Shown here: positions 1 through 47,328 of the stretch, piece by piece
Layout of the letters: each line of letters begins with the position of its first letter
Position numbering within the stretch: the first letter of the stretch is position 1
DNA from: a virus
Length of the DNA stretch: 47,328 nucleotides
IMG/VR virus record: IMGVR_UViG_3300005264_000007
Location: 1 to 47,328 of that record
Direction: 5' to 3' (one strand)
Notes under the pieces: generated by a model
Seen by the model: only the letters and a program-made list of their open reading frames with translations
What the model was told of the DNA's origin: nothing
Database searches by the model: none
Position numbers and translations under genes: made by a program

Positions 1-104
1 CGTCTGTGTTTCGTCTAGAATTTATTCTGTCCTGCTCTTTAGATAACTCAACAGCTATATCCTTCTCTTTCTTGTACAAGATATCTAGCAACTTGTTCTT
101 CTTT
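1..104. repeat. Terminal direct repeat, left copy (assembly overlap)
   Basis: These 104 bases are identical to 47225-47328. Both copies lie inside the same minus-strand reading frame, and joining them keeps that frame open. This is what a circular or circularly permuted genome gives when it is opened at an arbitrary point. The unique genome length would be 47,224 bp. Confidence 0.95.
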
Positions 105-1510
105 CTTGCTATGATATTAGCATCAATACCATATCTCTTAGTCTTATCTTTAACACCGAATATTAGAGCGTCAAGATTTAACCTGTCTGCTACGTTCGCA
201 CCCTTGGCAATATTATTCAATTCAGTAACAGTAAGCTTGTTTGAGTTCTTAAGCTTCTGTATTGCAAGCTTTACGTCTGTGTTTCGTCTAGAATTTATTC
301 TGTCCTGCTTTGTCTTGTTGTTTTCTTTGTTTAACCGTTCCTTGTTAAGTATTGAGATTGTTTGCCTGTTGTTTTTACCACCCTCTTTAGTAGTAGTGTC
401 CCACTTCTTGTGAGCAAGGTCTTTATCCTGTCTCCTGTCTCCGCCTAAGTCTTTTATGTTAGCAATATCCATAGCAGTTGTATTTTTATTGGTACTCCTA
501 ACAAGCCTGCCATCTTCCTTTACGTAACCAAGGGCAGTTTTCTTAGCAAGTTTGTCCTTGCGAAAATCAATTTTATTACTAGCAATGTCCTGCTTAAGCT
601 CCCTATCTTGGTTATATCTTTCAGTCTTTGCTACAAGCTTCCTTTCGTTCAAATCTCTCAATAACGCTCTTGTTAATGCAGCATCGTCCATGGCTTTCTC
701 TTTCAATGCCATCCCATACATAGTCATTGCAGAGTTGTCTCTCTTTTGTGGCTGAAATGCTGGATAACTACCTGCCTTAGGTGCTGCCTGCCCTTGACCA
801 CCAGTTGAAGTAATGTAATTACCTCTAAGCACATCGTGGAAAAAAGCATCACCAGAGATGTCACCACTTTGGTCTGCATCGTTAATCATTTGCTTAGTTT
901 CGGCCAACTTAATTAATTCATTAAGCTTGTCGTTAAGTGGACGTTGGTCTATAGGTGTTTCCTCTTGCTGTACTTGCCGTGGTGGAACTTCCTGTTGTAG
1001 TTGCTGTGGTGGAACCTCTTGAGTAGGTTGGTCCATTGGTGGTTGGTCAACAATAGGTGCTTGCTCATCTAGCCTTGGTGCTTGATCTGTAAGCATATCA
1101 TCGAACCTAGACACATCTCTACCAGAGTTATCAATCATGCTTTCGTCAGGTTGAAACTTTTGCTGCCCACCTTGAGCAGAACCTTGGATCTGATTCATTA
1201 GACCTATTAACTCTTGCCCTTGCTGTCTGGAAAGGTTGTAGTTAGGCTTGTTAGTTCTAGTTCTACTAGACTTAACTTTCTTCTTGCCAACACTTGCATC
1301 AATGGGTTTGCCTTGCTTATCAGGAACTGGGTACCCGTTAAGCCCTTCAAAGTTTTTACTTAAAGCTCTTTCGTACTCATCAATATTATTTGTTTCGTAG
1401 GCAGTACCTTGGTATGTCAGATAAAAAGGCTTACCGTTCTCGTAACTATTAATTGCAGCATCTCTACTGCCTTTAAGTGGGATTGACTCTAGATAGATAC
1501 CTTCTTTCAT
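1..1510 (-). CDS. Internal virion (ejection-type) protein, N-terminal part; gene continues at 47224..46677
   Basis: The frame is open from an ATG at 1510 to base 1. The 104-base overlap shows that it continues at 47224 and stops at 46677, which makes one gene of 685 residues. An AAGGAA ribosome site lies just upstream of the ATG. The first 120 residues are mixed. Residues about 120-190 are rich in Pro and Gln with a repeated QEVPP-type unit. The rest is highly charged, rich in Lys, Arg, Asn and Gln, and looks coiled-coil. The peptide QDRINSRRNTD occurs twice, 91 residues apart, encoded by an exact 36-base repeat. No enzyme motif was recognised. Position among the last virion genes, next to a 937-residue membrane-active-looking protein, suggests an internal head protein ejected with DNA; this is inferred from context. 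Confidence 0.8.
   Translation of the reverse strand, partial: MKEGIYLESIPLKGSRDAAINSYENGKPFYLTYQGTAYETNNIDEYERALSKNFEGLNGYPVPDKQGKPIDASVGKKKVKSSRTRTNKPNYNLSRQQGQELIGLMNQIQGSAQGGQQKFQPDESMIDNSGRDVSRFDDMLTDQAPRLDEQAPIVDQPPMDQPTQEVPPQQLQQEVPPRQVQQEETPIDQRPLNDKLNELIKLAETKQMINDADQSGDISGDAFFHDVLRGNYITSTGGQGQAAPKAGSYPAFQPQKRDNSAMTMYGMALKEKAMDDAALTRALLRDLNERKLVAKTERYNQDRELKQDIASNKIDFRKDKLAKKTALGYVKEDGRLVRSTNKNTTAMDIANIKDLGGDRRQDKDLAHKKWDTTTKEGGKNNRQTISILNKERLNKENNKTKQDRINSRRNTDVKLAIQKLKNSNKLTVTELNNIAKGANVADRLNLDALIFGVKDKTKRYGIDANIIARKKNKLLDILYKKEKDIAVELSKEQDRINSRRNTD
274..309. repeat. 36-bp intragenic direct repeat, second copy of bases 1-36
   Basis: Bases 274-309 equal bases 1-36 (and 47225-47260) without a mismatch, and the flanks on both sides differ. 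Both copies are in frame and encode the same peptide around QDRINSRRNTD. Identity at every codon position suggests a recent duplication or conversion, or selection on the DNA itself. Confidence 0.9.
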
Positions 1511-1519
1511 AATTATTCC

Positions 1520-1954
1520 TTAACCTAAAGCTGCTACTTTTGATGCTAGTATTTTATCCATGTTTTCCCATCTCTTCGATCTTTGCTTCTTCTCTGCTCT
1601 ATTCCGTTCAGCAAGATTGTAAGCGTAAATCATATTTGTAACTGATGGAGTTTGAACTTGGTCACGATACTTTACACCAGTGTAAGCAGAAGCTAAGTCA
1701 CCCCTGCTTCTAGCTTTATTTAACTCTCTTGCTCTTTGAGTTGATTCAATATAATTTGCTAGACCAGAGATAGCATTAAATCTACCCTCAGGGTTTGCTT
1801 TACCCCATTTTGACCACCAACCTTCCTCGTCTGTAGGGTCGTTTGATTCAGCTACATTATTATAGTCAATAGGGTTGTTCCCTACGTCCTGATAGTCTTG
1901 ATCGTCCTTAATAAATGGGTAATTTATTCTTTCCTGTCCACCGATACCATTCAT
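1520..1954 (-). CDS. Hypothetical virion-block protein, 144 aa
   Basis: This 144-residue protein starts at an ATG preceded by AGGAG. It lies 8 bases after the 224-residue gene and 9 bases before the 685-residue gene. The N-terminal third is acidic and Asn/Asp-rich and contains a WWSKWG aromatic cluster. The C-terminal half is basic and helical with many Arg, Lys and Glu. No signal peptide, membrane segment or known domain was recognised. The packed position within the internal-protein block suggests a small virion-associated or assembly protein. The function is unknown. Confidence 0.75.
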   Translation of the reverse strand: MNGIGGQERINYPFIKDDQDYQDVGNNPIDYNNVAESNDPTDEEGWWSKWGKANPEGRFNAISGLANYIESTQRARELNKARSRGDLASAYTGVKYRDQVQTPSVTNMIYAYNLAERNRAEKKQRSKRWENMDKILASKVAALG

Positions 1955-1962
1955 TCTAACTC

Positions 1963-2637
1963 CTAATATTGATAATTGCCAAGGTTGTAAGATTGCATTT
2001 GTCTTGCAGGTGTTTGCGTTCTTGCTTGTGGTTGGTTCGCTAAAGCATCTAACTTATTGCCCATAGCTTGGTCTTGCTTATATCCTGCATATGCCTGTGT
2101 ACCTGCTGCACCTAAGTTTAGCATTGTTGAAAACAAGCTAGGCTTCTGTTGTGCTGCCTGATACTGGTTCATTGCAAACATATCTCTATTTTGATTCTGT
2201 GTTTGGTTATTCCTTTGACCAATCAATCCAAGCTGATCGCCAACTAATGACTTTTGAAAACCATACTTATCTGAAAGTTGTTGCTCGTAATCACCTGCTG
2301 ATGTTTGAGCTGCAAGGTTCTGATACATAGATCCTGCTTTATTTGTTTGGCCACTACCACTAGTTAAACCTCTTCTAATCGAATTGATGTCGTTACCACT
2401 TCTCATTAGATTTGAACCTGTGTTAGCAATGTTCATTTCGTTTAGACGCTTAAATTTATCGTAACCGTAATCAAGGTTTTTTTGGGCAGATAACTTATGC
2501 CCAGCGATATCTCTATCTGCAAACTCGCTCTTGTCACCTATAGCACCTTCAACATTTTGATAATATCGCTCATCAGTTGTTGCTAATGATGGTGGAGCTA
2601 TGTCTTTAGTTCCAAGTATTCCACTAAGTAAACCCAT
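1963..2637 (-). CDS. Putative internal virion protein, Gln/Asn-rich, 224 aa
   Basis: The start ATG has an AGGAGAA ribosome site. The N-terminus (MGLLSGILG) is short and hydrophobic. The body is rich in Gln, Asn, Gly, Ala and Tyr with long low-complexity helical stretches and no enzymatic motif. Many podoviruses carry two or three such Ala/Gln-rich proteins directly downstream of the tail nozzle and connector genes, and these form the ejectosome (P22 gp7/gp16/gp20 or T7 gp14-16 type). The assignment rests on composition and gene order, not on recognised homology. Confidence 0.75.
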   Translation of the reverse strand: MGLLSGILGTKDIAPPSLATTDERYYQNVEGAIGDKSEFADRDIAGHKLSAQKNLDYGYDKFKRLNEMNIANTGSNLMRSGNDINSIRRGLTSGSGQTNKAGSMYQNLAAQTSAGDYEQQLSDKYGFQKSLVGDQLGLIGQRNNQTQNQNRDMFAMNQYQAAQQKPSLFSTMLNLGAAGTQAYAGYKQDQAMGNKLDALANQPQARTQTPARQMQSYNLGNYQY

Positions 2638-2648
2638 ATATAATTCTC

Positions 2649-3332
2649 CTAAACTAAAACACTACCCGTTGCACTTCCCGTAGCACCACCAATTGATGCA
2701 CCTGCCGCAGCACCTGCTGGGCCACCATACATACCACCTATTATACCACCACCAATCGTACCTGCTGCTGTAAGCATACCTGAATACATGCTTTTCTTGC
2801 TAGCGTTTGCATCAGACTGAGCTTTCCATTCTGCCATTCTAGCCTTGTTAATATTGTTTGTGGCAACATTAGCTTGGTTTAAAATGCTTGTTTGATATTG
2901 AGGCATATTCATAGATGATTCTAGTTGTCTGCCCTCTTGTCCAGCTATATTTTGAGCTTCATATTGCTTTGCTAGGTCGTTATACATATCACTAGTTAGA
3001 GTATTACTTCTACTTACTTCTCGTTGCTGCCTATCTCCAAGCCTAGCTGCAGTACCTACACCTTGACCACCACCAATCTGCATTGCTTGATTTGCGTTTG
3101 CGTAATTCGATCCTATGCTTGAAGCGTTTAAACCTTGTGTTTGAGCTTTTTGAGCTTCAAGGTCTGCCATTGTTAGACCAAAAGTTTTGTTTGCACCAGT
3201 TACAGGAGTTTTAGCAATACCACTTAATCTATTGGTGTACGCTTCTGCATTATCTAAATACTTACCATCTGTTATTAATGGAGAAGGAGTGTCTAAACTT
3301 CCACCTGTGAAAAACTTCTTAACCTCATTCAT
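2649..3332 (-). CDS. Putative internal virion/ejection protein with C-terminal glycine-zipper, 227 aa
   Basis: The first 185 residues are Ala/Gln/Asn-rich and helical. The last 40 form a Gly/Ala-rich hydrophobic segment (GGIIGGMYGGPAGAAAGA and on) typical of membrane-inserting glycine zippers. T7 gp14-like ejection proteins are small and carry a comparable membrane-active segment, so a role in forming the DNA channel through the host envelope is plausible. The gene abuts the connector gene at 3333 and is followed by two similar virion genes. The role is inferred from composition and position. Confidence 0.75.
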   Translation of the reverse strand: MNEVKKFFTGGSLDTPSPLITDGKYLDNAEAYTNRLSGIAKTPVTGANKTFGLTMADLEAQKAQTQGLNASSIGSNYANANQAMQIGGGQGVGTAARLGDRQQREVSRSNTLTSDMYNDLAKQYEAQNIAGQEGRQLESSMNMPQYQTSILNQANVATNNINKARMAEWKAQSDANASKKSMYSGMLTAAGTIGGGIIGGMYGGPAGAAAGASIGGATGSATGSVLV

Positions 3333-4019
3333 CTAACACCCCACCGAATCATTATAGTGTGACATGTCTAGCAGAACTCTATCATCATCATCGTCTACAA
3401 CCATGTCGTTTAGAGTTGACTCCATAGAAAAGAATAACTCTTTCTCTAATGCCTTCTCATCTACTGCCCTGTCGTCACCATCTTTAAGTAGTATCTTTGT
3501 CTTAACTATACTTATAATGTAATCCTCAAACTCTTCTATATCTAGCACATCACTATCTGCAACTAACTTTACTGCTGATCTGATATACCAGATATGTAAA
3601 GTACCTGCCGCACTTGTGTAAGGGAAAAGTTGTATCTTCTTACCTTCACCAGTAACATTTACTGGTAACCAAGTTAAAGTGCTATCTGCTGATGGATCAT
3701 TGATATCTGCACCAGTAGCTTTGTCTAGCTCACGAACCTTTTTAACTGTGTAAGCTGCACCATTGTTGTCGTCAAATACAATCTTCTTAATCTTGTTAGC
3801 GTAAATGTCAGTAGGGTAATCAACCTTATTACTAGCTGATGTGATTGCTACTTCAAGGTATGAAAGGAAGTAGGTATCAGACATCTTGTGTATAGTTGAT
3901 TCAGCTTTCTTGATTGCTATGTTAATCAACCTGTCTATATCCTCACTGGTAACAAAGTCCTCTTCGTAGAGGTCTAGGTCGTCAATAATGACATCTCTCA
4001 TCTCTTTAAGCGTACTCAT
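3333..4019 (-). CDS. Head-tail connector/adaptor protein, 228 aa
   Basis: The layout matches the short-tail adaptor family (T7 gp11 tail tubular A / P22 gp4 type). An acidic helical N-terminus (MRDVIIDDLDL, then DIDRLINIAIKKAE) is followed by a beta-rich middle (VDYPTDIYANKIKKIVF). A segment around IQLFPYTSAAGTLHIWYIRSA precedes a final acidic helix (FEDYIISIVKTKILLKDGDDR). Such proteins form a ring under the portal and carry the nozzle. The neighbouring 53-residue gene and the 761-residue nozzle candidate upstream fit this. The family call is by motif pattern and gene order. Confidence 0.75.
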   Translation of the reverse strand: MSTLKEMRDVIIDDLDLYEEDFVTSEDIDRLINIAIKKAESTIHKMSDTYFLSYLEVAITSASNKVDYPTDIYANKIKKIVFDDNNGAAYTVKKVRELDKATGADINDPSADSTLTWLPVNVTGEGKKIQLFPYTSAAGTLHIWYIRSAVKLVADSDVLDIEEFEDYIISIVKTKILLKDGDDRAVDEKALEKELFFSMESTLNDMVVDDDDDRVLLDMSHYNDSVGC

Positions 4020-4181
4020 TTACCCACCTAATGCTGTCAATCTAATATCTATATCGACAAGTATTTCTGCTATGTTATCCAGTATAATCCTGATAGATTC
4101 AATGTTGTCTCTGTTGGCATCATCAAGGTCATACCTTAACTCTCCAACCTTTAAATCAGGACTTCTGCTCTCATTACTCAT
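4020..4181 (-). CDS. Small conserved-context protein between nozzle and connector, 53 aa
   Basis: A complete frame runs from an ATG at 4181 (overlapping the end of the 761-residue gene) to a TAA directly before the connector gene. An AGAGG ribosome site lies upstream. The product begins MSNESRSPDLKVGELRYDLDD and continues as a helical, Ile-rich stretch ending RLTALGG. It fills the only gap between two virion genes exactly, with overlaps typical of translation coupling. The function is unknown. A small tail-joint or chaperone protein is possible. Confidence 0.75.
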   Translation of the reverse strand: MSNESRSPDLKVGELRYDLDDANRDNIESIRIILDNIAEILVDIDIRLTALGG

Positions 4182-6459
4182 TTGATCCGCTATCCTCTTT
4201 CTGATAATTGTCGCCCATTTCTTTCAATGGTGCAAACATGAAGGAATAACTATGAAGCTCAACTTGTTGGTTCTTGTTGATACCAACTATCTCCCATTCT
4301 GCTACTGCTGATTCAGTGAATTGCGTCCCATAGACTACAACCTTTTTAGCAATAACTTCTTCAATTAATGCTGATGCACCATTGGCAACGATTGAGTAGT
4401 CCAGTATATCATCTGGCCAGTCGTCACCTGAGTTAAGGGTAATCTCATACCTTCTAGGTATTAGTGGATCCAACACATTTAATACAACAGTTGCTAAGCC
4501 AAATAGGTCTGACTTAAATATGGTTGTTCGTGCAGGATATAGTTCTACTTGCTTCCTTCTAAAACGTAGTCCACGTTTAGGAAAGTGCCTTGACTCTGTT
4601 TTAGTTGCTGATCTTCTCCATGTAGTGTCAGGGTTGCCCCAGAAGAAGTTCTCGTCTCTCCACACCCATGAACCAAAGTGCCTGATCTCCTTCATCTCTT
4701 TGGATACCATGCCATCATCGTTGTTGCTTTTAAGTCCAATGCAAGTATCTGATTCAGACTGAAAGGTAATGTTTAACTTCTTACCCCACTTCCTAACCAT
4801 AGACATTCCAAGCCCATCAATGATTGACTTGAATCTAAATGGAATACCATATCGCTTGGTTCTAAGTAACGTACCTGCACCACTGTAAACTGGTGTGATA
4901 AAACCTCTTGCATCTTCATGGTGGTTGTAAATGTTCCCATCATACTCACCACGAAGTAAGTCGAAGTCGTCCATGTATAGACAACGTGACTCCATTGTTG
5001 CTGGCCTTATCAAAGTGAAACCACCTGTGACGATTGAGTAAACCAACATCACATCATTGCTTGACTCGTCTGTTGCTATCCAATAAAGGATCTCATGTCG
5101 TTTGTCATAGGCACCATATATCTTAGTGTTCTCACTTGATGGATCGAACAGGTCTGTGAAAAAGTTAGTAAGTCCAATATCTGCAGCTTGTACTTTAAAG
5201 CCGTCAGATATAAACACCCCTGTATTACCTACAAAGAATAGGCCGACAGAAGTCTCAATTACAGAGTTAGACGATAGGCAACCTATTGATCTACTAATTA
5301 TAATAGGTCTGATAAACCCTTCGCCCATCTGTGTTGATATACCTTCTATCCTGTAAATATACGACTTGGTTTGGATAACCATTCTACCATTGATAGATCC
5401 ACCACCCATTACATCGTCTGCCAATATCTCATAGGCATCTAGGTCACATGAACCGAAAGCGTTTGGTGCCCCTTGGATAAACCTATTTCTGTAATTGTAA
5501 ACATCTGATCCAATAGTTTCAGAAGGTGATAGGTAGTAGACTGTGTTGCCGTTCATTGCTACCGATGTACACTGTGGAGCAGGGTAGTAAGGAATTGGTT
5601 CTTTACCATCAGCGTCTTGATTATCATATACTGTTGATCTTCCAGTCGTGCTTATCGCTGCATCACTTTCATTGTCAGTGAAGTTAGTTATAGTCGTTGA
5701 TTTATTGCCTATGTGGTGAAAGGTGCTACCATTATGAATTGTTCTAAAACACTCAATAAAGGCAACCGTTCCATCAACTCTCATTGCAGTTGTTGGGGTT
5801 ACGAACCCAGATATAGTCACACCGACACCAACGTCTAGAGCTTCATGTTCTACTGTTGGACCTGATATCTTATGAACTACACCATTAATCACATACTCAA
5901 TAGAGTAGTGAAACCTGTACTTCCAGTTGCTACCAGAACCAGAACCATTGTCTATGATCGTACCATTAACCTCTGGAAGTCCTGCTCTAATAGACCTTAG
6001 TCCAGTTGTCGTTGACATTCCCATGTGTCGCTGTATCCATTCAGCATTAGCAATCATCATTGGGATTGAACCTGCTTCATTGGCAACAATCAACCTATCC
6101 TGTGACTCAACGTAACTTGTAATGTCGTCTGCATCTATTGGATGGTTTGACTCTGAGAAGAACGTTGACGAGTTAGGTGTGCTTACAAGTGAAGCTGTCT
6201 GAGCAACCTCATCAAGTAAGTAAAGTTGATTGCTTCTGGTAAATACTAAATCATCACCTACTCTTGCCATGAAGTTTATAGGTGCGATTGCTTCCCTTGT
6301 ATACTTGTAATCAAAACCATCAACAGTCTTTAAGACTCTCTCTGATGTTGGTATGAAGTTTTCAATCAGTTCAGCTTTACCGTTCTCGCCATCAACAACC
6401 TTGTCAGTTATTCCTTTCGATATATCAGGATAATGTGCAATCTGATATTTAAGTGGCAT
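4174..6459 (-). CDS. Putative tail nozzle / tail tubular protein B-like, 761 aa
   Basis: This large beta-rich protein has many short repeats of hydrophobic-aromatic strands and a start overlapping the upstream stop (TAATG). It begins MPLKYQIAHYPDISKG, then GKAELIENFIPTSERVLKTVDGF. That opening is like phage nozzle proteins that start by naming the set of solved variables and then build a propeller-like body. The segments MNGNTVYYLSPSE, VGLFFVGNTGVFISDG and DKRHEILYWIATDE look like propeller blades. Size and place next to the connector fit the T7 gp12 / P22 gp10 role of closing the tail tube. The C-terminus is acidic. Confidence 0.65.
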   Translation of the reverse strand: MPLKYQIAHYPDISKGITDKVVDGENGKAELIENFIPTSERVLKTVDGFDYKYTREAIAPINFMARVGDDLVFTRSNQLYLLDEVAQTASLVSTPNSSTFFSESNHPIDADDITSYVESQDRLIVANEAGSIPMMIANAEWIQRHMGMSTTTGLRSIRAGLPEVNGTIIDNGSGSGSNWKYRFHYSIEYVINGVVHKISGPTVEHEALDVGVGVTISGFVTPTTAMRVDGTVAFIECFRTIHNGSTFHHIGNKSTTITNFTDNESDAAISTTGRSTVYDNQDADGKEPIPYYPAPQCTSVAMNGNTVYYLSPSETIGSDVYNYRNRFIQGAPNAFGSCDLDAYEILADDVMGGGSINGRMVIQTKSYIYRIEGISTQMGEGFIRPIIISRSIGCLSSNSVIETSVGLFFVGNTGVFISDGFKVQAADIGLTNFFTDLFDPSSENTKIYGAYDKRHEILYWIATDESSNDVMLVYSIVTGGFTLIRPATMESRCLYMDDFDLLRGEYDGNIYNHHEDARGFITPVYSGAGTLLRTKRYGIPFRFKSIIDGLGMSMVRKWGKKLNITFQSESDTCIGLKSNNDDGMVSKEMKEIRHFGSWVWRDENFFWGNPDTTWRRSATKTESRHFPKRGLRFRRKQVELYPARTTIFKSDLFGLATVVLNVLDPLIPRRYEITLNSGDDWPDDILDYSIVANGASALIEEVIAKKVVVYGTQFTESAVAEWEIVGINKNQQVELHSYSFMFAPLKEMGDNYQKEDSGSNE

Positions 6460-6881
6460 TAGAAACTCACTACTTTAATTTTGTCTATGTTGTTATCAAT
6501 ACTATAAAGTTTAATCTGGTTAGCACTCACCTTTTCCCATGATGGGAAGAACTGCTCATAAGTAACTCCTGCATCAATAGAGGTGTAAAACTGTCTCTCA
6601 TGGGTATCAATCTCATTCCCAGTTAAAGTGAAGGCACAATAATATCTGCCAGTAGATGCTATCTCTGTCCAAGTGTAATGCACACCACCTGTAAATTCTT
6701 GGTATGACTTCTCAAACTGAGCAGTAATTACCTTTGAATCATCACCATCATGGTTGTGTATTGCTATCCTGTTAATGAAGTCTTCAAGTACTGAAAACAA
6801 TGGATCACCACTGTCCTTAGAATCAGGTAGGTAGTATGGGCCGTTATTATATGTGCTAGTTCCTACTATTTCAGTTGCCAT
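6459..6881 (-). CDS. Tail-associated protein, 140 aa
   Basis: The protein begins MATEIVGTSTYNNGPYYLPD. It contains an HNHDGDDSK stretch of the kind seen in phage tail proteins that describe a repeated 'event' loop, followed by a beta-strand-rich C-terminal domain. It overlaps both neighbours by a base or so and is translated between the fibre-end gene and the nozzle gene. It probably joins fibre or spike to the tail hub. No enzyme motif was seen. Confidence 0.6.
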   Translation of the reverse strand: MATEIVGTSTYNNGPYYLPDSKDSGDPLFSVLEDFINRIAIHNHDGDDSKVITAQFEKSYQEFTGGVHYTWTEIASTGRYYCAFTLTGNEIDTHERQFYTSIDAGVTYEQFFPSWEKVSANQIKLYSIDNNIDKIKVVSF

Positions 6882-7477
6882 TAGTTACCTGCCAATATTG
6901 CTAACATTTCAGTTTTAATTTCTTCTGTTACTATTGTACCATCAGGAGTTATATTTGCAATCAATCCGTAGGCTTTGTCTGGTCTACCCTTTAGTAGTTT
7001 AGTCGTAACCTCTTCAAAAGTTATCTCCATGGCATCTATCTGAGCTTCATCAAGTCTGCTCACATTGCATCCAGCTATATAGTTCAATGCATCTTCACAC
7101 CTGTTTTTATATAGTTTGCCTATAGCTACTGTGTCTCTACGTAAAGCTGCAGCTTCATGCTCTGCAGTTACGTCCTCTATGGTGTACTCATATTCAGCGT
7201 GTAACCTAACCCACATTTCAGGGTCTTTGTTATCAAATTCCTTGATGAACTCGCCATCTTCAACTAAAAGTTCTTCATTGTAGTCTACCTCATTGTCGTA
7301 GTTTAAGCCTTTTTTAGGTAGTTCACGCTCACAGTAATATAAACCCCAAGCTTTACCGCTTTCACCTTTAGCAACATGAATAGAAACCCATTCCAGTGCT
7401 TCTTCATTGGTTGGGAACTTTACTGGCCCATTAGTTGTTTCTTGGGTTGCTCTGTCTTTTATAGTTATTTTAATCAT
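6881..7477 (-). CDS. Protein downstream of the C1q fibre, possible fibre-associated protein, 198 aa
   Basis: I place the start at the ATG at 7477, which has AAGGTGG upstream, rather than an in-frame TTG at 7498. The protein begins MIKITIKDRATQ. Its first 60 residues resemble a small alpha-beta fold with a FPTNEEALEWV helix. The middle is strongly acidic, and the C-terminal half is helical. It follows the large fibre gene directly, the usual place for fibre chaperones or adhesin tips. The function is inferred from place only. Confidence 0.7.
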   Translation of the reverse strand: MIKITIKDRATQETTNGPVKFPTNEEALEWVSIHVAKGESGKAWGLYYCERELPKKGLNYDNEVDYNEELLVEDGEFIKEFDNKDPEMWVRLHAEYEYTIEDVTAEHEAAALRRDTVAIGKLYKNRCEDALNYIAGCNVSRLDEAQIDAMEITFEEVTTKLLKGRPDKAYGLIANITPDGTIVTEEIKTEMLAILAGN

Positions 7478-7478
7478 A

Positions 7479-9644
7479 TTAATTTCCCACCTTAACAATA
7501 GATACAGTATTGTAAGATCCGCTTGGCACTAACGGTAATGTTGCATCAGATAGTTGGTATATTTGGATATAAATAGTATCTCCTTCTGATAGTTCGACTG
7601 AAGCGGATACGACCATACTATTTCTTATGTCACTCCCAGATCCATCACTTGAGCAAGGTTGCCAATAACAAGTACATACATTGTTCCCCCCTGCTATAAT
7701 CCTTAAATTTGCGTATTCTGGAAGTTCCCACCCAGACCCATACATAACTGCATTGGCATTAATAGCATAAATTCCATCACTAGGAACCGTATAGATCCCT
7801 GTAGTAGGATTGAACGAACCTGTCCTATCATATATTTTATCTTCAAATATAATTGTTTGGATAGAATTGTATGCTATTGATTGCCCTGAATCTGTAGCGT
7901 ACTTTGCTCCAACTACACTAGGAACCGCCGCCAAATATCTTGAGCTTACTGGGTCTGCCCATGTTGGTTTTGAGTCTAGTTCTACATCTCCCGAAAAAGA
8001 CCATAGAGTGTCAGAGGCGTTAGCGTTAATTAATATTTTGCTATTACTAGTTGTCGTTATCGCAAATTCAACTATAGCAGTTCCTAGTAGTGGCGATGCT
8101 CCTATATCTTGATTATAGTCTGCAAAAGTCACACCTGAAAAATCTAGGTTTGGAGCTGCTGTTGCTGAGCTATAAGCTCCTCTTATCCTGAACTTTAAAG
8201 AAGGAACGTTATTCGCATCAGTATAGTACATTCCTCTAGCAGTTCCAGTTGTCCAATTAGAATCAGTAACTGTAATATCAACCCATTTTGGTGCTGTCAT
8301 CGGAGTAACTACGTTTTCGCTAGTTGCAGACCATCCCGTAATTGGTGCAGTGTAACGATAAGCTAATTGATCTCCATTTGCCCAAGTGATAGGTACTGTA
8401 TTTGAATAGGCTGAATTATCATCTCTAATTCTTATAGAGTTAGAGTCAACATAATACACTCTGTGCCCTGCTGCAATTTTCCCAGTTCCTGCATCTGATA
8501 CCATTCCGATACCAATATTTCCTATGTCAGTATCATTGCTAACCATTTTGGCAGCATCAAAGGTTAATCCTGTCGGTAAGTCTATAGTCAATTGAACTGC
8601 ATCTGGTGCACCAGTAAGACTTGCAGTTCCAGATACTTCAATTGAATCTCCAACTCTTCTATAAAAAGCAGAATGAGTAGTGTTTGTAATCCAATTACTA
8701 GATGGAGTAAAAGCTTCCCAATCTGTAGTGTTAGATAAATTATGTGTTGCTAATGCTTGAGTAACCAGTATATTACTAACCATCAATTCAACAGTTGTTG
8801 TACTGCTCTGACATTGCCAACCAAACTCAACTTCTGTGCAATCAAGTGGAATAAAGTTCCCTGTTGACCAGATAGTCCCTGTGTTGTTTGAGTTGTAAAA
8901 TGCTTCCATGTCAAAGTAATTAATCTGACCTGCACTTGCACCGTCTTTAATCTTTGCCCAAAACCTAAAGTCGTTGTCTATTGTTGTTGAATTGTTCTTA
9001 TAGTTAAACTGAAAACCTCTCTCTCCACCTCTATAACCAAGTGCAATTGACTTAGTGAAGCCCCAATAATCATTCGTCCCGTCTGCATCAGGGTTGTATT
9101 TAATTACAACATCACCTGTAAGCAAGTCTGCTGCTGTTGTTGAAAGAGTTAGTGAGCTTGCTGTAATCGTACCGCCACCGTCACCATCTGCATTTCTTCC
9201 TGTTAAATCAATATCTGCTAGGTCAATATCGTCTACATTGATTAAGTGTATTGTGTCTGCATCACCGCCTGCACCACCACCGCCAACTTCTGCCAAAGCA
9301 CCATCAATCACTTGATACATCTTCTTTTCAACAGTCGCAAAACAGAGTTGTCCATTTGCTGCTGTACTTGCATAAGTGACTAAGCTTGCTTTGGTTCCTT
9401 GTTTAACGTCTAACCTTGATGGAGTAACTATTGATGGAGAGTTTAAAACAGGTGAAGTCATTGTCTTCACGCCTGTAATATTCTGTGCCCTTGTTGTACT
9501 GACTAAAGCAGTTGGGCCCACATCATCTTCATAGGCAACCACGTTTGGAGTTACGTCATACCAGACCCTTGCTTCTTCTGAGTCAGCTGGTGTGCCTGCT
9601 ACAAGTTCAAGTAATGCTTTCTTGAGTTGTCCAAAAAGTTTCAT
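7479..9644 (-). CDS. Tail fibre/adhesin with C1q-like C-terminal domain, 721 aa
   Basis: A short basic N-terminal helix (MKLFGQLKKALLELV) precedes an anchor region and a Gly/Asp-rich linker (VGGGGAGGDAD, near residue 120). Two or more beta-sandwich modules follow. The last 140 residues have the C1q/TNF-like pattern: SFNPTTGIYTVPSDGIYAINANAVM, with LSEGDTIYIQIYQL later and VSIVKVGN at the end. C1q-like trimeric heads are common at the tips of phage adhesins and contact the host surface. The neighbouring collar-domain protein and fibre support a receptor-binding role. Confidence 0.75.
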   Translation of the reverse strand: MKLFGQLKKALLELVAGTPADSEEARVWYDVTPNVVAYEDDVGPTALVSTTRAQNITGVKTMTSPVLNSPSIVTPSRLDVKQGTKASLVTYASTAANGQLCFATVEKKMYQVIDGALAEVGGGGAGGDADTIHLINVDDIDLADIDLTGRNADGDGGGTITASSLTLSTTAADLLTGDVVIKYNPDADGTNDYWGFTKSIALGYRGGERGFQFNYKNNSTTIDNDFRFWAKIKDGASAGQINYFDMEAFYNSNNTGTIWSTGNFIPLDCTEVEFGWQCQSSTTTVELMVSNILVTQALATHNLSNTTDWEAFTPSSNWITNTTHSAFYRRVGDSIEVSGTASLTGAPDAVQLTIDLPTGLTFDAAKMVSNDTDIGNIGIGMVSDAGTGKIAAGHRVYYVDSNSIRIRDDNSAYSNTVPITWANGDQLAYRYTAPITGWSATSENVVTPMTAPKWVDITVTDSNWTTGTARGMYYTDANNVPSLKFRIRGAYSSATAAPNLDFSGVTFADYNQDIGASPLLGTAIVEFAITTTSNSKILINANASDTLWSFSGDVELDSKPTWADPVSSRYLAAVPSVVGAKYATDSGQSIAYNSIQTIIFEDKIYDRTGSFNPTTGIYTVPSDGIYAINANAVMYGSGWELPEYANLRIIAGGNNVCTCYWQPCSSDGSGSDIRNSMVVSASVELSEGDTIYIQIYQLSDATLPLVPSGSYNTVSIVKVGN

Positions 9645-9647
9645 AAT

Positions 9648-10295
9648 CTACCTATTTATTTTAATGAAGTAATTAACTACTGTGTAAGCTGGTGCTGTTT
9701 CGTTATCAAATCCTGCCAGACTGTGGTTGTGTGACGTATTGCTAGATGTTGCCGTTGCTACAGATGATTGCGAAGCCGATAAAACATCATTTATTGTGCC
9801 TGATGCATATTGCTGAGCTTGTGCTGCTGTATCTGTTTTAGTGTAATTATGTGTATGAGGTACAGAAGTTGCACCTACCGCTATTACTGCCCTAGACTGT
9901 CCAGTTTTATGTATTTGTGTACTACCTATAGTAAGATCACCATTTGGATCTTTATCACCATCAGTTCTACCGTTGTTCTTACCTCTAAGGAATCGTCCTC
10001 TAAGGTCTGGTATATTAGACTCACTTGTAATTGTATTATAATCTGTACCTGCTGCACTTACACCATTAGCAAGAACCCAAGTATCATCAAATTCAGCTTG
10101 GTATTGAGCAAGTGTAAGCATTGATGTTCTAATTTCACCAACCGCATGTCCCATAACTACAGGTTTTTTACTAGCGTTACCAACATACATTTTACTGTTA
10201 GTTGACAGAAGTAATATCCTTCCAACCGCTACTGTTGCAGGTAATGAACTGACAAGCTCAATCGCTGCGTTCTCTAAAACATCATTTACTTTCAT
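9648..10295 (-). CDS. Tail collar-domain protein (receptor-binding tip), 215 aa
   Basis: The middle carries the phage tail-collar signature. DTWVLANG is followed by IPDLRGRFLRGKN (about residues 95-110), then a Gly/His-rich part with PHTHNY and HNHSLAG motifs. The end is ETAPAYTVVNYFIKINR, the usual closing strand of T4 gp12-like and Mu/lambda collar proteins, where the paired His residues bind metal in the needle. The ATG overlaps the stop of the 701-residue fibre gene by four bases, so the two are co-translated and probably act in the same fibre. Confidence 0.85.
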   Translation of the reverse strand: MKVNDVLENAAIELVSSLPATVAVGRILLLSTNSKMYVGNASKKPVVMGHAVGEIRTSMLTLAQYQAEFDDTWVLANGVSAAGTDYNTITSESNIPDLRGRFLRGKNNGRTDGDKDPNGDLTIGSTQIHKTGQSRAVIAVGATSVPHTHNYTKTDTAAQAQQYASGTINDVLSASQSSVATATSSNTSHNHSLAGFDNETAPAYTVVNYFIKINR

Positions 10296-12397
10296 AACTG
10301 AATACCTATTAGCCTATAATTGCCTGCTGTTAAATCTATGTCTGTGCTTACTGTTACATGTGTTTGAGATTTTGAAATCTCTACTGCAAGAACTAAATCG
10401 CTGCTGTCACATAGCTGCCATAAAGCGTTTCTAGCATCACTAATACTTGCTGATACATCTATTGCTGAACCTAGTTCAACATTAGTTTTGAGTGAGTTGT
10501 AAGTGTTGTGACCAATCTTTTGGTATGATCCACCTATATCTACGTTCAACTTCTTGTCGTCTGTTGTGTAAACCAATCTACCAATCTTATCTGCTGATGC
10601 CATTGCTGCTAGGTCAGTGGTTAGCTTGTTTTCAATCCTTCCACCTATCATCTCTCCCCAAAGGTAGAAATTGTTGAACCTAAGGGCAACCTCGCCTACG
10701 TTAAGCAACTTATCATTCGCTGGTGTGATTGCACCATCTTTTACATTAAGCCCCTCAGTCGCCCCAATTCGGCTTCTAAGTAGTAGTGTTTGAGTGGTAA
10801 GCGTTCCTCCATGAACGATTTGTCCACCCACTCTGCCATTCAACATAGCAAATTGTGTATGGCCGGCATCATCAGTAGTTATTCCACTTATATCTCCATG
10901 TGCGAATAAACTAGTGATTGCTGAACCTAGGAATTTAGAACTAGCGGAGTCCCAACGGAGGACATCGTTATCGGAAACTCCTGTAACTTGTCCTGAATCC
11001 CTGTAAGCACCAGACCTGTATTTGATTAATTCAGCAATAGTGAATGTTTCTGACCCATTCTGTATGCTGTTTTTTATAAATAAGCTTCCAATAGTTTTAG
11101 TTGCTGTACCAATGTTAGTTGTATTATCTAGCAATGGAACTATTGGAGCGTTAATCTCTATCAAGTCAGACGAATAAAGCTTATTACCGTCAAGTGTTAG
11201 TTTGGAAGTTAGAAACCTCCCTGATGTTAGGTCTGTACTGAATGTACCACTTAGACCAGTCATGTTTGAATTAAGCTTTATTACCTGTCCTGCTGTAGCT
11301 TCCAGTTCTAAATCTGTCAAAGCTGCATCTGTATATACTTTATTAGCGTCAATCTTTACGTTATCAATCTGTAAAAATCCTGCTGAGAGTGAACCTGTTG
11401 TGAATGAACCTGTTGTTGTTAAATTTTCATCACCAAAGCTGATAGCACCAGAAACAGAGGTTATTGAACCTCCCCCTATTGCTATATCACTCCCAAATAA
11501 AGCAGACAGTGAGCTAAATGATCCTGTCGTCCCTAAGTTCTCATCACCAAAATCAATACTACCTTTGTTTGAAGTAATACTTGACCCTGTTAGTGTAAGA
11601 ATATCTGTAAGATCATCAACTGTTATGCCACTTCCTTTCAGTGCAGCACCAGTAATATTACCAGTGGTAAGCAGATTGTTAGCAGCAAATTGAAGGTTAT
11701 TATGGCTGTCAGAAATGATGGTTCTTGTTCCATCACTTTCGATAGTGCAAGTGCCTGTCCCAATAAATAGTCGTTTGATGTAAGCATCGTTAAACTTTAA
11801 AGCTGCAGTTCCAATGTCTAGAACTTCATTTTCTGTTGGTCTTAAACTATCATCTACTTGAATATACCCAGTTCTTCCAGCTATATCACCATTGTTAGCG
11901 TGTAGTGTTAGGTTCTCATTAGCTAAAGCACCGCCAAACAAGTGTTGACCTGCATCTATCCCTGCCAGTGGCAGTTCAGTGTCAGGATCATAATCTGTGT
12001 TACCGTACTTCCTTGGATAAAGGAATTGTGTCTGATCCAGTAAACCAGATAAAACACTATCAACACCCCAATCCATGTCAGCAACTTTCTTCCACTCTTC
12101 TACTGCGTCACCGTCATACTTAAGCCACATATAACCTGCAGCTTTACCGTCACCATCATCATTGACTATTCTATAGTCATTAAGTGAATTGCCTGCAGCA
12201 GGTAGATCCGCTACTAAGTCAACAGCAGGCTTGGTATTCGGGCTAAGTACAGCAGATATATAATCAAGTGCAGTAGCAATGTTATTGACATCAGCAGGCA
12301 GGCTAGGGTTGTTATAAGGTAAACTAGACAAACTATGCTGTAATATGTGTTGCGTTTCATTGAATATCTTGAATCTAAAGTGTTCGTGTACTGACAT
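10292..12397 (-). CDS. Long tail fibre protein with repeats, 701 aa
   Basis: The N-terminal 120 residues hold a virion-binding region with the GYMWLKYDGDAVEEWKKVADMDWG segment that often caps fibre anchors. The central shaft has repeats. Two copies of a GSI-FGDENL-TTGSF unit lie around residues 280 and 320. The segments DIGTAALKFNDAYIKRLFIG, NIGTATKTIGSLFIKN and NVGEVALRFNNFYLWGEMIG are three copies of another unit. These are typical of trimeric beta-helical shafts. The C-terminus (LRSRIG..., NYRLIGIQL) is probably the tip. An AGGAT ribosome site precedes the start. Confidence 0.8.
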   Translation of the reverse strand: MSVHEHFRFKIFNETQHILQHSLSSLPYNNPSLPADVNNIATALDYISAVLSPNTKPAVDLVADLPAAGNSLNDYRIVNDDGDGKAAGYMWLKYDGDAVEEWKKVADMDWGVDSVLSGLLDQTQFLYPRKYGNTDYDPDTELPLAGIDAGQHLFGGALANENLTLHANNGDIAGRTGYIQVDDSLRPTENEVLDIGTAALKFNDAYIKRLFIGTGTCTIESDGTRTIISDSHNNLQFAANNLLTTGNITGAALKGSGITVDDLTDILTLTGSSITSNKGSIDFGDENLGTTGSFSSLSALFGSDIAIGGGSITSVSGAISFGDENLTTTGSFTTGSLSAGFLQIDNVKIDANKVYTDAALTDLELEATAGQVIKLNSNMTGLSGTFSTDLTSGRFLTSKLTLDGNKLYSSDLIEINAPIVPLLDNTTNIGTATKTIGSLFIKNSIQNGSETFTIAELIKYRSGAYRDSGQVTGVSDNDVLRWDSASSKFLGSAITSLFAHGDISGITTDDAGHTQFAMLNGRVGGQIVHGGTLTTQTLLLRSRIGATEGLNVKDGAITPANDKLLNVGEVALRFNNFYLWGEMIGGRIENKLTTDLAAMASADKIGRLVYTTDDKKLNVDIGGSYQKIGHNTYNSLKTNVELGSAIDVSASISDARNALWQLCDSSDLVLAVEISKSQTHVTVSTDIDLTAGNYRLIGIQL

Positions 12398-12405
12398 AAT
12401 TTATC

Positions 12406-12639
12406 CTAAATATCCCAAGCACTAGACCAAGCTGAGGTACTCTCTTTTGAGTTATCAACATTTGGGCTTGTACCTGTGTAAGTAAACTCAGTTAATAAGC
12501 AAGGATCACCATCTTGAGTAAATGTAGGAGCTTCGTAAAAGTGAGTTGTCCTACCACTACCATCACGTTCAGCATGAGTTTTCATGTGACCTGTCATGAT
12601 TGACTTAATCTGCTCAACCTTACCTATACTATTTTTCAT
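12406..12639 (-). CDS. Small hypothetical protein, 77 aa
   Basis: The start ATG has an AGAGGT ribosome site. The protein begins MKNSIGKVEQIKSIMTGHMKTHAERDG and continues with a beta-like stretch ending in a Trp-rich SAWSSAWDI. It lies between the membrane protein gene and the fibre gene with 8-base spacings. No domain was recognised. Proteins of this look often sit beside fibre genes as small structural adaptors. Confidence 0.65.
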   Translation of the reverse strand: MKNSIGKVEQIKSIMTGHMKTHAERDGSGRTTHFYEAPTFTQDGDPCLLTEFTYTGTSPNVDNSKESTSAWSSAWDI

Positions 12640-12647
12640 AATTACCT

Positions 12648-12878
12648 CTACTTAACTTTATCATTTTTCTCTATCAGATACCAATGGATAACTTCAACCT
12701 TCTGGTAAATCTTGTCTAACTGTATCATGTGCTTGTCTTCATTCTTTTCGAGAGCGTTAACCCTAGAACCTAACTGCCCAATCTCACCTAGTGACAGCAA
12801 CATAAACAATATAGTTGAGGCAACAACAGTGGTTACTATGGCCATTACCGCTTTTCTCATATCACTGGTGAAACTCAT
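12648..12878 (-). CDS. Small membrane protein with coiled-coil tail, holin- or spanin-like candidate, 76 aa
   Basis: A single transmembrane segment (about residues 9-30, VMAIVTTVVASTILFMLLS) is followed by a charged coiled-coil (LGSRVNALEKNEDKHMIQLDKIYQKVE) and a basic end. The start has AGAGGT upstream and overlaps the end of the papain-like hydrolase gene by 17 bases. One-span proteins with such tails next to a cell-wall-type hydrolase are often holins or inner-membrane spanins. It could equally be a structural membrane anchor. The call is by topology and neighbourhood only. Confidence 0.6.
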   Translation of the reverse strand: MSFTSDMRKAVMAIVTTVVASTILFMLLSLGEIGQLGSRVNALEKNEDKHMIQLDKIYQKVEVIHWYLIEKNDKVK

Positions 12879-13389
12879 GTATTACCTCTACATCTGCTTT
12901 AAGTAATTCTACTGGTCTTATTATTTTACTAGTTAAAGGGAAAAAGTCAGGTCTCACTTTGTTATAAATAGTTGCAACTAGCTCAGAGCAATACAGGCTT
13001 GCATCTTCCCAGAAGAATAGCCAATCATAAGGACGACCAATATAGTCGTACATCACTGCTTCAACCATGTCTTTCTCATGCTGTGACATTCCTGCCATCC
13101 TAAAAACCTTATATGAGCTTTTTGTGCTTAGAAATTTATCTATTGGAGTAAGTCTAACCCCATGTGTAGTTGCTTCAAGTACTTCAAAGCCACACTTGCT
13201 GATTATTCCTGCGTGTTTGTACTTACCTCTAATAAATAAATTAGTAAGGCACCATTTCGTTTTTGTTAATATTATAGCGTTTGGATATCTCATCAAGTCT
13301 GTGCGTTCAAACATTTGTAGTCGCCTGCTCCAAGGGATACAGAACATAGCAAAGAACATTCCAATCGCTCTAACTATTTTTAGTTTCAT
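12862..13389 (-). CDS. Permuted papain-like (YiiX/NlpC-P60 superfamily) hydrolase, 175 aa
   Basis: I choose the ATG at 13389, which overlaps the upstream stop as ATGA. An in-frame TTG lies at 13428. Residues 6-20 are hydrophobic (IVRAIGMFFAMFCIPW), a possible membrane anchor. The catalytic pattern of circularly permuted papain-fold enzymes is visible: KYKHAGII with His59, and LYCSELVATIYN with Cys134 about 75 residues later, following GRPYDWLFFW. Such enzymes cut amide or ester bonds in peptidoglycan or lipids. Next to a one-span membrane gene it may act in lysis or in wall penetration as a virion enzyme. Confidence 0.7.
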   Translation of the reverse strand: MKLKIVRAIGMFFAMFCIPWSRRLQMFERTDLMRYPNAIILTKTKWCLTNLFIRGKYKHAGIISKCGFEVLEATTHGVRLTPIDKFLSTKSSYKVFRMAGMSQHEKDMVEAVMYDYIGRPYDWLFFWEDASLYCSELVATIYNKVRPDFFPLTSKIIRPVELLKADVEVIHEFHQ

Positions 13390-13925
13390 AGTGTTGCCAA
13401 AAAAGCATTTAACTCTGCCTTGAACCAAGTAACATCACTACTACATACTTTAGTGAAAACATAAGGAGCTTCTGCTTGGTATGTCGTCCCCCCTATCGTT
13501 TGCTCTGGGAAGCCATTTAATATTCCATGAAGAGTATCAAGCGACCCAGCAAGCATACACATGTAAACTTGAGAATCATGCAATTCTTTCATTGCATCTT
13601 TTAACTCAACTCTTCCCATTTCACCTAATCTTTTGCGATTCATATTGTTGATACTAAACCGTCTTATCATCTTTACACCCCATTCAGTCGTGCAAGTAAG
13701 TGTTTCACAGTCTAATAATTCGCTATCCGTATTCGTGTAAACATCTATGTACGCTTGTAGGCTTGCTTGTTCAGTAGAGGTTAATTCTTGTGATGTTGTA
13801 ATAGTTAAATACTTATTATCTCTGATTAAAATATCAGTAATATAGTACACTATAGAGACTGCGTTTACATATTTCTGTAAATAGGCATCTACAACAATTA
13901 TAGGCATTGTATATGTTAAAACCAT
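13386..13925 (-). CDS. Hypothetical structural-block protein, 179 aa
   Basis: The protein begins MVLTYTMPIIVVDAYLQKYV and contains a LTSTEQASLQAYIDVY segment and a helical middle with MGRVELKDAMKELHDSQVYM. Its end overlaps the papain-like gene by four bases, giving coupled translation. It sits between head-fibre-type genes and the hydrolase. No known domain was recognised. A tail-completion or neck role is possible but unproven. Confidence 0.65.
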   Translation of the reverse strand: MVLTYTMPIIVVDAYLQKYVNAVSIVYYITDILIRDNKYLTITTSQELTSTEQASLQAYIDVYTNTDSELLDCETLTCTTEWGVKMIRRFSINNMNRKRLGEMGRVELKDAMKELHDSQVYMCMLAGSLDTLHGILNGFPEQTIGGTTYQAEAPYVFTKVCSSDVTWFKAELNAFLATL

Positions 13926-13926
13926 A

Positions 13927-14448
13927 CTACACTCTCCATAAAACTAAACTAGCTTCGCGTACTGTCAATATTACATTGGTATTTTCAGTTGAGAAATCTA
14001 AATCTAAATAATCACCACTAGCTAACGTGACTTCTTTTATAAAAAATAAAGGCACTCTATTATTTGCATTTGCATCTTTCACTTCAAGAGATAAGTGCTC
14101 ACCAACTGTTGAACTGTTTTTGGCCAACCTCATTAATACATTGTTGCCTGTACTGCTAGATCTAATTAAAGCATTACAGAAAACTAAATACTTTCCTACC
14201 TTGTCAGAAGGGCATTGAAAGCCATTGTACGTATCCCATGAAGCTCCAGAAGTTGTAAGTATATAATCATCAAAGATAGACAGTGAATAATTTTGACCAA
14301 AGGTAGGCGACTGTTGTGACCGCACAACACCGTTATCATCTTTTGTATAAAGCATTCCTGCTGTAATCCAAAGATAAACCGTTCCTGTAGGAGCATTGCC
14401 AGTTGGTTCACTTCTAACACCAATAACAATTGTACTATTCTCTGCCAT
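13927..14448 (-). CDS. Putative head- or tail-fibre domain protein, 173 aa
   Basis: The protein opens with MAENSTIVIGVRSEPTGNAP and TGTVYLWITAGMLYTKDDNG, the type of anchor seen in phage fibre proteins that bind the capsid or tail. The rest is a compact beta-sandwich (YLVFCNALIRSS, VLMRLAKNSS, EVTLASGDYLDLDFS, ASLVLWRV) of C1q-like pattern. It abuts its neighbours by one or two bases. It may be a short adhesin or decoration protein. Confidence 0.65.
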   Translation of the reverse strand: MAENSTIVIGVRSEPTGNAPTGTVYLWITAGMLYTKDDNGVVRSQQSPTFGQNYSLSIFDDYILTTSGASWDTYNGFQCPSDKVGKYLVFCNALIRSSSTGNNVLMRLAKNSSTVGEHLSLEVKDANANNRVPLFFIKEVTLASGDYLDLDFSTENTNVILTVREASLVLWRV

Positions 14449-14709
14449 TTAAATCACCAAACTTCCCTCAATGGTTAATTGACCATCTATTTCAAATCCA
14501 TCAAAGTTTAAAACTTGATGTCCTTCTGGTATTTTCACTTCTCTATCAACTGGCACTTTAAAGAAAGGGAAGGGCAGTTCCCTCATGTACAACTTAGGCA
14601 CATAATCATCTTTGAATTGCCCTTCGCCTTCATCATTACCAATATGAACGACCTCATCAATGATAAGGCCGTTCTCAAATTCGTTCGCTTTGTCCCAATT
14701 AACTGTCAT
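14449..14709 (-). CDS. Small beta-rich protein, 86 aa
   Basis: The protein is acidic and beta-rich, beginning MTVNWDKANEFENGLIIDEV. It ends with strands typical of trimerising caps (FEIDGQLTIEGSLVI). Its ATG overlaps the stop of the 423-residue fibre gene, and it abuts the next gene. A capping or assembly part of the head-fibre complex is a reasonable guess. No specific family was recognised. Confidence 0.65.
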   Translation of the reverse strand: MTVNWDKANEFENGLIIDEVVHIGNDEGEGQFKDDYVPKLYMRELPFPFFKVPVDREVKIPEGHQVLNFDGFEIDGQLTIEGSLVI

Positions 14710-15980
14710 TAGCTAATTATACTCCTTCTCAATGATCTAACACTTACTGCTGCACTAGCAGAGATGTTAAGATTCATGGCCTGTGCTGCACCAGTTCCAC
14801 TCAATGAAACTGTAAGAGCATAATTAAAAGCTGCTCCAATCTTTAACTTATTAGTAACCGATTCGTCTGTTACTGTTGCATCTGCTGATCCAAAACCATC
14901 ATGTACAGCGTGTACAGCAAGTTGAATACATCTTTCAGGTGCTGAATCAAGGCTTATAAAAACGTCCCAGATTACACCATTAAATGAATCAACTAAAGCT
15001 GAGTCAATAACTGTGATAGTTGTAATGGCATCTTCTGATCCATTAGCTGAAACGGCTTCAATCGCTGTTTCTAATTCTTGAAGGACAACTTTATTTGTCG
15101 ATGAGTCAGTAATTATATCACCAGTGAAAGTTCCATAATTTGTTGCTTCTGCTGCAATACCTGAAGCAGTTTGTAATGCTTGAAGGTCTGTACCTAACTC
15201 TTGAAGGTTAGCTTTTGCACTAGTATTATCCGTAAGGATAGTATCAGTGAAAGTACCCATGTTAACGTCACCTTGAGCAACGCCTAAAGCATCTTCAACA
15301 GCATCAACGTTTCCGTCAATCTTCTGAATTGCAACTTCTACAGTATCACTTGCAGCAACATCACCACTAGAAGCAGCATATCCACTTGAAAGGTTAATAC
15401 CTGTAGCAAGTGACCAGTCAAAGTCAGAAACTTTTACATAGTCTGTACCTGAATAAAATACTAATGCACTATTCTCTTGGCCGGCAGCATCTGGAAGATA
15501 ACTTCTAACAAGCATCATATCGTTGTTAGCTAAAGCATCAAAACCAATATAAGTAATAGTTAGGTCATTACTAGCTATCGCTGAAATCTTACCTAAAACT
15601 TCTGTTCCACCTGAACCGAAAGCAATGAACTCGCCTATTGCGAAATCACCAACAACCATTCCATCATCATCGTCTGAAAGTGCTGTTGCATCTACTGTTG
15701 CGCCTTCTATTGGAGCTACTGTAGCTGTTAAAGCTCTTATCAGTTCTGGTCGCCAATTAATTGATGTTACATCATCAATCGTTGCCATCTTGGTCCACTT
15801 ATCAGTACCAGTTCCAGCAGCGTTCTTTTGGTATAGCTCTCCGTTAGTCCGTTGATACAACGAACCAGCTTCTGCTTCTATACTTGGGATAGCTGAACCA
15901 TGTAAAATCTGAACGCCAACATCACTGTCAACACCAGTTACATGAATTCCACCTTCTAATCTAAATAAATCTCTACTCAT
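14709..15980 (-). CDS. Head-fibre-like protein with ~48-residue tandem repeats, 423 aa
   Basis: The N-terminus (MSRDLFRLEGGIHVTG) leads into a GSLYQRTNGELYQKN anchor unit often found in phage fibres. Around residues 215-310 there are two copies of a repeat of the form MGTFTDTILTDN followed by LQELGTDLQAL, then YGTFTGDIITDS and LQELETAIEAV. This gives a coiled trimeric shaft. The C-terminus is a beta-rich cap. The place directly after capsid decoration genes suggests a fibre attached to the head or neck. The repeat type is common in marine and gut phages. Confidence 0.75.
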   Translation of the reverse strand: MSRDLFRLEGGIHVTGVDSDVGVQILHGSAIPSIEAEAGSLYQRTNGELYQKNAAGTGTDKWTKMATIDDVTSINWRPELIRALTATVAPIEGATVDATALSDDDDGMVVGDFAIGEFIAFGSGGTEVLGKISAIASNDLTITYIGFDALANNDMMLVRSYLPDAAGQENSALVFYSGTDYVKVSDFDWSLATGINLSSGYAASSGDVAASDTVEVAIQKIDGNVDAVEDALGVAQGDVNMGTFTDTILTDNTSAKANLQELGTDLQALQTASGIAAEATNYGTFTGDIITDSSTNKVVLQELETAIEAVSANGSEDAITTITVIDSALVDSFNGVIWDVFISLDSAPERCIQLAVHAVHDGFGSADATVTDESVTNKLKIGAAFNYALTVSLSGTGAAQAMNLNISASAAVSVRSLRRSIIS

Positions 15981-15996
15981 TTAACTCTCCTTGTTT

Positions 15997-16380
15997 CTAA
16001 AGTATCAAATATGCAATATTAACACTTAAATCATAAGACTCACTTGTTGATATTACAACTTTCATTATACTACCAACTATCATCGGGGTCACCACAAGAT
16101 TAATTACACTTCCAGTTTTATTGGAAACTACATCTTTTAACGTGGCGCCTATCTTAACCACCTTTAGGTTAAGTGACTTTGTGACTAATTCCGTATCGTT
16201 CCAGACTGTTATTACATAGTCTGCTGAGTGCAAATCAATTAAAGGTATCTCAATCGTACTAGATGAACTACTTGCAGGTATAGTGAATGAATCACTCTGC
16301 CAAGGTGAGGCACTGGCTAGATCAACTAGCTTCTCCCTACCTGTAGTATTGTGAATACCAATTACTTTATAGTCAGACAT
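15997..16380 (-). CDS. Putative head decoration/structural protein, 127 aa
   Basis: This beta-rich protein begins MSDYKVIGIHNTTGREKLVD and has a Ser-rich loop (PASSSSSTIEIPLIDLH) and alternating hydrophobic strands to the end (VNIAYLIL). It lies one base from the DUF2190-like gene. The head-proximal location and strand pattern suggest an outer capsid or fibre-base protein. No enzyme motif is visible. Confidence 0.65.
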   Translation of the reverse strand: MSDYKVIGIHNTTGREKLVDLASASPWQSDSFTIPASSSSSTIEIPLIDLHSADYVITVWNDTELVTKSLNLKVVKIGATLKDVVSNKTGSVINLVVTPMIVGSIMKVVISTSESYDLSVNIAYLIL

Positions 16381-16381
16381 T

Positions 16382-16804
16382 TTATATCTCTATTGGTTCA
16401 TAAATTTGTATTAAAACACTTGCCCCATATCCTACACCAACCCTCGTTCTATATCCAGATGGAGGCATAGTAGTTCTCGATGTTCCATTCGCACCAAGAT
16501 ATAAAATTGTGTTTATTGGTCTACTTGGGATAAAGCTGTACTCTGCCCTACCCATTAAAACTATATCTATCTCGTCTCCAAGGTTACCACCAGTAACTGC
16601 CATACCGTAAACTGTTGCCAATGCTTCAACAGCATATTGCCCTAGAGATACGTTTGTTTCACTTGTTAATGCAACCCAACTACCTGCTGTAATTGTCTCG
16701 TCACATATCTTACTGTCTATTAAAAGTTTCGCTGAATCAGCAACTAAACCGTCTTCGCCTAGGCCGGGCCCTACAATGTCACCAATGCGAATTATGCCTT
16801 TCAA
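16382..16804 (-). CDS. Capsid decoration (cement) protein, DUF2190-like, 140 aa
   Basis: The pattern is that of small beta-barrel capsid cement proteins: TAGSWVALTSE, a conserved VYGMAVTGGNLGDEIDIVL, then SRPINTILYLGANG, and finally SGYRTRVGVGYGASVLIQIY. In that family this order reads as reset of a control value, start of the oligomer surface, and loop, and it stabilises the capsid lattice. It is two genes downstream of the major capsid gene, past a terminator. The family call is by pattern recognition. Confidence 0.65.
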   Translation of the reverse strand: MKGIIRIGDIVGPGLGEDGLVADSAKLLIDSKICDETITAGSWVALTSETNVSLGQYAVEALATVYGMAVTGGNLGDEIDIVLMGRAEYSFIPSRPINTILYLGANGTSRTTMPPSGYRTRVGVGYGASVLIQIYEPIEI

Positions 16805-17233
16805 TTAATCAACCTCTGCAGTAAGTCTGATTGAGTTTATTAATGCTCTAGTGCCAACTGCACCTGAGTCGTCAAAAACTTCAATATCAACATATTTAAT
16901 TAGCTTTGCAATTGGTACTTGAAATACCACTCTCTGGTCTTCTAACTTTTGTACCTGATAAACTTTAGGGTAAAACTTATTTATCCCTGTGTGAATCTCT
17001 TCTGTTGGCAGACTATAACCAGACAACACAGCATCGTTTCTAGCTGCTACTGCCTGACCTCTGAAATACAGTACAGTACTGTCATTTATAGTTATGTCTA
17101 ACCAGATTAAAATTGAGTTCATACCAACAGTTTGAATTCGTCTACCAACCTTCTGCCAAGCGTCTGTAAAAGAAACAGGAGTTCTGGTCACATTAACTAT
17201 ATTTCTGGTCGGTGTAATTAATTCAATTGCCAT
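16805..17233 (-). CDS. Hypothetical head-region protein, 142 aa
   Basis: The first gene after the capsid terminator encodes a 142-residue protein beginning MAIELITPTRNIVNVTRTP. Its beta-strands include GMNSILIWLDITI and QVPIAKLIKYVDIEVFD. It lies one base before the cement-like gene and is probably co-expressed with it. A head-completion or decoration role is likely from position. No family was named. Confidence 0.65.
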   Translation of the reverse strand: MAIELITPTRNIVNVTRTPVSFTDAWQKVGRRIQTVGMNSILIWLDITINDSTVLYFRGQAVAARNDAVLSGYSLPTEEIHTGINKFYPKVYQVQKLEDQRVVFQVPIAKLIKYVDIEVFDDSGAVGTRALINSIRLTAEVD

Positions 17234-17240
17234 ACAAACC

Positions 17241-17270
17241 CAATAATAAAAGGGGAGAGCTATCCCTCCC
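17241..17270 (-). terminator. Rho-independent terminator downstream of the major capsid gene
   Basis: On the minus strand GGGGAG, an eight-base loop and CTCCCC form a GC-rich hairpin (17251-17270) followed by TTTTATTATT (17241-17250). It lies 18 bases beyond the capsid stop and just before the next gene. Being inside the late operon, it is likely a partial terminator that keeps capsid mRNA higher than the downstream tail mRNA. Confidence 0.7.
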
Positions 17271-17288
17271 CTATGTTTTAACTATCTA

Positions 17289-18533
17289 TTACCAAGTTGG
17301 CACATCGTGGATGATACCATTGCTTGATGGCTTGCTAACAACAAGCTCACCGAAGAAACGAGTATCAACAACATACTGATAACCATCAGTGTTTCTGATT
17401 TCAAAATACTGCTTCCCTTCTGGTGATGTTCTTCTCTCAAAGAAACTATTAGAGTGAAGTTTCATTGTTTGCCAGTCAGCAATGTGCATAATGTCGTTGT
17501 CCATTTCAAGAACACCAACTAACTTAAGTTTTCCTTTAACACCAACAACGTCAATCTCTGTCCAACCATAACGGTTAGCTTTAGTATCTTTTGTTACATA
17601 GTCTCTAGATCCTTCAAGTTCTTTCATAGCTGCGGCCAAGTTGCCATAACCCATGATAACGTCTGTTGGATGACCTTTACCTTCTTCTCTTGTTGCATTG
17701 TAACCGTCAAAGATAAGTTCAAGAACTGTCTTAGCTCCGTATCCAGATCCGTCAAAGTTTAATGCTTGAAGGTGTGGGTAATCTAATTTTGTTTTACCAA
17801 AAAGAGCAGCACTACCACCGTTAGCAAGTGAAAGAGTTTGATCTCTAAGTGATGTAAAAGCTTTTCCAGAAGTGATTGCACCAGCTATAAAAGCATAGTT
17901 TCCAGTAACAACTGCTGTTGCTGCTGTAAGGTCAACTACTGCACCTGTAGCTATGTTAATGTTATCAACAATTGTAAGTGTCTTAGCAGAAGTATCAATC
18001 TTCTTAACCCAACCAAACTTATGAACAGTTCCGATTACTCCAAACTCAACATATTGACCAATTGTAAAACGGCCCGGACGATCTATAGTAACAACACCTA
18101 ATGCAGTTCCGTTAGCTGTAACAGTTGCAAGGTGTGGTCCATTTAAAAGGTTAACAGAAACAATCTGCTTCATGTTGTCTACAAATTCTGTAAGCATGTC
18201 AGGAAGAACTTTAAGGAAAGATTGTTCCATGTTGTTGTGTTGTTGAAGGTCATGGTCGTTGAAAATCATTGATCCCCAAAGCTCTTTGTAACCACTAACT
18301 GTACCCATAACTTGGTTGTTCTCTGTGATTGCACTTTGAGCTGTAAGTCCACCATACTTGAAAGAGCTTGCTGATCCTGCTTTGAAAGGAACTTGCATCT
18401 CACCGCCACGCCAGTTATTATCTTTGGCAACTTTAGTAAGGAAGTAATCTCGCTTCATTACTTCTTCCCATAAAAGCTTATAGGGCATGTACTTCTTTAA
18501 CATATTATTAAAACTGGTTACTGTATCTGTCAT
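17289..18533 (-). CDS. Major capsid protein (HK97-fold type), 414 aa
   Basis: Three lines of evidence fit a major head protein. It follows the portal and scaffold genes. It is 414 residues long. It has the N-arm plus long helix arrangement (MTDTVTSFNNMLKKYMPYKL, then KRDYFLTKV) and an E-loop-like segment (GGEMQVPFKAGSASSFKYGG). The middle has an inserted beta domain (about residues 155-225, with RPGRFTIGQYVEFG and TGNYAFIAG). The C-terminal P-domain follows (VIMGYGNLAAAMKELEGSRD, then YVVDTRFFGELVVSKP). A terminator directly downstream suggests high expression. Confidence 0.8.
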   Translation of the reverse strand: MTDTVTSFNNMLKKYMPYKLLWEEVMKRDYFLTKVAKDNNWRGGEMQVPFKAGSASSFKYGGLTAQSAITENNQVMGTVSGYKELWGSMIFNDHDLQQHNNMEQSFLKVLPDMLTEFVDNMKQIVSVNLLNGPHLATVTANGTALGVVTIDRPGRFTIGQYVEFGVIGTVHKFGWVKKIDTSAKTLTIVDNINIATGAVVDLTAATAVVTGNYAFIAGAITSGKAFTSLRDQTLSLANGGSAALFGKTKLDYPHLQALNFDGSGYGAKTVLELIFDGYNATREEGKGHPTDVIMGYGNLAAAMKELEGSRDYVTKDTKANRYGWTEIDVVGVKGKLKLVGVLEMDNDIMHIADWQTMKLHSNSFFERRTSPEGKQYFEIRNTDGYQYVVDTRFFGELVVSKPSSNGIIHDVPTW

Positions 18534-18541
18534 AATGACTC

Positions 18542-19483
18542 CTAATTAAATTTACTATCGTATAGCTTCTGCAGTTGATCTATAGAGGTAATCTCACTAG
18601 AAATAGGTATTGAACTGCCACCCTTTACAATTGGTAAAGTTGGTTTCTGATCTATAACTGGTGCTGCTATCTCTTGAGCTTCAACGCTTGTAAGCCACCC
18701 ATATTTTTGTTTTACTAAATTCAAGGCATCACTTATTGAAATGTCTTGACCTCTTCTACCAAATTCACTCATGCCAGTGTTTATCACTTCTGCTTGTAAA
18801 TCCATGCCCTTCGCTTTCATTGCATCGGCAAGGTTTTGCTCTCCACCAACTAACCCTTGAAGTTGTTGAAAGTCGTTCTGTGCAGAGGTATTGCTTGCCT
18901 CTTCTTTGTAACGACCCTCTAAAGATTCAAGTCTACCTCTTAGGTCCTTGTTCTCTCTTTCGTAGATGCTGTTCTGGTCAATTCGTTCCCTCTCTTCTTG
19001 CGGAAGTTGGTTCTTCTTTGCCAATTCAAGAGCATAGTTCACAACATCATCTTCCTTTATTCCTAAAGTGTGAATCAGTTCTGACATATTCCCATCATCT
19101 CTCAACTCTTTGATACGATGAAAACCTTGTGACAACTCGTCTACACCACCAGTAAGTTCAGTTATCTTAGTTTCATAACCATCTACCTTCTGCTTGTAAG
19201 ACTCGATCCCACCAGCTTTTGTGTAAATGTCTCTAAAATAATCCTCGTCTTCCTGTGTTTTAATTACTCCCTGTACTCTCTCGTCAAAGTCAAACTCTTC
19301 GTCCTTGACCTTGTACTGAAAATTAGGCGTAAATACAGCATCATCTAGTTGATGGTCTGTAGGTGTCTCGTCTTCTTGTCCGTTGTCGCCTTCAACTGCA
19401 GCAGTTTCATCAGTGTCAACCGAATCAAAATCTATGTTCTGTAGATCCTCAATGCTGTTAATTGTGTTTTCTTCTGTACCCAT
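18542..19483 (-). CDS. Scaffolding protein candidate, 313 aa
   Basis: The protein is very acidic at the N-terminus, with many Asp and Glu in the first 90 residues. It is then helical and coiled-coil (ERENKDLRGRLESLEGRY near residue 180) and ends with a Pro/Ser linker and a short terminal helix (SIDQLQKLYDSKFN). This is the classic build of phage scaffold proteins, whose C-terminal helix binds the capsid protein. Position between portal and capsid matches. No protease motif was seen, so it is probably not a fused prohead protease. Confidence 0.7.
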   Translation of the reverse strand: MGTEENTINSIEDLQNIDFDSVDTDETAAVEGDNGQEDETPTDHQLDDAVFTPNFQYKVKDEEFDFDERVQGVIKTQEDEDYFRDIYTKAGGIESYKQKVDGYETKITELTGGVDELSQGFHRIKELRDDGNMSELIHTLGIKEDDVVNYALELAKKNQLPQEERERIDQNSIYERENKDLRGRLESLEGRYKEEASNTSAQNDFQQLQGLVGGEQNLADAMKAKGMDLQAEVINTGMSEFGRRGQDISISDALNLVKQKYGWLTSVEAQEIAAPVIDQKPTLPIVKGGSSIPISSEITSIDQLQKLYDSKFN

Positions 19484-19495
19484 AAGAGATTCCCT

Positions 19496-21565
19496 TTATG
19501 CTTGCGGCATAAGTTGTGGCATCTGGTTTGAAGGCATCACACCTTGTTGACCGTTTACCGTATTGTTATTTAATCCAGCTACCGTTGACTGTGGCATCTG
19601 TCTCATCTCTTCTGCGAACACTCCTTGTTCATACATTTTGTTTGCTAACCAAGTTAATGAGTCAGCAGGTAGTTTAATCCTCTCAATCTTATTCCTTACT
19701 GGATTGGTCCAAGAGGCGTTTACTGTAATAAGGAAGCCACCACTAGGTATCATCCCCATTTCAGACCGTTGCAATTCAAGTTTCTTTTGCTCTAAAAACT
19801 TCTCATGCTGTTGGATTTTAAATTGATATAGTTGTTTGATCTGTGGAGCTAGAAACTTAAAGTTAGGCTTCTTAGTCCTGTGAACTAACGACTTAATTAT
19901 ATACTCGTGATTTTCGTTGATATTAACAGGCAACATTTGCCCCCTATCTAACTCTAAAATATCATTGATTGCATTGTCTTCGTCTGATGTAAGAGAGTCA
20001 AAAGCTCTCTCTTTATTTCCAAAAGGTAATGCTCTAATTAATTTACCTAATTGATCTGGTGCTAGGCTAGAGCCTGCGTACTGTAGAACCTGAGTAAACT
20101 GAACCATCTTGCCAAACAATGTATCAACATCACCAACAGTTGAATCAAGTTTAATCTCAAAACCGTTGTCATTCATCTGCTTAAATTCAGCCACGTTTAA
20201 CTGCTCGCCTGTGCCTGCAATTTTAATTATGTGATAATCAGATATGTAGTGTTTAGCTAGTTTCTGAACTATAGAGAAGATGCTCTTTTCAAACCTTGAA
20301 TACTTTTTAAGGTAAATGACAAACTTCTTCTTCTGCTTCATGCCCTTATAAAGCTCAAGCATCATATCGCCTGCACCTTGTTTGTCTTGGTTTAAATGCC
20401 CAAGGTTGGCAGCTTCATACATTTCAGTTATCTGTGATAGTTGATAATTTAAATACTGTTCACCACTACGGCCTGGAACTACTACAGGCACTTCACCTGT
20501 AACTTTGAAAGCTCTAACACCATCAAACTTTCCTGCATTGGATAGTTTAGTTCCACCTTGAATGAAAACTTTATCATCACCTAAAGTAATCTGATGTTCT
20601 GCCATCTTACTTGCCGATCTGTTAATCTCAACTTGGTAAGGTCGGCAAACTCTAATGATAGACGATGCTCTAGGGCTTGTTGTTAATTCGTCAAACACAC
20701 CTCTAGCAATTGGGAAAATACCTTTTGGTAATCCTGTCTGAATAACCTTATGCTCTTTAGTCCAAAGGCAATAGACACCTTTCTCATATTTTGCACTAGG
20801 CTTTCTAAACAATTCCCTTATGTAAACTTTCCCTTGAACTCTTACATACTCTAGCGAGTTAGTGTCAAACACATTATAACTCTCACCAGTCCAACCACCT
20901 GAACCATCTTCTGTGTTGGCGTAAGTAGCATATAAGTCTGGATTCATTTTCCTTAACAGGTTTTTGAAGTCGTCAAGGTCAATCAATTGTTCGTGGATAT
21001 ACCAGTTGTTGTCGTCTTCACTTTTAGCGGCTGGATCTCTCTTTAATTCAAATGGTAGGATCTTTTCAATTACAAACTCACCACTTTTAATTATCTCGCC
21101 TTGCTCTGTCTGTGCAACTGGATTGCCTTTAGAGTAATCAAAGTAAACCTTTCCGTAAGTCTCGCCCATGACCATCATGTCTTGAACGTGGTTCTCTTGC
21201 TTAGCTTCCCAATTGTTGGTGCGTCTAACCCAATCAAAAATGCCATTATAGTGTTCAGTTACCTTAATGTCGTGCTCGTCATTCTCATTCAATGGGCTTG
21301 CTTTTACAACTGGCTCATTCTCTAAAATGTAATTAATATACTCGTTGGTTATTCTGTGGATATGGTTTTTCGTCAATCTGATCTTCTGGTCATTATTTAC
21401 AAAACCCCTAGACCTGCCATTATCAACATTTGATATGTGTTGCTTGTTATAATGCTCACCATTCCTAAGCTTTAAGTTGGTCCTCTGTTCAGCAAATATC
21501 TTACTATCTGCGCTCTTAGAATCCTCATACATTTTGTTAAGCTTAGAAAGTGTAAATTCGGACAT
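19496..21565 (-). CDS. Portal protein, 689 aa
   Basis: The 689-residue protein sits between terminase and scaffold. The N-terminus has helical wing elements (LRNGEHYNKQH, then LTKNHIHRITNEYINYILENEPVVKASP), as in podovirus portals of the P22 gp1 class. A beta-rich stem-adjacent region (YGKVYFDYSKG, KILPFELKRDP) follows. Next come a conserved RVCRPYQVEINRSASKMAEHQ helix and a long C-terminal helical barrel with Gln/Met-rich tail. A dodecameric portal is the packaging channel and the connector docking site. Confidence 0.8.
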   Translation of the reverse strand: MSEFTLSKLNKMYEDSKSADSKIFAEQRTNLKLRNGEHYNKQHISNVDNGRSRGFVNNDQKIRLTKNHIHRITNEYINYILENEPVVKASPLNENDEHDIKVTEHYNGIFDWVRRTNNWEAKQENHVQDMMVMGETYGKVYFDYSKGNPVAQTEQGEIIKSGEFVIEKILPFELKRDPAAKSEDDNNWYIHEQLIDLDDFKNLLRKMNPDLYATYANTEDGSGGWTGESYNVFDTNSLEYVRVQGKVYIRELFRKPSAKYEKGVYCLWTKEHKVIQTGLPKGIFPIARGVFDELTTSPRASSIIRVCRPYQVEINRSASKMAEHQITLGDDKVFIQGGTKLSNAGKFDGVRAFKVTGEVPVVVPGRSGEQYLNYQLSQITEMYEAANLGHLNQDKQGAGDMMLELYKGMKQKKKFVIYLKKYSRFEKSIFSIVQKLAKHYISDYHIIKIAGTGEQLNVAEFKQMNDNGFEIKLDSTVGDVDTLFGKMVQFTQVLQYAGSSLAPDQLGKLIRALPFGNKERAFDSLTSDEDNAINDILELDRGQMLPVNINENHEYIIKSLVHRTKKPNFKFLAPQIKQLYQFKIQQHEKFLEQKKLELQRSEMGMIPSGGFLITVNASWTNPVRNKIERIKLPADSLTWLANKMYEQGVFAEEMRQMPQSTVAGLNNNTVNGQQGVMPSNQMPQLMPQA

Positions 21566-21915
21566 TATTGCTCACCTAGTTCTTTTAATTGTTGCATTTC
21601 ATACGAGAGTGGGTCTTCAAGCATGGTGATATGTTCATCAATTTGCTCAACTTCCTCGTCCTCGCTCGCTCCATTTTCAATTACTTCCTTTTCATTATCG
21701 CATATCAGCGGTTTAGGTGCAATAGCTCTCGCTCCAAATAAAACTTCCACTTCACCAACCTTTAAACTGGTCACACCGTTCTCACCGCAAACTTCAATTG
21801 CTTTACAGATCGACTCCCAACTGATCGTTCCAGAAGTTGAACTCGTCCTTGTAGTGCGTTTCGGTGTCTTTCTCGTCTTTCCTTGACATGAATCTACCGT
21901 TTTCTTGTCTGTCAT
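21565..21915 (-). CDS. Hypothetical protein between terminase and portal, 116 aa
   Basis: The frame overlaps the end of terL by 113 bases and the portal start by one base. The first 35 residues, encoded in the overlap, are Ser/Thr/Lys-rich and unstructured. The rest has a short alpha-beta unit (WESICKAIEVCGENGVTSLKVGEVEVLFG) and a Glu-rich tail. A later non-ATG start after 21803 cannot be excluded, since the 238-base interval alone would be filled by the C-terminal part. The function is unknown. Confidence 0.6.
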   Translation of the reverse strand: MTDKKTVDSCQGKTRKTPKRTTRTSSTSGTISWESICKAIEVCGENGVTSLKVGEVEVLFGARAIAPKPLICDNEKEVIENGASEDEEVEQIDEHITMLEDPLSYEMQQLKELGEQ

Positions 21916-24169
21916 TATACACTTCCTTTTTGCTGCCCTTCAATTTTACTGTTTTACCTGCCAATACATCATGCCAGTTTATAGGTATTGCCACCATTGC
22001 ATATCTAGCTGTATCAGTCAGGTCGTCCCTAGCTGTCTTCTTGTTGTAACCAATGGTAAGTGATTCTACTTCTCTGCACAACTTATCACCTTCACCTTCC
22101 TCATCATCGTAAACTACAAATATGCCAGTCTTAAATGCTGAGTTTAGAGCAAGCTCTCCTTCTGAGTGGTCTTTGTTTGCTTTAAAGAAAGTGTCGCCTG
22201 CCCTTGTAGCAATGGTTCCAAAGTCTTTCGCTGCTCCATCGTACACCTGTTTTACTGGTACAACTCCTAACTCTTTCCTCAGCTTCACATACGCTTTATA
22301 TAAATCTGCTGCTGTAAAGTCACCTTCACTATCAAACCTCTTGCACTTGATCGCCCTTATCTTCGTCACTTGCTTATTCACAGCTAAAAATATAATTGCC
22401 GATGGGTGTGCCGTTCCTCCTGAACCGTAATCTACTGCTGAGTAAACGTCCCAACCTTTAGGGCAACCATAAAATACTGTGCCATCCTTCTTCACAGGGA
22501 ATGGCTTAAAATTTCTTGCCCTCTTAAACCCTGAGTAAAGTAGTCCACTTTCTAGGACAAACTTACCAAATATACGTCTAGCAACCTCGTTCTCACTTTT
22601 ACATGATTGTTTGGCTATCTCTATCTTTTGCTTAGTCCAAGGTGTGTCACTTCCATCAACATATTCAAGGCAATCATACATACTGATCTGCCTCTTCCAA
22701 GCATGAGGAAACTGCTCATCTTTCATGCCAACATTTTCAATAGTCCTTCTCCAAATATCCTGACCAAGTGTTGCTGTAAATGCCATTGACATCATGCCAC
22801 CTGTAGCGAATAATCTTGCTTCAAGCTCTGGAAGTAATGCCTCTTTAACTTCTTCATCTAATGCGATAAGCCAAACGGTCCCCGATTGTAGGTCACTTAC
22901 ATTTTGGTTGTAGGTTTTAAAATACAACCTAAACCCTGAGTTAAAGTCTATATGTTTCAACACCTTTGTAACTATATTTGCCTTCCATCCATACAAAGGA
23001 TGTTTTTCCATTGAGCCCCTAGGCAATATTTCCTTTATCCATTTAGTCTCAAACTCTGCCATAACAGTGTCCTGATTAGGATAAAGATACCACCCATAAG
23101 GAACTGCACTCGTATTTGTCTTTAATACAGGCCAGAGCGTTTCCCATATTTCAGGCTTAGTTGCTATATCAATCACATCTCTAATTTGAATAGATGAGTT
23201 ATGAGTTACGATGTTAAACTTGGAAGTCAGGTAAGTTGAATCCTCGTTATCAACAGTCATACATTGACCATCAGCAACCTTCCAAAACTCTATCTTCTTG
23301 AACGTCTTGACCTTTTTAGCTGGCTCACCTCTTTTGTGCAATGCCATCGTCTTATTCTTCTGGTGGAATATACCTTTCGATAGGATACCCAAGAATAGAG
23401 TTGTCCCAACTTGATATGCCCACCCACCTAACGAAGTGACCAATTTAATGAAATCGTTAATTGCAGGATGAGCTTTACTATGGAAAGACAAACTCCCACC
23501 TGCCCTTGCAGGAAGGACTCTACCAGTTCTATCCATCACACCATTAAGGAAGCCAAGTCTTTGAAGTGCATTTCCTGTCATTATAGCTTCGGGGATTCTA
23601 CACAGCGACACGTTAGAAGTGAAGTCGTAGTTTGCTGAGAGGTAGTAGCTCGCCTCTTTGCTTGTGCTTGGCATATCTGGAAACTGAATGTTCTTGCAGT
23701 AGTCTACTGAGATACCGTATGGCAGCAACTTCTGTATTTCCTTGGTATCAAACACTTGCCCACTTGTAGTTAACCACTTGTGCTCCATTCCACAAAAGGT
23801 GTAAGTTCCATCGTCAAATGTTACTTTGTGAAACTCCCAATCCTTGTGAGGGAATACAGCAAGAACCTTTGTGGGCTTACCATCTGAACCGTAAACGTAG
23901 TCACCAACAACTATGTCACCATTCTTTTTGTAACCTCTAGTCGTAAGCACTATCTCATCGTTTGGCTGTACTTTCCCAATCTGGTTTGCTGCACACAGGA
24001 ACCGCTTTCTATGAGTAAACTTTGCATCACAGAAGTCCTGCTGCCACTGGTACTTTTTGTTGCCGTATATATGAGGTAATTCGTCCCTATACTTCCTTGC
24101 TTTTTCCAGCGCTACTAGCTTTTTGAGCTTTAGATCGAGTAGCCTTTCTCTTGTATCCAATGATTCCAT
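21803..24169 (-). CDS. terL: Terminase large subunit (packaging ATPase/nuclease) interrupted by an intein, 788 aa precursor
   Basis: The start is taken at the ATG at 24169, which has AGGA eight bases upstream. An in-frame ATG at 24202 lacks a ribosome site. The P-loop reads NQIGK, a 258-residue intein, then SSIQ; splicing restores NQIGKS. After the intein come Walker B (VWLIALDEE), the coupling motif TATLG, and RNase-H-like nuclease acids in VDYGSGG, QVYDGAAKDFG and DDLTDTARYAM. The spliced product is about 530 residues, a normal length. It works with the portal to package and cut DNA. The intein features are listed separately. Confidence 0.9.
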   Translation of the reverse strand: MESLDTRERLLDLKLKKLVALEKARKYRDELPHIYGNKKYQWQQDFCDAKFTHRKRFLCAANQIGKVQPNDEIVLTTRGYKKNGDIVVGDYVYGSDGKPTKVLAVFPHKDWEFHKVTFDDGTYTFCGMEHKWLTTSGQVFDTKEIQKLLPYGISVDYCKNIQFPDMPSTSKEASYYLSANYDFTSNVSLCRIPEAIMTGNALQRLGFLNGVMDRTGRVLPARAGGSLSFHSKAHPAINDFIKLVTSLGGWAYQVGTTLFLGILSKGIFHQKNKTMALHKRGEPAKKVKTFKKIEFWKVADGQCMTVDNEDSTYLTSKFNIVTHNSSIQIRDVIDIATKPEIWETLWPVLKTNTSAVPYGWYLYPNQDTVMAEFETKWIKEILPRGSMEKHPLYGWKANIVTKVLKHIDFNSGFRLYFKTYNQNVSDLQSGTVWLIALDEEVKEALLPELEARLFATGGMMSMAFTATLGQDIWRRTIENVGMKDEQFPHAWKRQISMYDCLEYVDGSDTPWTKQKIEIAKQSCKSENEVARRIFGKFVLESGLLYSGFKRARNFKPFPVKKDGTVFYGCPKGWDVYSAVDYGSGGTAHPSAIIFLAVNKQVTKIRAIKCKRFDSEGDFTAADLYKAYVKLRKELGVVPVKQVYDGAAKDFGTIATRAGDTFFKANKDHSEGELALNSAFKTGIFVVYDDEEGEGDKLCREVESLTIGYNKKTARDDLTDTARYAMVAIPINWHDVLAGKTVKLKGSKKEVYNDRQENGRFMSRKDEKDTETHYKDEFNFWNDQLGVDL
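23198..23971 (-). other. Intein, class 3 type, in the TerL P-loop (258 aa)
   Basis: The segment runs from Val67 to Asn324 of the 788-residue precursor. Block A is VQPNDEIVLTTRG, with Val where inteins usually have Cys, Ser or Ala. Block B is GMEHKWLTTSG with His130 and Trp132. Block F is GQCMTVDNE with Cys303. Block G is FNIVTHN, then Ser325 of the extein, with Thr322 before His323-Asn324. Trp(B), Cys(F) and Thr(G) with no first-residue nucleophile is the defining set of class 3 inteins, which start splicing from the block F Cys. The middle has one LAGLIDADG-like trace. Confidence 0.88.
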
Positions 24170-24308
24170 ATAATGTCCTGTCTGCAGGTATAACTGAAAC
24201 ATTTGCTATTTCGTACTTAACTTCCAGTTCTGCAACCTTCTCTTTTAACACCTTGTCAAATGCAGCTATTCTACTTGTTACACCTATTACTGTTTCAATT
24301 TTCACCAT
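24087..24308 (-). CDS. Small hypothetical protein upstream of terL, 73 aa
   Basis: The frame overlaps the terL start by about 83 bases and the gene before it by seven. It begins MVKIETVIGVTSRIAAFDKVLKEKVAELEVKYEIANVSV and ends in a basic, Ser/Lys-rich tail. Helical N-terminal half followed by one strand region. The stacked overlaps with both neighbours speak for translation coupling. The function is unknown. The tail overlapping terL may be poorly constrained. Confidence 0.55.
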   Translation of the reverse strand: MVKIETVIGVTSRIAAFDKVLKEKVAELEVKYEIANVSVIPADRTLYGIIGYKRKATRSKAQKASSAGKSKEV

Positions 24309-24523
24309 CCCCCCTTGATTTTACTCTCAATTACCTTCAATATATCTCTGCCAACTTTAGCATTGTGTTTCATCAATCGCTTAACATCTTCTGTTAATGC
24401 AATCGAAGCTTTATAGTCATTGTCATTCACAGCGTCACTCACTAGAACTTGAGCTTCCCTCCACGATAATCGCTTCTCCGATGCCGTCTTTTTTAGTAGC
24501 TCCATCTTTCTGCCCCTTCCCAT
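24302..24523 (-). CDS. Small helical protein in the packaging block, 73 aa
   Basis: An ATG at 24523 has GGAGG nine bases upstream, and an alternative ATG at 24505 has AAGGGG. The product is helical and basic (SWREAQVLVSDAVNDNDYK, then LMKHNAKVGRDILKVIESK). It overlaps the terS candidate by 89 bases in another frame and the next gene by seven. It may be a helper of packaging, but no family was recognised. Confidence 0.55.
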   Translation of the reverse strand: MGRGRKMELLKKTASEKRLSWREAQVLVSDAVNDNDYKASIALTEDVKRLMKHNAKVGRDILKVIESKIKGGW

Positions 24524-25127
24524 CTAGTTTGTCCTCCAATTCAGCAATCTTCTTGTTAAGGTCTTCCATATTAAACTCAACCTTAACCTCTTCATTCTTG
24601 TCTAGATCACCTGTTAAATTGATGTTCTTCTGTATAGCTGTACCAAGCACCCTGTCCTCAATATTCTGAATTGTTCGTAGTAGTATTTCAGCTTTCTTGG
24701 AGTCAACTTCTGTATAGTATTCGATCTCACCGTCAGCATTTTTACGCTTTCTAGTTACATTAATGTCCATACTTATCAAATCTTCATAACGCTTGGTTGC
24801 CTTTGCTAGAACTGCATTAGCAATAGTGTCATAATTTGCCATTGGTGTTAGAAACCACGCAAGCATATAATCATTATTCATGTATTTAGCAAGTGTATCT
24901 TCTGCACATAACCCAACAGCTATAGTTGCCATGGTTATAACTTTGTTTGGATCCTTGGTTTTCCCCTCAATCTCTTCCCATATCCTGTTTTTGATCTGGT
25001 ACAATGCAATTTTAGGCACAAAACTCTGCTCTAACTCATCCTCACTCATCTGCTTAATGTGTTCTGGTAGATTATTGCGCTTCTCTTGGATAGACTTCGG
25101 TATATTTCTGGTTAAATCATATTGCAT
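24435..25127 (-). CDS. Terminase small subunit candidate, 230 aa
   Basis: It is the largest gene just upstream of terL and lies three genes away. The product is helical with an ILLRTIQNIEDRVLGTAIQKNINL stretch near residue 150 that resembles the oligomerisation part of phage small terminase subunits. An acidic coiled segment (EVKVEFNMEDLNKKIAELEDKL) follows, then a low-complexity Ser tail. No clear helix-turn-helix could be read by eye. The call is from place and build; it may be another head-assembly protein. Confidence 0.5.
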   Translation of the reverse strand: MQYDLTRNIPKSIQEKRNNLPEHIKQMSEDELEQSFVPKIALYQIKNRIWEEIEGKTKDPNKVITMATIAVGLCAEDTLAKYMNNDYMLAWFLTPMANYDTIANAVLAKATKRYEDLISMDINVTRKRKNADGEIEYYTEVDSKKAEILLRTIQNIEDRVLGTAIQKNINLTGDLDKNEEVKVEFNMEDLNKKIAELEDKLDGKGQKDGATKKDGIGEAIIVEGSSSSSE

Positions 25128-25167
25128 ACATTAATAGTCGTACGCATTATAACTTGTGTCAAACTGT

Positions 25168-25437
25168 TTAACCGATATATGGCGTATTAGTTGGTGTCTC
25201 GACTGTGTTTGGTTGCTGTGATTGCTCTGGAACTGGTCTTGCTTCCTGTGGATTGCCTTGACCAAGCACATTTTCTGCATTTACACCTAGTTTAGACAGA
25301 TAATCTATCTTATCTAGACGAGACTTGATATCAAGTTCTCTCTGCTTAAACTCACTAGTTATCGCTTTTTGCTGGTATTTAAGCTTGTTTAACTCTTCTT
25401 GACCCTGTGCTTTCACTATTTCTGACCATGCTGGCAT
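25168..25437 (-). CDS. Small coiled-coil protein with Pro/Gln tail, 89 aa
   Basis: The first 55 residues are a charged helix (LKYQQKAITSEFKQRELDIKS). The last 30 are a flexible Pro/Gln/Thr tail (NPQEARPVPEQSQQPNT). It lies 9 bases after the 139-residue gene and 40 bases before the small-terminase candidate. The build suggests a small structural or scaffold accessory. No domain was recognised. Confidence 0.65.
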   Translation of the reverse strand: MPAWSEIVKAQGQEELNKLKYQQKAITSEFKQRELDIKSRLDKIDYLSKLGVNAENVLGQGNPQEARPVPEQSQQPNTVETPTNTPYIG

Positions 25438-25446
25438 AAACTTCCC

Positions 25447-25866
25447 CTAGAATCCGTAAGACTTCTCTTGCATTATCCCCTCAATTGGGAACCTGTCACC
25501 ACTATTTATAACTTTATTGCTGTAATCTCTGTCTAAATACCTTTCACTGACTGAATCACCTGCGCTTTTCATCCTGTTCTCAAGGTTAATCGCTGGATCA
25601 ATGTCTCTTTTAAGTGATGGTATTACCTGATTTCTGTCAATTGGACTATTGAAGTAATGTGAGTTGACTAACCTTTCGTACTTAGAACCCTCTTCACCCA
25701 TCTTCTTCACCAATGGATCGTTTGGGCCCAACGCCTCAACTGCTCTTGAATACTCTTCCTTTTTACTGGCAAGTTTATCCAAGTAACTGTACTCGGTAGG
25801 TGCGCTCTCTTGTGCTAGGTCATCAACTCTACCTAGAAACTCTTCCAATGTTTCGTCATTATTCAT
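25447..25866 (-). CDS. Hypothetical protein next to tRNA-Gln, 139 aa
   Basis: The product is charged and helical in its first 75 residues (ETLEEFLGRVDDLAQES, then LDKLASKKEEYSRAVEAL). The remainder is extended and Asp/Arg-rich. The gene starts 25 bases beyond the tRNA-Gln 3' end and heads the packaging block. No known motif was seen. Its sequence resembles virion-internal or scaffold-like proteins in composition only. Confidence 0.65.
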   Translation of the reverse strand: MNNDETLEEFLGRVDDLAQESAPTEYSYLDKLASKKEEYSRAVEALGPNDPLVKKMGEEGSKYERLVNSHYFNSPIDRNQVIPSLKRDIDPAINLENRMKSAGDSVSERYLDRDYSNKVINSGDRFPIEGIMQEKSYGF

Positions 25867-25891
25867 CTGTTAATTATAATCTATAATGAAA

Positions 25892-25968
25892 TGGCAGGCA
25901 AGGGCGGATTTGAACTGCCAACCTACGGTACCAAAAACCGTTGATCTAGCCAATTGATCTACTTGCCC
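25892..25968 (-). tRNA. tRNA-Gln (anticodon TTG)
   Basis: On the minus strand a full cloverleaf can be drawn. The acceptor is GGGCAAG/CTTGCCT with a first G-U pair. The D stem is GATC/GATC. The anticodon stem ACGGT/ACCGT has loop TTTTGGT, giving anticodon TTG. The variable region is AGGTT, the T loop is TTCAAAT, and G73 is followed by an encoded CCA. The T stem has one A-C mismatch. A weak first pair is usual for Gln tRNAs. Reading CAA codons suits an AT-rich phage. Confidence 0.88.
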
Positions 25969-25980
25969 GATGAACGTAGC

Positions 25981-26418
25981 TTACACTTTTACTCTTTTGA
26001 ATGTACAACCTAAATACCGTTTTATCTCTTCCTCTCTAGATAAATCTTCTTCGATATTGTGCCTGTGATGTTGTTCATCAATCTCATAAGCTACCTTGTT
26101 AATACTATCATAGCCGTCAATTTTGTATTTACCACACTTAAACTGCCTTTCTAGCTTTACGTTTAATACTTGCTCTATTGTATCAATTGCAGCAATCTCT
26201 TTTAGGCATAGTGATATCCTTGTCTTTGTATATTCCCTATAATGTTTATAAAGTGCTTCACTTACTACGTAATATTTACATTTGCAGTTCCTATAACCTG
26301 TATTGTAGTAGCTTTCTGTAATACTCAAATCATTCTCTATTGCAACATTTCTAAGCGATCTCAGTACATTCTTGTGTAAAATGTTAAACTTTTTTGCTAT
26401 TTCAAGTGATGTTAACAT
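25981..26418 (-). CDS. Rha-like N-terminal domain fused to a Vsr/EDxHD-type nuclease-like domain, 145 aa
   Basis: The N-terminus (LTSLEIAKKFNILHKNVLRSLRN) is the Rha-type DNA-binding motif of phage regulators. The C-terminal 60 residues (QFKCGKYKIDGYDSINKVAY, then EIDEQHHRHN and LGCTFKRVKV) follow the layout of small PD-(D/E)XK/Vsr-like endonucleases. There the Asp of KIDGYD and the Glu-Asp/His pairs could bind metal. The gene fills the 479 bases between two tRNA genes exactly, as selfish nucleases often do. A ten-G run stands in the place of the ribosome site. Function as a homing nuclease or regulator is inferred. Confidence 0.65.
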   Translation of the reverse strand: MLTSLEIAKKFNILHKNVLRSLRNVAIENDLSITESYYNTGYRNCKCKYYVVSEALYKHYREYTKTRISLCLKEIAAIDTIEQVLNVKLERQFKCGKYKIDGYDSINKVAYEIDEQHHRHNIEEDLSREEEIKRYLGCTFKRVKV

Positions 26419-26421
26419 TTA

Positions 26422-26431
26422 CCCCCCCCCC
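26422..26431. repeat. Ten-base C/G homopolymer in the ribosome-site position
   Basis: Ten consecutive C on the plus strand (G in the mRNA) end three bases before the ATG of the 145-residue gene. The mRNA would read CTCAG, ten G, TAA, ATG. Length changes in this tract would alter ribosome binding, and it is also a typical sequencing-error site. Confidence 0.85.
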
Positions 26432-26447
26432 TGAGCTGTGTTAAAAA

Positions 26448-26523
26448 TGGCGGAACCAACGAGATTCGAACTCGTGATAAAAGCGTGACAGGCTTTCGTT
26501 ATGACCAACTTAACTATGATTCC
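26448..26523 (-). tRNA. tRNA-Asp (anticodon GTC)
   Basis: The cloverleaf is clean: acceptor GGAATCA/TGGTTCC with one G-U pair, D stem GTTA/TAAC with loop AGTTGGTCA, anticodon stem AAAGC/GCTTT with loop CTGTCAC, and T stem ACGAG/CTCGT with loop TTCGAAT. G73 and CCA are encoded. All invariant positions are in place, including TTCGAAT. G73 with anticodon GTC are Asp identity elements. Confidence 0.93.
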
Positions 26524-26571
26524 GCACTGAAAATCCTATTGTCAGATAGAACTTCAATTAGCGTATGTTAA

Positions 26572-26781
26572 TCATACCTCTCTATATACACCGTTTCCAG
26601 TGAATTTGTTATAATACGAGAACTCAAAATCTTTCCCACCATGACTAAACGTAACTGGTAGACCTGTTGAACCGCTATTACCCATATCTGGATTAATCAG
26701 GTAAGGCATAATCTTGCCTGTGCCATCTAGCATATTCACACCGAGCATTACAATTACTCTACCATCGTCTGCTATTCTCAC
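26572..26781 (-). CDS. Small hypothetical protein, 69 aa
   Basis: The ATG overlaps the stop of the phosphoesterase gene by four bases. The product is beta-rich: VIVMLGVNMLDGTGKIMPYL is followed by GLPVTFSHGGKDFEFSYYN. It shows no membrane segment or known domain. Coupled translation with the phosphoesterase suggests a shared early or late task. The function is unknown. Confidence 0.65.
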   Translation of the reverse strand: MRIADDGRVIVMLGVNMLDGTGKIMPYLINPDMGNSGSTGLPVTFSHGGKDFEFSYYNKFTGNGVYREV

Positions 26782-27410
26782 TCTAAATCCTTTGGATAAT
26801 AAGTCTCACCACGCTTACATGTCTCAATTGTTAACCTTTCCTTTTCAATATATACGCTAGATGGGCCATGAACATGACCAATTCTAATCGTATGAATATT
26901 ATAACCTTTAAGTCTGTATTGCTTTACAAGTGAAATGCAATTATCTATTCGCTCTTGGCTTAAAGTATAAGGTTTATCCAAGTTTCTATTTGAACCTGTT
27001 ATGCCGACTTTATATATTGCGTAGATTCTGTATGAAAAGAACCCTCTACCACCTCTACCTATTTCACATTCGTGCATCTTTTCATCTGAATAACAGATAT
27101 ACTTTGCTCCATGGGTATATAAAACTCCTTCAAATATGAACACATAGTTTAATTGAGTCTTAGGTGCTTTCTTGTCATGGTTACCGAACAAATAGACTAC
27201 ATGCTGAACTGTCTCCAACCATTCTTGCCTACTTCTCCATAATCCTACATGCTTCTTTTTCACTCCCTTAATATCAATTACATCACCGAGCAACACAATT
27301 AATGTATTCTCGTCTGCTCTTGCCAGTATATCCATAAACTCATTCCAAGTATAAAGCGAATGACTTGAACCTAGGTGTGGATCTGCAATTACAATTATGT
27401 TTCTTTTCAT
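26778..27410 (-). CDS. Calcineurin-like metallophosphoesterase, 210 aa
   Basis: The family motifs are in order: ADPHLGSS (Asp10, His12), LLGDVID (Asp43), LFGNHDKK (Asn77, His78), YTHG and RIGHVHGP. These residues bind the two-metal centre. The length is typical for small phage phosphoesterases, which act on phosphodiesters or pyrophosphate bonds of nucleotides or DNA. The substrate cannot be read from the sequence. It is the second gene of the minus arm and is stop-start overlapped with both neighbours. Confidence 0.88.
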   Translation of the reverse strand: MKRNIIVIADPHLGSSHSLYTWNEFMDILARADENTLIVLLGDVIDIKGVKKKHVGLWRSRQEWLETVQHVVYLFGNHDKKAPKTQLNYVFIFEGVLYTHGAKYICYSDEKMHECEIGRGGRGFFSYRIYAIYKVGITGSNRNLDKPYTLSQERIDNCISLVKQYRLKGYNIHTIRIGHVHGPSSVYIEKERLTIETCKRGETYYPKDLE

Positions 27411-27869
27411 CTAATCATCCCTCATACTTATTGCTATTTTGCCAAGCCTTCTAACCACATCATCAGATGTATGCCCATCGAACTCGTGATCCTTCTTCCT
27501 CTCTATACCTTCAACGAATTGCAATAATGAATTAGGACAATGGTAGCTCACTTGACCGAAAGCTGAGTTCATGCATAATAGGAACCAGTTCTTGTAGTGG
27601 TCTTCAATCACATAGCAGCAATCTTTATTTAATAGGCACAAATTAATCCACAACATATGCCTATGCATATATAGCTCATCGAACGTGTGATAGCCGTCTG
27701 ATGTTGAACCGGATGTCTTGTTCATTTCATCTAGTTTTTGATTGCAACTAAGAACAGCTTTGAACGTGTACGCATCAATAAGTGCCATAGCTTCTGCTTC
27801 TGATACACCACTTGCCATATCTACCATATCGTCAACAACTTTCAAGTACTTCTCGTTTAATTTATCCAT
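27411..27869 (-). CDS. First gene of the minus arm, hypothetical, 152 aa
   Basis: The ATG at 27869 follows a GGGGGA ribosome site in the divergent spacer. The product begins MDKLNEKYLKVVDDMVDMASG and is helical with many Cys (CNQKL, NLCLLNKDCCYVI, LLCMNSAF) and His. It ends in an Arg/Asp-rich helix. No zinc motif with regular spacing is clear. As the first gene it may be expressed early from a leftward promoter. The function is unknown. Confidence 0.7.
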   Translation of the reverse strand: MDKLNEKYLKVVDDMVDMASGVSEAEAMALIDAYTFKAVLSCNQKLDEMNKTSGSTSDGYHTFDELYMHRHMLWINLCLLNKDCCYVIEDHYKNWFLLCMNSAFGQVSYHCPNSLLQFVEGIERKKDHEFDGHTSDDVVRRLGKIAISMRDD

Positions 27870-28219
27870 CTAATATCCCCCGTTACTCCAAGATTAACAC
27901 ATGAACAGCTAGAGGCAAGCACTATTACTGACGCATTGGGAGGATTGATGGGCTGCTCTTGTACTTAGGTTAGGGTGAAAACGTAGACGTTTGAGTGGTG
28001 AAGGTAAAAATTAGGGGACGCTCTTGGACTTAGTAGGTTGAGTGAAACGATTAGCTGTAGAGGTAATGTGATTAAAGGTAGTTGGGGAATGTTTAAGCGG
28101 GCGCTCTGGTAGTTAGTAGACTGTCTAAATTTTAGACTGGATTAAGTAGGTGACAGCCTAGTGGTTGGTACAGGTGGTAGTGGGCAGCAGACTTGGTAGG
28201 AAAAGTGTTAGTTGGGCCG

Positions 28220-28447
28220 AAAAATGTGTAGGTGGTCAGCTAGGTGGTTTTGTAATATAAGCCGTCAAAAGTGTGGGAGGTGACAGGTGCAGTGTTTTAC
28301 GTTAATTCGTTGGAAAAATGTGGGGGAGTAGTTGCTGAATCGGCGGCTCTAGTAGGTTGTAGGCTGTCAACTTTAAACGAGCAGACAAGACAGTGATGCT
28401 ACAAGTGGGTGCAAATTATGTTAATCCAGTCTAAAAATGTGGGAGGT
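28220..28447 (+). repeat. G/T-rich imperfect repeats around AAAAATGTGGGAGGT
   Basis: Related units begin at 28220 (AAAAATGTGTAGGTGG), 28267 (AAAAGTGTGGGAGGTG), 28314 (AAAAATGTGGGGGAGTA) and 28433 (AAAAATGTGGGAGGT). The first three are spaced exactly 47 bases apart. A second motif, GCTCTTG-ACTTAG-like, recurs near 27955, 28020, 28103, 28346 and 28537. They could be iteron-like protein sites or parts of a structured RNA. Confidence 0.6.
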
Positions 28448-28572
28448 CCAAAGACATTTATATATAACCTACCAAAAACAACCCCCCACCCCCTCCTCCT
28501 TCAAACTCCTTCCTGTGCTGGTGTCTAGGATTGGTAGCTCTTGCACTTGGTTGCTACTGCCTGTTTCCACCT

Positions 28573-28589
28573 GATAGAGTATCTCTATC
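28573..28589. promoter_or_regulatory. Perfect dyad GATAGAG-TAT-CTCTATC, operator-like
   Basis: This 17-base inverted repeat has seven-base arms and a three-base centre, extended by ACC/GGT with one bulged base. Its half-site GATAGA returns in two dyads 0.3 kb further on, which suggests a regulator with several sites in the divergent spacer. Confidence 0.55.
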
Positions 28590-28628
28590 GGTCAAGTGGA
28601 TGGGATAGGTGTTGTAGATGATGTTGGT

Positions 28629-28655
28629 GGGATTGGGTAAGGGTGGGTGGATGGG
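28629..28655 (+). other. G-quadruplex motif
   Basis: Five runs of three G are separated by loops ATT, TAA, T and TGGAT, so the first four alone meet the usual three-tetrad rule with short loops. G-rich sequence continues to 28684. The complementary C-rich strand could form an i-motif. Confidence 0.7.
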
Positions 28656-28716
28656 TGGATGTGTGGGAGTGGATGGATGGGGTTAATGGTGGGTAACTTA
28701 GACAACTTCACCCATC

Positions 28717-28740
28717 TTCCCCTCTCTCCTCTCTCCCTTT
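28717..28740. repeat. Polypyrimidine mirror repeat (triplex/H-DNA capable)
   Basis: Bases 28720-28737 read the same from both ends (CCTCTCTC centred, all C and T), an 18-base perfect mirror. The symmetry goes on to 28717-28740 with one mismatch. It sits in a nearly 60-base pyrimidine tract. Such mirror repeats can fold into intramolecular triplexes. Confidence 0.7.
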
Positions 28741-28890
28741 TCTCCCCTCTTTCTCAACCTTCCACCTGTCAACCCAACCATCCTACCACTACCAATAATA
28801 CAAACAATAACCACTTGTAGTCGCTCTCGATCTATTCGATCAATCGCTTCGCTCTCTCACTTGCTACCACCTATAATGATAACCACCACC

Positions 28891-28907
28891 GATAGATAAA
28901 ACCTATC
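28891..28907. promoter_or_regulatory. GATAGA-type dyad, first of a pair
   Basis: GATAG and CTATC face each other across seven bases. The same motif follows exactly 30 bases later, about three helical turns, so a protein bound to both would lie on one face of the DNA. Candidate operator for the early promoter. Confidence 0.5.
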
Positions 28908-28920
28908 ACCTTAATTGCCT

Positions 28921-28937
28921 GATAGATAAAATCTATT
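28921..28937. promoter_or_regulatory. GATAGA-type dyad, second of a pair
   Basis: ATAGAT and ATCTAT are opposed across three bases within GATAGATAAAATCTATT. Sixteen-base match to the copy at 28891 with one difference. It lies about 115 bases upstream of the candidate early promoter. Confidence 0.5.
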
Positions 28938-29034
28938 AGACAAGCTGTCTCCCTTTAACTACTATCTGCATACTTCCCTCAACTTCATTCAAGAGCAGTC
29001 ACCTAAAATTTATCTGTAATTAATGTGAATTAAC

Positions 29035-29076
29035 TTGATAATAGTTCTTGACAGCAACTATCTAGACCTGTATCTC
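29035..29076 (+). promoter_or_regulatory. Candidate early promoter(s)
   Basis: A perfect TTGACA (29048-29053) is followed after 17 bases by TATCTC. An overlapping pair is TTGATA (29035-29040), 18 bases, TATCTA. Both -10 boxes are weak. The first gene of the plus arm starts about 70 bases downstream, behind a GAGG ribosome site. This is sequence inference only. Confidence 0.5.
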
Positions 29077-29143
29077 TACACTTACATTAATCAATAACGA
29101 TTAACAATGACAGTAACATAACCTGTCAAATGAGGTCCAACCA

Positions 29144-29212
29144 ATGACAATACCAACACTAATAATACTACTACTTGCACTAACTGTAGTTGCAACACTG
29201 GTAAAGGGATAA
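29144..29212 (+). CDS. Micro membrane peptide, 22 aa
   Basis: ATG with GAGG eight bases upstream opens a 22-residue frame, MTIPTLIILLLALTVVATLVKG with only one charged residue, a single membrane span. The stop is one base before the next ATG. The first gene of the early operon, it may be a membrane micro-protein that meets the host early. It could be translation-coupling peptide with no fold of its own. Confidence 0.6.
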   Translation: MTIPTLIILLLALTVVATLVKG

Positions 29213-29213
29213 C

Positions 29214-29402
29214 ATGAATTACATCAAACAACTTCAGGAGCGCATTAAAGAGCTAGAGCTTTCACTTGATCGTAAAGACGAAGCGCTAAATGACCTCTTT
29301 CACTACATCAACTTACCAAAGTTTCACAAAGATACCACGGTACAAGTTAGCGACATTAGAAGACGACTATTAGACATTAGAACTATTACAGGACTGGAGT
29401 AA
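29214..29402 (+). CDS. Small coiled-coil protein, 62 aa
   Basis: The product begins MNYIKQLQERIKELELSLDRK, an amphipathic helix with leucine spacing of a coiled coil. It ends in a basic RRRLLDIRTITGLE segment. It is placed one base after the membrane micro-peptide. The function is unknown. Such short early proteins are often host-takeover factors. Confidence 0.7.
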   Translation: MNYIKQLQERIKELELSLDRKDEALNDLFHYINLPKFHKDTTVQVSDIRRRLLDIRTITGLE

Positions 29403-29407
29403 ACACT

Positions 29408-29629
29408 ATGACAAATAGAACAGCAAAGCTAGGCGACAAATACAATGACCTGACTTACATTGAGCAAATAGAGACACATTCAACTAACGGCAATTGGCAG
29501 CAATTCAGGCTACTAATTGAAGTACTTAAAGACCGTCACTTATTACTACTTGTTACTGATAACATGCTAAACATGACGGCAATAAACAAAATATCTGATG
29601 AAATATTACTACGAATGAAAGGACTATAA
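29408..29629 (+). CDS. Early hypothetical protein, 73 aa
   Basis: A helical 73-residue product with QIETHSTNGNWQQFRLLIEVL and a run of Leu (DRHLLLLVTDNML). No membrane segment, no zinc ligands. It is tightly packed within the early operon, five bases after the previous gene. Function unknown. Confidence 0.65.
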   Translation: MTNRTAKLGDKYNDLTYIEQIETHSTNGNWQQFRLLIEVLKDRHLLLLVTDNMLNMTAINKISDEILLRMKGL

Positions 29630-29631
29630 CT

Positions 29632-30132
29632 ATGACATATCAAGACGCACAAAACATTCTACAGATTAAAGCTTCAATCTATGAGCTGAAAGATCTCAAA
29701 AAGGTCTACCATTCAATGGCAAGGAAGTACCATTCTGACCTAAACGACTTAACCTCTGACACCATGATGAAATTAATCAACAATGCCTATAGTTGGCTAA
29801 AGGACAACTTACCTATATTTGTTGATGAAACTAAGCAACAAGATTCAACTATTAGCGATGAGTTAGCTAGTGCAATTGATGCGATCAAGCACTTACATGA
29901 TATTCATATTGAGTTGATTGGGTGCTGGATATGGATAACTGGAGATACTAAGCTTCACAAAGACATATTCAAGAGCAACGGATTCAGGTGGTCCCCTAAA
30001 AAAGCATCATGGTACTTTGCTCCATCTACTGGCAAGAAGTCATTTTACAAAGGCAAACGTTCACTTGATGAAATACGCACTAAATATGGAAGTAAAACTA
30101 TTAATAACAGTTATAGGACGGCTATAGCTTAA
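29632..30132 (+). CDS. DnaJ-like (J-domain) protein with changed HPD motif, 166 aa
   Basis: Residues 1-58 match a J domain: a first helix region with DAQNILQI, then LKKVYHSMARKYHSDLND, and INNAYSWLKD at the end. The J-domain HPD triplet reads HSD (residues 34-36). The C-terminal 75 residues form a second unit (IHIELIGCWIWITGDTKLHK, then FRWSPKKASWYFAP) that is common in phage and plasmid proteins called DnaJ-like. It may recruit or divert the host DnaK; the changed triplet may weaken that. Confidence 0.7.
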   Translation: MTYQDAQNILQIKASIYELKDLKKVYHSMARKYHSDLNDLTSDTMMKLINNAYSWLKDNLPIFVDETKQQDSTISDELASAIDAIKHLHDIHIELIGCWIWITGDTKLHKDIFKSNGFRWSPKKASWYFAPSTGKKSFYKGKRSLDEIRTKYGSKTINNSYRTAIA

Positions 30133-30141
30133 GGAGGCAAC

Positions 30142-30399
30142 ATGCACTTAAATGCAATTGATTACAAAGTATCACAAAGACTTCATTCACTACCATTCTA
30201 CTCTCTTATCGCTGCGGCAATGAGGGGAGCGGATAGCATCAACTTAGTAAAGCTTCAATCTTGCTTCCCTGAGATATGGGAAAGCTTGCAAGCTAGGTAC
30301 GATGCAGGCGGTGGCATATTGGAAAGTGATAACATTGACACTGACAAGAAGTATAATCAATGTGAAATAATAGCAGATAACTACATTCATGGCATATAG
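30142..30399 (+). CDS. Early hypothetical protein, 85 aa
   Basis: The start has AAGGAGG seven bases upstream. The product is helical and contains INLVKLQSCFPEIWESLQARYDAGGGIL, a phrase I know from small phage proteins of unknown role. A run of Asp and Lys follows. It is eleven bases from the next gene. Nothing more can be said on function. Confidence 0.7.
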   Translation: MHLNAIDYKVSQRLHSLPFYSLIAAAMRGADSINLVKLQSCFPEIWESLQARYDAGGGILESDNIDTDKKYNQCEIIADNYIHGI

Positions 30400-30409
30400 G
30401 AGGCAACTA

Positions 30410-30676
30410 ATGATAATTGAAGTTAAACATGGTGACATTCTCAAGATTAAATCTAGGTTCAATGTTGGTGATATCGTTTCATTTGAGGGTAATAGTGTAG
30501 ACGATTTAGGTAATGATTTCCTCTATTACGAGCAGATAGAAAAGTTCGTCCCTGAAATACTCTACACTGATGATGGACCAACCATTCGTGCTAGAGTTGA
30601 TACTGTTAACCCAAACATTACTGAGTTATATGAAGATGAAATGACACTAATTAAAGAGGCGCCAACATGCGAATAA
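30410..30676 (+). CDS. Early hypothetical protein, 88 aa
   Basis: The ATG at 30410 is chosen because AGGAGG precedes it by eight bases. An in-frame start 21 bases earlier lies inside the ribosome site. The product is a beta-rich, acidic fold: HGDILKIKSRFNVGDIVSFEG, then a YEDEMTLIKEAPTCE end. It overlaps the next start by ten bases. Function unknown. Confidence 0.7.
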   Translation: MIIEVKHGDILKIKSRFNVGDIVSFEGNSVDDLGNDFLYYEQIEKFVPEILYTDDGPTIRARVDTVNPNITELYEDEMTLIKEAPTCE

Positions 30677-30915
30677 TGAAACAACTTAGACATGACATTA
30701 AGTACAAAGTGGTAAAGCACATAATTACCAAAAACTACTGGGAATATTACGTCACTGACCTACCTGATGCTGATGGCATTGGTAATGCTCTAGTACTTGG
30801 ATTCGAGACTGAATGGGGTTCGTTTGACTATAATGAGATGAAACCTTACATAATCAGTGAAACTACCAACCTTGACGACTTACTGCCTGCTCTAGGCCAC
30901 ATATGGGAGTACTAA
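30667..30915 (+). CDS. Early hypothetical protein, 82 aa
   Basis: Basic N-terminus (RIMKQLRHDIKYKVVKHI), then an acidic, aromatic C-terminal part with ETEWGSFDYNEMKPYII and a terminal GHIWEY. Stop and start of the next gene are joined (30915/30916). Function unknown; the size and packing suggest a host-acting early protein. Confidence 0.65.
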   Translation: MRIMKQLRHDIKYKVVKHIITKNYWEYYVTDLPDADGIGNALVLGFETEWGSFDYNEMKPYIISETTNLDDLLPALGHIWEY

Positions 30916-31137
30916 ATGCAAGACCAAGTAATAGTACTAGCTAAATACTTAGGTGATAACCTTTTCAACTTCAAGGGCAAGGTTAGTGGTAGGCTAGTTA
31001 GTTCAATCAAGGTTAATCTTGCCAGTGATTTAGAGCTAAACTGTCATTACCTAATTAAAGGCATTTCAAATGGGATTAAGAACGGGCGATTGTCTTTAAC
31101 TATTGAACGGATAAAGCAAGTTGGGGAGGTTGGATAA
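30916..31137 (+). CDS. Early beta-rich protein, 73 aa
   Basis: The strands VIVLAKYLGDNLFNFKG, SGRLVSSIKVNLASDLELN and GRLSLTIERIKQVG alternate charges, giving a small barrel-like pattern, perhaps OB- or SH3-like. It shares one base with the next gene. Function unknown. Confidence 0.65.
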   Translation: MQDQVIVLAKYLGDNLFNFKGKVSGRLVSSIKVNLASDLELNCHYLIKGISNGIKNGRLSLTIERIKQVGEVG

Positions 31138-31301
31138 TGCCCATTGAACATATTCCCTTTCTACCTCTCTCCTTCATGCTTGCACTAGTAACTGTAAGCG
31201 TGGGGAGCTACCTATTAACCTTGTTTGACAAGTTGTTTACGAAGCTGATTACATTGATCTTGTACTTACTTTTCAAGCTAACTACTAAGGATAACGAATG
31301 A
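31137..31301 (+). CDS. Small two-span membrane protein, 54 aa
   Basis: The ATG overlaps the upstream TAA (TAATG), and GGGGAGG lies just before. Two hydrophobic spans are visible, FLPLSFMLALVTVSVGSYLL and LITLILYLLF, joined by FDKLFTK, and the end is TTKDNE. Both overlaps with neighbours support translation. A possible early membrane effector; function unknown. Confidence 0.65.
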   Translation: MPIEHIPFLPLSFMLALVTVSVGSYLLTLFDKLFTKLITLILYLLFKLTTKDNE

Positions 31302-31570
31302 TACCTATTAACATTGAACTAGAAATACTGATAAAGCTCATTGAACGGCATGGTGTTGGCAACCTCTTATCCATTAAAGGTGTATACCCGATTTTAAAAG
31401 ACCACTTTGCGCATGAGATAACAGGTGCTTATAATGAGGGCAGGAATAACACAGACTTTAATCTGTTTCTGGCCGACCTAAAGAGTGTGGTTCGAGAGCA
31501 ACAAACTAAAGTTCGAGCAAGTGAAAAGATGCTTGGTAAGGATAAGTTGAGGTTCAACTCCAATGATTGA
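31298..31570 (+). CDS. Early hypothetical protein, 90 aa
   Basis: Helical protein beginning MIPINIELEILIKLIERHG, with a middle LKDHFAHEITGAYNEGRNN and a basic end (KMLGKDKLRF). ATGA overlap with the membrane protein before it, and an eight-base overlap with the micro-peptide after it. No known domain. Confidence 0.65.
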   Translation: MIPINIELEILIKLIERHGVGNLLSIKGVYPILKDHFAHEITGAYNEGRNNTDFNLFLADLKSVVREQQTKVRASEKMLGKDKLRFNSND

Positions 31571-31646
31571 TCCAACCTTAAATGCATTCATCCTACTTGC
31601 GTTCCTGTCCATACTTATGTTTGTGGTGTTTAAATTTATTGATTGA
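31563..31646 (+). CDS. Micro membrane peptide, 27 aa
   Basis: A 27-residue frame starts inside the end of the previous gene, with GAGG about ten bases upstream. The product is one hydrophobic span (LNAFILLAFLSILMFVVFKF) with Asp at both ends. It resembles the micro-peptides at 29144 and 38640. Real translation is likely but unproven. Confidence 0.5.
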   Translation: MIDPTLNAFILLAFLSILMFVVFKFID

Positions 31647-31731
31647 CAGATAATGGTAGTGGGGTTAGATTTTTAGGTGAATAACTTATCAACTTTGAAA
31701 AAAGAGGTGATAATCCCACTACTTCATTTAT

Positions 31732-31760
31732 TTGACAGTAAATGTAATGGGATTTATCAA
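31732..31760 (+). promoter_or_regulatory. Candidate internal promoter in the early operon
   Basis: TTGACA (31732-31737), 17 bases, TATCAA (31755-31760) is the best promoter match seen on the plus strand. It follows the first run of small genes. Just upstream, GTAGTGGG (31656-31663) and CCCACTAC (31715-31722) form a long-loop inverted repeat. Start of a second transcript is inferred. Confidence 0.5.
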
Positions 31761-31765
31761 ACAGA

Positions 31766-32125
31766 ATGATTAACCTTATTAATTCATTCACATTTAGGCA
31801 AGTAATAAAACAACATAAACGTGCATTTATCTGTTTTGGCACACGACAACTTAAAGCAAAGAGGAATAAGTTAGCGAATTTAAGCAACTCGCCGTCCACT
31901 TCCTCTTATAAACAAAGGGTCAGGTCTACTAGCGATAGAGTTACAACTAAGCCCAACATAAAGGCGAAAGTATTGCGGTACAAGCTAAATACCGTTGTGA
32001 CAACCTTCTTTGAAATAAAGCTAGGGGCTGTAAAATTACCACAAATAGTGGTGACTAGAACAAGGGAAATAAGCGGTGATACCAAGTGTAACAACTTGGA
32101 GGGTAAAGTTAGAGCAATACGCTGA
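31766..32125 (+). CDS. Doubtful basic protein, up to 119 aa
   Basis: The frame is open over 119 codons but has no ribosome site, and its ATG lies at the likely transcription start of the promoter just before. The product would be Lys/Arg/Thr-rich (LKAKRNKLANLS, then KPNIKAKVLRYKL) without a recognised fold. The 300 bases may instead be an untranslated leader or a small RNA. Listed because nothing else explains the interval. Confidence 0.3.
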   Translation: MINLINSFTFRQVIKQHKRAFICFGTRQLKAKRNKLANLSNSPSTSSYKQRVRSTSDRVTTKPNIKAKVLRYKLNTVVTTFFEIKLGAVKLPQIVVTRTREISGDTKCNNLEGKVRAIR

Positions 32126-32255
32126 TGTACGAGTTCTTGGAAAGGTTGAAATAATACCTAAAACTGAAAGGGTTGCACCTGAGGGGACGCTAAAGCTAAC
32201 CTCTGAGTACTTTACCCTTCTTATTGGAAGAGTTATGTCCAAAATTACAGGTTGA
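32076..32255 (+). CDS. Small early protein, GTG start, 59 aa
   Basis: A GTG at 32076 with AAGGG about ten bases upstream opens a 59-residue frame. It reads IPSVTTWRVKLEQYADVRVL, then PKTERVAPEGTLKLTSEYF and LLIGRVMSKITG. Alternating strands look like a real small beta-rich protein. The stop lies 19 bases before the next GTG. It overlaps the doubtful frame before it by 50 bases in another phase. Confidence 0.5.
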   Translation: MIPSVTTWRVKLEQYADVRVLGKVEIIPKTERVAPEGTLKLTSEYFTLLIGRVMSKITG

Positions 32256-32274
32256 CCTGATTACAGGAGGTTAA

Positions 32275-32559
32275 GTGAAAGCTAGAAAGTACAGCAAGAA
32301 GTTTACCAAAAAGTACAAAGTAGAGATTGAGATGATAAGAGCACACAAAGAGAAGTTCGGAGATCAGAGACTTTGTGACAAGTTGGTGTCAGAGGATATG
32401 GCAGACAATTGGCCACGACTAACAGGCACAACTAAGCAGATTACTTGGGCATCAAAGATTAGAAGAAAGCTAGTGCATGGTGGGCTAGTAGGTATAAACG
32501 AATTAATGGATAAACTTTCATCATCATGGTGGATAGAAAACAGGAGAATAACAGAATGA
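32275..32559 (+). CDS. WWIxNR-motif protein A, 94 aa
   Basis: GTG start with AGGAGG upstream. A basic N-terminus (KYSKKFTKKYKVEIEM) precedes LTGTTKQITWASKIRRKL and a final SSSWWIENRRITE. That pair of motifs, TKQ-x-xWA-x-x-IR and WWI-x-NR, is a small family often found near phage replication genes, of unknown activity. The next gene has the same pair, so the two are tandem paralogs with ATGA overlap. Confidence 0.7.
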   Translation: MKARKYSKKFTKKYKVEIEMIRAHKEKFGDQRLCDKLVSEDMADNWPRLTGTTKQITWASKIRRKLVHGGLVGINELMDKLSSSWWIENRRITE

Positions 32560-32825
32560 ACTTTAACGAATTACCAGAATTAACAGGGTCACCAAAACAG
32601 GTTGCTTGGGGCGTGAATTGCAGGTCAGACTTATTTGATGATTGCTCACTAGATGTCCTAATGAATGAGACAGAAGCTAAATGGTGGATTGCTAACAGGG
32701 GCGGAGAGTTCCTTAAAGGTTATGTTTCCAACAATGGGCAGTTATCTGAAGGACCTAAGCCTAAAACACAACTAGACAGAATCGAGACTTCACTAAAACT
32801 GATAATTAAGCACCTAGCTATCTAA
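32556..32825 (+). CDS. WWIxNR-motif protein B, 89 aa
   Basis: The ATG at 32556 overlaps the stop of its paralog. It has LTGSPKQVAWGVNCRSDLF and ETEAKWWIANRG, the same motifs as the preceding protein, but a different C-terminal tail (KPKTQLDRIETSLKLIIKHLAI), probably a helix. It lacks the basic N-terminal leader. Function unknown; the core motif suggests DNA or nucleotide binding. Confidence 0.7.
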   Translation: MNFNELPELTGSPKQVAWGVNCRSDLFDDCSLDVLMNETEAKWWIANRGGEFLKGYVSNNGQLSEGPKPKTQLDRIETSLKLIIKHLAI

Positions 32826-32885
32826 TTATTATATTTGCAATGACAAGTTGCTTACACTTACTATTTGTACATAGAAATAACAATC

Positions 32886-32904
32886 GTGCTTAACATAACA
32901 GCAC
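32886..32904 (+). promoter_or_regulatory. Leader inverted repeat before the clamp-like gene
   Basis: GTGCT and AGCAC face each other across nine bases, in the 97-base gap ahead of the clamp-like gene and just before its AAGGAG ribosome site. Upstream, TTGCAA, 18 bases, TACTAT is a weak promoter candidate. Possible regulation of the replication cassette. Confidence 0.3.
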
Positions 32905-32922
32905 TTACAAGGAGCAAAACCA

Positions 32923-33501
32923 ATGGTTACAATTAATCCAAACACGTTTGAGGCAATGTCAAAGGCGTTCTACGCTGTAGACAAGAATGACCTTAGACCA
33001 ATGTTACAACATATTGAGATAGTCAAGGTTGACGACAAAGCTGTGATAACCTCATCTAATGGTTACATAGCTTTTAAAAAGCAAGTAATGGACGATGGTT
33101 TACAGCAGATACTTAGCAATGTTGGTGGCAAGATGTATATCCATGTAGACCAATGGCCAGCACTAAAGTTGATTGCAAAGTCAAAGTATGCGGTTGAGGC
33201 TTCTTGTGGTGACGACCTACTTACTACCAGTATTGCTAACGTGAAGTTGAGTAATGTTAATGAGTACCCTGACATCGACAAGATTATGACTAAGATGAAA
33301 GGTGAAACACTAGGCACTATCACTTTCAATCAGAAGCAACTAGAAGCACTTTGTAAGGCACTTGTTAGAAAGAGTACAAAGACACAGACAATTACAATGA
33401 CTATCCCTACGAGCGACACACAAGCTATGGTTGTTACTTCTACGGATGAGACTGAGACATCGATGTTGATGCCCATTAAGTTAAACAAAGAGGAGAAATA
33501 G
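32923..33501 (+). CDS. Sliding-clamp-like (DnaN-type) protein, 192 aa
   Basis: The N-terminal half has the clamp-fold pattern: LRPMLQHIEIVKVDDKAVIT, then SSNGYIAFKK (the 'ATDGHRLA' place in DnaN). The segment ALKLIAKSKYAVEAS and the end VVTSTDETETSMLMPIKL resemble the closing strands of DnaN. At 192 residues it is half the length of a bacterial beta clamp and below PCNA. It would hold host polymerase or phage factors on DNA, probably as a multimer. First gene of the replication cassette. Confidence 0.65.
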   Translation: MVTINPNTFEAMSKAFYAVDKNDLRPMLQHIEIVKVDDKAVITSSNGYIAFKKQVMDDGLQQILSNVGGKMYIHVDQWPALKLIAKSKYAVEASCGDDLLTTSIANVKLSNVNEYPDIDKIMTKMKGETLGTITFNQKQLEALCKALVRKSTKTQTITMTIPTSDTQAMVVTSTDETETSMLMPIKLNKEEK

Positions 33502-33503
33502 TT

Positions 33504-34163
33504 ATGATAAATTGTGCTTATGATTGTGAAACCGCAGAGAACAGTAGGGCAGTAGGTTGGATAGACAAGATCCACCTCTCCGCACCTTCCAATTACAAAG
33601 ATCCGGTAAAGATCAAAGCTTACCTTGACGATCAGAGAGCTAAACTTTTGAGTAAATCTGCTCTAAGTTGGTGGACAGCTAGAATTGTATCAATAGCAAT
33701 CGTCAACATCAATGACCTTACTGATGTTAGGTATTGCTTTAATGTTAATGAGAAGGAATTGCTGAAGGATATTGCGGTTCAACTCTCTGATGTATCACAC
33801 CTTTACGGCAAGACTTCTAACACTTTTGACCAACCAATGTTAGTTGGTAGGTTCTTAGCTAACAATTTGCCAGTGCCTACAGTGTTGAAGCAAAAGAATA
33901 CAGACATTGACAACTACTTCGGTTGGTCTAGTCAATCAAGCCAGAGAGGTTCACTTGATGCTTATCTGTACGGGTTAGACTTGGAAGGTAAGCCTATGAA
34001 GGGCTCAATGGTGCCCAAGATGTTTGCAAAGTACTTGGTCAACCTAGCACTAAAAAAGAATCCAGAAGATCAAGAGCACTTTCTGAGAGAGTTAAAGGAG
34101 TACAACATCTTTGACAGTATGGCAGTAGCTCAAATAGTTCGTAAATATGAGGGGATAGAATGA
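33504..34163 (+). CDS. 3'-5' exonuclease, PolB/DnaQ-type, 219 aa
   Basis: Exo I is AYDCETA (Asp7, Glu9). Exo II is GKTSNTFDQPMLVGRFL (Asn106, Asp109). A middle SLDAYLYGLDL and Exo III YNIFDSMAVAQIV (Asp204) complete the DEDD set. The sequence follows the predicted-3'-5'-exonuclease-of-PolB family, which proofreads or processes ends without a polymerase domain. It overlaps the nucleotidyltransferase-like gene by four bases. Confidence 0.82.
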   Translation: MINCAYDCETAENSRAVGWIDKIHLSAPSNYKDPVKIKAYLDDQRAKLLSKSALSWWTARIVSIAIVNINDLTDVRYCFNVNEKELLKDIAVQLSDVSHLYGKTSNTFDQPMLVGRFLANNLPVPTVLKQKNTDIDNYFGWSSQSSQRGSLDAYLYGLDLEGKPMKGSMVPKMFAKYLVNLALKKNPEDQEHFLRELKEYNIFDSMAVAQIVRKYEGIE

Positions 34164-34579
34164 GATTTACAGAGGCATTATACTACTCTCTAGCAACTAA
34201 AAAGAGATACCCTCACTATACACTTTGTGGAAGTGTAGCTTTGATACTTGCAGGAAAAATACCAGTTCGTGACGTTGGAGACATTGACTTTGTAACAAAT
34301 GAAAGATTTGTTAACATTTCAGAACTACTTATAGAGACAGGTTCAGAACATTATTCTGATGTAATTGAGAACGATGGTTACAGATGTGTAAATATAAAAA
34401 ACAGATGTGGCGTTAATGGTGTTTGGTCATACAGTTTATTTATCTTTCCAGATAATGTGATAATAAACAAAACAAACCAAACCATAAAGTTAGAATTGCA
34501 AAGTGTTGATGACATATTGAAATACAAAAAACAATATAACAGACATAAGGACAGGCAAGATATAAAGGAGTTGCAATGA
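34160..34579 (+). CDS. Nucleotidyltransferase-fold (MNT-like) protein, 139 aa
   Basis: The N-terminus has the pol-beta-superfamily pattern: YTLCGSVALILAGKIPVRDVG, with Gly-Ser at 24-25, then DIDFVTN with Asp41 and Asp43. These place a GS motif and the metal-binding DxD as in AbiEii or MNT proteins. The second half is beta-helical, with a KYKKQYNRHKDRQD end. It lies inside the recombination cassette, stop-start coupled to both neighbours. It might modify nucleic acid or a protein; substrate unknown. Confidence 0.7.
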   Translation: MRFTEALYYSLATKKRYPHYTLCGSVALILAGKIPVRDVGDIDFVTNERFVNISELLIETGSEHYSDVIENDGYRCVNIKNRCGVNGVWSYSLFIFPDNVIINKTNQTIKLELQSVDDILKYKKQYNRHKDRQDIKELQ

Positions 34580-35253
34580 GAAGTAGCAAAGACATAAAAA
34601 CCAAGTGGCCCAACATTTTATTGCAAGGGTTGTCTGGTGTAGGCAAGACACATTATTTAGGTACAGTTAGTAAGCATAAAAAGTTACTCATATTAGATTG
34701 TGAGTCGGGACTTGCAACTATACGAGGTTGTGAATTTAACTATGAAGAGATATTCAACTTCAAAGAGTTCGAGAATGCTATCGAATGGTATATGTTAAAT
34801 GCTAAGAAACACAAGTTTGATTACTTGGTCATGGATAGTATTAGTAGGTTACAAGCACTACTTTATGACTCAATAGTGAAGACAGGTCAGAAAGCTTCGT
34901 TTGATGATTTTGCACTACTTCTAGCTAAACTTAGAAAGATATGTGAACTGATTACAAGAAAGTTTCCTACTCCTGTAATAGTCACAACAATGGTTAGTAT
35001 GAGTAAGGATGAAGTGACAGGTGGTTATAAGTTATTCCCTACTTTATCAGGTTCATTTAAAGCAGAGTTGAATGGTTATTTTGACATTACCTTAATGTTA
35101 ATGGCAGGCCTAGATAAAAACAATAAAACTAAGTATTGGTCGCAAACACAGTCAGACCGAACTTGTAACTGTAAGAGCAGGTATCAACCATTAGAGAGAG
35201 AGATACCTAGTGACTTTAAAACTATTATGAAGTTGATGGAGTCGCAAAAGTGA
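34576..35253 (+). CDS. Sak4-like RecA-fold ATPase, 225 aa
   Basis: The P-loop GLSGVGKT (residues 18-25), Walker B FDYLVMDSISR (Asp87) and the following TPVIVTTMVSM match the AAA/RecA-type Sak4 family of phage single-strand annealing ATPases. A late TGGYKLFPTLSG and a terminal SDFKTIMKLME are also in that style. Such proteins work with a phage SSB, which follows after the homing endonuclease. It overlaps the nucleotidyltransferase-like gene (ATGA). Confidence 0.78.
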   Translation: MRSSKDIKTKWPNILLQGLSGVGKTHYLGTVSKHKKLLILDCESGLATIRGCEFNYEEIFNFKEFENAIEWYMLNAKKHKFDYLVMDSISRLQALLYDSIVKTGQKASFDDFALLLAKLRKICELITRKFPTPVIVTTMVSMSKDEVTGGYKLFPTLSGSFKAELNGYFDITLMLMAGLDKNNKTKYWSQTQSDRTCNCKSRYQPLEREIPSDFKTIMKLMESQK

Positions 35254-35750
35254 AAGGTGAAAAACATCATGGCATGTCTTACAGTAGGATTTACGCTTGT
35301 TGGAAGAATATGAGAATGCGTTGTACTTATGAGAAGTACAGGGACTTCCATAGATACGGTGGTAGAGGTATTAAAGTTTGTGATCGTTGGTCTGTTAAGT
35401 TTCTTAACTTTTATGAGGACATGGGCGACATTCCAAAAGGACATACTTTAGATAGAATAGATAATGATAAAAATTACACACCAGACAATTGCAGGTGGTC
35501 TACACCTAAAGAGCAAGCTGCTAATAGAACGCAACCCGAGTTCAGAAGCAACAACACATCAGGCTTTGTTGGTATAGATAAGAATAAAGGAAAGTGGAGA
35601 GCTAGGTTTGCACATAAATGCAAAACATACGACCTTGGTTACTTCCCTACAAGGCAAGAAGCTATAGACGAAAGAGAGAAAGTTTATTTTAAAATAGTTG
35701 GTAAACATTCAGTTAATTTAGAACTGATTAAAACAAGGAGCATAACATGA
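35250..35750 (+). CDS. HNH homing endonuclease with AP2 DNA-binding domain, 166 aa
   Basis: GTG start overlaps the Sak4 stop. The N-terminal half is the CWKNMRMRCTYEKYRDFHRYGGRGI-like HNH module with VCDRW, HTLDRIDND and YTPDNCRW. The C-terminal half (TSGFVGIDKNKGKWRARF, then CKTYDLGYFPTRQEA) is an AP2-type DNA-binding domain. This pairing is the usual free-standing homing endonuclease of phages. It interrupts the Sak4-SSB pair without breaking either gene and is fitted with coupled starts on both sides. Confidence 0.9.
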   Translation: MKGEKHHGMSYSRIYACWKNMRMRCTYEKYRDFHRYGGRGIKVCDRWSVKFLNFYEDMGDIPKGHTLDRIDNDKNYTPDNCRWSTPKEQAANRTQPEFRSNNTSGFVGIDKNKGKWRARFAHKCKTYDLGYFPTRQEAIDEREKVYFKIVGKHSVNLELIKTRSIT

Positions 35751-36301
35751 GCAGATTTAAAGTAACGAAAGAGGAACTGAAGGAAGCTAAGAAGAGTGGG
35801 TTTTTTGAGCTAACAGACGGACGAACTTACAAGTTTATCGTTAATGAAGTTGAAGAGAAGGACGATGACAACATTCTAGTTAAAACAACTATACTTGCTT
35901 GTGAGCAGGACAGTGAAGCAGAAGGAATGAACTATAACATCTTCTACGGCAATAGTGACTTTGCTCAAGCTGAGTTTATTAGGTTTATGCAGTTGTTCTT
36001 CACAGAGGAAGTGTTGATGGAAGGTATCCTACCTACACAGTTAATCAGTTGCGTATTCACAGGAACAGCAAAGGGTACATCTTCAAAGAAAGATCCGACT
36101 AAGATCTTTATGAACTTGAGAAAGCTAGAAGCTTGCGGTTCAGGTTCAACAAGTGACGTGCCAGACTTTAGTGAAGAGGAAACAGAAGTTGAAGTTCCAA
36201 CTAAGACTGATGCTGAGTTGTTAAAGGAAGCTAAAGCAGACCAAGCGAAAGAAGACGTAGAAGACTTCGGTAAAACTAAAAGTGATACAGGTTTATTTTA
36301 A
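35747..36301 (+). CDS. Single-stranded DNA-binding-like protein, 184 aa
   Basis: The first 125 residues are an OB-like strand pattern: FELTDGRTYKFIVNEVEEKD, NILVKTTILACEQD, LISCVFTGTAKG and KIFMNLRKLEAC. The last 50 are very acidic and flexible (PDFSEEETEVEVP and on) and end in DTGLF, like the acidic C-terminal hook of SSB proteins. It follows the Sak4-like ATPase, with which such SSBs work. The call is by layout, not by a named motif. Confidence 0.65.
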   Translation: MSRFKVTKEELKEAKKSGFFELTDGRTYKFIVNEVEEKDDDNILVKTTILACEQDSEAEGMNYNIFYGNSDFAQAEFIRFMQLFFTEEVLMEGILPTQLISCVFTGTAKGTSSKKDPTKIFMNLRKLEACGSGSTSDVPDFSEEETEVEVPTKTDAELLKEAKADQAKEDVEDFGKTKSDTGLF

Positions 36302-37279
36302 GTGAAAGATTGTAGGTACTACTCACACGTTGATAGGCAAGGTACGTTTCGATGTAACCAACTTATCTCTATTGGGCAAGTGCTTACAATGGTTCGCAAT
36401 TTAGGGCAAGACGTTGAGCAATTTTACACAATCCAAAGTTACTCTCCGAACGCAGATTTAATGTCTTGCCCTATTTATATAGATATTGATTCGCCAGACT
36501 TATACGAAGCGTATAATCAAACTAAGTGTGCAATTGAAGCTATTAGGCACATGGGGATAGAGATTGATGTGCATGTTTGGTTTAGTGGTTCAAAGGGCTT
36601 TCACATCATCCTACCTTACATAGTCAATGGTAGCAGGTGTTTCGAGTATGTCAGAGAGATTGTGAAAGAGTTTACCAGTGATGCTGATATGTCAGTTTAC
36701 ACCAACAGGAGAATGTGGAGAGTTCAAGATACCATTAACAGTAAGTCAGGTATGTATAAAGTTTACCTTGGTGATTTGAGTAACCTTTCATTTGAAAAGG
36801 TTATTGAAATGGCGAAAGCAAACGAAGGGCTACCAATAAATATGACGGCCCAGAAGTGCAGTATTTTAGATGAGATTCTAGCAAGTATAAAGTTGCCTGT
36901 ATTTGATTGTAGCGTTAATCACGATTACTATTCTACTCCTTGCATTGATTGGTTGCTAGCTGAAAGAGTTACCACTAAGGGTAACAGACATCAAATAGCT
37001 TACGTCATTTGCAGGCACTTTTTCTTGATGGGTAAAACAAAACAGGACGCAGAAAAGTCTATTGAACAACTACCAATGTACAATGACAAAGCAAAGAAAC
37101 AATTTAGGACAATTCTGCGTTCTGTTTATACTCATGGGGCAAAAGGCATAAGTTGTAAGGGCATGGATGATTTCCTACAGGACTATTGCCATGGACTTTG
37201 CCCTTTTAATAACAATTGGAAAGTAGCAGACATATTTAAAGGCGGTGTGAAATGTTTAAGAAAGTATTCCCAAGGATAA
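36302..37279 (+). CDS. Archaeo-eukaryotic-type (AEP) primase, 325 aa
   Basis: GTG start. The three AEP motifs are in order: CPIYIDIDSPD (Asp61, Asp63), VWFSGSKGFHIILP (residues 92-105, with the SGxKGxH box), and a DADMSVYTNRRMWRVQ region with Asp and Arg. The C-terminal 130 residues have helical elements and several Cys (CRHFFLMG, HGAKGISCKG, DYCHGLC) that may bind zinc or iron. It would lay primers for phage DNA copying. No helicase domain is fused. The end overlaps the endolysin gene by 28 bases. Confidence 0.85.
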   Translation: MKDCRYYSHVDRQGTFRCNQLISIGQVLTMVRNLGQDVEQFYTIQSYSPNADLMSCPIYIDIDSPDLYEAYNQTKCAIEAIRHMGIEIDVHVWFSGSKGFHIILPYIVNGSRCFEYVREIVKEFTSDADMSVYTNRRMWRVQDTINSKSGMYKVYLGDLSNLSFEKVIEMAKANEGLPINMTAQKCSILDEILASIKLPVFDCSVNHDYYSTPCIDWLLAERVTTKGNRHQIAYVICRHFFLMGKTKQDAEKSIEQLPMYNDKAKKQFRTILRSVYTHGAKGISCKGMDDFLQDYCHGLCPFNNNWKVADIFKGGVKCLRKYSQG

Positions 37280-37773
37280 CCTTTATCATAGGGCACGATA
37301 AGTACAACCAAGGTGCAACATCAAAGTATGGTGATACTGAATATGCTTATTGGTCAGAAGTGCTAGCACCATTCAGACGAAGGAAGAACATCTATGTCCT
37401 TACTCGCAACAATGGTGGGAAGATAGGAGCGCATGAAAAGGCGGCAGAGATCCTTTCAGATATTGTGTTAGAGATGCACTTCAATGCATTTGATAAGAAG
37501 GTGTGCGGTTCTCAAGTACTCTATGGATTAAACAACAATTTTGAACTTGCAACTATAGTTAACCAAGTGGCAGTTGATGTTTTCATGAATAAGGACAGAG
37601 GCATCAAGAAGGTGGTCAATGGTGATAGAGGGTTTATTAATTTGAAGGGCAGAAAGAACACTGTTCTATGTGAGCCCTTTTTCGGTGACTCTAGTGACTG
37701 TGCTAACAAGGTAAAAGCTACCTACTACATTGAAGAGTTAATTGAAGTGATTACAGAAAGGTTTTACAAGTGA
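37252..37773 (+). CDS. N-acetylmuramoyl-L-alanine amidase (Amidase_3) endolysin, 173 aa
   Basis: The zinc and catalytic residues of Amidase_3 are visible: FIIGHDKYNQGA (His15), GDTEYAYW (Glu30), VLEMHFNAFD (His76), and VLCEPFFGDSS (Glu141). The length is that of a single-domain enzyme. There is no signal peptide, so it would need a holin or membrane rupture. The gene sits inside the replication operon, overlapping the primase and the VRR-NUC gene, far from the lysis-type cluster. Confidence 0.85.
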   Translation: MFKKVFPRITFIIGHDKYNQGATSKYGDTEYAYWSEVLAPFRRRKNIYVLTRNNGGKIGAHEKAAEILSDIVLEMHFNAFDKKVCGSQVLYGLNNNFELATIVNQVAVDVFMNKDRGIKKVVNGDRGFINLKGRKNTVLCEPFFGDSSDCANKVKATYYIEELIEVITERFYK

Positions 37774-38132
37774 CAGAGAAGCAACTAGAGACACAGATCC
37801 TAGACTTCCTATCATACTTGCCTAGTGGTTACTTTTTCAAAGTGAATAATACAGGTTTGTACGATCCGACTAAGAAGGTGTTTAGAAAGAACATGAACAA
37901 GCATATCCCATTAGGGGTTGCAGACATACTAGGTTGTTACAAAGGGGTGTTTGTTGCAATGGAAGTTAAGTTGCCATCGAACAAGAAGCGACCACAAGAG
38001 CAGATAGACTTCATTAATGTTATTAACAAAGGTGGCGGAGTCGCAGGCTTTGTGACTTCAATAAGTGAAGCACACAGCTTAATAGAAGAGATAACCAAAG
38101 AGCAGAACAAAGGAGTGTTAGATTATGAATAA
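37770..38132 (+). CDS. VRR-NUC domain nuclease, 120 aa
   Basis: The whole protein is one VRR-NUC domain: LETQILDFLSYLPSGYFFKV, then IPLGVADILGCYKGVFVAMEVKLP (the Asp and the Glu-x-Lys are the metal-binding core) and RPQEQIDFINVINKGGGVAGFV. Small phage VRR-NUC proteins act on branched or flapped DNA in replication or recombination. GTG start, coupled to the amidase gene. Confidence 0.88.
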   Translation: MTEKQLETQILDFLSYLPSGYFFKVNNTGLYDPTKKVFRKNMNKHIPLGVADILGCYKGVFVAMEVKLPSNKKRPQEQIDFINVINKGGGVAGFVTSISEAHSLIEEITKEQNKGVLDYE

Positions 38133-38346
38133 AGTAGGACTAGGATTAACAATGGCAAGAATGGCAAGCGACAAACTAGGGCTATCAAAACCTAGAGTTA
38201 AGAGTTCAGCAGAGCTAAAACTTGAAGGTGTGTCAATCATTGACGAGTACAAGCTGATTAAGCAGAAGCGGTCAAAGTTGTCAGCTACTTGTAGGCACAT
38301 GGTTGTAGCGATGGTGGACATGCAGATTGCAAAGGATAAGAAATGA
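38125..38346 (+). CDS. Early hypothetical protein, 73 aa
   Basis: A helical product with LGLTMARMASDKLGLSKPRV at the start and a basic IKQKRSKLSATCRHMVVAMV near the end. No membrane span or zinc set. Overlaps the VRR-NUC gene by eight bases and the next gene by four. Function unknown. Confidence 0.65.
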   Translation: MNKVGLGLTMARMASDKLGLSKPRVKSSAELKLEGVSIIDEYKLIKQKRSKLSATCRHMVVAMVDMQIAKDKK

Positions 38347-38639
38347 TTGAGCTAAAGGTGGGCCCAGAGTATTTAAACTCGGACGGCAAGGTTGTAACAG
38401 TTAAGTATATAGGTGCTGTTAGCATAGTTCACGAACTAGGAATATGTGTATACCTATCGTCAAGGCAGTTTGCTGAAAACAATTGGACACTTCCAGTTGA
38501 GAAACCAAAACCTAAGAAGCTGTATGCTTATATTGCAAGGTTAGGTGGTGATCATTGGATAGTCTTTCATCCTAGTGAGTACAATGATTATGTTAGGCAA
38601 CCTGAATACGATATTGAGTTTCCATTGGATGGGGAATAA
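38343..38639 (+). CDS. Early hypothetical protein, 98 aa
   Basis: A beta-rich, small fold: YLNSDGKVVTVKYIGAVSIV, LGICVYLSSRQFAE, and LYAYIARLGGDHWIVFHPSE. It is slightly aromatic and ends in FPLDGE. One base before the membrane micro-peptide. No family was recognised; may be a host-acting protein. Confidence 0.65.
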   Translation: MIELKVGPEYLNSDGKVVTVKYIGAVSIVHELGICVYLSSRQFAENNWTLPVEKPKPKKLYAYIARLGGDHWIVFHPSEYNDYVRQPEYDIEFPLDGE

Positions 38640-38705
38640 ATGATGTACTTAATAGCAGGAAGTTTAAATGTAGTAGTTGGCGTAATGCTTATATGTTTTT
38701 TGTGA
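38640..38705 (+). CDS. Micro membrane peptide, 21 aa
   Basis: A frame begins one base after the preceding stop and encodes MMYLIAGSLNVVVGVMLICF plus one Leu, all hydrophobic. It is the third single-span micro-peptide of the plus arm. No strong ribosome site is seen, so translation would depend on coupling. Confidence 0.4.
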   Translation: MMYLIAGSLNVVVGVMLICFL

Positions 38706-38715
38706 TGGAGTTAAG

Positions 38716-38943
38716 ATGACTTTTGAAGAGTTTGAACTAATACAGCTAGAAAATTATCCATATAAAACGGATGCGAGAATACTTGCACAATTCGCTTGGA
38801 AACAACAACAGCAAGAGATCAACAAACTTAAGCAAGAAAATGAGCGATTGAAAAAAGCACTAGAAGAAATTGCTAACGGCCATTTACATGAAAAAGTTTC
38901 TGAGTCGATAGCTAGGCAAGCGTTGAAACAATTGGAGGAGTAA
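38716..38943 (+). CDS. Coiled-coil protein, 75 aa
   Basis: The start follows GGAG by seven bases. The product has TFEEFELIQLENYPYKTDAR and then a strong leucine-zipper-like helix (WKQQQQEINKLKQENERLKK). It may dimerise. It lies three bases before the Cys-rich gene. Function unknown; the coil resembles phage proteins that clamp host factors. Confidence 0.7.
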   Translation: MTFEEFELIQLENYPYKTDARILAQFAWKQQQQEINKLKQENERLKKALEEIANGHLHEKVSESIARQALKQLEE

Positions 38944-38946
38944 GGG

Positions 38947-39258
38947 ATGAATTATAGTTGTAAAACTTGTAAATATAATATTGATAAGAGGACTCCATGT
39001 TGGGATTGCGACAGTAATTTTAATAAATGGAAGCTATCAAGAGAAGTTGAATTAGAGCAACAACTCAAAGCTGCTAATAGTAGGGTGAGGGAGTTGGAAA
39101 GTGCTTCTAGCTCAATTATAGACAGTGAGACATATTTTAGTAAGCAAAAGGAGTGCGAGGAAAAACCATGCACTAGAATTGTCAAAGGTATGAAAATGTT
39201 TTGTCGTGATGAACATATATGTAAAGACTTTAAAGATGAGCAAGAGGAGGACAAGTAG
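38947..39258 (+). CDS. Cys-rich, zinc-ribbon-like protein with coiled coil, 103 aa
   Basis: Residues 5-20 have CKTCKYNIDKRTPCWDCD, four Cys in two CxxC pairs, which could bind zinc. A coiled middle (EVELEQQLKAANSRVRELES) follows, and the end has CEEKPCTRIV and FCRDEHICKDF, two further Cys pairs. The protein looks DNA- or protein-binding. Stop and start of the next gene are joined. Confidence 0.65.
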   Translation: MNYSCKTCKYNIDKRTPCWDCDSNFNKWKLSREVELEQQLKAANSRVRELESASSSIIDSETYFSKQKECEEKPCTRIVKGMKMFCRDEHICKDFKDEQEEDK

Positions 39259-39399
39259 ATGAGAGTAATAAAACTAATAGTCAACGTCATACCAATGGTA
39301 CTGCTTGTGTCAGCTTCATTCGCTTTTCAGTCATTAAAGAATGATAGGTTTGAATGGTTCTGGCAATGGGGTAATGATGTTAGGGAGTTGTTTGAATGA
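39259..39399 (+). CDS. Small membrane/secreted protein, 46 aa
   Basis: A basic start, a hydrophobic core (LIVNVIPMVLLVSASFAF) and a Trp-rich end (FEWFWQWGNDVRELFE) suggest a signal-anchor membrane protein facing the periplasm. GAGG lies ten bases upstream, and the stop overlaps the next ATG by four bases. Real gene likely; function unknown. Confidence 0.6.
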   Translation: MRVIKLIVNVIPMVLLVSASFAFQSLKNDRFEWFWQWGNDVRELFE

Positions 39400-39626
39400 G
39401 TGACCACATAGTAACTCCTGTCAGGCTAACCAAAGAGGAAGCTAAAGAGCGAGAGAAATATATTTTCTCTGATACCTATAGAGAATCTTTGAAGTTGCAA
39501 GCTGAAATAGCAACACTAAAAGCTAAACTTGAAAAAGCAATCTCAATAATAGCTGACATAGGTGATGTGTACCAAATTGATGTCTGTCACTTACTGCATG
39601 AAATTAGAACTAAGGAGATAGAATGA
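39396..39626 (+). CDS. Coiled-coil protein, 76 aa
   Basis: Charged N-terminus (TPVRLTKEEAKEREKYIF) and a helix (LKLQAEIATLKAKLEKAISI) with coiled-coil spacing, then a Cys/His patch (DVCHLLHEI). ATGA overlaps with both neighbours. Function unknown. Confidence 0.65.
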   Translation: MSDHIVTPVRLTKEEAKEREKYIFSDTYRESLKLQAEIATLKAKLEKAISIIADIGDVYQIDVCHLLHEIRTKEIE

Positions 39627-40066
39627 AAACATTATTTGATGGCAGGCGAACATATTTAAAACCTGTGATGGAAAAAGTTTCCGTAGGCTTTATTGATAAT
39701 GAGGTAGCTACTGCTGACATTGTTCAAAAACCAGAAATCTATGAGCTAGCAACTTTAAGGTGTTATATAGATATAAACTTACTAACTATTAATAACCTTA
39801 TTTACCTAATACAGCAGGGAGTGAATGTTCTTAACGGTGATGTGATGTTCAAGAATGAAAGGCTATGTCGAGGTGAAAGAATAATAGAGTTAGACTGCTA
39901 TATCAATACGTTTGGTATTGGGCTAGCACAAAATCAACTTAACAATAGCATACGCAATGTAGAGCATAAGATTTACAAGCATTGTGCTAGAAATGGTATC
40001 AGTATTACAATCTCGCATGATAGAGAGACTATAATTGAGCGAGTAATTAAGGAACATTTAGAATGA
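39623..40066 (+). CDS. Hypothetical protein before the helicase, 147 aa
   Basis: Mixed alpha-beta product beginning MKTLFDGRRTYLKPVMEKVS. It contains CYIDINLLTINNLIYLIQQG and a C-terminal helix with KIYKHCARNGISITIS and a DRETIIERVIKEHLE end. Coupled to the helicase gene by a four-base overlap, so the two may act together. No known fold. Confidence 0.65.
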   Translation: MKTLFDGRRTYLKPVMEKVSVGFIDNEVATADIVQKPEIYELATLRCYIDINLLTINNLIYLIQQGVNVLNGDVMFKNERLCRGERIIELDCYINTFGIGLAQNQLNNSIRNVEHKIYKHCARNGISITISHDRETIIERVIKEHLE

Positions 40067-41637
40067 CTTTAATCCTAAGAGACTACCAACGTAATTGCGT
40101 AGAGGCAGTAAGAGACAGCTTTAAAGCAGGCAATAAGAAAGTATTATGTGCATTGGCCACAGCAAGTGGTAAAACTGTTATCGCTGCAAGTATCGTTCAA
40201 CAATACTTAGCTAAAAATCCTGACAAAAGAGTGTTGTTCTTATCACACCTTTCAATCTTAGTTGACCAGACAGGTGATAGCTTTTACAAACACTTTGATA
40301 TTAAAAGTGATGTGCTACAAGCAAGTGAAATACCACTAGCTGATTCAAAGTGCATTGTTTCAACCATTCAATCATTTAAAAGTGAAGAGAAGGTGCAAGA
40401 GTGGGCCAACAAATTAAACTACAGCACAGGTAAAACTATAAAGGCACTTAACATAGGGCTAGTGTTTATAGATGAATGTCACCACGCCTTCTTATCTAAC
40501 ACACACAAAGCTATAGATGCTATTTTACCAGACGTTAATTTGATAGGTCTGTCAGCTACACCAATAAAGGAAAATAAGTTAATCACAGACCACTTTGATG
40601 ATGTTGCCTTCTCACTGTCTACACAGGAGCTAATAGACTTGGGCTATTGCGTTCCACCTGAATTAAAAGTACTAGCAGTTAATCCATTAGATGAAACAGA
40701 GTTGTACTCGACTATGATTGCTTCATACAAACAGAGTCACAGTGGACAGAAGGCGATCATCTTTTTGAAAACTATAGAAGAGTGCATGAATGTTGCAAGC
40801 TTGTTTGAGTTGGCAGGTGTAAACGCACTTGCTATTACTTCCAAACTTACAGGTAGGACTAGGACTAAATCACTGAATGACTTTAGATCCAACAAGGAAG
40901 GTTCACTTGAAGTGCTTACTACTGTCAATGTGCTTACAGCAGGGTTCGATTCGCCGAACATCCAAGTGATCTATATGCCATACAAGGTTAGTTCAGTTGT
41001 CATGTACGTTCAACGTTGTGGTAGAGGTTTAAGGATATGTCCAGAGATAGGTAAAACTAAATGCACAGTTTACGCAGCTTCAAAAACTCCAATACTAGAG
41101 AGTGGACAATGGGAGAAGATGAACAAAGTTTTACTTGGTGCTAACAGTAAAAAGGAGCAGGAAACTTACCTAGACGACCTTGACTTAACCTTACTAACTG
41201 AGACTAAGAAAAGGTGGACTATGGAGATTGTCAGGATGGCAAAAGCTATAGAAGGTAAAGGTTTAATCAACTTATCTAATATGATTATAGGCAAGAAGTT
41301 CCCAGAGGACTTACTCGATGTAATGAGAGGTATGCCAATTAGTAAACCTTACAAACTTAGTAAGGCAAAGCTTACACCTGCTCAAGCTAAAGTGTTAGAC
41401 AGGTATGAAGTGACTACCGACCTAACCAAACAGGAAGCATCAATTGTTATTGATGGCATATCTAGAAAGGAAGGTTGGACTATCCCTAAGTGGAAGATGG
41501 TGCAATCAGGTAGGTACAAGGGTAGGCAGTGGAAAGATGTGCCGTTCATGTATCTTAAAGCACTTCATTGGGGTGATGTCACCAAGAAGGAGTGGAATTT
41601 ATACAGGTCAAGGTTAAAACAGGAGATGAACAAGTGA
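40063..41637 (+). CDS. SF2 DEAD/DEAH-type helicase (UvsW/RecG-like class), 524 aa
   Basis: Motif I ATASGKT (residues 32-38), motif II FIDECHHAF (Asp137-His140), motif III IGLSATPIK (164-169) and a motif VI-like YVQRCGRGLRICPE near residue 330 show a full superfamily 2 helicase. The N-terminal LRDYQRNCVEAV is the Q-like motif of DNA-remodelling helicases. The last 110 residues (with WTIPKWKMVQSGRYKGRQWK) form an added C-terminal domain. It probably remodels forks or displaces strands in recombination-dependent replication. Confidence 0.88.
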   Translation: MTLILRDYQRNCVEAVRDSFKAGNKKVLCALATASGKTVIAASIVQQYLAKNPDKRVLFLSHLSILVDQTGDSFYKHFDIKSDVLQASEIPLADSKCIVSTIQSFKSEEKVQEWANKLNYSTGKTIKALNIGLVFIDECHHAFLSNTHKAIDAILPDVNLIGLSATPIKENKLITDHFDDVAFSLSTQELIDLGYCVPPELKVLAVNPLDETELYSTMIASYKQSHSGQKAIIFLKTIEECMNVASLFELAGVNALAITSKLTGRTRTKSLNDFRSNKEGSLEVLTTVNVLTAGFDSPNIQVIYMPYKVSSVVMYVQRCGRGLRICPEIGKTKCTVYAASKTPILESGQWEKMNKVLLGANSKKEQETYLDDLDLTLLTETKKRWTMEIVRMAKAIEGKGLINLSNMIIGKKFPEDLLDVMRGMPISKPYKLSKAKLTPAQAKVLDRYEVTTDLTKQEASIVIDGISRKEGWTIPKWKMVQSGRYKGRQWKDVPFMYLKALHWGDVTKKEWNLYRSRLKQEMNK

Positions 41638-41846
41638 ACAGTTTAGAGCAATTAATTGCAGAATCAACTACACGAAATGCAATGTTAACAGAACTTGAAA
41701 TTAAGGTTTTACAGGCAAAGGCAGACAATGATCTACTAATATCACTGATACTTTGTACGCATGAAAGCTTACAGCATGAAGAAATACCAGACTTCAATAA
41801 GAAACTCTGGCACATATACTTAAACCATTCAGAGATAAGGGGTTAA
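41634..41846 (+). CDS. Small hypothetical protein, GTG start, 70 aa
   Basis: The GTG at 41634 overlaps the helicase stop (GTGA), which fits the coupled starts of this operon better than an earlier ATG inside the helicase. The product is a helical protein (SLEQLIAESTTRNAMLTELEIK) with a His/Trp-containing end. Function unknown. Confidence 0.6.
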   Translation: MNSLEQLIAESTTRNAMLTELEIKVLQAKADNDLLISLILCTHESLQHEEIPDFNKKLWHIYLNHSEIRG

Positions 41847-41847
41847 A

Positions 41848-42093
41848 ATGAAATCAGTCAAGTTAAGTACGCTTAGAAATCAGACATTTGTAAAAGGGTT
41901 AGATGTAATATTGGTTGAGCCCAGACTACCAGTTGCAGTTAAGCAAAAGTTGTACGATAATTTTATTATCATGGAGAACGCAATTGATGTAGAAGGTTCA
42001 GTCACAGTCCATGAATTAGAAATGAAAGTGCTGTTACCGTTTGTAAGTGCAGCAGTTCTATTGGCAATTAGGCCTATATTAAAGGGAGTTTAA
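41848..42093 (+). CDS. Small hypothetical protein with hydrophobic C-terminus, 81 aa
   Basis: Residues 1-55 are soluble (KLSTLRNQTFVKGLDVILVE). The last 30 are more hydrophobic (KVLLPFVSAAVLLAIRPILKGV), a possible membrane helix. It lies one base after the previous gene and one before the next. It begins the lysis-type cluster. Function unknown. Confidence 0.6.
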   Translation: MKSVKLSTLRNQTFVKGLDVILVEPRLPVAVKQKLYDNFIIMENAIDVEGSVTVHELEMKVLLPFVSAAVLLAIRPILKGV

Positions 42094-42094
42094 A

Positions 42095-42394
42095 ATGACA
42101 GAAGTTAATGGTGTTACTGGAAATGAAGTTGATGAGTTTAAAGAAATCAGTGAGCTAATTGCTGCTATTCAGCCAATAGCTATTACTGGTGTTAACATTG
42201 CTAAAGATGGCAAGATTAGTCTTGGTGATCTTAAGTATCTTGGTGAGCTACTTGGTTCATTTAATGTTATCAAGGAAGGTGTTGTTGGACTTAAAGGTAT
42301 GAACGTTAGAGACCTTGAAAAAGAAGAGTTAGCTCTCCTAGGTCAAGTTGCTTTTGATATGATTAAGTCTGTTATTGCAGCATACAAGGCATAG
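42095..42394 (+). CDS. Lysis-cluster hypothetical protein, 99 aa
   Basis: AAGGGAG precedes the ATG. The product is an acidic, helical protein with VDEFKEISELIAAIQPIAIT and LGDLKYLGELLGSFNVIKEG, all moderately hydrophobic helices. One base from the membrane protein gene. It might be a cytosolic partner or regulator of the holin candidate, but this is only context. Confidence 0.6.
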   Translation: MTEVNGVTGNEVDEFKEISELIAAIQPIAITGVNIAKDGKISLGDLKYLGELLGSFNVIKEGVVGLKGMNVRDLEKEELALLGQVAFDMIKSVIAAYKA

Positions 42395-42395
42395 C

Positions 42396-42683
42396 ATGAA
42401 GAAAAACCTACCACTGTTCGAGATACTTAGACCTGTGATGAAATCAGTTATTGTTAAAAAGGTTGCCTCCTTGCTTTCAATAACAGTTGGTGGACCTGTA
42501 GGCTACATTGTTGGGCTAGTGGTAGGTTTATCATTGGATTATTTGATTAAGCCTGTGTGGGCGAAACTGAGGCTTATAGGGTTGTTCTCTTATGATGTGA
42601 TGAGAGTAGATAAGATTGCCAAGAAGATTAGGGCGGCCAAAACAGAAGATGAAAGGAGGGACACTTTCAATGATTTACCATAA
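42396..42683 (+). CDS. Membrane protein, holin candidate, 95 aa
   Basis: I use the ATG at 42396, one base after the previous stop, not the in-frame codon at 42375. A basic N-terminal helix leads to VGGPVGYIVGLVVGLSLDYL, a Gly-rich membrane span. The tail is basic and charged (VDKIAKKIRAAKTEDERRDT). It overlaps the lipoprotein gene after it by 14 bases. One-span proteins of this build next to spanin-like lipoproteins are often holins or inner spanins. Confidence 0.55.
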   Translation: MKKNLPLFEILRPVMKSVIVKKVASLLSITVGGPVGYIVGLVVGLSLDYLIKPVWAKLRLIGLFSYDVMRVDKIAKKIRAAKTEDERRDTFNDLP

Positions 42684-42930
42684 GGTTTTAACAACAGTAC
42701 TGTTACTTGTACTAGTATCCTGCACGAATTTGCAAGTAGAAAGATGCCAAATAGATACCGTTCACTTCAATTGTTACTGTCATGATTATGTCATAAAACG
42801 TGGAGAGGTCGGTCGTGTGTCTGAAACAGTCACTAAACCTTTAGAGTATTGCGATAAGTTTATCTCCTTCTCACCTGAAGATTGGGCCGTCATTTATGCG
42901 CAGCTATCTAGGTACCTTATCCATGAGTAA
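42670..42930 (+). CDS. Lipoprotein, outer-membrane spanin candidate, 86 aa
   Basis: The ATG at 42670 has AGGAGG upstream. The signal peptide (YHKVLTTVLLLVLVSC) ends in the lipobox LVSC with Cys18. The mature part has several Cys (ERCQIDT, NCYCHD, YCDKF) and an FISFSPEDWAVIYAQLSRYL end that recurs in small phage lipoproteins. Lipidated 70-residue tails opposite an inner-membrane partner fit an o-spanin role. Start is nested in the end of the membrane-protein gene. Confidence 0.65.
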   Translation: MIYHKVLTTVLLLVLVSCTNLQVERCQIDTVHFNCYCHDYVIKRGEVGRVSETVTKPLEYCDKFISFSPEDWAVIYAQLSRYLIHE

Positions 42931-43126
42931 GAAATCTTTTGTTGAAGTTACTAGGAAAGTGGTTGATGAATTTATTAGACGGCCTTGGTATAGCAACACA
43001 CCTAAACAGACAGACCTATTTGAAGAGAAGCGGAGGAAAGCACTTGAAGTATATAATAATGGTTATCCTAATATTGAGTTGCGGAAAGACAGAGCAGGTA
43101 ATGAACGACCGCCAAACTGTAGTTAA
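42923..43126 (+). CDS. Small basic protein overlapping a nested lipoprotein gene, 67 aa
   Basis: ATG overlaps the end of the preceding lipoprotein. The product is basic and soluble: FVEVTRKVVDEFIRRPWYSN, KQTDLFEEKRRKALEVY and an RAGNERPPNCS end. The second half shares its DNA with the TTG-started lipoprotein gene at 43044 in another frame. FIRRPWYS and EKRRKALEVY suggest a nucleic-acid or host-protein binder, without proof. Confidence 0.6.
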   Translation: MSKKSFVEVTRKVVDEFIRRPWYSNTPKQTDLFEEKRRKALEVYNNGYPNIELRKDRAGNERPPNCS

Positions 43127-43334
43127 GCATGAAGCACCTATAGCTGTTGATTACAAGATTGATACTAGCAGACTGAGGTACATACCTTTTGAGAACATGT
43201 GCCGTACAGAACATAGGTACAACAATGATAGTTGTTACTATTGCAGGTCAGGTGATTACATTAACTGTAATACCTATTACCACCTGAGAAGAATACATGG
43301 AGAAGTTTCTAATCATGTGCGAAAAGACCTGTGA
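43044..43334 (+). CDS. Nested lipoprotein with TTG start, second spanin-like candidate, 96 aa
   Basis: GGAGG (43032-43036) stands seven bases before TTG. The frame has a very short signal peptide (KYIIMVILILSC) with lipobox LILSC. The mature chain has a Cys-rich end (CRTEHRYNNDSCYYCRSG, then INCNTYYH). It lies in the +1 phase inside the 67-residue gene, as Rz1 genes lie inside Rz genes. Alternative is a longer frame from 42939 without ribosome site. The Cys run may form disulfides in the periplasm. Confidence 0.62.
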   Translation: MKYIIMVILILSCGKTEQVMNDRQTVVKHEAPIAVDYKIDTSRLRYIPFENMCRTEHRYNNDSCYYCRSGDYINCNTYYHLRRIHGEVSNHVRKDL

Positions 43335-43440
43335 GTACTGCGGATGCAACACATTTGATGATGTTGATGTTTGTCCTAATTGTGCTATCCCGTTTGATTA
43401 TAAAGTAGAAGAATACGAAGTGGAGGACATAGATGATTAA
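43297..43440 (+). CDS. Small zinc-ribbon protein, 47 aa
   Basis: ATG at 43297 (alternative at 43315) and a stop overlapping the next ATG. The product has CEYCGCNTF and CPNCAIPFDY, two CxxC knuckles 11 residues apart, a typical zinc ribbon. The tail is acidic (EEYEVEDIDD). GAGAAG precedes the first ATG and GGAG the second. Probably a protein- or RNA-binding adaptor. Confidence 0.6.
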   Translation: MEKFLIMCEKTCEYCGCNTFDDVDVCPNCAIPFDYKVEEYEVEDIDD

Positions 43441-43642
43441 GGTAGTGAAAAACCAAGTGATAGGTGAACTCCATTGTATCAAGTATGATGATGGCACTTT
43501 TGAAATTAGCTCTGATTGCTTGTTTGAAGGTGAACCAATAGGTCTAGACAGAGAAGATGCAGAGGACCTTAGGGAGTTTTTGAAGGTTTCTGTGCTTTAC
43601 GGGATGGTTGGCGACAAGACTGGCCCTGTAGTTTATCAATAG
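43433..43642 (+). CDS. Last gene of the plus arm, 69 aa
   Basis: Beta-rich acidic product with VIGELHCIKYDDGTFEISS and a helix (DREDAEDLREFLKVSVLYG). It overlaps the zinc-ribbon gene by eight bases. Its last 74 bases overlap the end of the opposite-strand gene, so the two arms converge without a clear terminator. Function unknown. Confidence 0.65.
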   Translation: MIKVVKNQVIGELHCIKYDDGTFEISSDCLFEGEPIGLDREDAEDLREFLKVSVLYGMVGDKTGPVVYQ

Positions 43643-43874
43643 TTTTACCCATTCCATTCATAGCACCACCAAAACCAATGCTAATTGAAATCTGAGGTGC
43701 AGGTTGCTCAACCTTTACTTCCTGCTTCTTGTTGAACAGATCCGTAAACAGTTCACGCAGTTCAGTTATGGTTGGTAGTCCATCTTTCCGGTCAACTTCA
43801 GGCTTTGGTAGGTCGTCATAGTCTACTAGGTCTTTATTTGGTTGGTCTTTTGCACCTTTCATTACTTTAGTCAT
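43569..43874 (-). CDS. Last gene of the minus arm, 101 aa
   Basis: The ATG overlaps the stop of the 937-residue gene by eight bases. It begins MTKVMKGAKDQPNKDLVDYDDLPKPEV. A central helix (LPTITELRELFTDLFNKK) and a PAPQISISIGFGGAMNGMG segment follow. The C-terminus is basic and unstructured, and is the part that overlaps the convergent gene. Membership in the late arm and small size suggest a virion or assembly protein. Confidence 0.6.
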   Translation of the reverse strand: MTKVMKGAKDQPNKDLVDYDDLPKPEVDRKDGLPTITELRELFTDLFNKKQEVKVEQPAPQISISIGFGGAMNGMGKTIDKLQGQSCRQPSRKAQKPSKTP

Positions 43875-46680
43875 TCAACATCTCCCAGATAAGCTTGTCT
43901 TCTTTGTCCTTCATCTTCTCATTCATGTCACGTTCTATATTCTTCATTTCATAGATAGGCTTTTTTAATTCATGCTCTTGCTGTTTGGCACTTAAAGTTT
44001 CGTATCTAATTGGGCCCCACTTTGAAAGTGTTTCACCTATAGGCTTCTTCTTTCTAGCTATATTGTGGTAAGTTCCAAGTATCTGATCGACTATACCAAT
44101 TGGTGCTACTGTGTTTCTAGCAGAGATCATCGCTGCTGTTATGCTATCGTCAGTGTATAAGCTTCTATTAGGTCGCTCTTTTACATTTGCCCTTAACATC
44201 TTTAAAGGTAGTGCTGAATCGAAAACAGGTTTCTTATTTTCCCAATAACCCTCAACACCCATCGTACTATCTAGGAACCAGTCTTTATTCTTACCTATTT
44301 CAGCACCTAACTTTATTAATGGTGCAACCTTAGACAATTGCTCGTCTGTTGTTGATAACATATTTAAAGCATCTATCCACGAAAGGTTAGGCCAGTAAGC
44401 AAGTTTTAAGGCCTTGTCAGCTTCTTCACTTCTAACTCTAGGAGAATACTTTAATAGTCTAGTAGGTATCCTCTTTCGCTGTTCTTCTGTGGGTGGACTA
44501 CCTAAGTTTGTTTGTAGTTTTAATGCTCGAGACATTCTACCTGTATGCTCAAAGAAGTTATCTAGTGTTTGATTAAGGTTTCTAGAGAAGAAAGTATAGT
44601 AAGGGAAGATCCGCTTCATTACCTTTTGCTCAAATAAGTTTACAGCACCATAGTCGTGAAATGTTGCATTGACAACTTTCAATGCCTTTCCTGTTAGTTC
44701 TTTGAACTCTGGTATTGTGTCCATTGCCTTTCTATAGCCTATCTTGTCAACAGTAGCTTTCAATGCCTTGTTGCCCTCTAGTGCAGTTGTCATAACGTGT
44801 TCAAAGGATTTAACTCTAGCTGTACCCTCTACTGCAACACCAAACTTACCAACAGTATTTTTTAGAAAGTCTTGGAAGGTGTCTATGGACTTCATAAACG
44901 TTCCCTTTGCCACCATCCTTGCCATAATTTCATCTGCTTCATGCTTGCCCTTACTAGCAACAAGTAGACCATAATTCTCTTTAGCAGTTTCATTTATACT
45001 AGAGAAGAAGTTGTTATCAATAACTCCTACCTCACTTGCAACATCAAGTATTTCATTATCAAACTTAACTTTCAAATGCCCTTTTTTGGGGTTAGCAATT
45101 TCAAGCATTTCATTAAACAATTTACCAGACTTCCCTTTATTTAAACCTTGGAATGGGAACGAGTGTACTGCTACGTCTATACCAGCCTTTGGCCCGTGCA
45201 TGATATATGCCTTAACATTATTCTCTAGGTAATTATTCTGCAACCACTTATGTGATGTGAACAGGTGCATAGGTTTTATATATCTAGTAAAAGCATCAAA
45301 ACCTTTAAGTGCTGCCTCTATACCATTCGCTGTATTTGTTAATGTTTGATTGCCAAACTTTGCTTTAGTCTCATCTGGTATTCTAGAAACTACTTCTGCA
45401 ACCTTCTCTGCTCTGTTCATGAACGCTTTTGAATATCTTTTAGATGCCATTGTATTTATATCAACAGGGCTCATACTTGCCGTATCAAAGTCTGTCTTTG
45501 CCCTTCGCTTAAAACCTTCTGTCACATCATCAGATAATCGCTCTGTAAATGTTTTCTTCCCACCTTTAAAAGTGTCAGCTATATGCCAATCAATAGGTAC
45601 TTGGTTTGTGCCAAATGCTTTATTGTGCTTGTCTATCATCTTCTGGTTTAAACCCCTATACTCTCTCATTGCTTTTGATAGAGCAGGGTCACCAATCTTG
45701 TCAACAGTGTTTAGTAAGTCTTTACCAACAACAGTGTTTGCTTCTGTCTGATAAGTCCCTGTCATTTCACGTTTAACATCATTGCGTAATATCTCTTTGT
45801 GTGCCTTTAGATCCTTCTTACTAACCTTCTCACCTGTCTTACTAAGCTTGTCTTTGAAAACTTTAAACCTTTTGTCAGTCTCTCCCCTGATAGCAGCGTT
45901 CCTCATTTTCATTGAGGCATTACCGCCTTGGTTGATATGTTCAAAATACATATTGCCAACATCATCTTTCACAAGTCCAGTGTCATTAACTAGATTATTT
46001 AGAATGTCTTGCTTGTCTGCCATTGTGTCCATGTATATCTTTTTAGTTTTCTTCCTTACACCTTTCATAGTCTCCATTGCTTCTGAGACTTTTGGCACTT
46101 TAAGCCCTTTGTGTTTTGCAATCCCTTTCTTTATGGCATCAAAAGCATAGGCCCTAGATGTGTCGTAGTATTTATCTATAGCAGCAGTTCCAACCTTCCC
46201 AACTTTAGTGGCAGCATATTGAACGCCTGTACCTGCAACAATACCAACACCCATGCCAGTTGCTATGTTTTTTATAACGTCTAACCCTTCATCTTCATAG
46301 TCGCTACTAGCTAAACCTAGACCACCACCAAGGATTGCCCTACCAACTAACTTTGCAAATGTTGGATTAAGTCCTAGTTTTGCAAGTTTAGTAGTTAGAC
46401 CTAAACCACCAACATAGGTTAATGGGTCAGTTGCAATGTCTACTGCAAGTGCAACTATAAAAGGAGGTTCCCAATCCTTATCTTCTGGATGCTCATGTAG
46501 GTGTAATCGTTTCAATAGGTCACGACCAGTTACCTCTCGTCTTCCAGTAAGTATGTCCTTATAGTCTTGGGCGTTGAAGCTCAATTCATTGAAGTCAAGT
46601 ATTCCCTCTTTGGCAAGCGAACCTACCATTGACAGTCCCTTGATAACCTTCTCTAGGATTGATCTTTTCTTGTCGCTCAT
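43867..46680 (-). CDS. Large internal virion/DNA-ejection protein, 937 aa
   Basis: The gene overlaps the one before by four bases and closes the virion block. N-terminal amphipathic helices (LEKVIKGLSMVGSLAKEG) precede a Gly-rich hydrophobic region (residues about 85-155, with TDPLTYVGGLGL, LGGGLGLASS and GMGVGIVAGTGV) that could insert in a membrane. The remaining 780 residues are basic and helical, with several long helices (KKTKKIYMDTMADKQDI). Podoviral ejection proteins share this build: large, helical, with a glycine-zipper. No lysozyme-like domain was seen. Confidence 0.72.
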   Translation of the reverse strand: MSDKKRSILEKVIKGLSMVGSLAKEGILDFNELSFNAQDYKDILTGRREVTGRDLLKRLHLHEHPEDKDWEPPFIVALAVDIATDPLTYVGGLGLTTKLAKLGLNPTFAKLVGRAILGGGLGLASSDYEDEGLDVIKNIATGMGVGIVAGTGVQYAATKVGKVGTAAIDKYYDTSRAYAFDAIKKGIAKHKGLKVPKVSEAMETMKGVRKKTKKIYMDTMADKQDILNNLVNDTGLVKDDVGNMYFEHINQGGNASMKMRNAAIRGETDKRFKVFKDKLSKTGEKVSKKDLKAHKEILRNDVKREMTGTYQTEANTVVGKDLLNTVDKIGDPALSKAMREYRGLNQKMIDKHNKAFGTNQVPIDWHIADTFKGGKKTFTERLSDDVTEGFKRRAKTDFDTASMSPVDINTMASKRYSKAFMNRAEKVAEVVSRIPDETKAKFGNQTLTNTANGIEAALKGFDAFTRYIKPMHLFTSHKWLQNNYLENNVKAYIMHGPKAGIDVAVHSFPFQGLNKGKSGKLFNEMLEIANPKKGHLKVKFDNEILDVASEVGVIDNNFFSSINETAKENYGLLVASKGKHEADEIMARMVAKGTFMKSIDTFQDFLKNTVGKFGVAVEGTARVKSFEHVMTTALEGNKALKATVDKIGYRKAMDTIPEFKELTGKALKVVNATFHDYGAVNLFEQKVMKRIFPYYTFFSRNLNQTLDNFFEHTGRMSRALKLQTNLGSPPTEEQRKRIPTRLLKYSPRVRSEEADKALKLAYWPNLSWIDALNMLSTTDEQLSKVAPLIKLGAEIGKNKDWFLDSTMGVEGYWENKKPVFDSALPLKMLRANVKERPNRSLYTDDSITAAMISARNTVAPIGIVDQILGTYHNIARKKKPIGETLSKWGPIRYETLSAKQQEHELKKPIYEMKNIERDMNEKMKDKEDKLIWEMLND

Positions 46681-47328
46681 TTATTGGCCTTCTCTCTCTT
46701 CTTCATTGCCTCGTATGCTTCTAACTTCTCTACGAATGACATGTTCTTATTCTTGTAGACCTCTAGCCACTTGTCGTAGTTTGCTAACCTTATCTTGCTA
46801 TAACCTAGTTTAACTTTAGCGTTAGCAATTCTCTCGTCAGATGCCTTTATGTCTTTCTCTAAACGTCTTGCCTGTAGTAGCTGTCCATTCTGCTTTAACT
46901 TATACATATTTAACTTAAGTAACTTGTTGTCGTTTTGATACTTTTCTAGGCTTTTAAGTTTAGTTTTCTTAAATGCTGACTCTGCTAGGTATTTTTCCTT
47001 TGCAGCTTTCAGTGTTAAATTGCCCATCTCTTTTCGCTGTGCCAGTGAAGCTGTATTATGTATAAGTTTTAACTTCTCTATGTTGTCTCTGCTAAGAAAC
47101 TCTTTAGACCTTAGTACGTTACCTACCTTTGTCTTATGGTATTTGTACTTCAACTCTCTAGCTTTAATACCTTCTCTACTTGTCCTGTTCTTTCCTGCAA
47201 CATCACCTCTAGCAGAAATATTTGCGTCTGTGTTTCGTCTAGAATTTATTCTGTCCTGCTCTTTAGATAACTCAACAGCTATATCCTTCTCTTTCTTGTA
47301 CAAGATATCTAGCAACTTGTTCTTCTTT
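46677..47328 (-). CDS. Internal virion protein, C-terminal part; joins to 1510..1 across the genome ends
   Basis: This is the end of the 685-residue protein that starts at 1510. Bases 47225-47328 repeat 1-104, so the unique part is 46677-47224. The chain is basic and helical, with coiled segments such as VELSKEQDRINSRRN and KQNGQLLQARRLEKDIKASD. An internal ATG at 47315 would give a shorter 212-residue product but has no reason to be the start once the ends are joined. Stop overlaps the 937-residue gene by four bases. Confidence 0.85.
   Translation of the reverse strand, partial: KKNKLLDILYKKEKDIAVELSKEQDRINSRRNTDANISARGDVAGKNRTSREGIKARELKYKYHKTKVGNVLRSKEFLSRDNIEKLKLIHNTASLAQRKEMGNLTLKAAKEKYLAESAFKKTKLKSLEKYQNDNKLLKLNMYKLKQNGQLLQARRLEKDIKASDERIANAKVKLGYSKIRLANYDKWLEVYKNKNMSFVEKLEAYEAMKKREKANK
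47225..47328. repeat. Terminal direct repeat, right copy
   Basis: Identical to 1-104. See the left copy. The base before it (47224, G) differs from the base before the inner 36-base copy (273, A), and the repeat starts exactly at the first base of the contig. Confidence 0.95.

Follow-up and report, generated by a model that had tools for sequence, protein, structure and literature searches.

The DNA analysed here (the window) is a viral contig of 47,328 bases with an exact direct repeat of 104 bases at its ends (positions 1-104 and 47225-47328), and the record is a circular assembly. The cut introduced by assembly falls within a gene (2-1510 / 46677-47327). The portal protein of the record matches the P22 portal family, and no close homologue of the phage was found in the collections searched. 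Single-sequence searches of IMG/VR returned no relatives of the intein described below, of the whole terminase large subunit (TerL) or of the portal, and no relative of TerL was found among genome contigs or by blastn against phages. The window also contains a free-standing HNH endonuclease gene (35250-35750; phrog_374, E 1.9e-50), possibly a homing gene, as well as genes for tRNA-Gln (ttg) and tRNA-Asp (gtc), which lie on either side of a 145-aa ORF (25981-26418; region 25892-26523) with a weak N-terminal Rha-like match. In a search for catalogued structured introns elsewhere in the record, Rfam returned only these two tRNAs, and no scanned ORF elsewhere resembles an intein host.

The TerL gene lies on the minus strand, as do all of its features given below. 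If the longest ORF (21803..24202) is read from its ATG at 24202, which has no AGGA-like sequence upstream, the precursor comprises 799 aa. An alternative ATG at 24169, which encodes residue 12 of that ORF, is preceded by AGGA and gives a protein of 788 aa; hence, this start is the more likely one. On joining the exteins without the intein, a match to the terminase large subunit family phrog_2 was obtained (E 5.8e-15), which the unspliced ORF falls short of, and the host protein is therefore TerL, as had been proposed in the original prediction. Besides Walker A, the acidic residues (Asp/Glu) of the Walker B motif (DEE) and of the nuclease motifs are conserved, the nuclease aspartates among them, and the reading frame is open throughout. 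The kept active-site residues and the open frame fit a TerL that is still in use.

The intein occupies positions 23198..23971 (258 aa, VQPN...IVTHN) and was delimited from its stop-free translation, a PDB match, alignments and the predicted fold. The N-extein side of the Walker A motif (AANQIGK, 23972..23992) ends at the invariant Lys and the Walker A Ser follows as Ser+1 (23195..23197), the predicted second nucleophile; the insertion thus falls exactly between Lys and Ser (ANQIGK/S, the slash marking the insertion point here and below). In nine intein-less IMG/VR relatives, which are 35-42% identical, the empty site reads NQ[ILV][GS]K/S[ST], and the TerLs of Vibrio phage SJSY21, Aeromonas phage APT65 and Sodalis phage phiSG1 read AANRVGK[ST] across the junction. 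The originally predicted span is therefore exact and its placement between the Lys and Ser of Walker A agrees with these uninterrupted proteins; the precursor numbering Trp132 and Cys303 is likewise exact when residues are counted from the ATG at 24169.

Class 3 inteins have a non-nucleophilic first residue and combine Trp B:12, Cys F:4 and Thr G:5 with a +1 residue that is Ser or Thr; the verified members share these residues and Cys F:4, Trp B:12 and His B:10 are needed (PMC5222942). The whole signature is found in the present intein. Position 1, fixed by the junction in intein-less relatives, is Val and not Cys, Ser or Thr. The motif HKW holds His64 (B:10, 23780..23782) and Trp66 (B:12, 23774..23776), the W of the WCT triplet, and GQCMTV holds Cys237 (F:4, 23261..23263), the predicted first nucleophile. 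Thr256-His257-Asn258 (G:5-7, 23198..23206) directly precede Ser+1. An alignment with known class 3 inteins, which had been suggested as a check on the original prediction, places Trp66 and Cys237 on Trp67 and Cys124 of MchDnaB1 and Thr256-His257-Asn258 on its residues 143-145, and the aligned residues have been described as the catalytic set of that intein (PMC7664689). The spacing between Cys237 and Thr256 is 19 residues, the same as that between Cys124 and Thr143 in crystallised MchDnaB1.

A phmmer search against the PDB placed class 3 DnaB inteins on top (6rix, E 2.7e-8; 6bs8, E 3.3e-7), with the class 1 intein gp41-1 ranked below them, and in its alignment the N-terminal part and the C-terminal part of the intein both fall on the catalytic residues of 6rix (MchDnaB1). 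Taken with the residues and their spacing, this upholds the class 3 assignment. In a hand-picked alignment of the intein with nine others from deposited phages, His64, Trp66, Cys237, Thr256, His257 and Asn258 are invariant, and a 24-row alignment with IMG/VR relatives agrees on the catalytic residues, His64 again being invariant; these motif counts are partly a product of construction, because one of the two scan patterns included the block F Cys and the extraction rule demanded HxW and [TS]HN, whereas the PDB match is free of this. The ten-sequence alignment was too diverse to be used as a search query. The intein was not recognised above cut-off by Pfam or NCBIfam. Matches of the precursor to CX-module and Shiga B-subunit families were weak, lay far under the gathering scores and were dismissed as chance.

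An AlphaFold model (pLDDT 86.9) recovered the HINT fold. The N-terminal splicing domain, with blocks A and B, comprises approximately residues 1-90 (23702..23971), has pLDDT values mostly of 95-98 and aligns by phmmer to residues 10-72 of 6rix; the C-terminal splicing domain, with blocks F and G, comprises approximately residues 221-258 (23198..23311) and is placed by the PDB match, the alignment and the model. Foldseek returned PI-SceI first and then, among mini-inteins, 6bs8 (E 1.3e-8, TMt 0.83; TM by target 0.82-0.85) and 6rix, so that the best-ranked PDB mini-inteins by fold are again class 3 DnaB inteins. With a Val1 that is incapable of the N-S shift and a Ser+1 in place, a class 2-like intein could also be imagined, in which Ser+1 itself would be the first nucleophile at the N-terminal junction and the block F Cys would have no role. 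This is barely credible: the full triplet is present, which inteins of the KlbA type do not have, the closest mini-intein structures are those of class 3, the intein clusters with triplet-bearing relatives in trees built without a class 1 outgroup, and class 2 was known only from KlbA as of PMC3196547.

The region from approximately residue 126 to 214 (23330..23596) is a remnant of a LAGLIDADG homing endonuclease of which only the second (block D/E/H) half is left, as judged from full-length relatives and the model, where it forms a helix (135-149) followed by a strand, a helix, strands and a helix. Most relatives carry a two-motif LAGLIDADG endonuclease, in which block C reads, for example, LGxxLGDG and block E reads GLMD[TS]DG. 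Block C, one of the two motifs of the active enzyme, is absent from the present intein; the remaining LAGLIDADG motif is degenerate (LNGVMDRTG, 23522..23548), with Thr149 (23525-23527) at the position of the catalytic Asp on comparison with the GLMD[TS]DG relatives. From its sequence, the remnant is almost certainly dead as a nuclease, and since the first half is lost and the second has Thr in place of its catalytic Asp, this copy of the intein probably no longer homes. Block E is also altered or missing in the Eowyn, USC-1, FishSpeaker, csAssE-Sib, SL2 and EL-type inteins. On a tree of 37 rows, the dead and intact states, scored by eye, switch at least eight times, a count that gives no direction.

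The degenerate endonuclease part raises the question of whether the whole intein has decayed and does not splice, with TerL being dead or redundant. There is a precedent in class 3, the Arsp-FB24 Arth_1007 pseudogene, which splices no more; this intein had lost Cys F:4 and His B:10 (PMC3196547). In the present case, all the splicing residues are intact, the ORF is free of stops and TerL retains its active-site residues; in addition, neither the predicted ORFs of this circular 47-kb genome nor the ORFs compared with PHROGs and Pfam included a recognisable second TerL. Decay of splicing is hence very unlikely.

The reading that we favour, and consider very probable, is that of a class 3 intein of the cis-splicing kind in the Walker A loop of the TerL of a P22-type phage, derived from a mobile P-loop lineage, itself probably immobile now and predicted to splice. 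By analogy with characterised class 3 inteins (PMC5222942, PMC6195587), Cys237 would attack the peptide bond between Lys and Val1, the acyl group would move as a thioester to Ser+1, and Asn258 would cyclise with the assistance of His257. The exteins would then be joined and the intein released, restoring the sequence ANQIGKSSIQ. TerL would be unable to bind ATP properly before splicing, so packaging would have to wait on it; the original claim that ATPase activity and packaging depend on splicing can thus be regarded as a sound inference. The nearest parallel studied by experiment is Msm DnaBi1, which sits in the P-loop of DnaB; its P-loop Ser is both the catalytic +1 residue and a Mg-coordinating residue, and loss of ATPase function of RadA with a P-loop intein has also been cited (PMC6195587).

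The P-loop position and the redox sensitivity of Msm DnaBi1, likewise a class 3 P-loop intein (PMC6195587), raise the prospect that the intein is not a selfish remnant but is retained as a regulatory switch, which might for instance time packaging or subject it to redox control, and the copy does persist though homing is lost. Such a role appears improbable, as no Cys is found where Cys48 of DnaBi1 aligns and sister copies with intact endonucleases indicate a selfish origin. As a selfish remnant, the present copy may simply persist because precise deletion is rare and splicing is good enough.

Trees were built from 37 and 48 splicing domains, without a class 1 outgroup and with extein types assigned partly by eye. 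The clade of the intein is supported at 99/98 (4 rows) and then at 96/90 (12 rows). It includes DnaB-type helicase inteins (L020, L073, L074, L076, L077), the intein in the SF2 helicase of Erwinia phage Kwan and inteins from a TerL family other than that of the present host; the host of L022 is phrog_979, and those of L072 and L078 were called TerL by eye. The host proteins are P-loop ATPases that are otherwise unrelated; nearly all of the inteins lie at GK/[ST] and in most members the first residue is Val. Three IMG/VR members (L079, L081 and L082) have the clade intein at GQAG[KR]/S, a P-loop look-alike in the nuclease half of TerL, and in L081 the true Walker A (GSAKT) has no intein. The Walker A and nuclease pieces of L081 are in different frames, with an HNH endonuclease-like ORF between them, possibly in an intron.

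Within the TerL family of the window, just one further intein was found at this Walker A position, that of L034 (on a contig shared with L067). It was placed in a different part of the tree, and the site was hence probably invaded twice in this family. Inheritance of one intein by both TerLs was rejected: joining the two costs 18 log units (AU p 0.03, a post hoc comparison). Two further TerL inteins were observed. In a TerL of the same family, L064 (IMGVR_UViG_3300037882_002485), a Cys1-type (class 1-like) intein interrupts the C-terminal nuclease motif with the junctions DHL/C...NGILVANC/DAMRY, a second intein site in the family. In the class 3-related TerL intein of Vibrio phage VCO139, block B reads EDHIN and lacks the signature Trp, although the Cys and Thr-His-Asn are there.

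The distribution in the clade is suggestive, without being proof, of an endonuclease that reads GK[ST]-coding DNA. An active LAGLIDADG endonuclease probably spread the lineage by cutting intein-less GK[ST]-coding sequences. The broader proposal is that the endonuclease of the lineage recognises G-K-[S/T]-coding DNA and that the intein thereby hops among P-loop ATPases (DnaB, SF2 helicases and several TerL families) and occasionally into look-alikes such as GQAG[KR]/S, with no fewer than two invasions of the TerL Walker A by distinct class 3 lineages, those of the present intein and of L034; we give this proposal slightly less than an even chance. The supported clade occupies the same Lys/Ser or Lys/Thr bond in P-loop proteins that are not homologous, and related copies span the range from a full endonuclease through a half remnant to none. 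This makes it directly testable whether class 3 inteins spread from gene to gene because their homing is specific for P-loop codons.

The original view of class 3 inteins as a small group is outdated: 1,701 had been catalogued by 2020, 82.5% of them with LAGLIDADG motifs (PMC7891396), and class 3 inteins at the TerL P-loop occur in deposited phages, namely Klebsiella phage Eowyn, Vibrio phage USC-1, Shewanella phage FishSpeaker and phage csAssE-Sib. Class 3 inteins at this site are therefore already known, and what is newer is the hopping clade and the dead half-endonuclease; the latter and the kinship with helicase inteins had been overlooked in the original prediction. With the present case, the record of class 3 TerL inteins grows by one, from a divergent, uncultured phage of the P22-portal type, and the comparative result is the more useful one.

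The inteins of the four deposited phages resemble the present one in lying in the TerL Walker A (GK/...THN/T) and in having H-x-W, the Cys and Thr-His-Asn, with block E lost or altered in all four; however, they belong to other TerL families and another intein clade and their +1 residue is Thr. The mycobacteriophage TerL1-a to -e inteins also interrupt the ATPase domain of TerL. Of these, TerL1-a shares the insertion bond (Lys/Thr), and TerL1-c and -e are of class 3; the class 3 ones were reported away from the Walker A site, in mycobacteriophage hosts (PMC5050341). TerL inteins are also common in crAss-like phages (PMC7886860). The Mycobacterium DnaB-b class 3 inteins (MchDnaB1, 6rix/6riy; Msm DnaBi1, 6bs8) share the triplet, the spacing and the HINT fold, but their host is DnaB and not TerL, they are mini-inteins without an endonuclease, and they align only over the splicing domain. 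Msm DnaBi1 is also at a P-loop, with Ser+1 being the P-loop Ser (PMC6195587), although its position 1 is Ala. The intein in the Kwan SF2 helicase (Erwinia phage; KX397369) has in common with the present intein the clade, Val1, the AVFPH..WEF block and the P-loop site (there GK/T), and differs in its helicase host, its length of 342 aa and its full two-motif endonuclease with an intact GLMDTDG.
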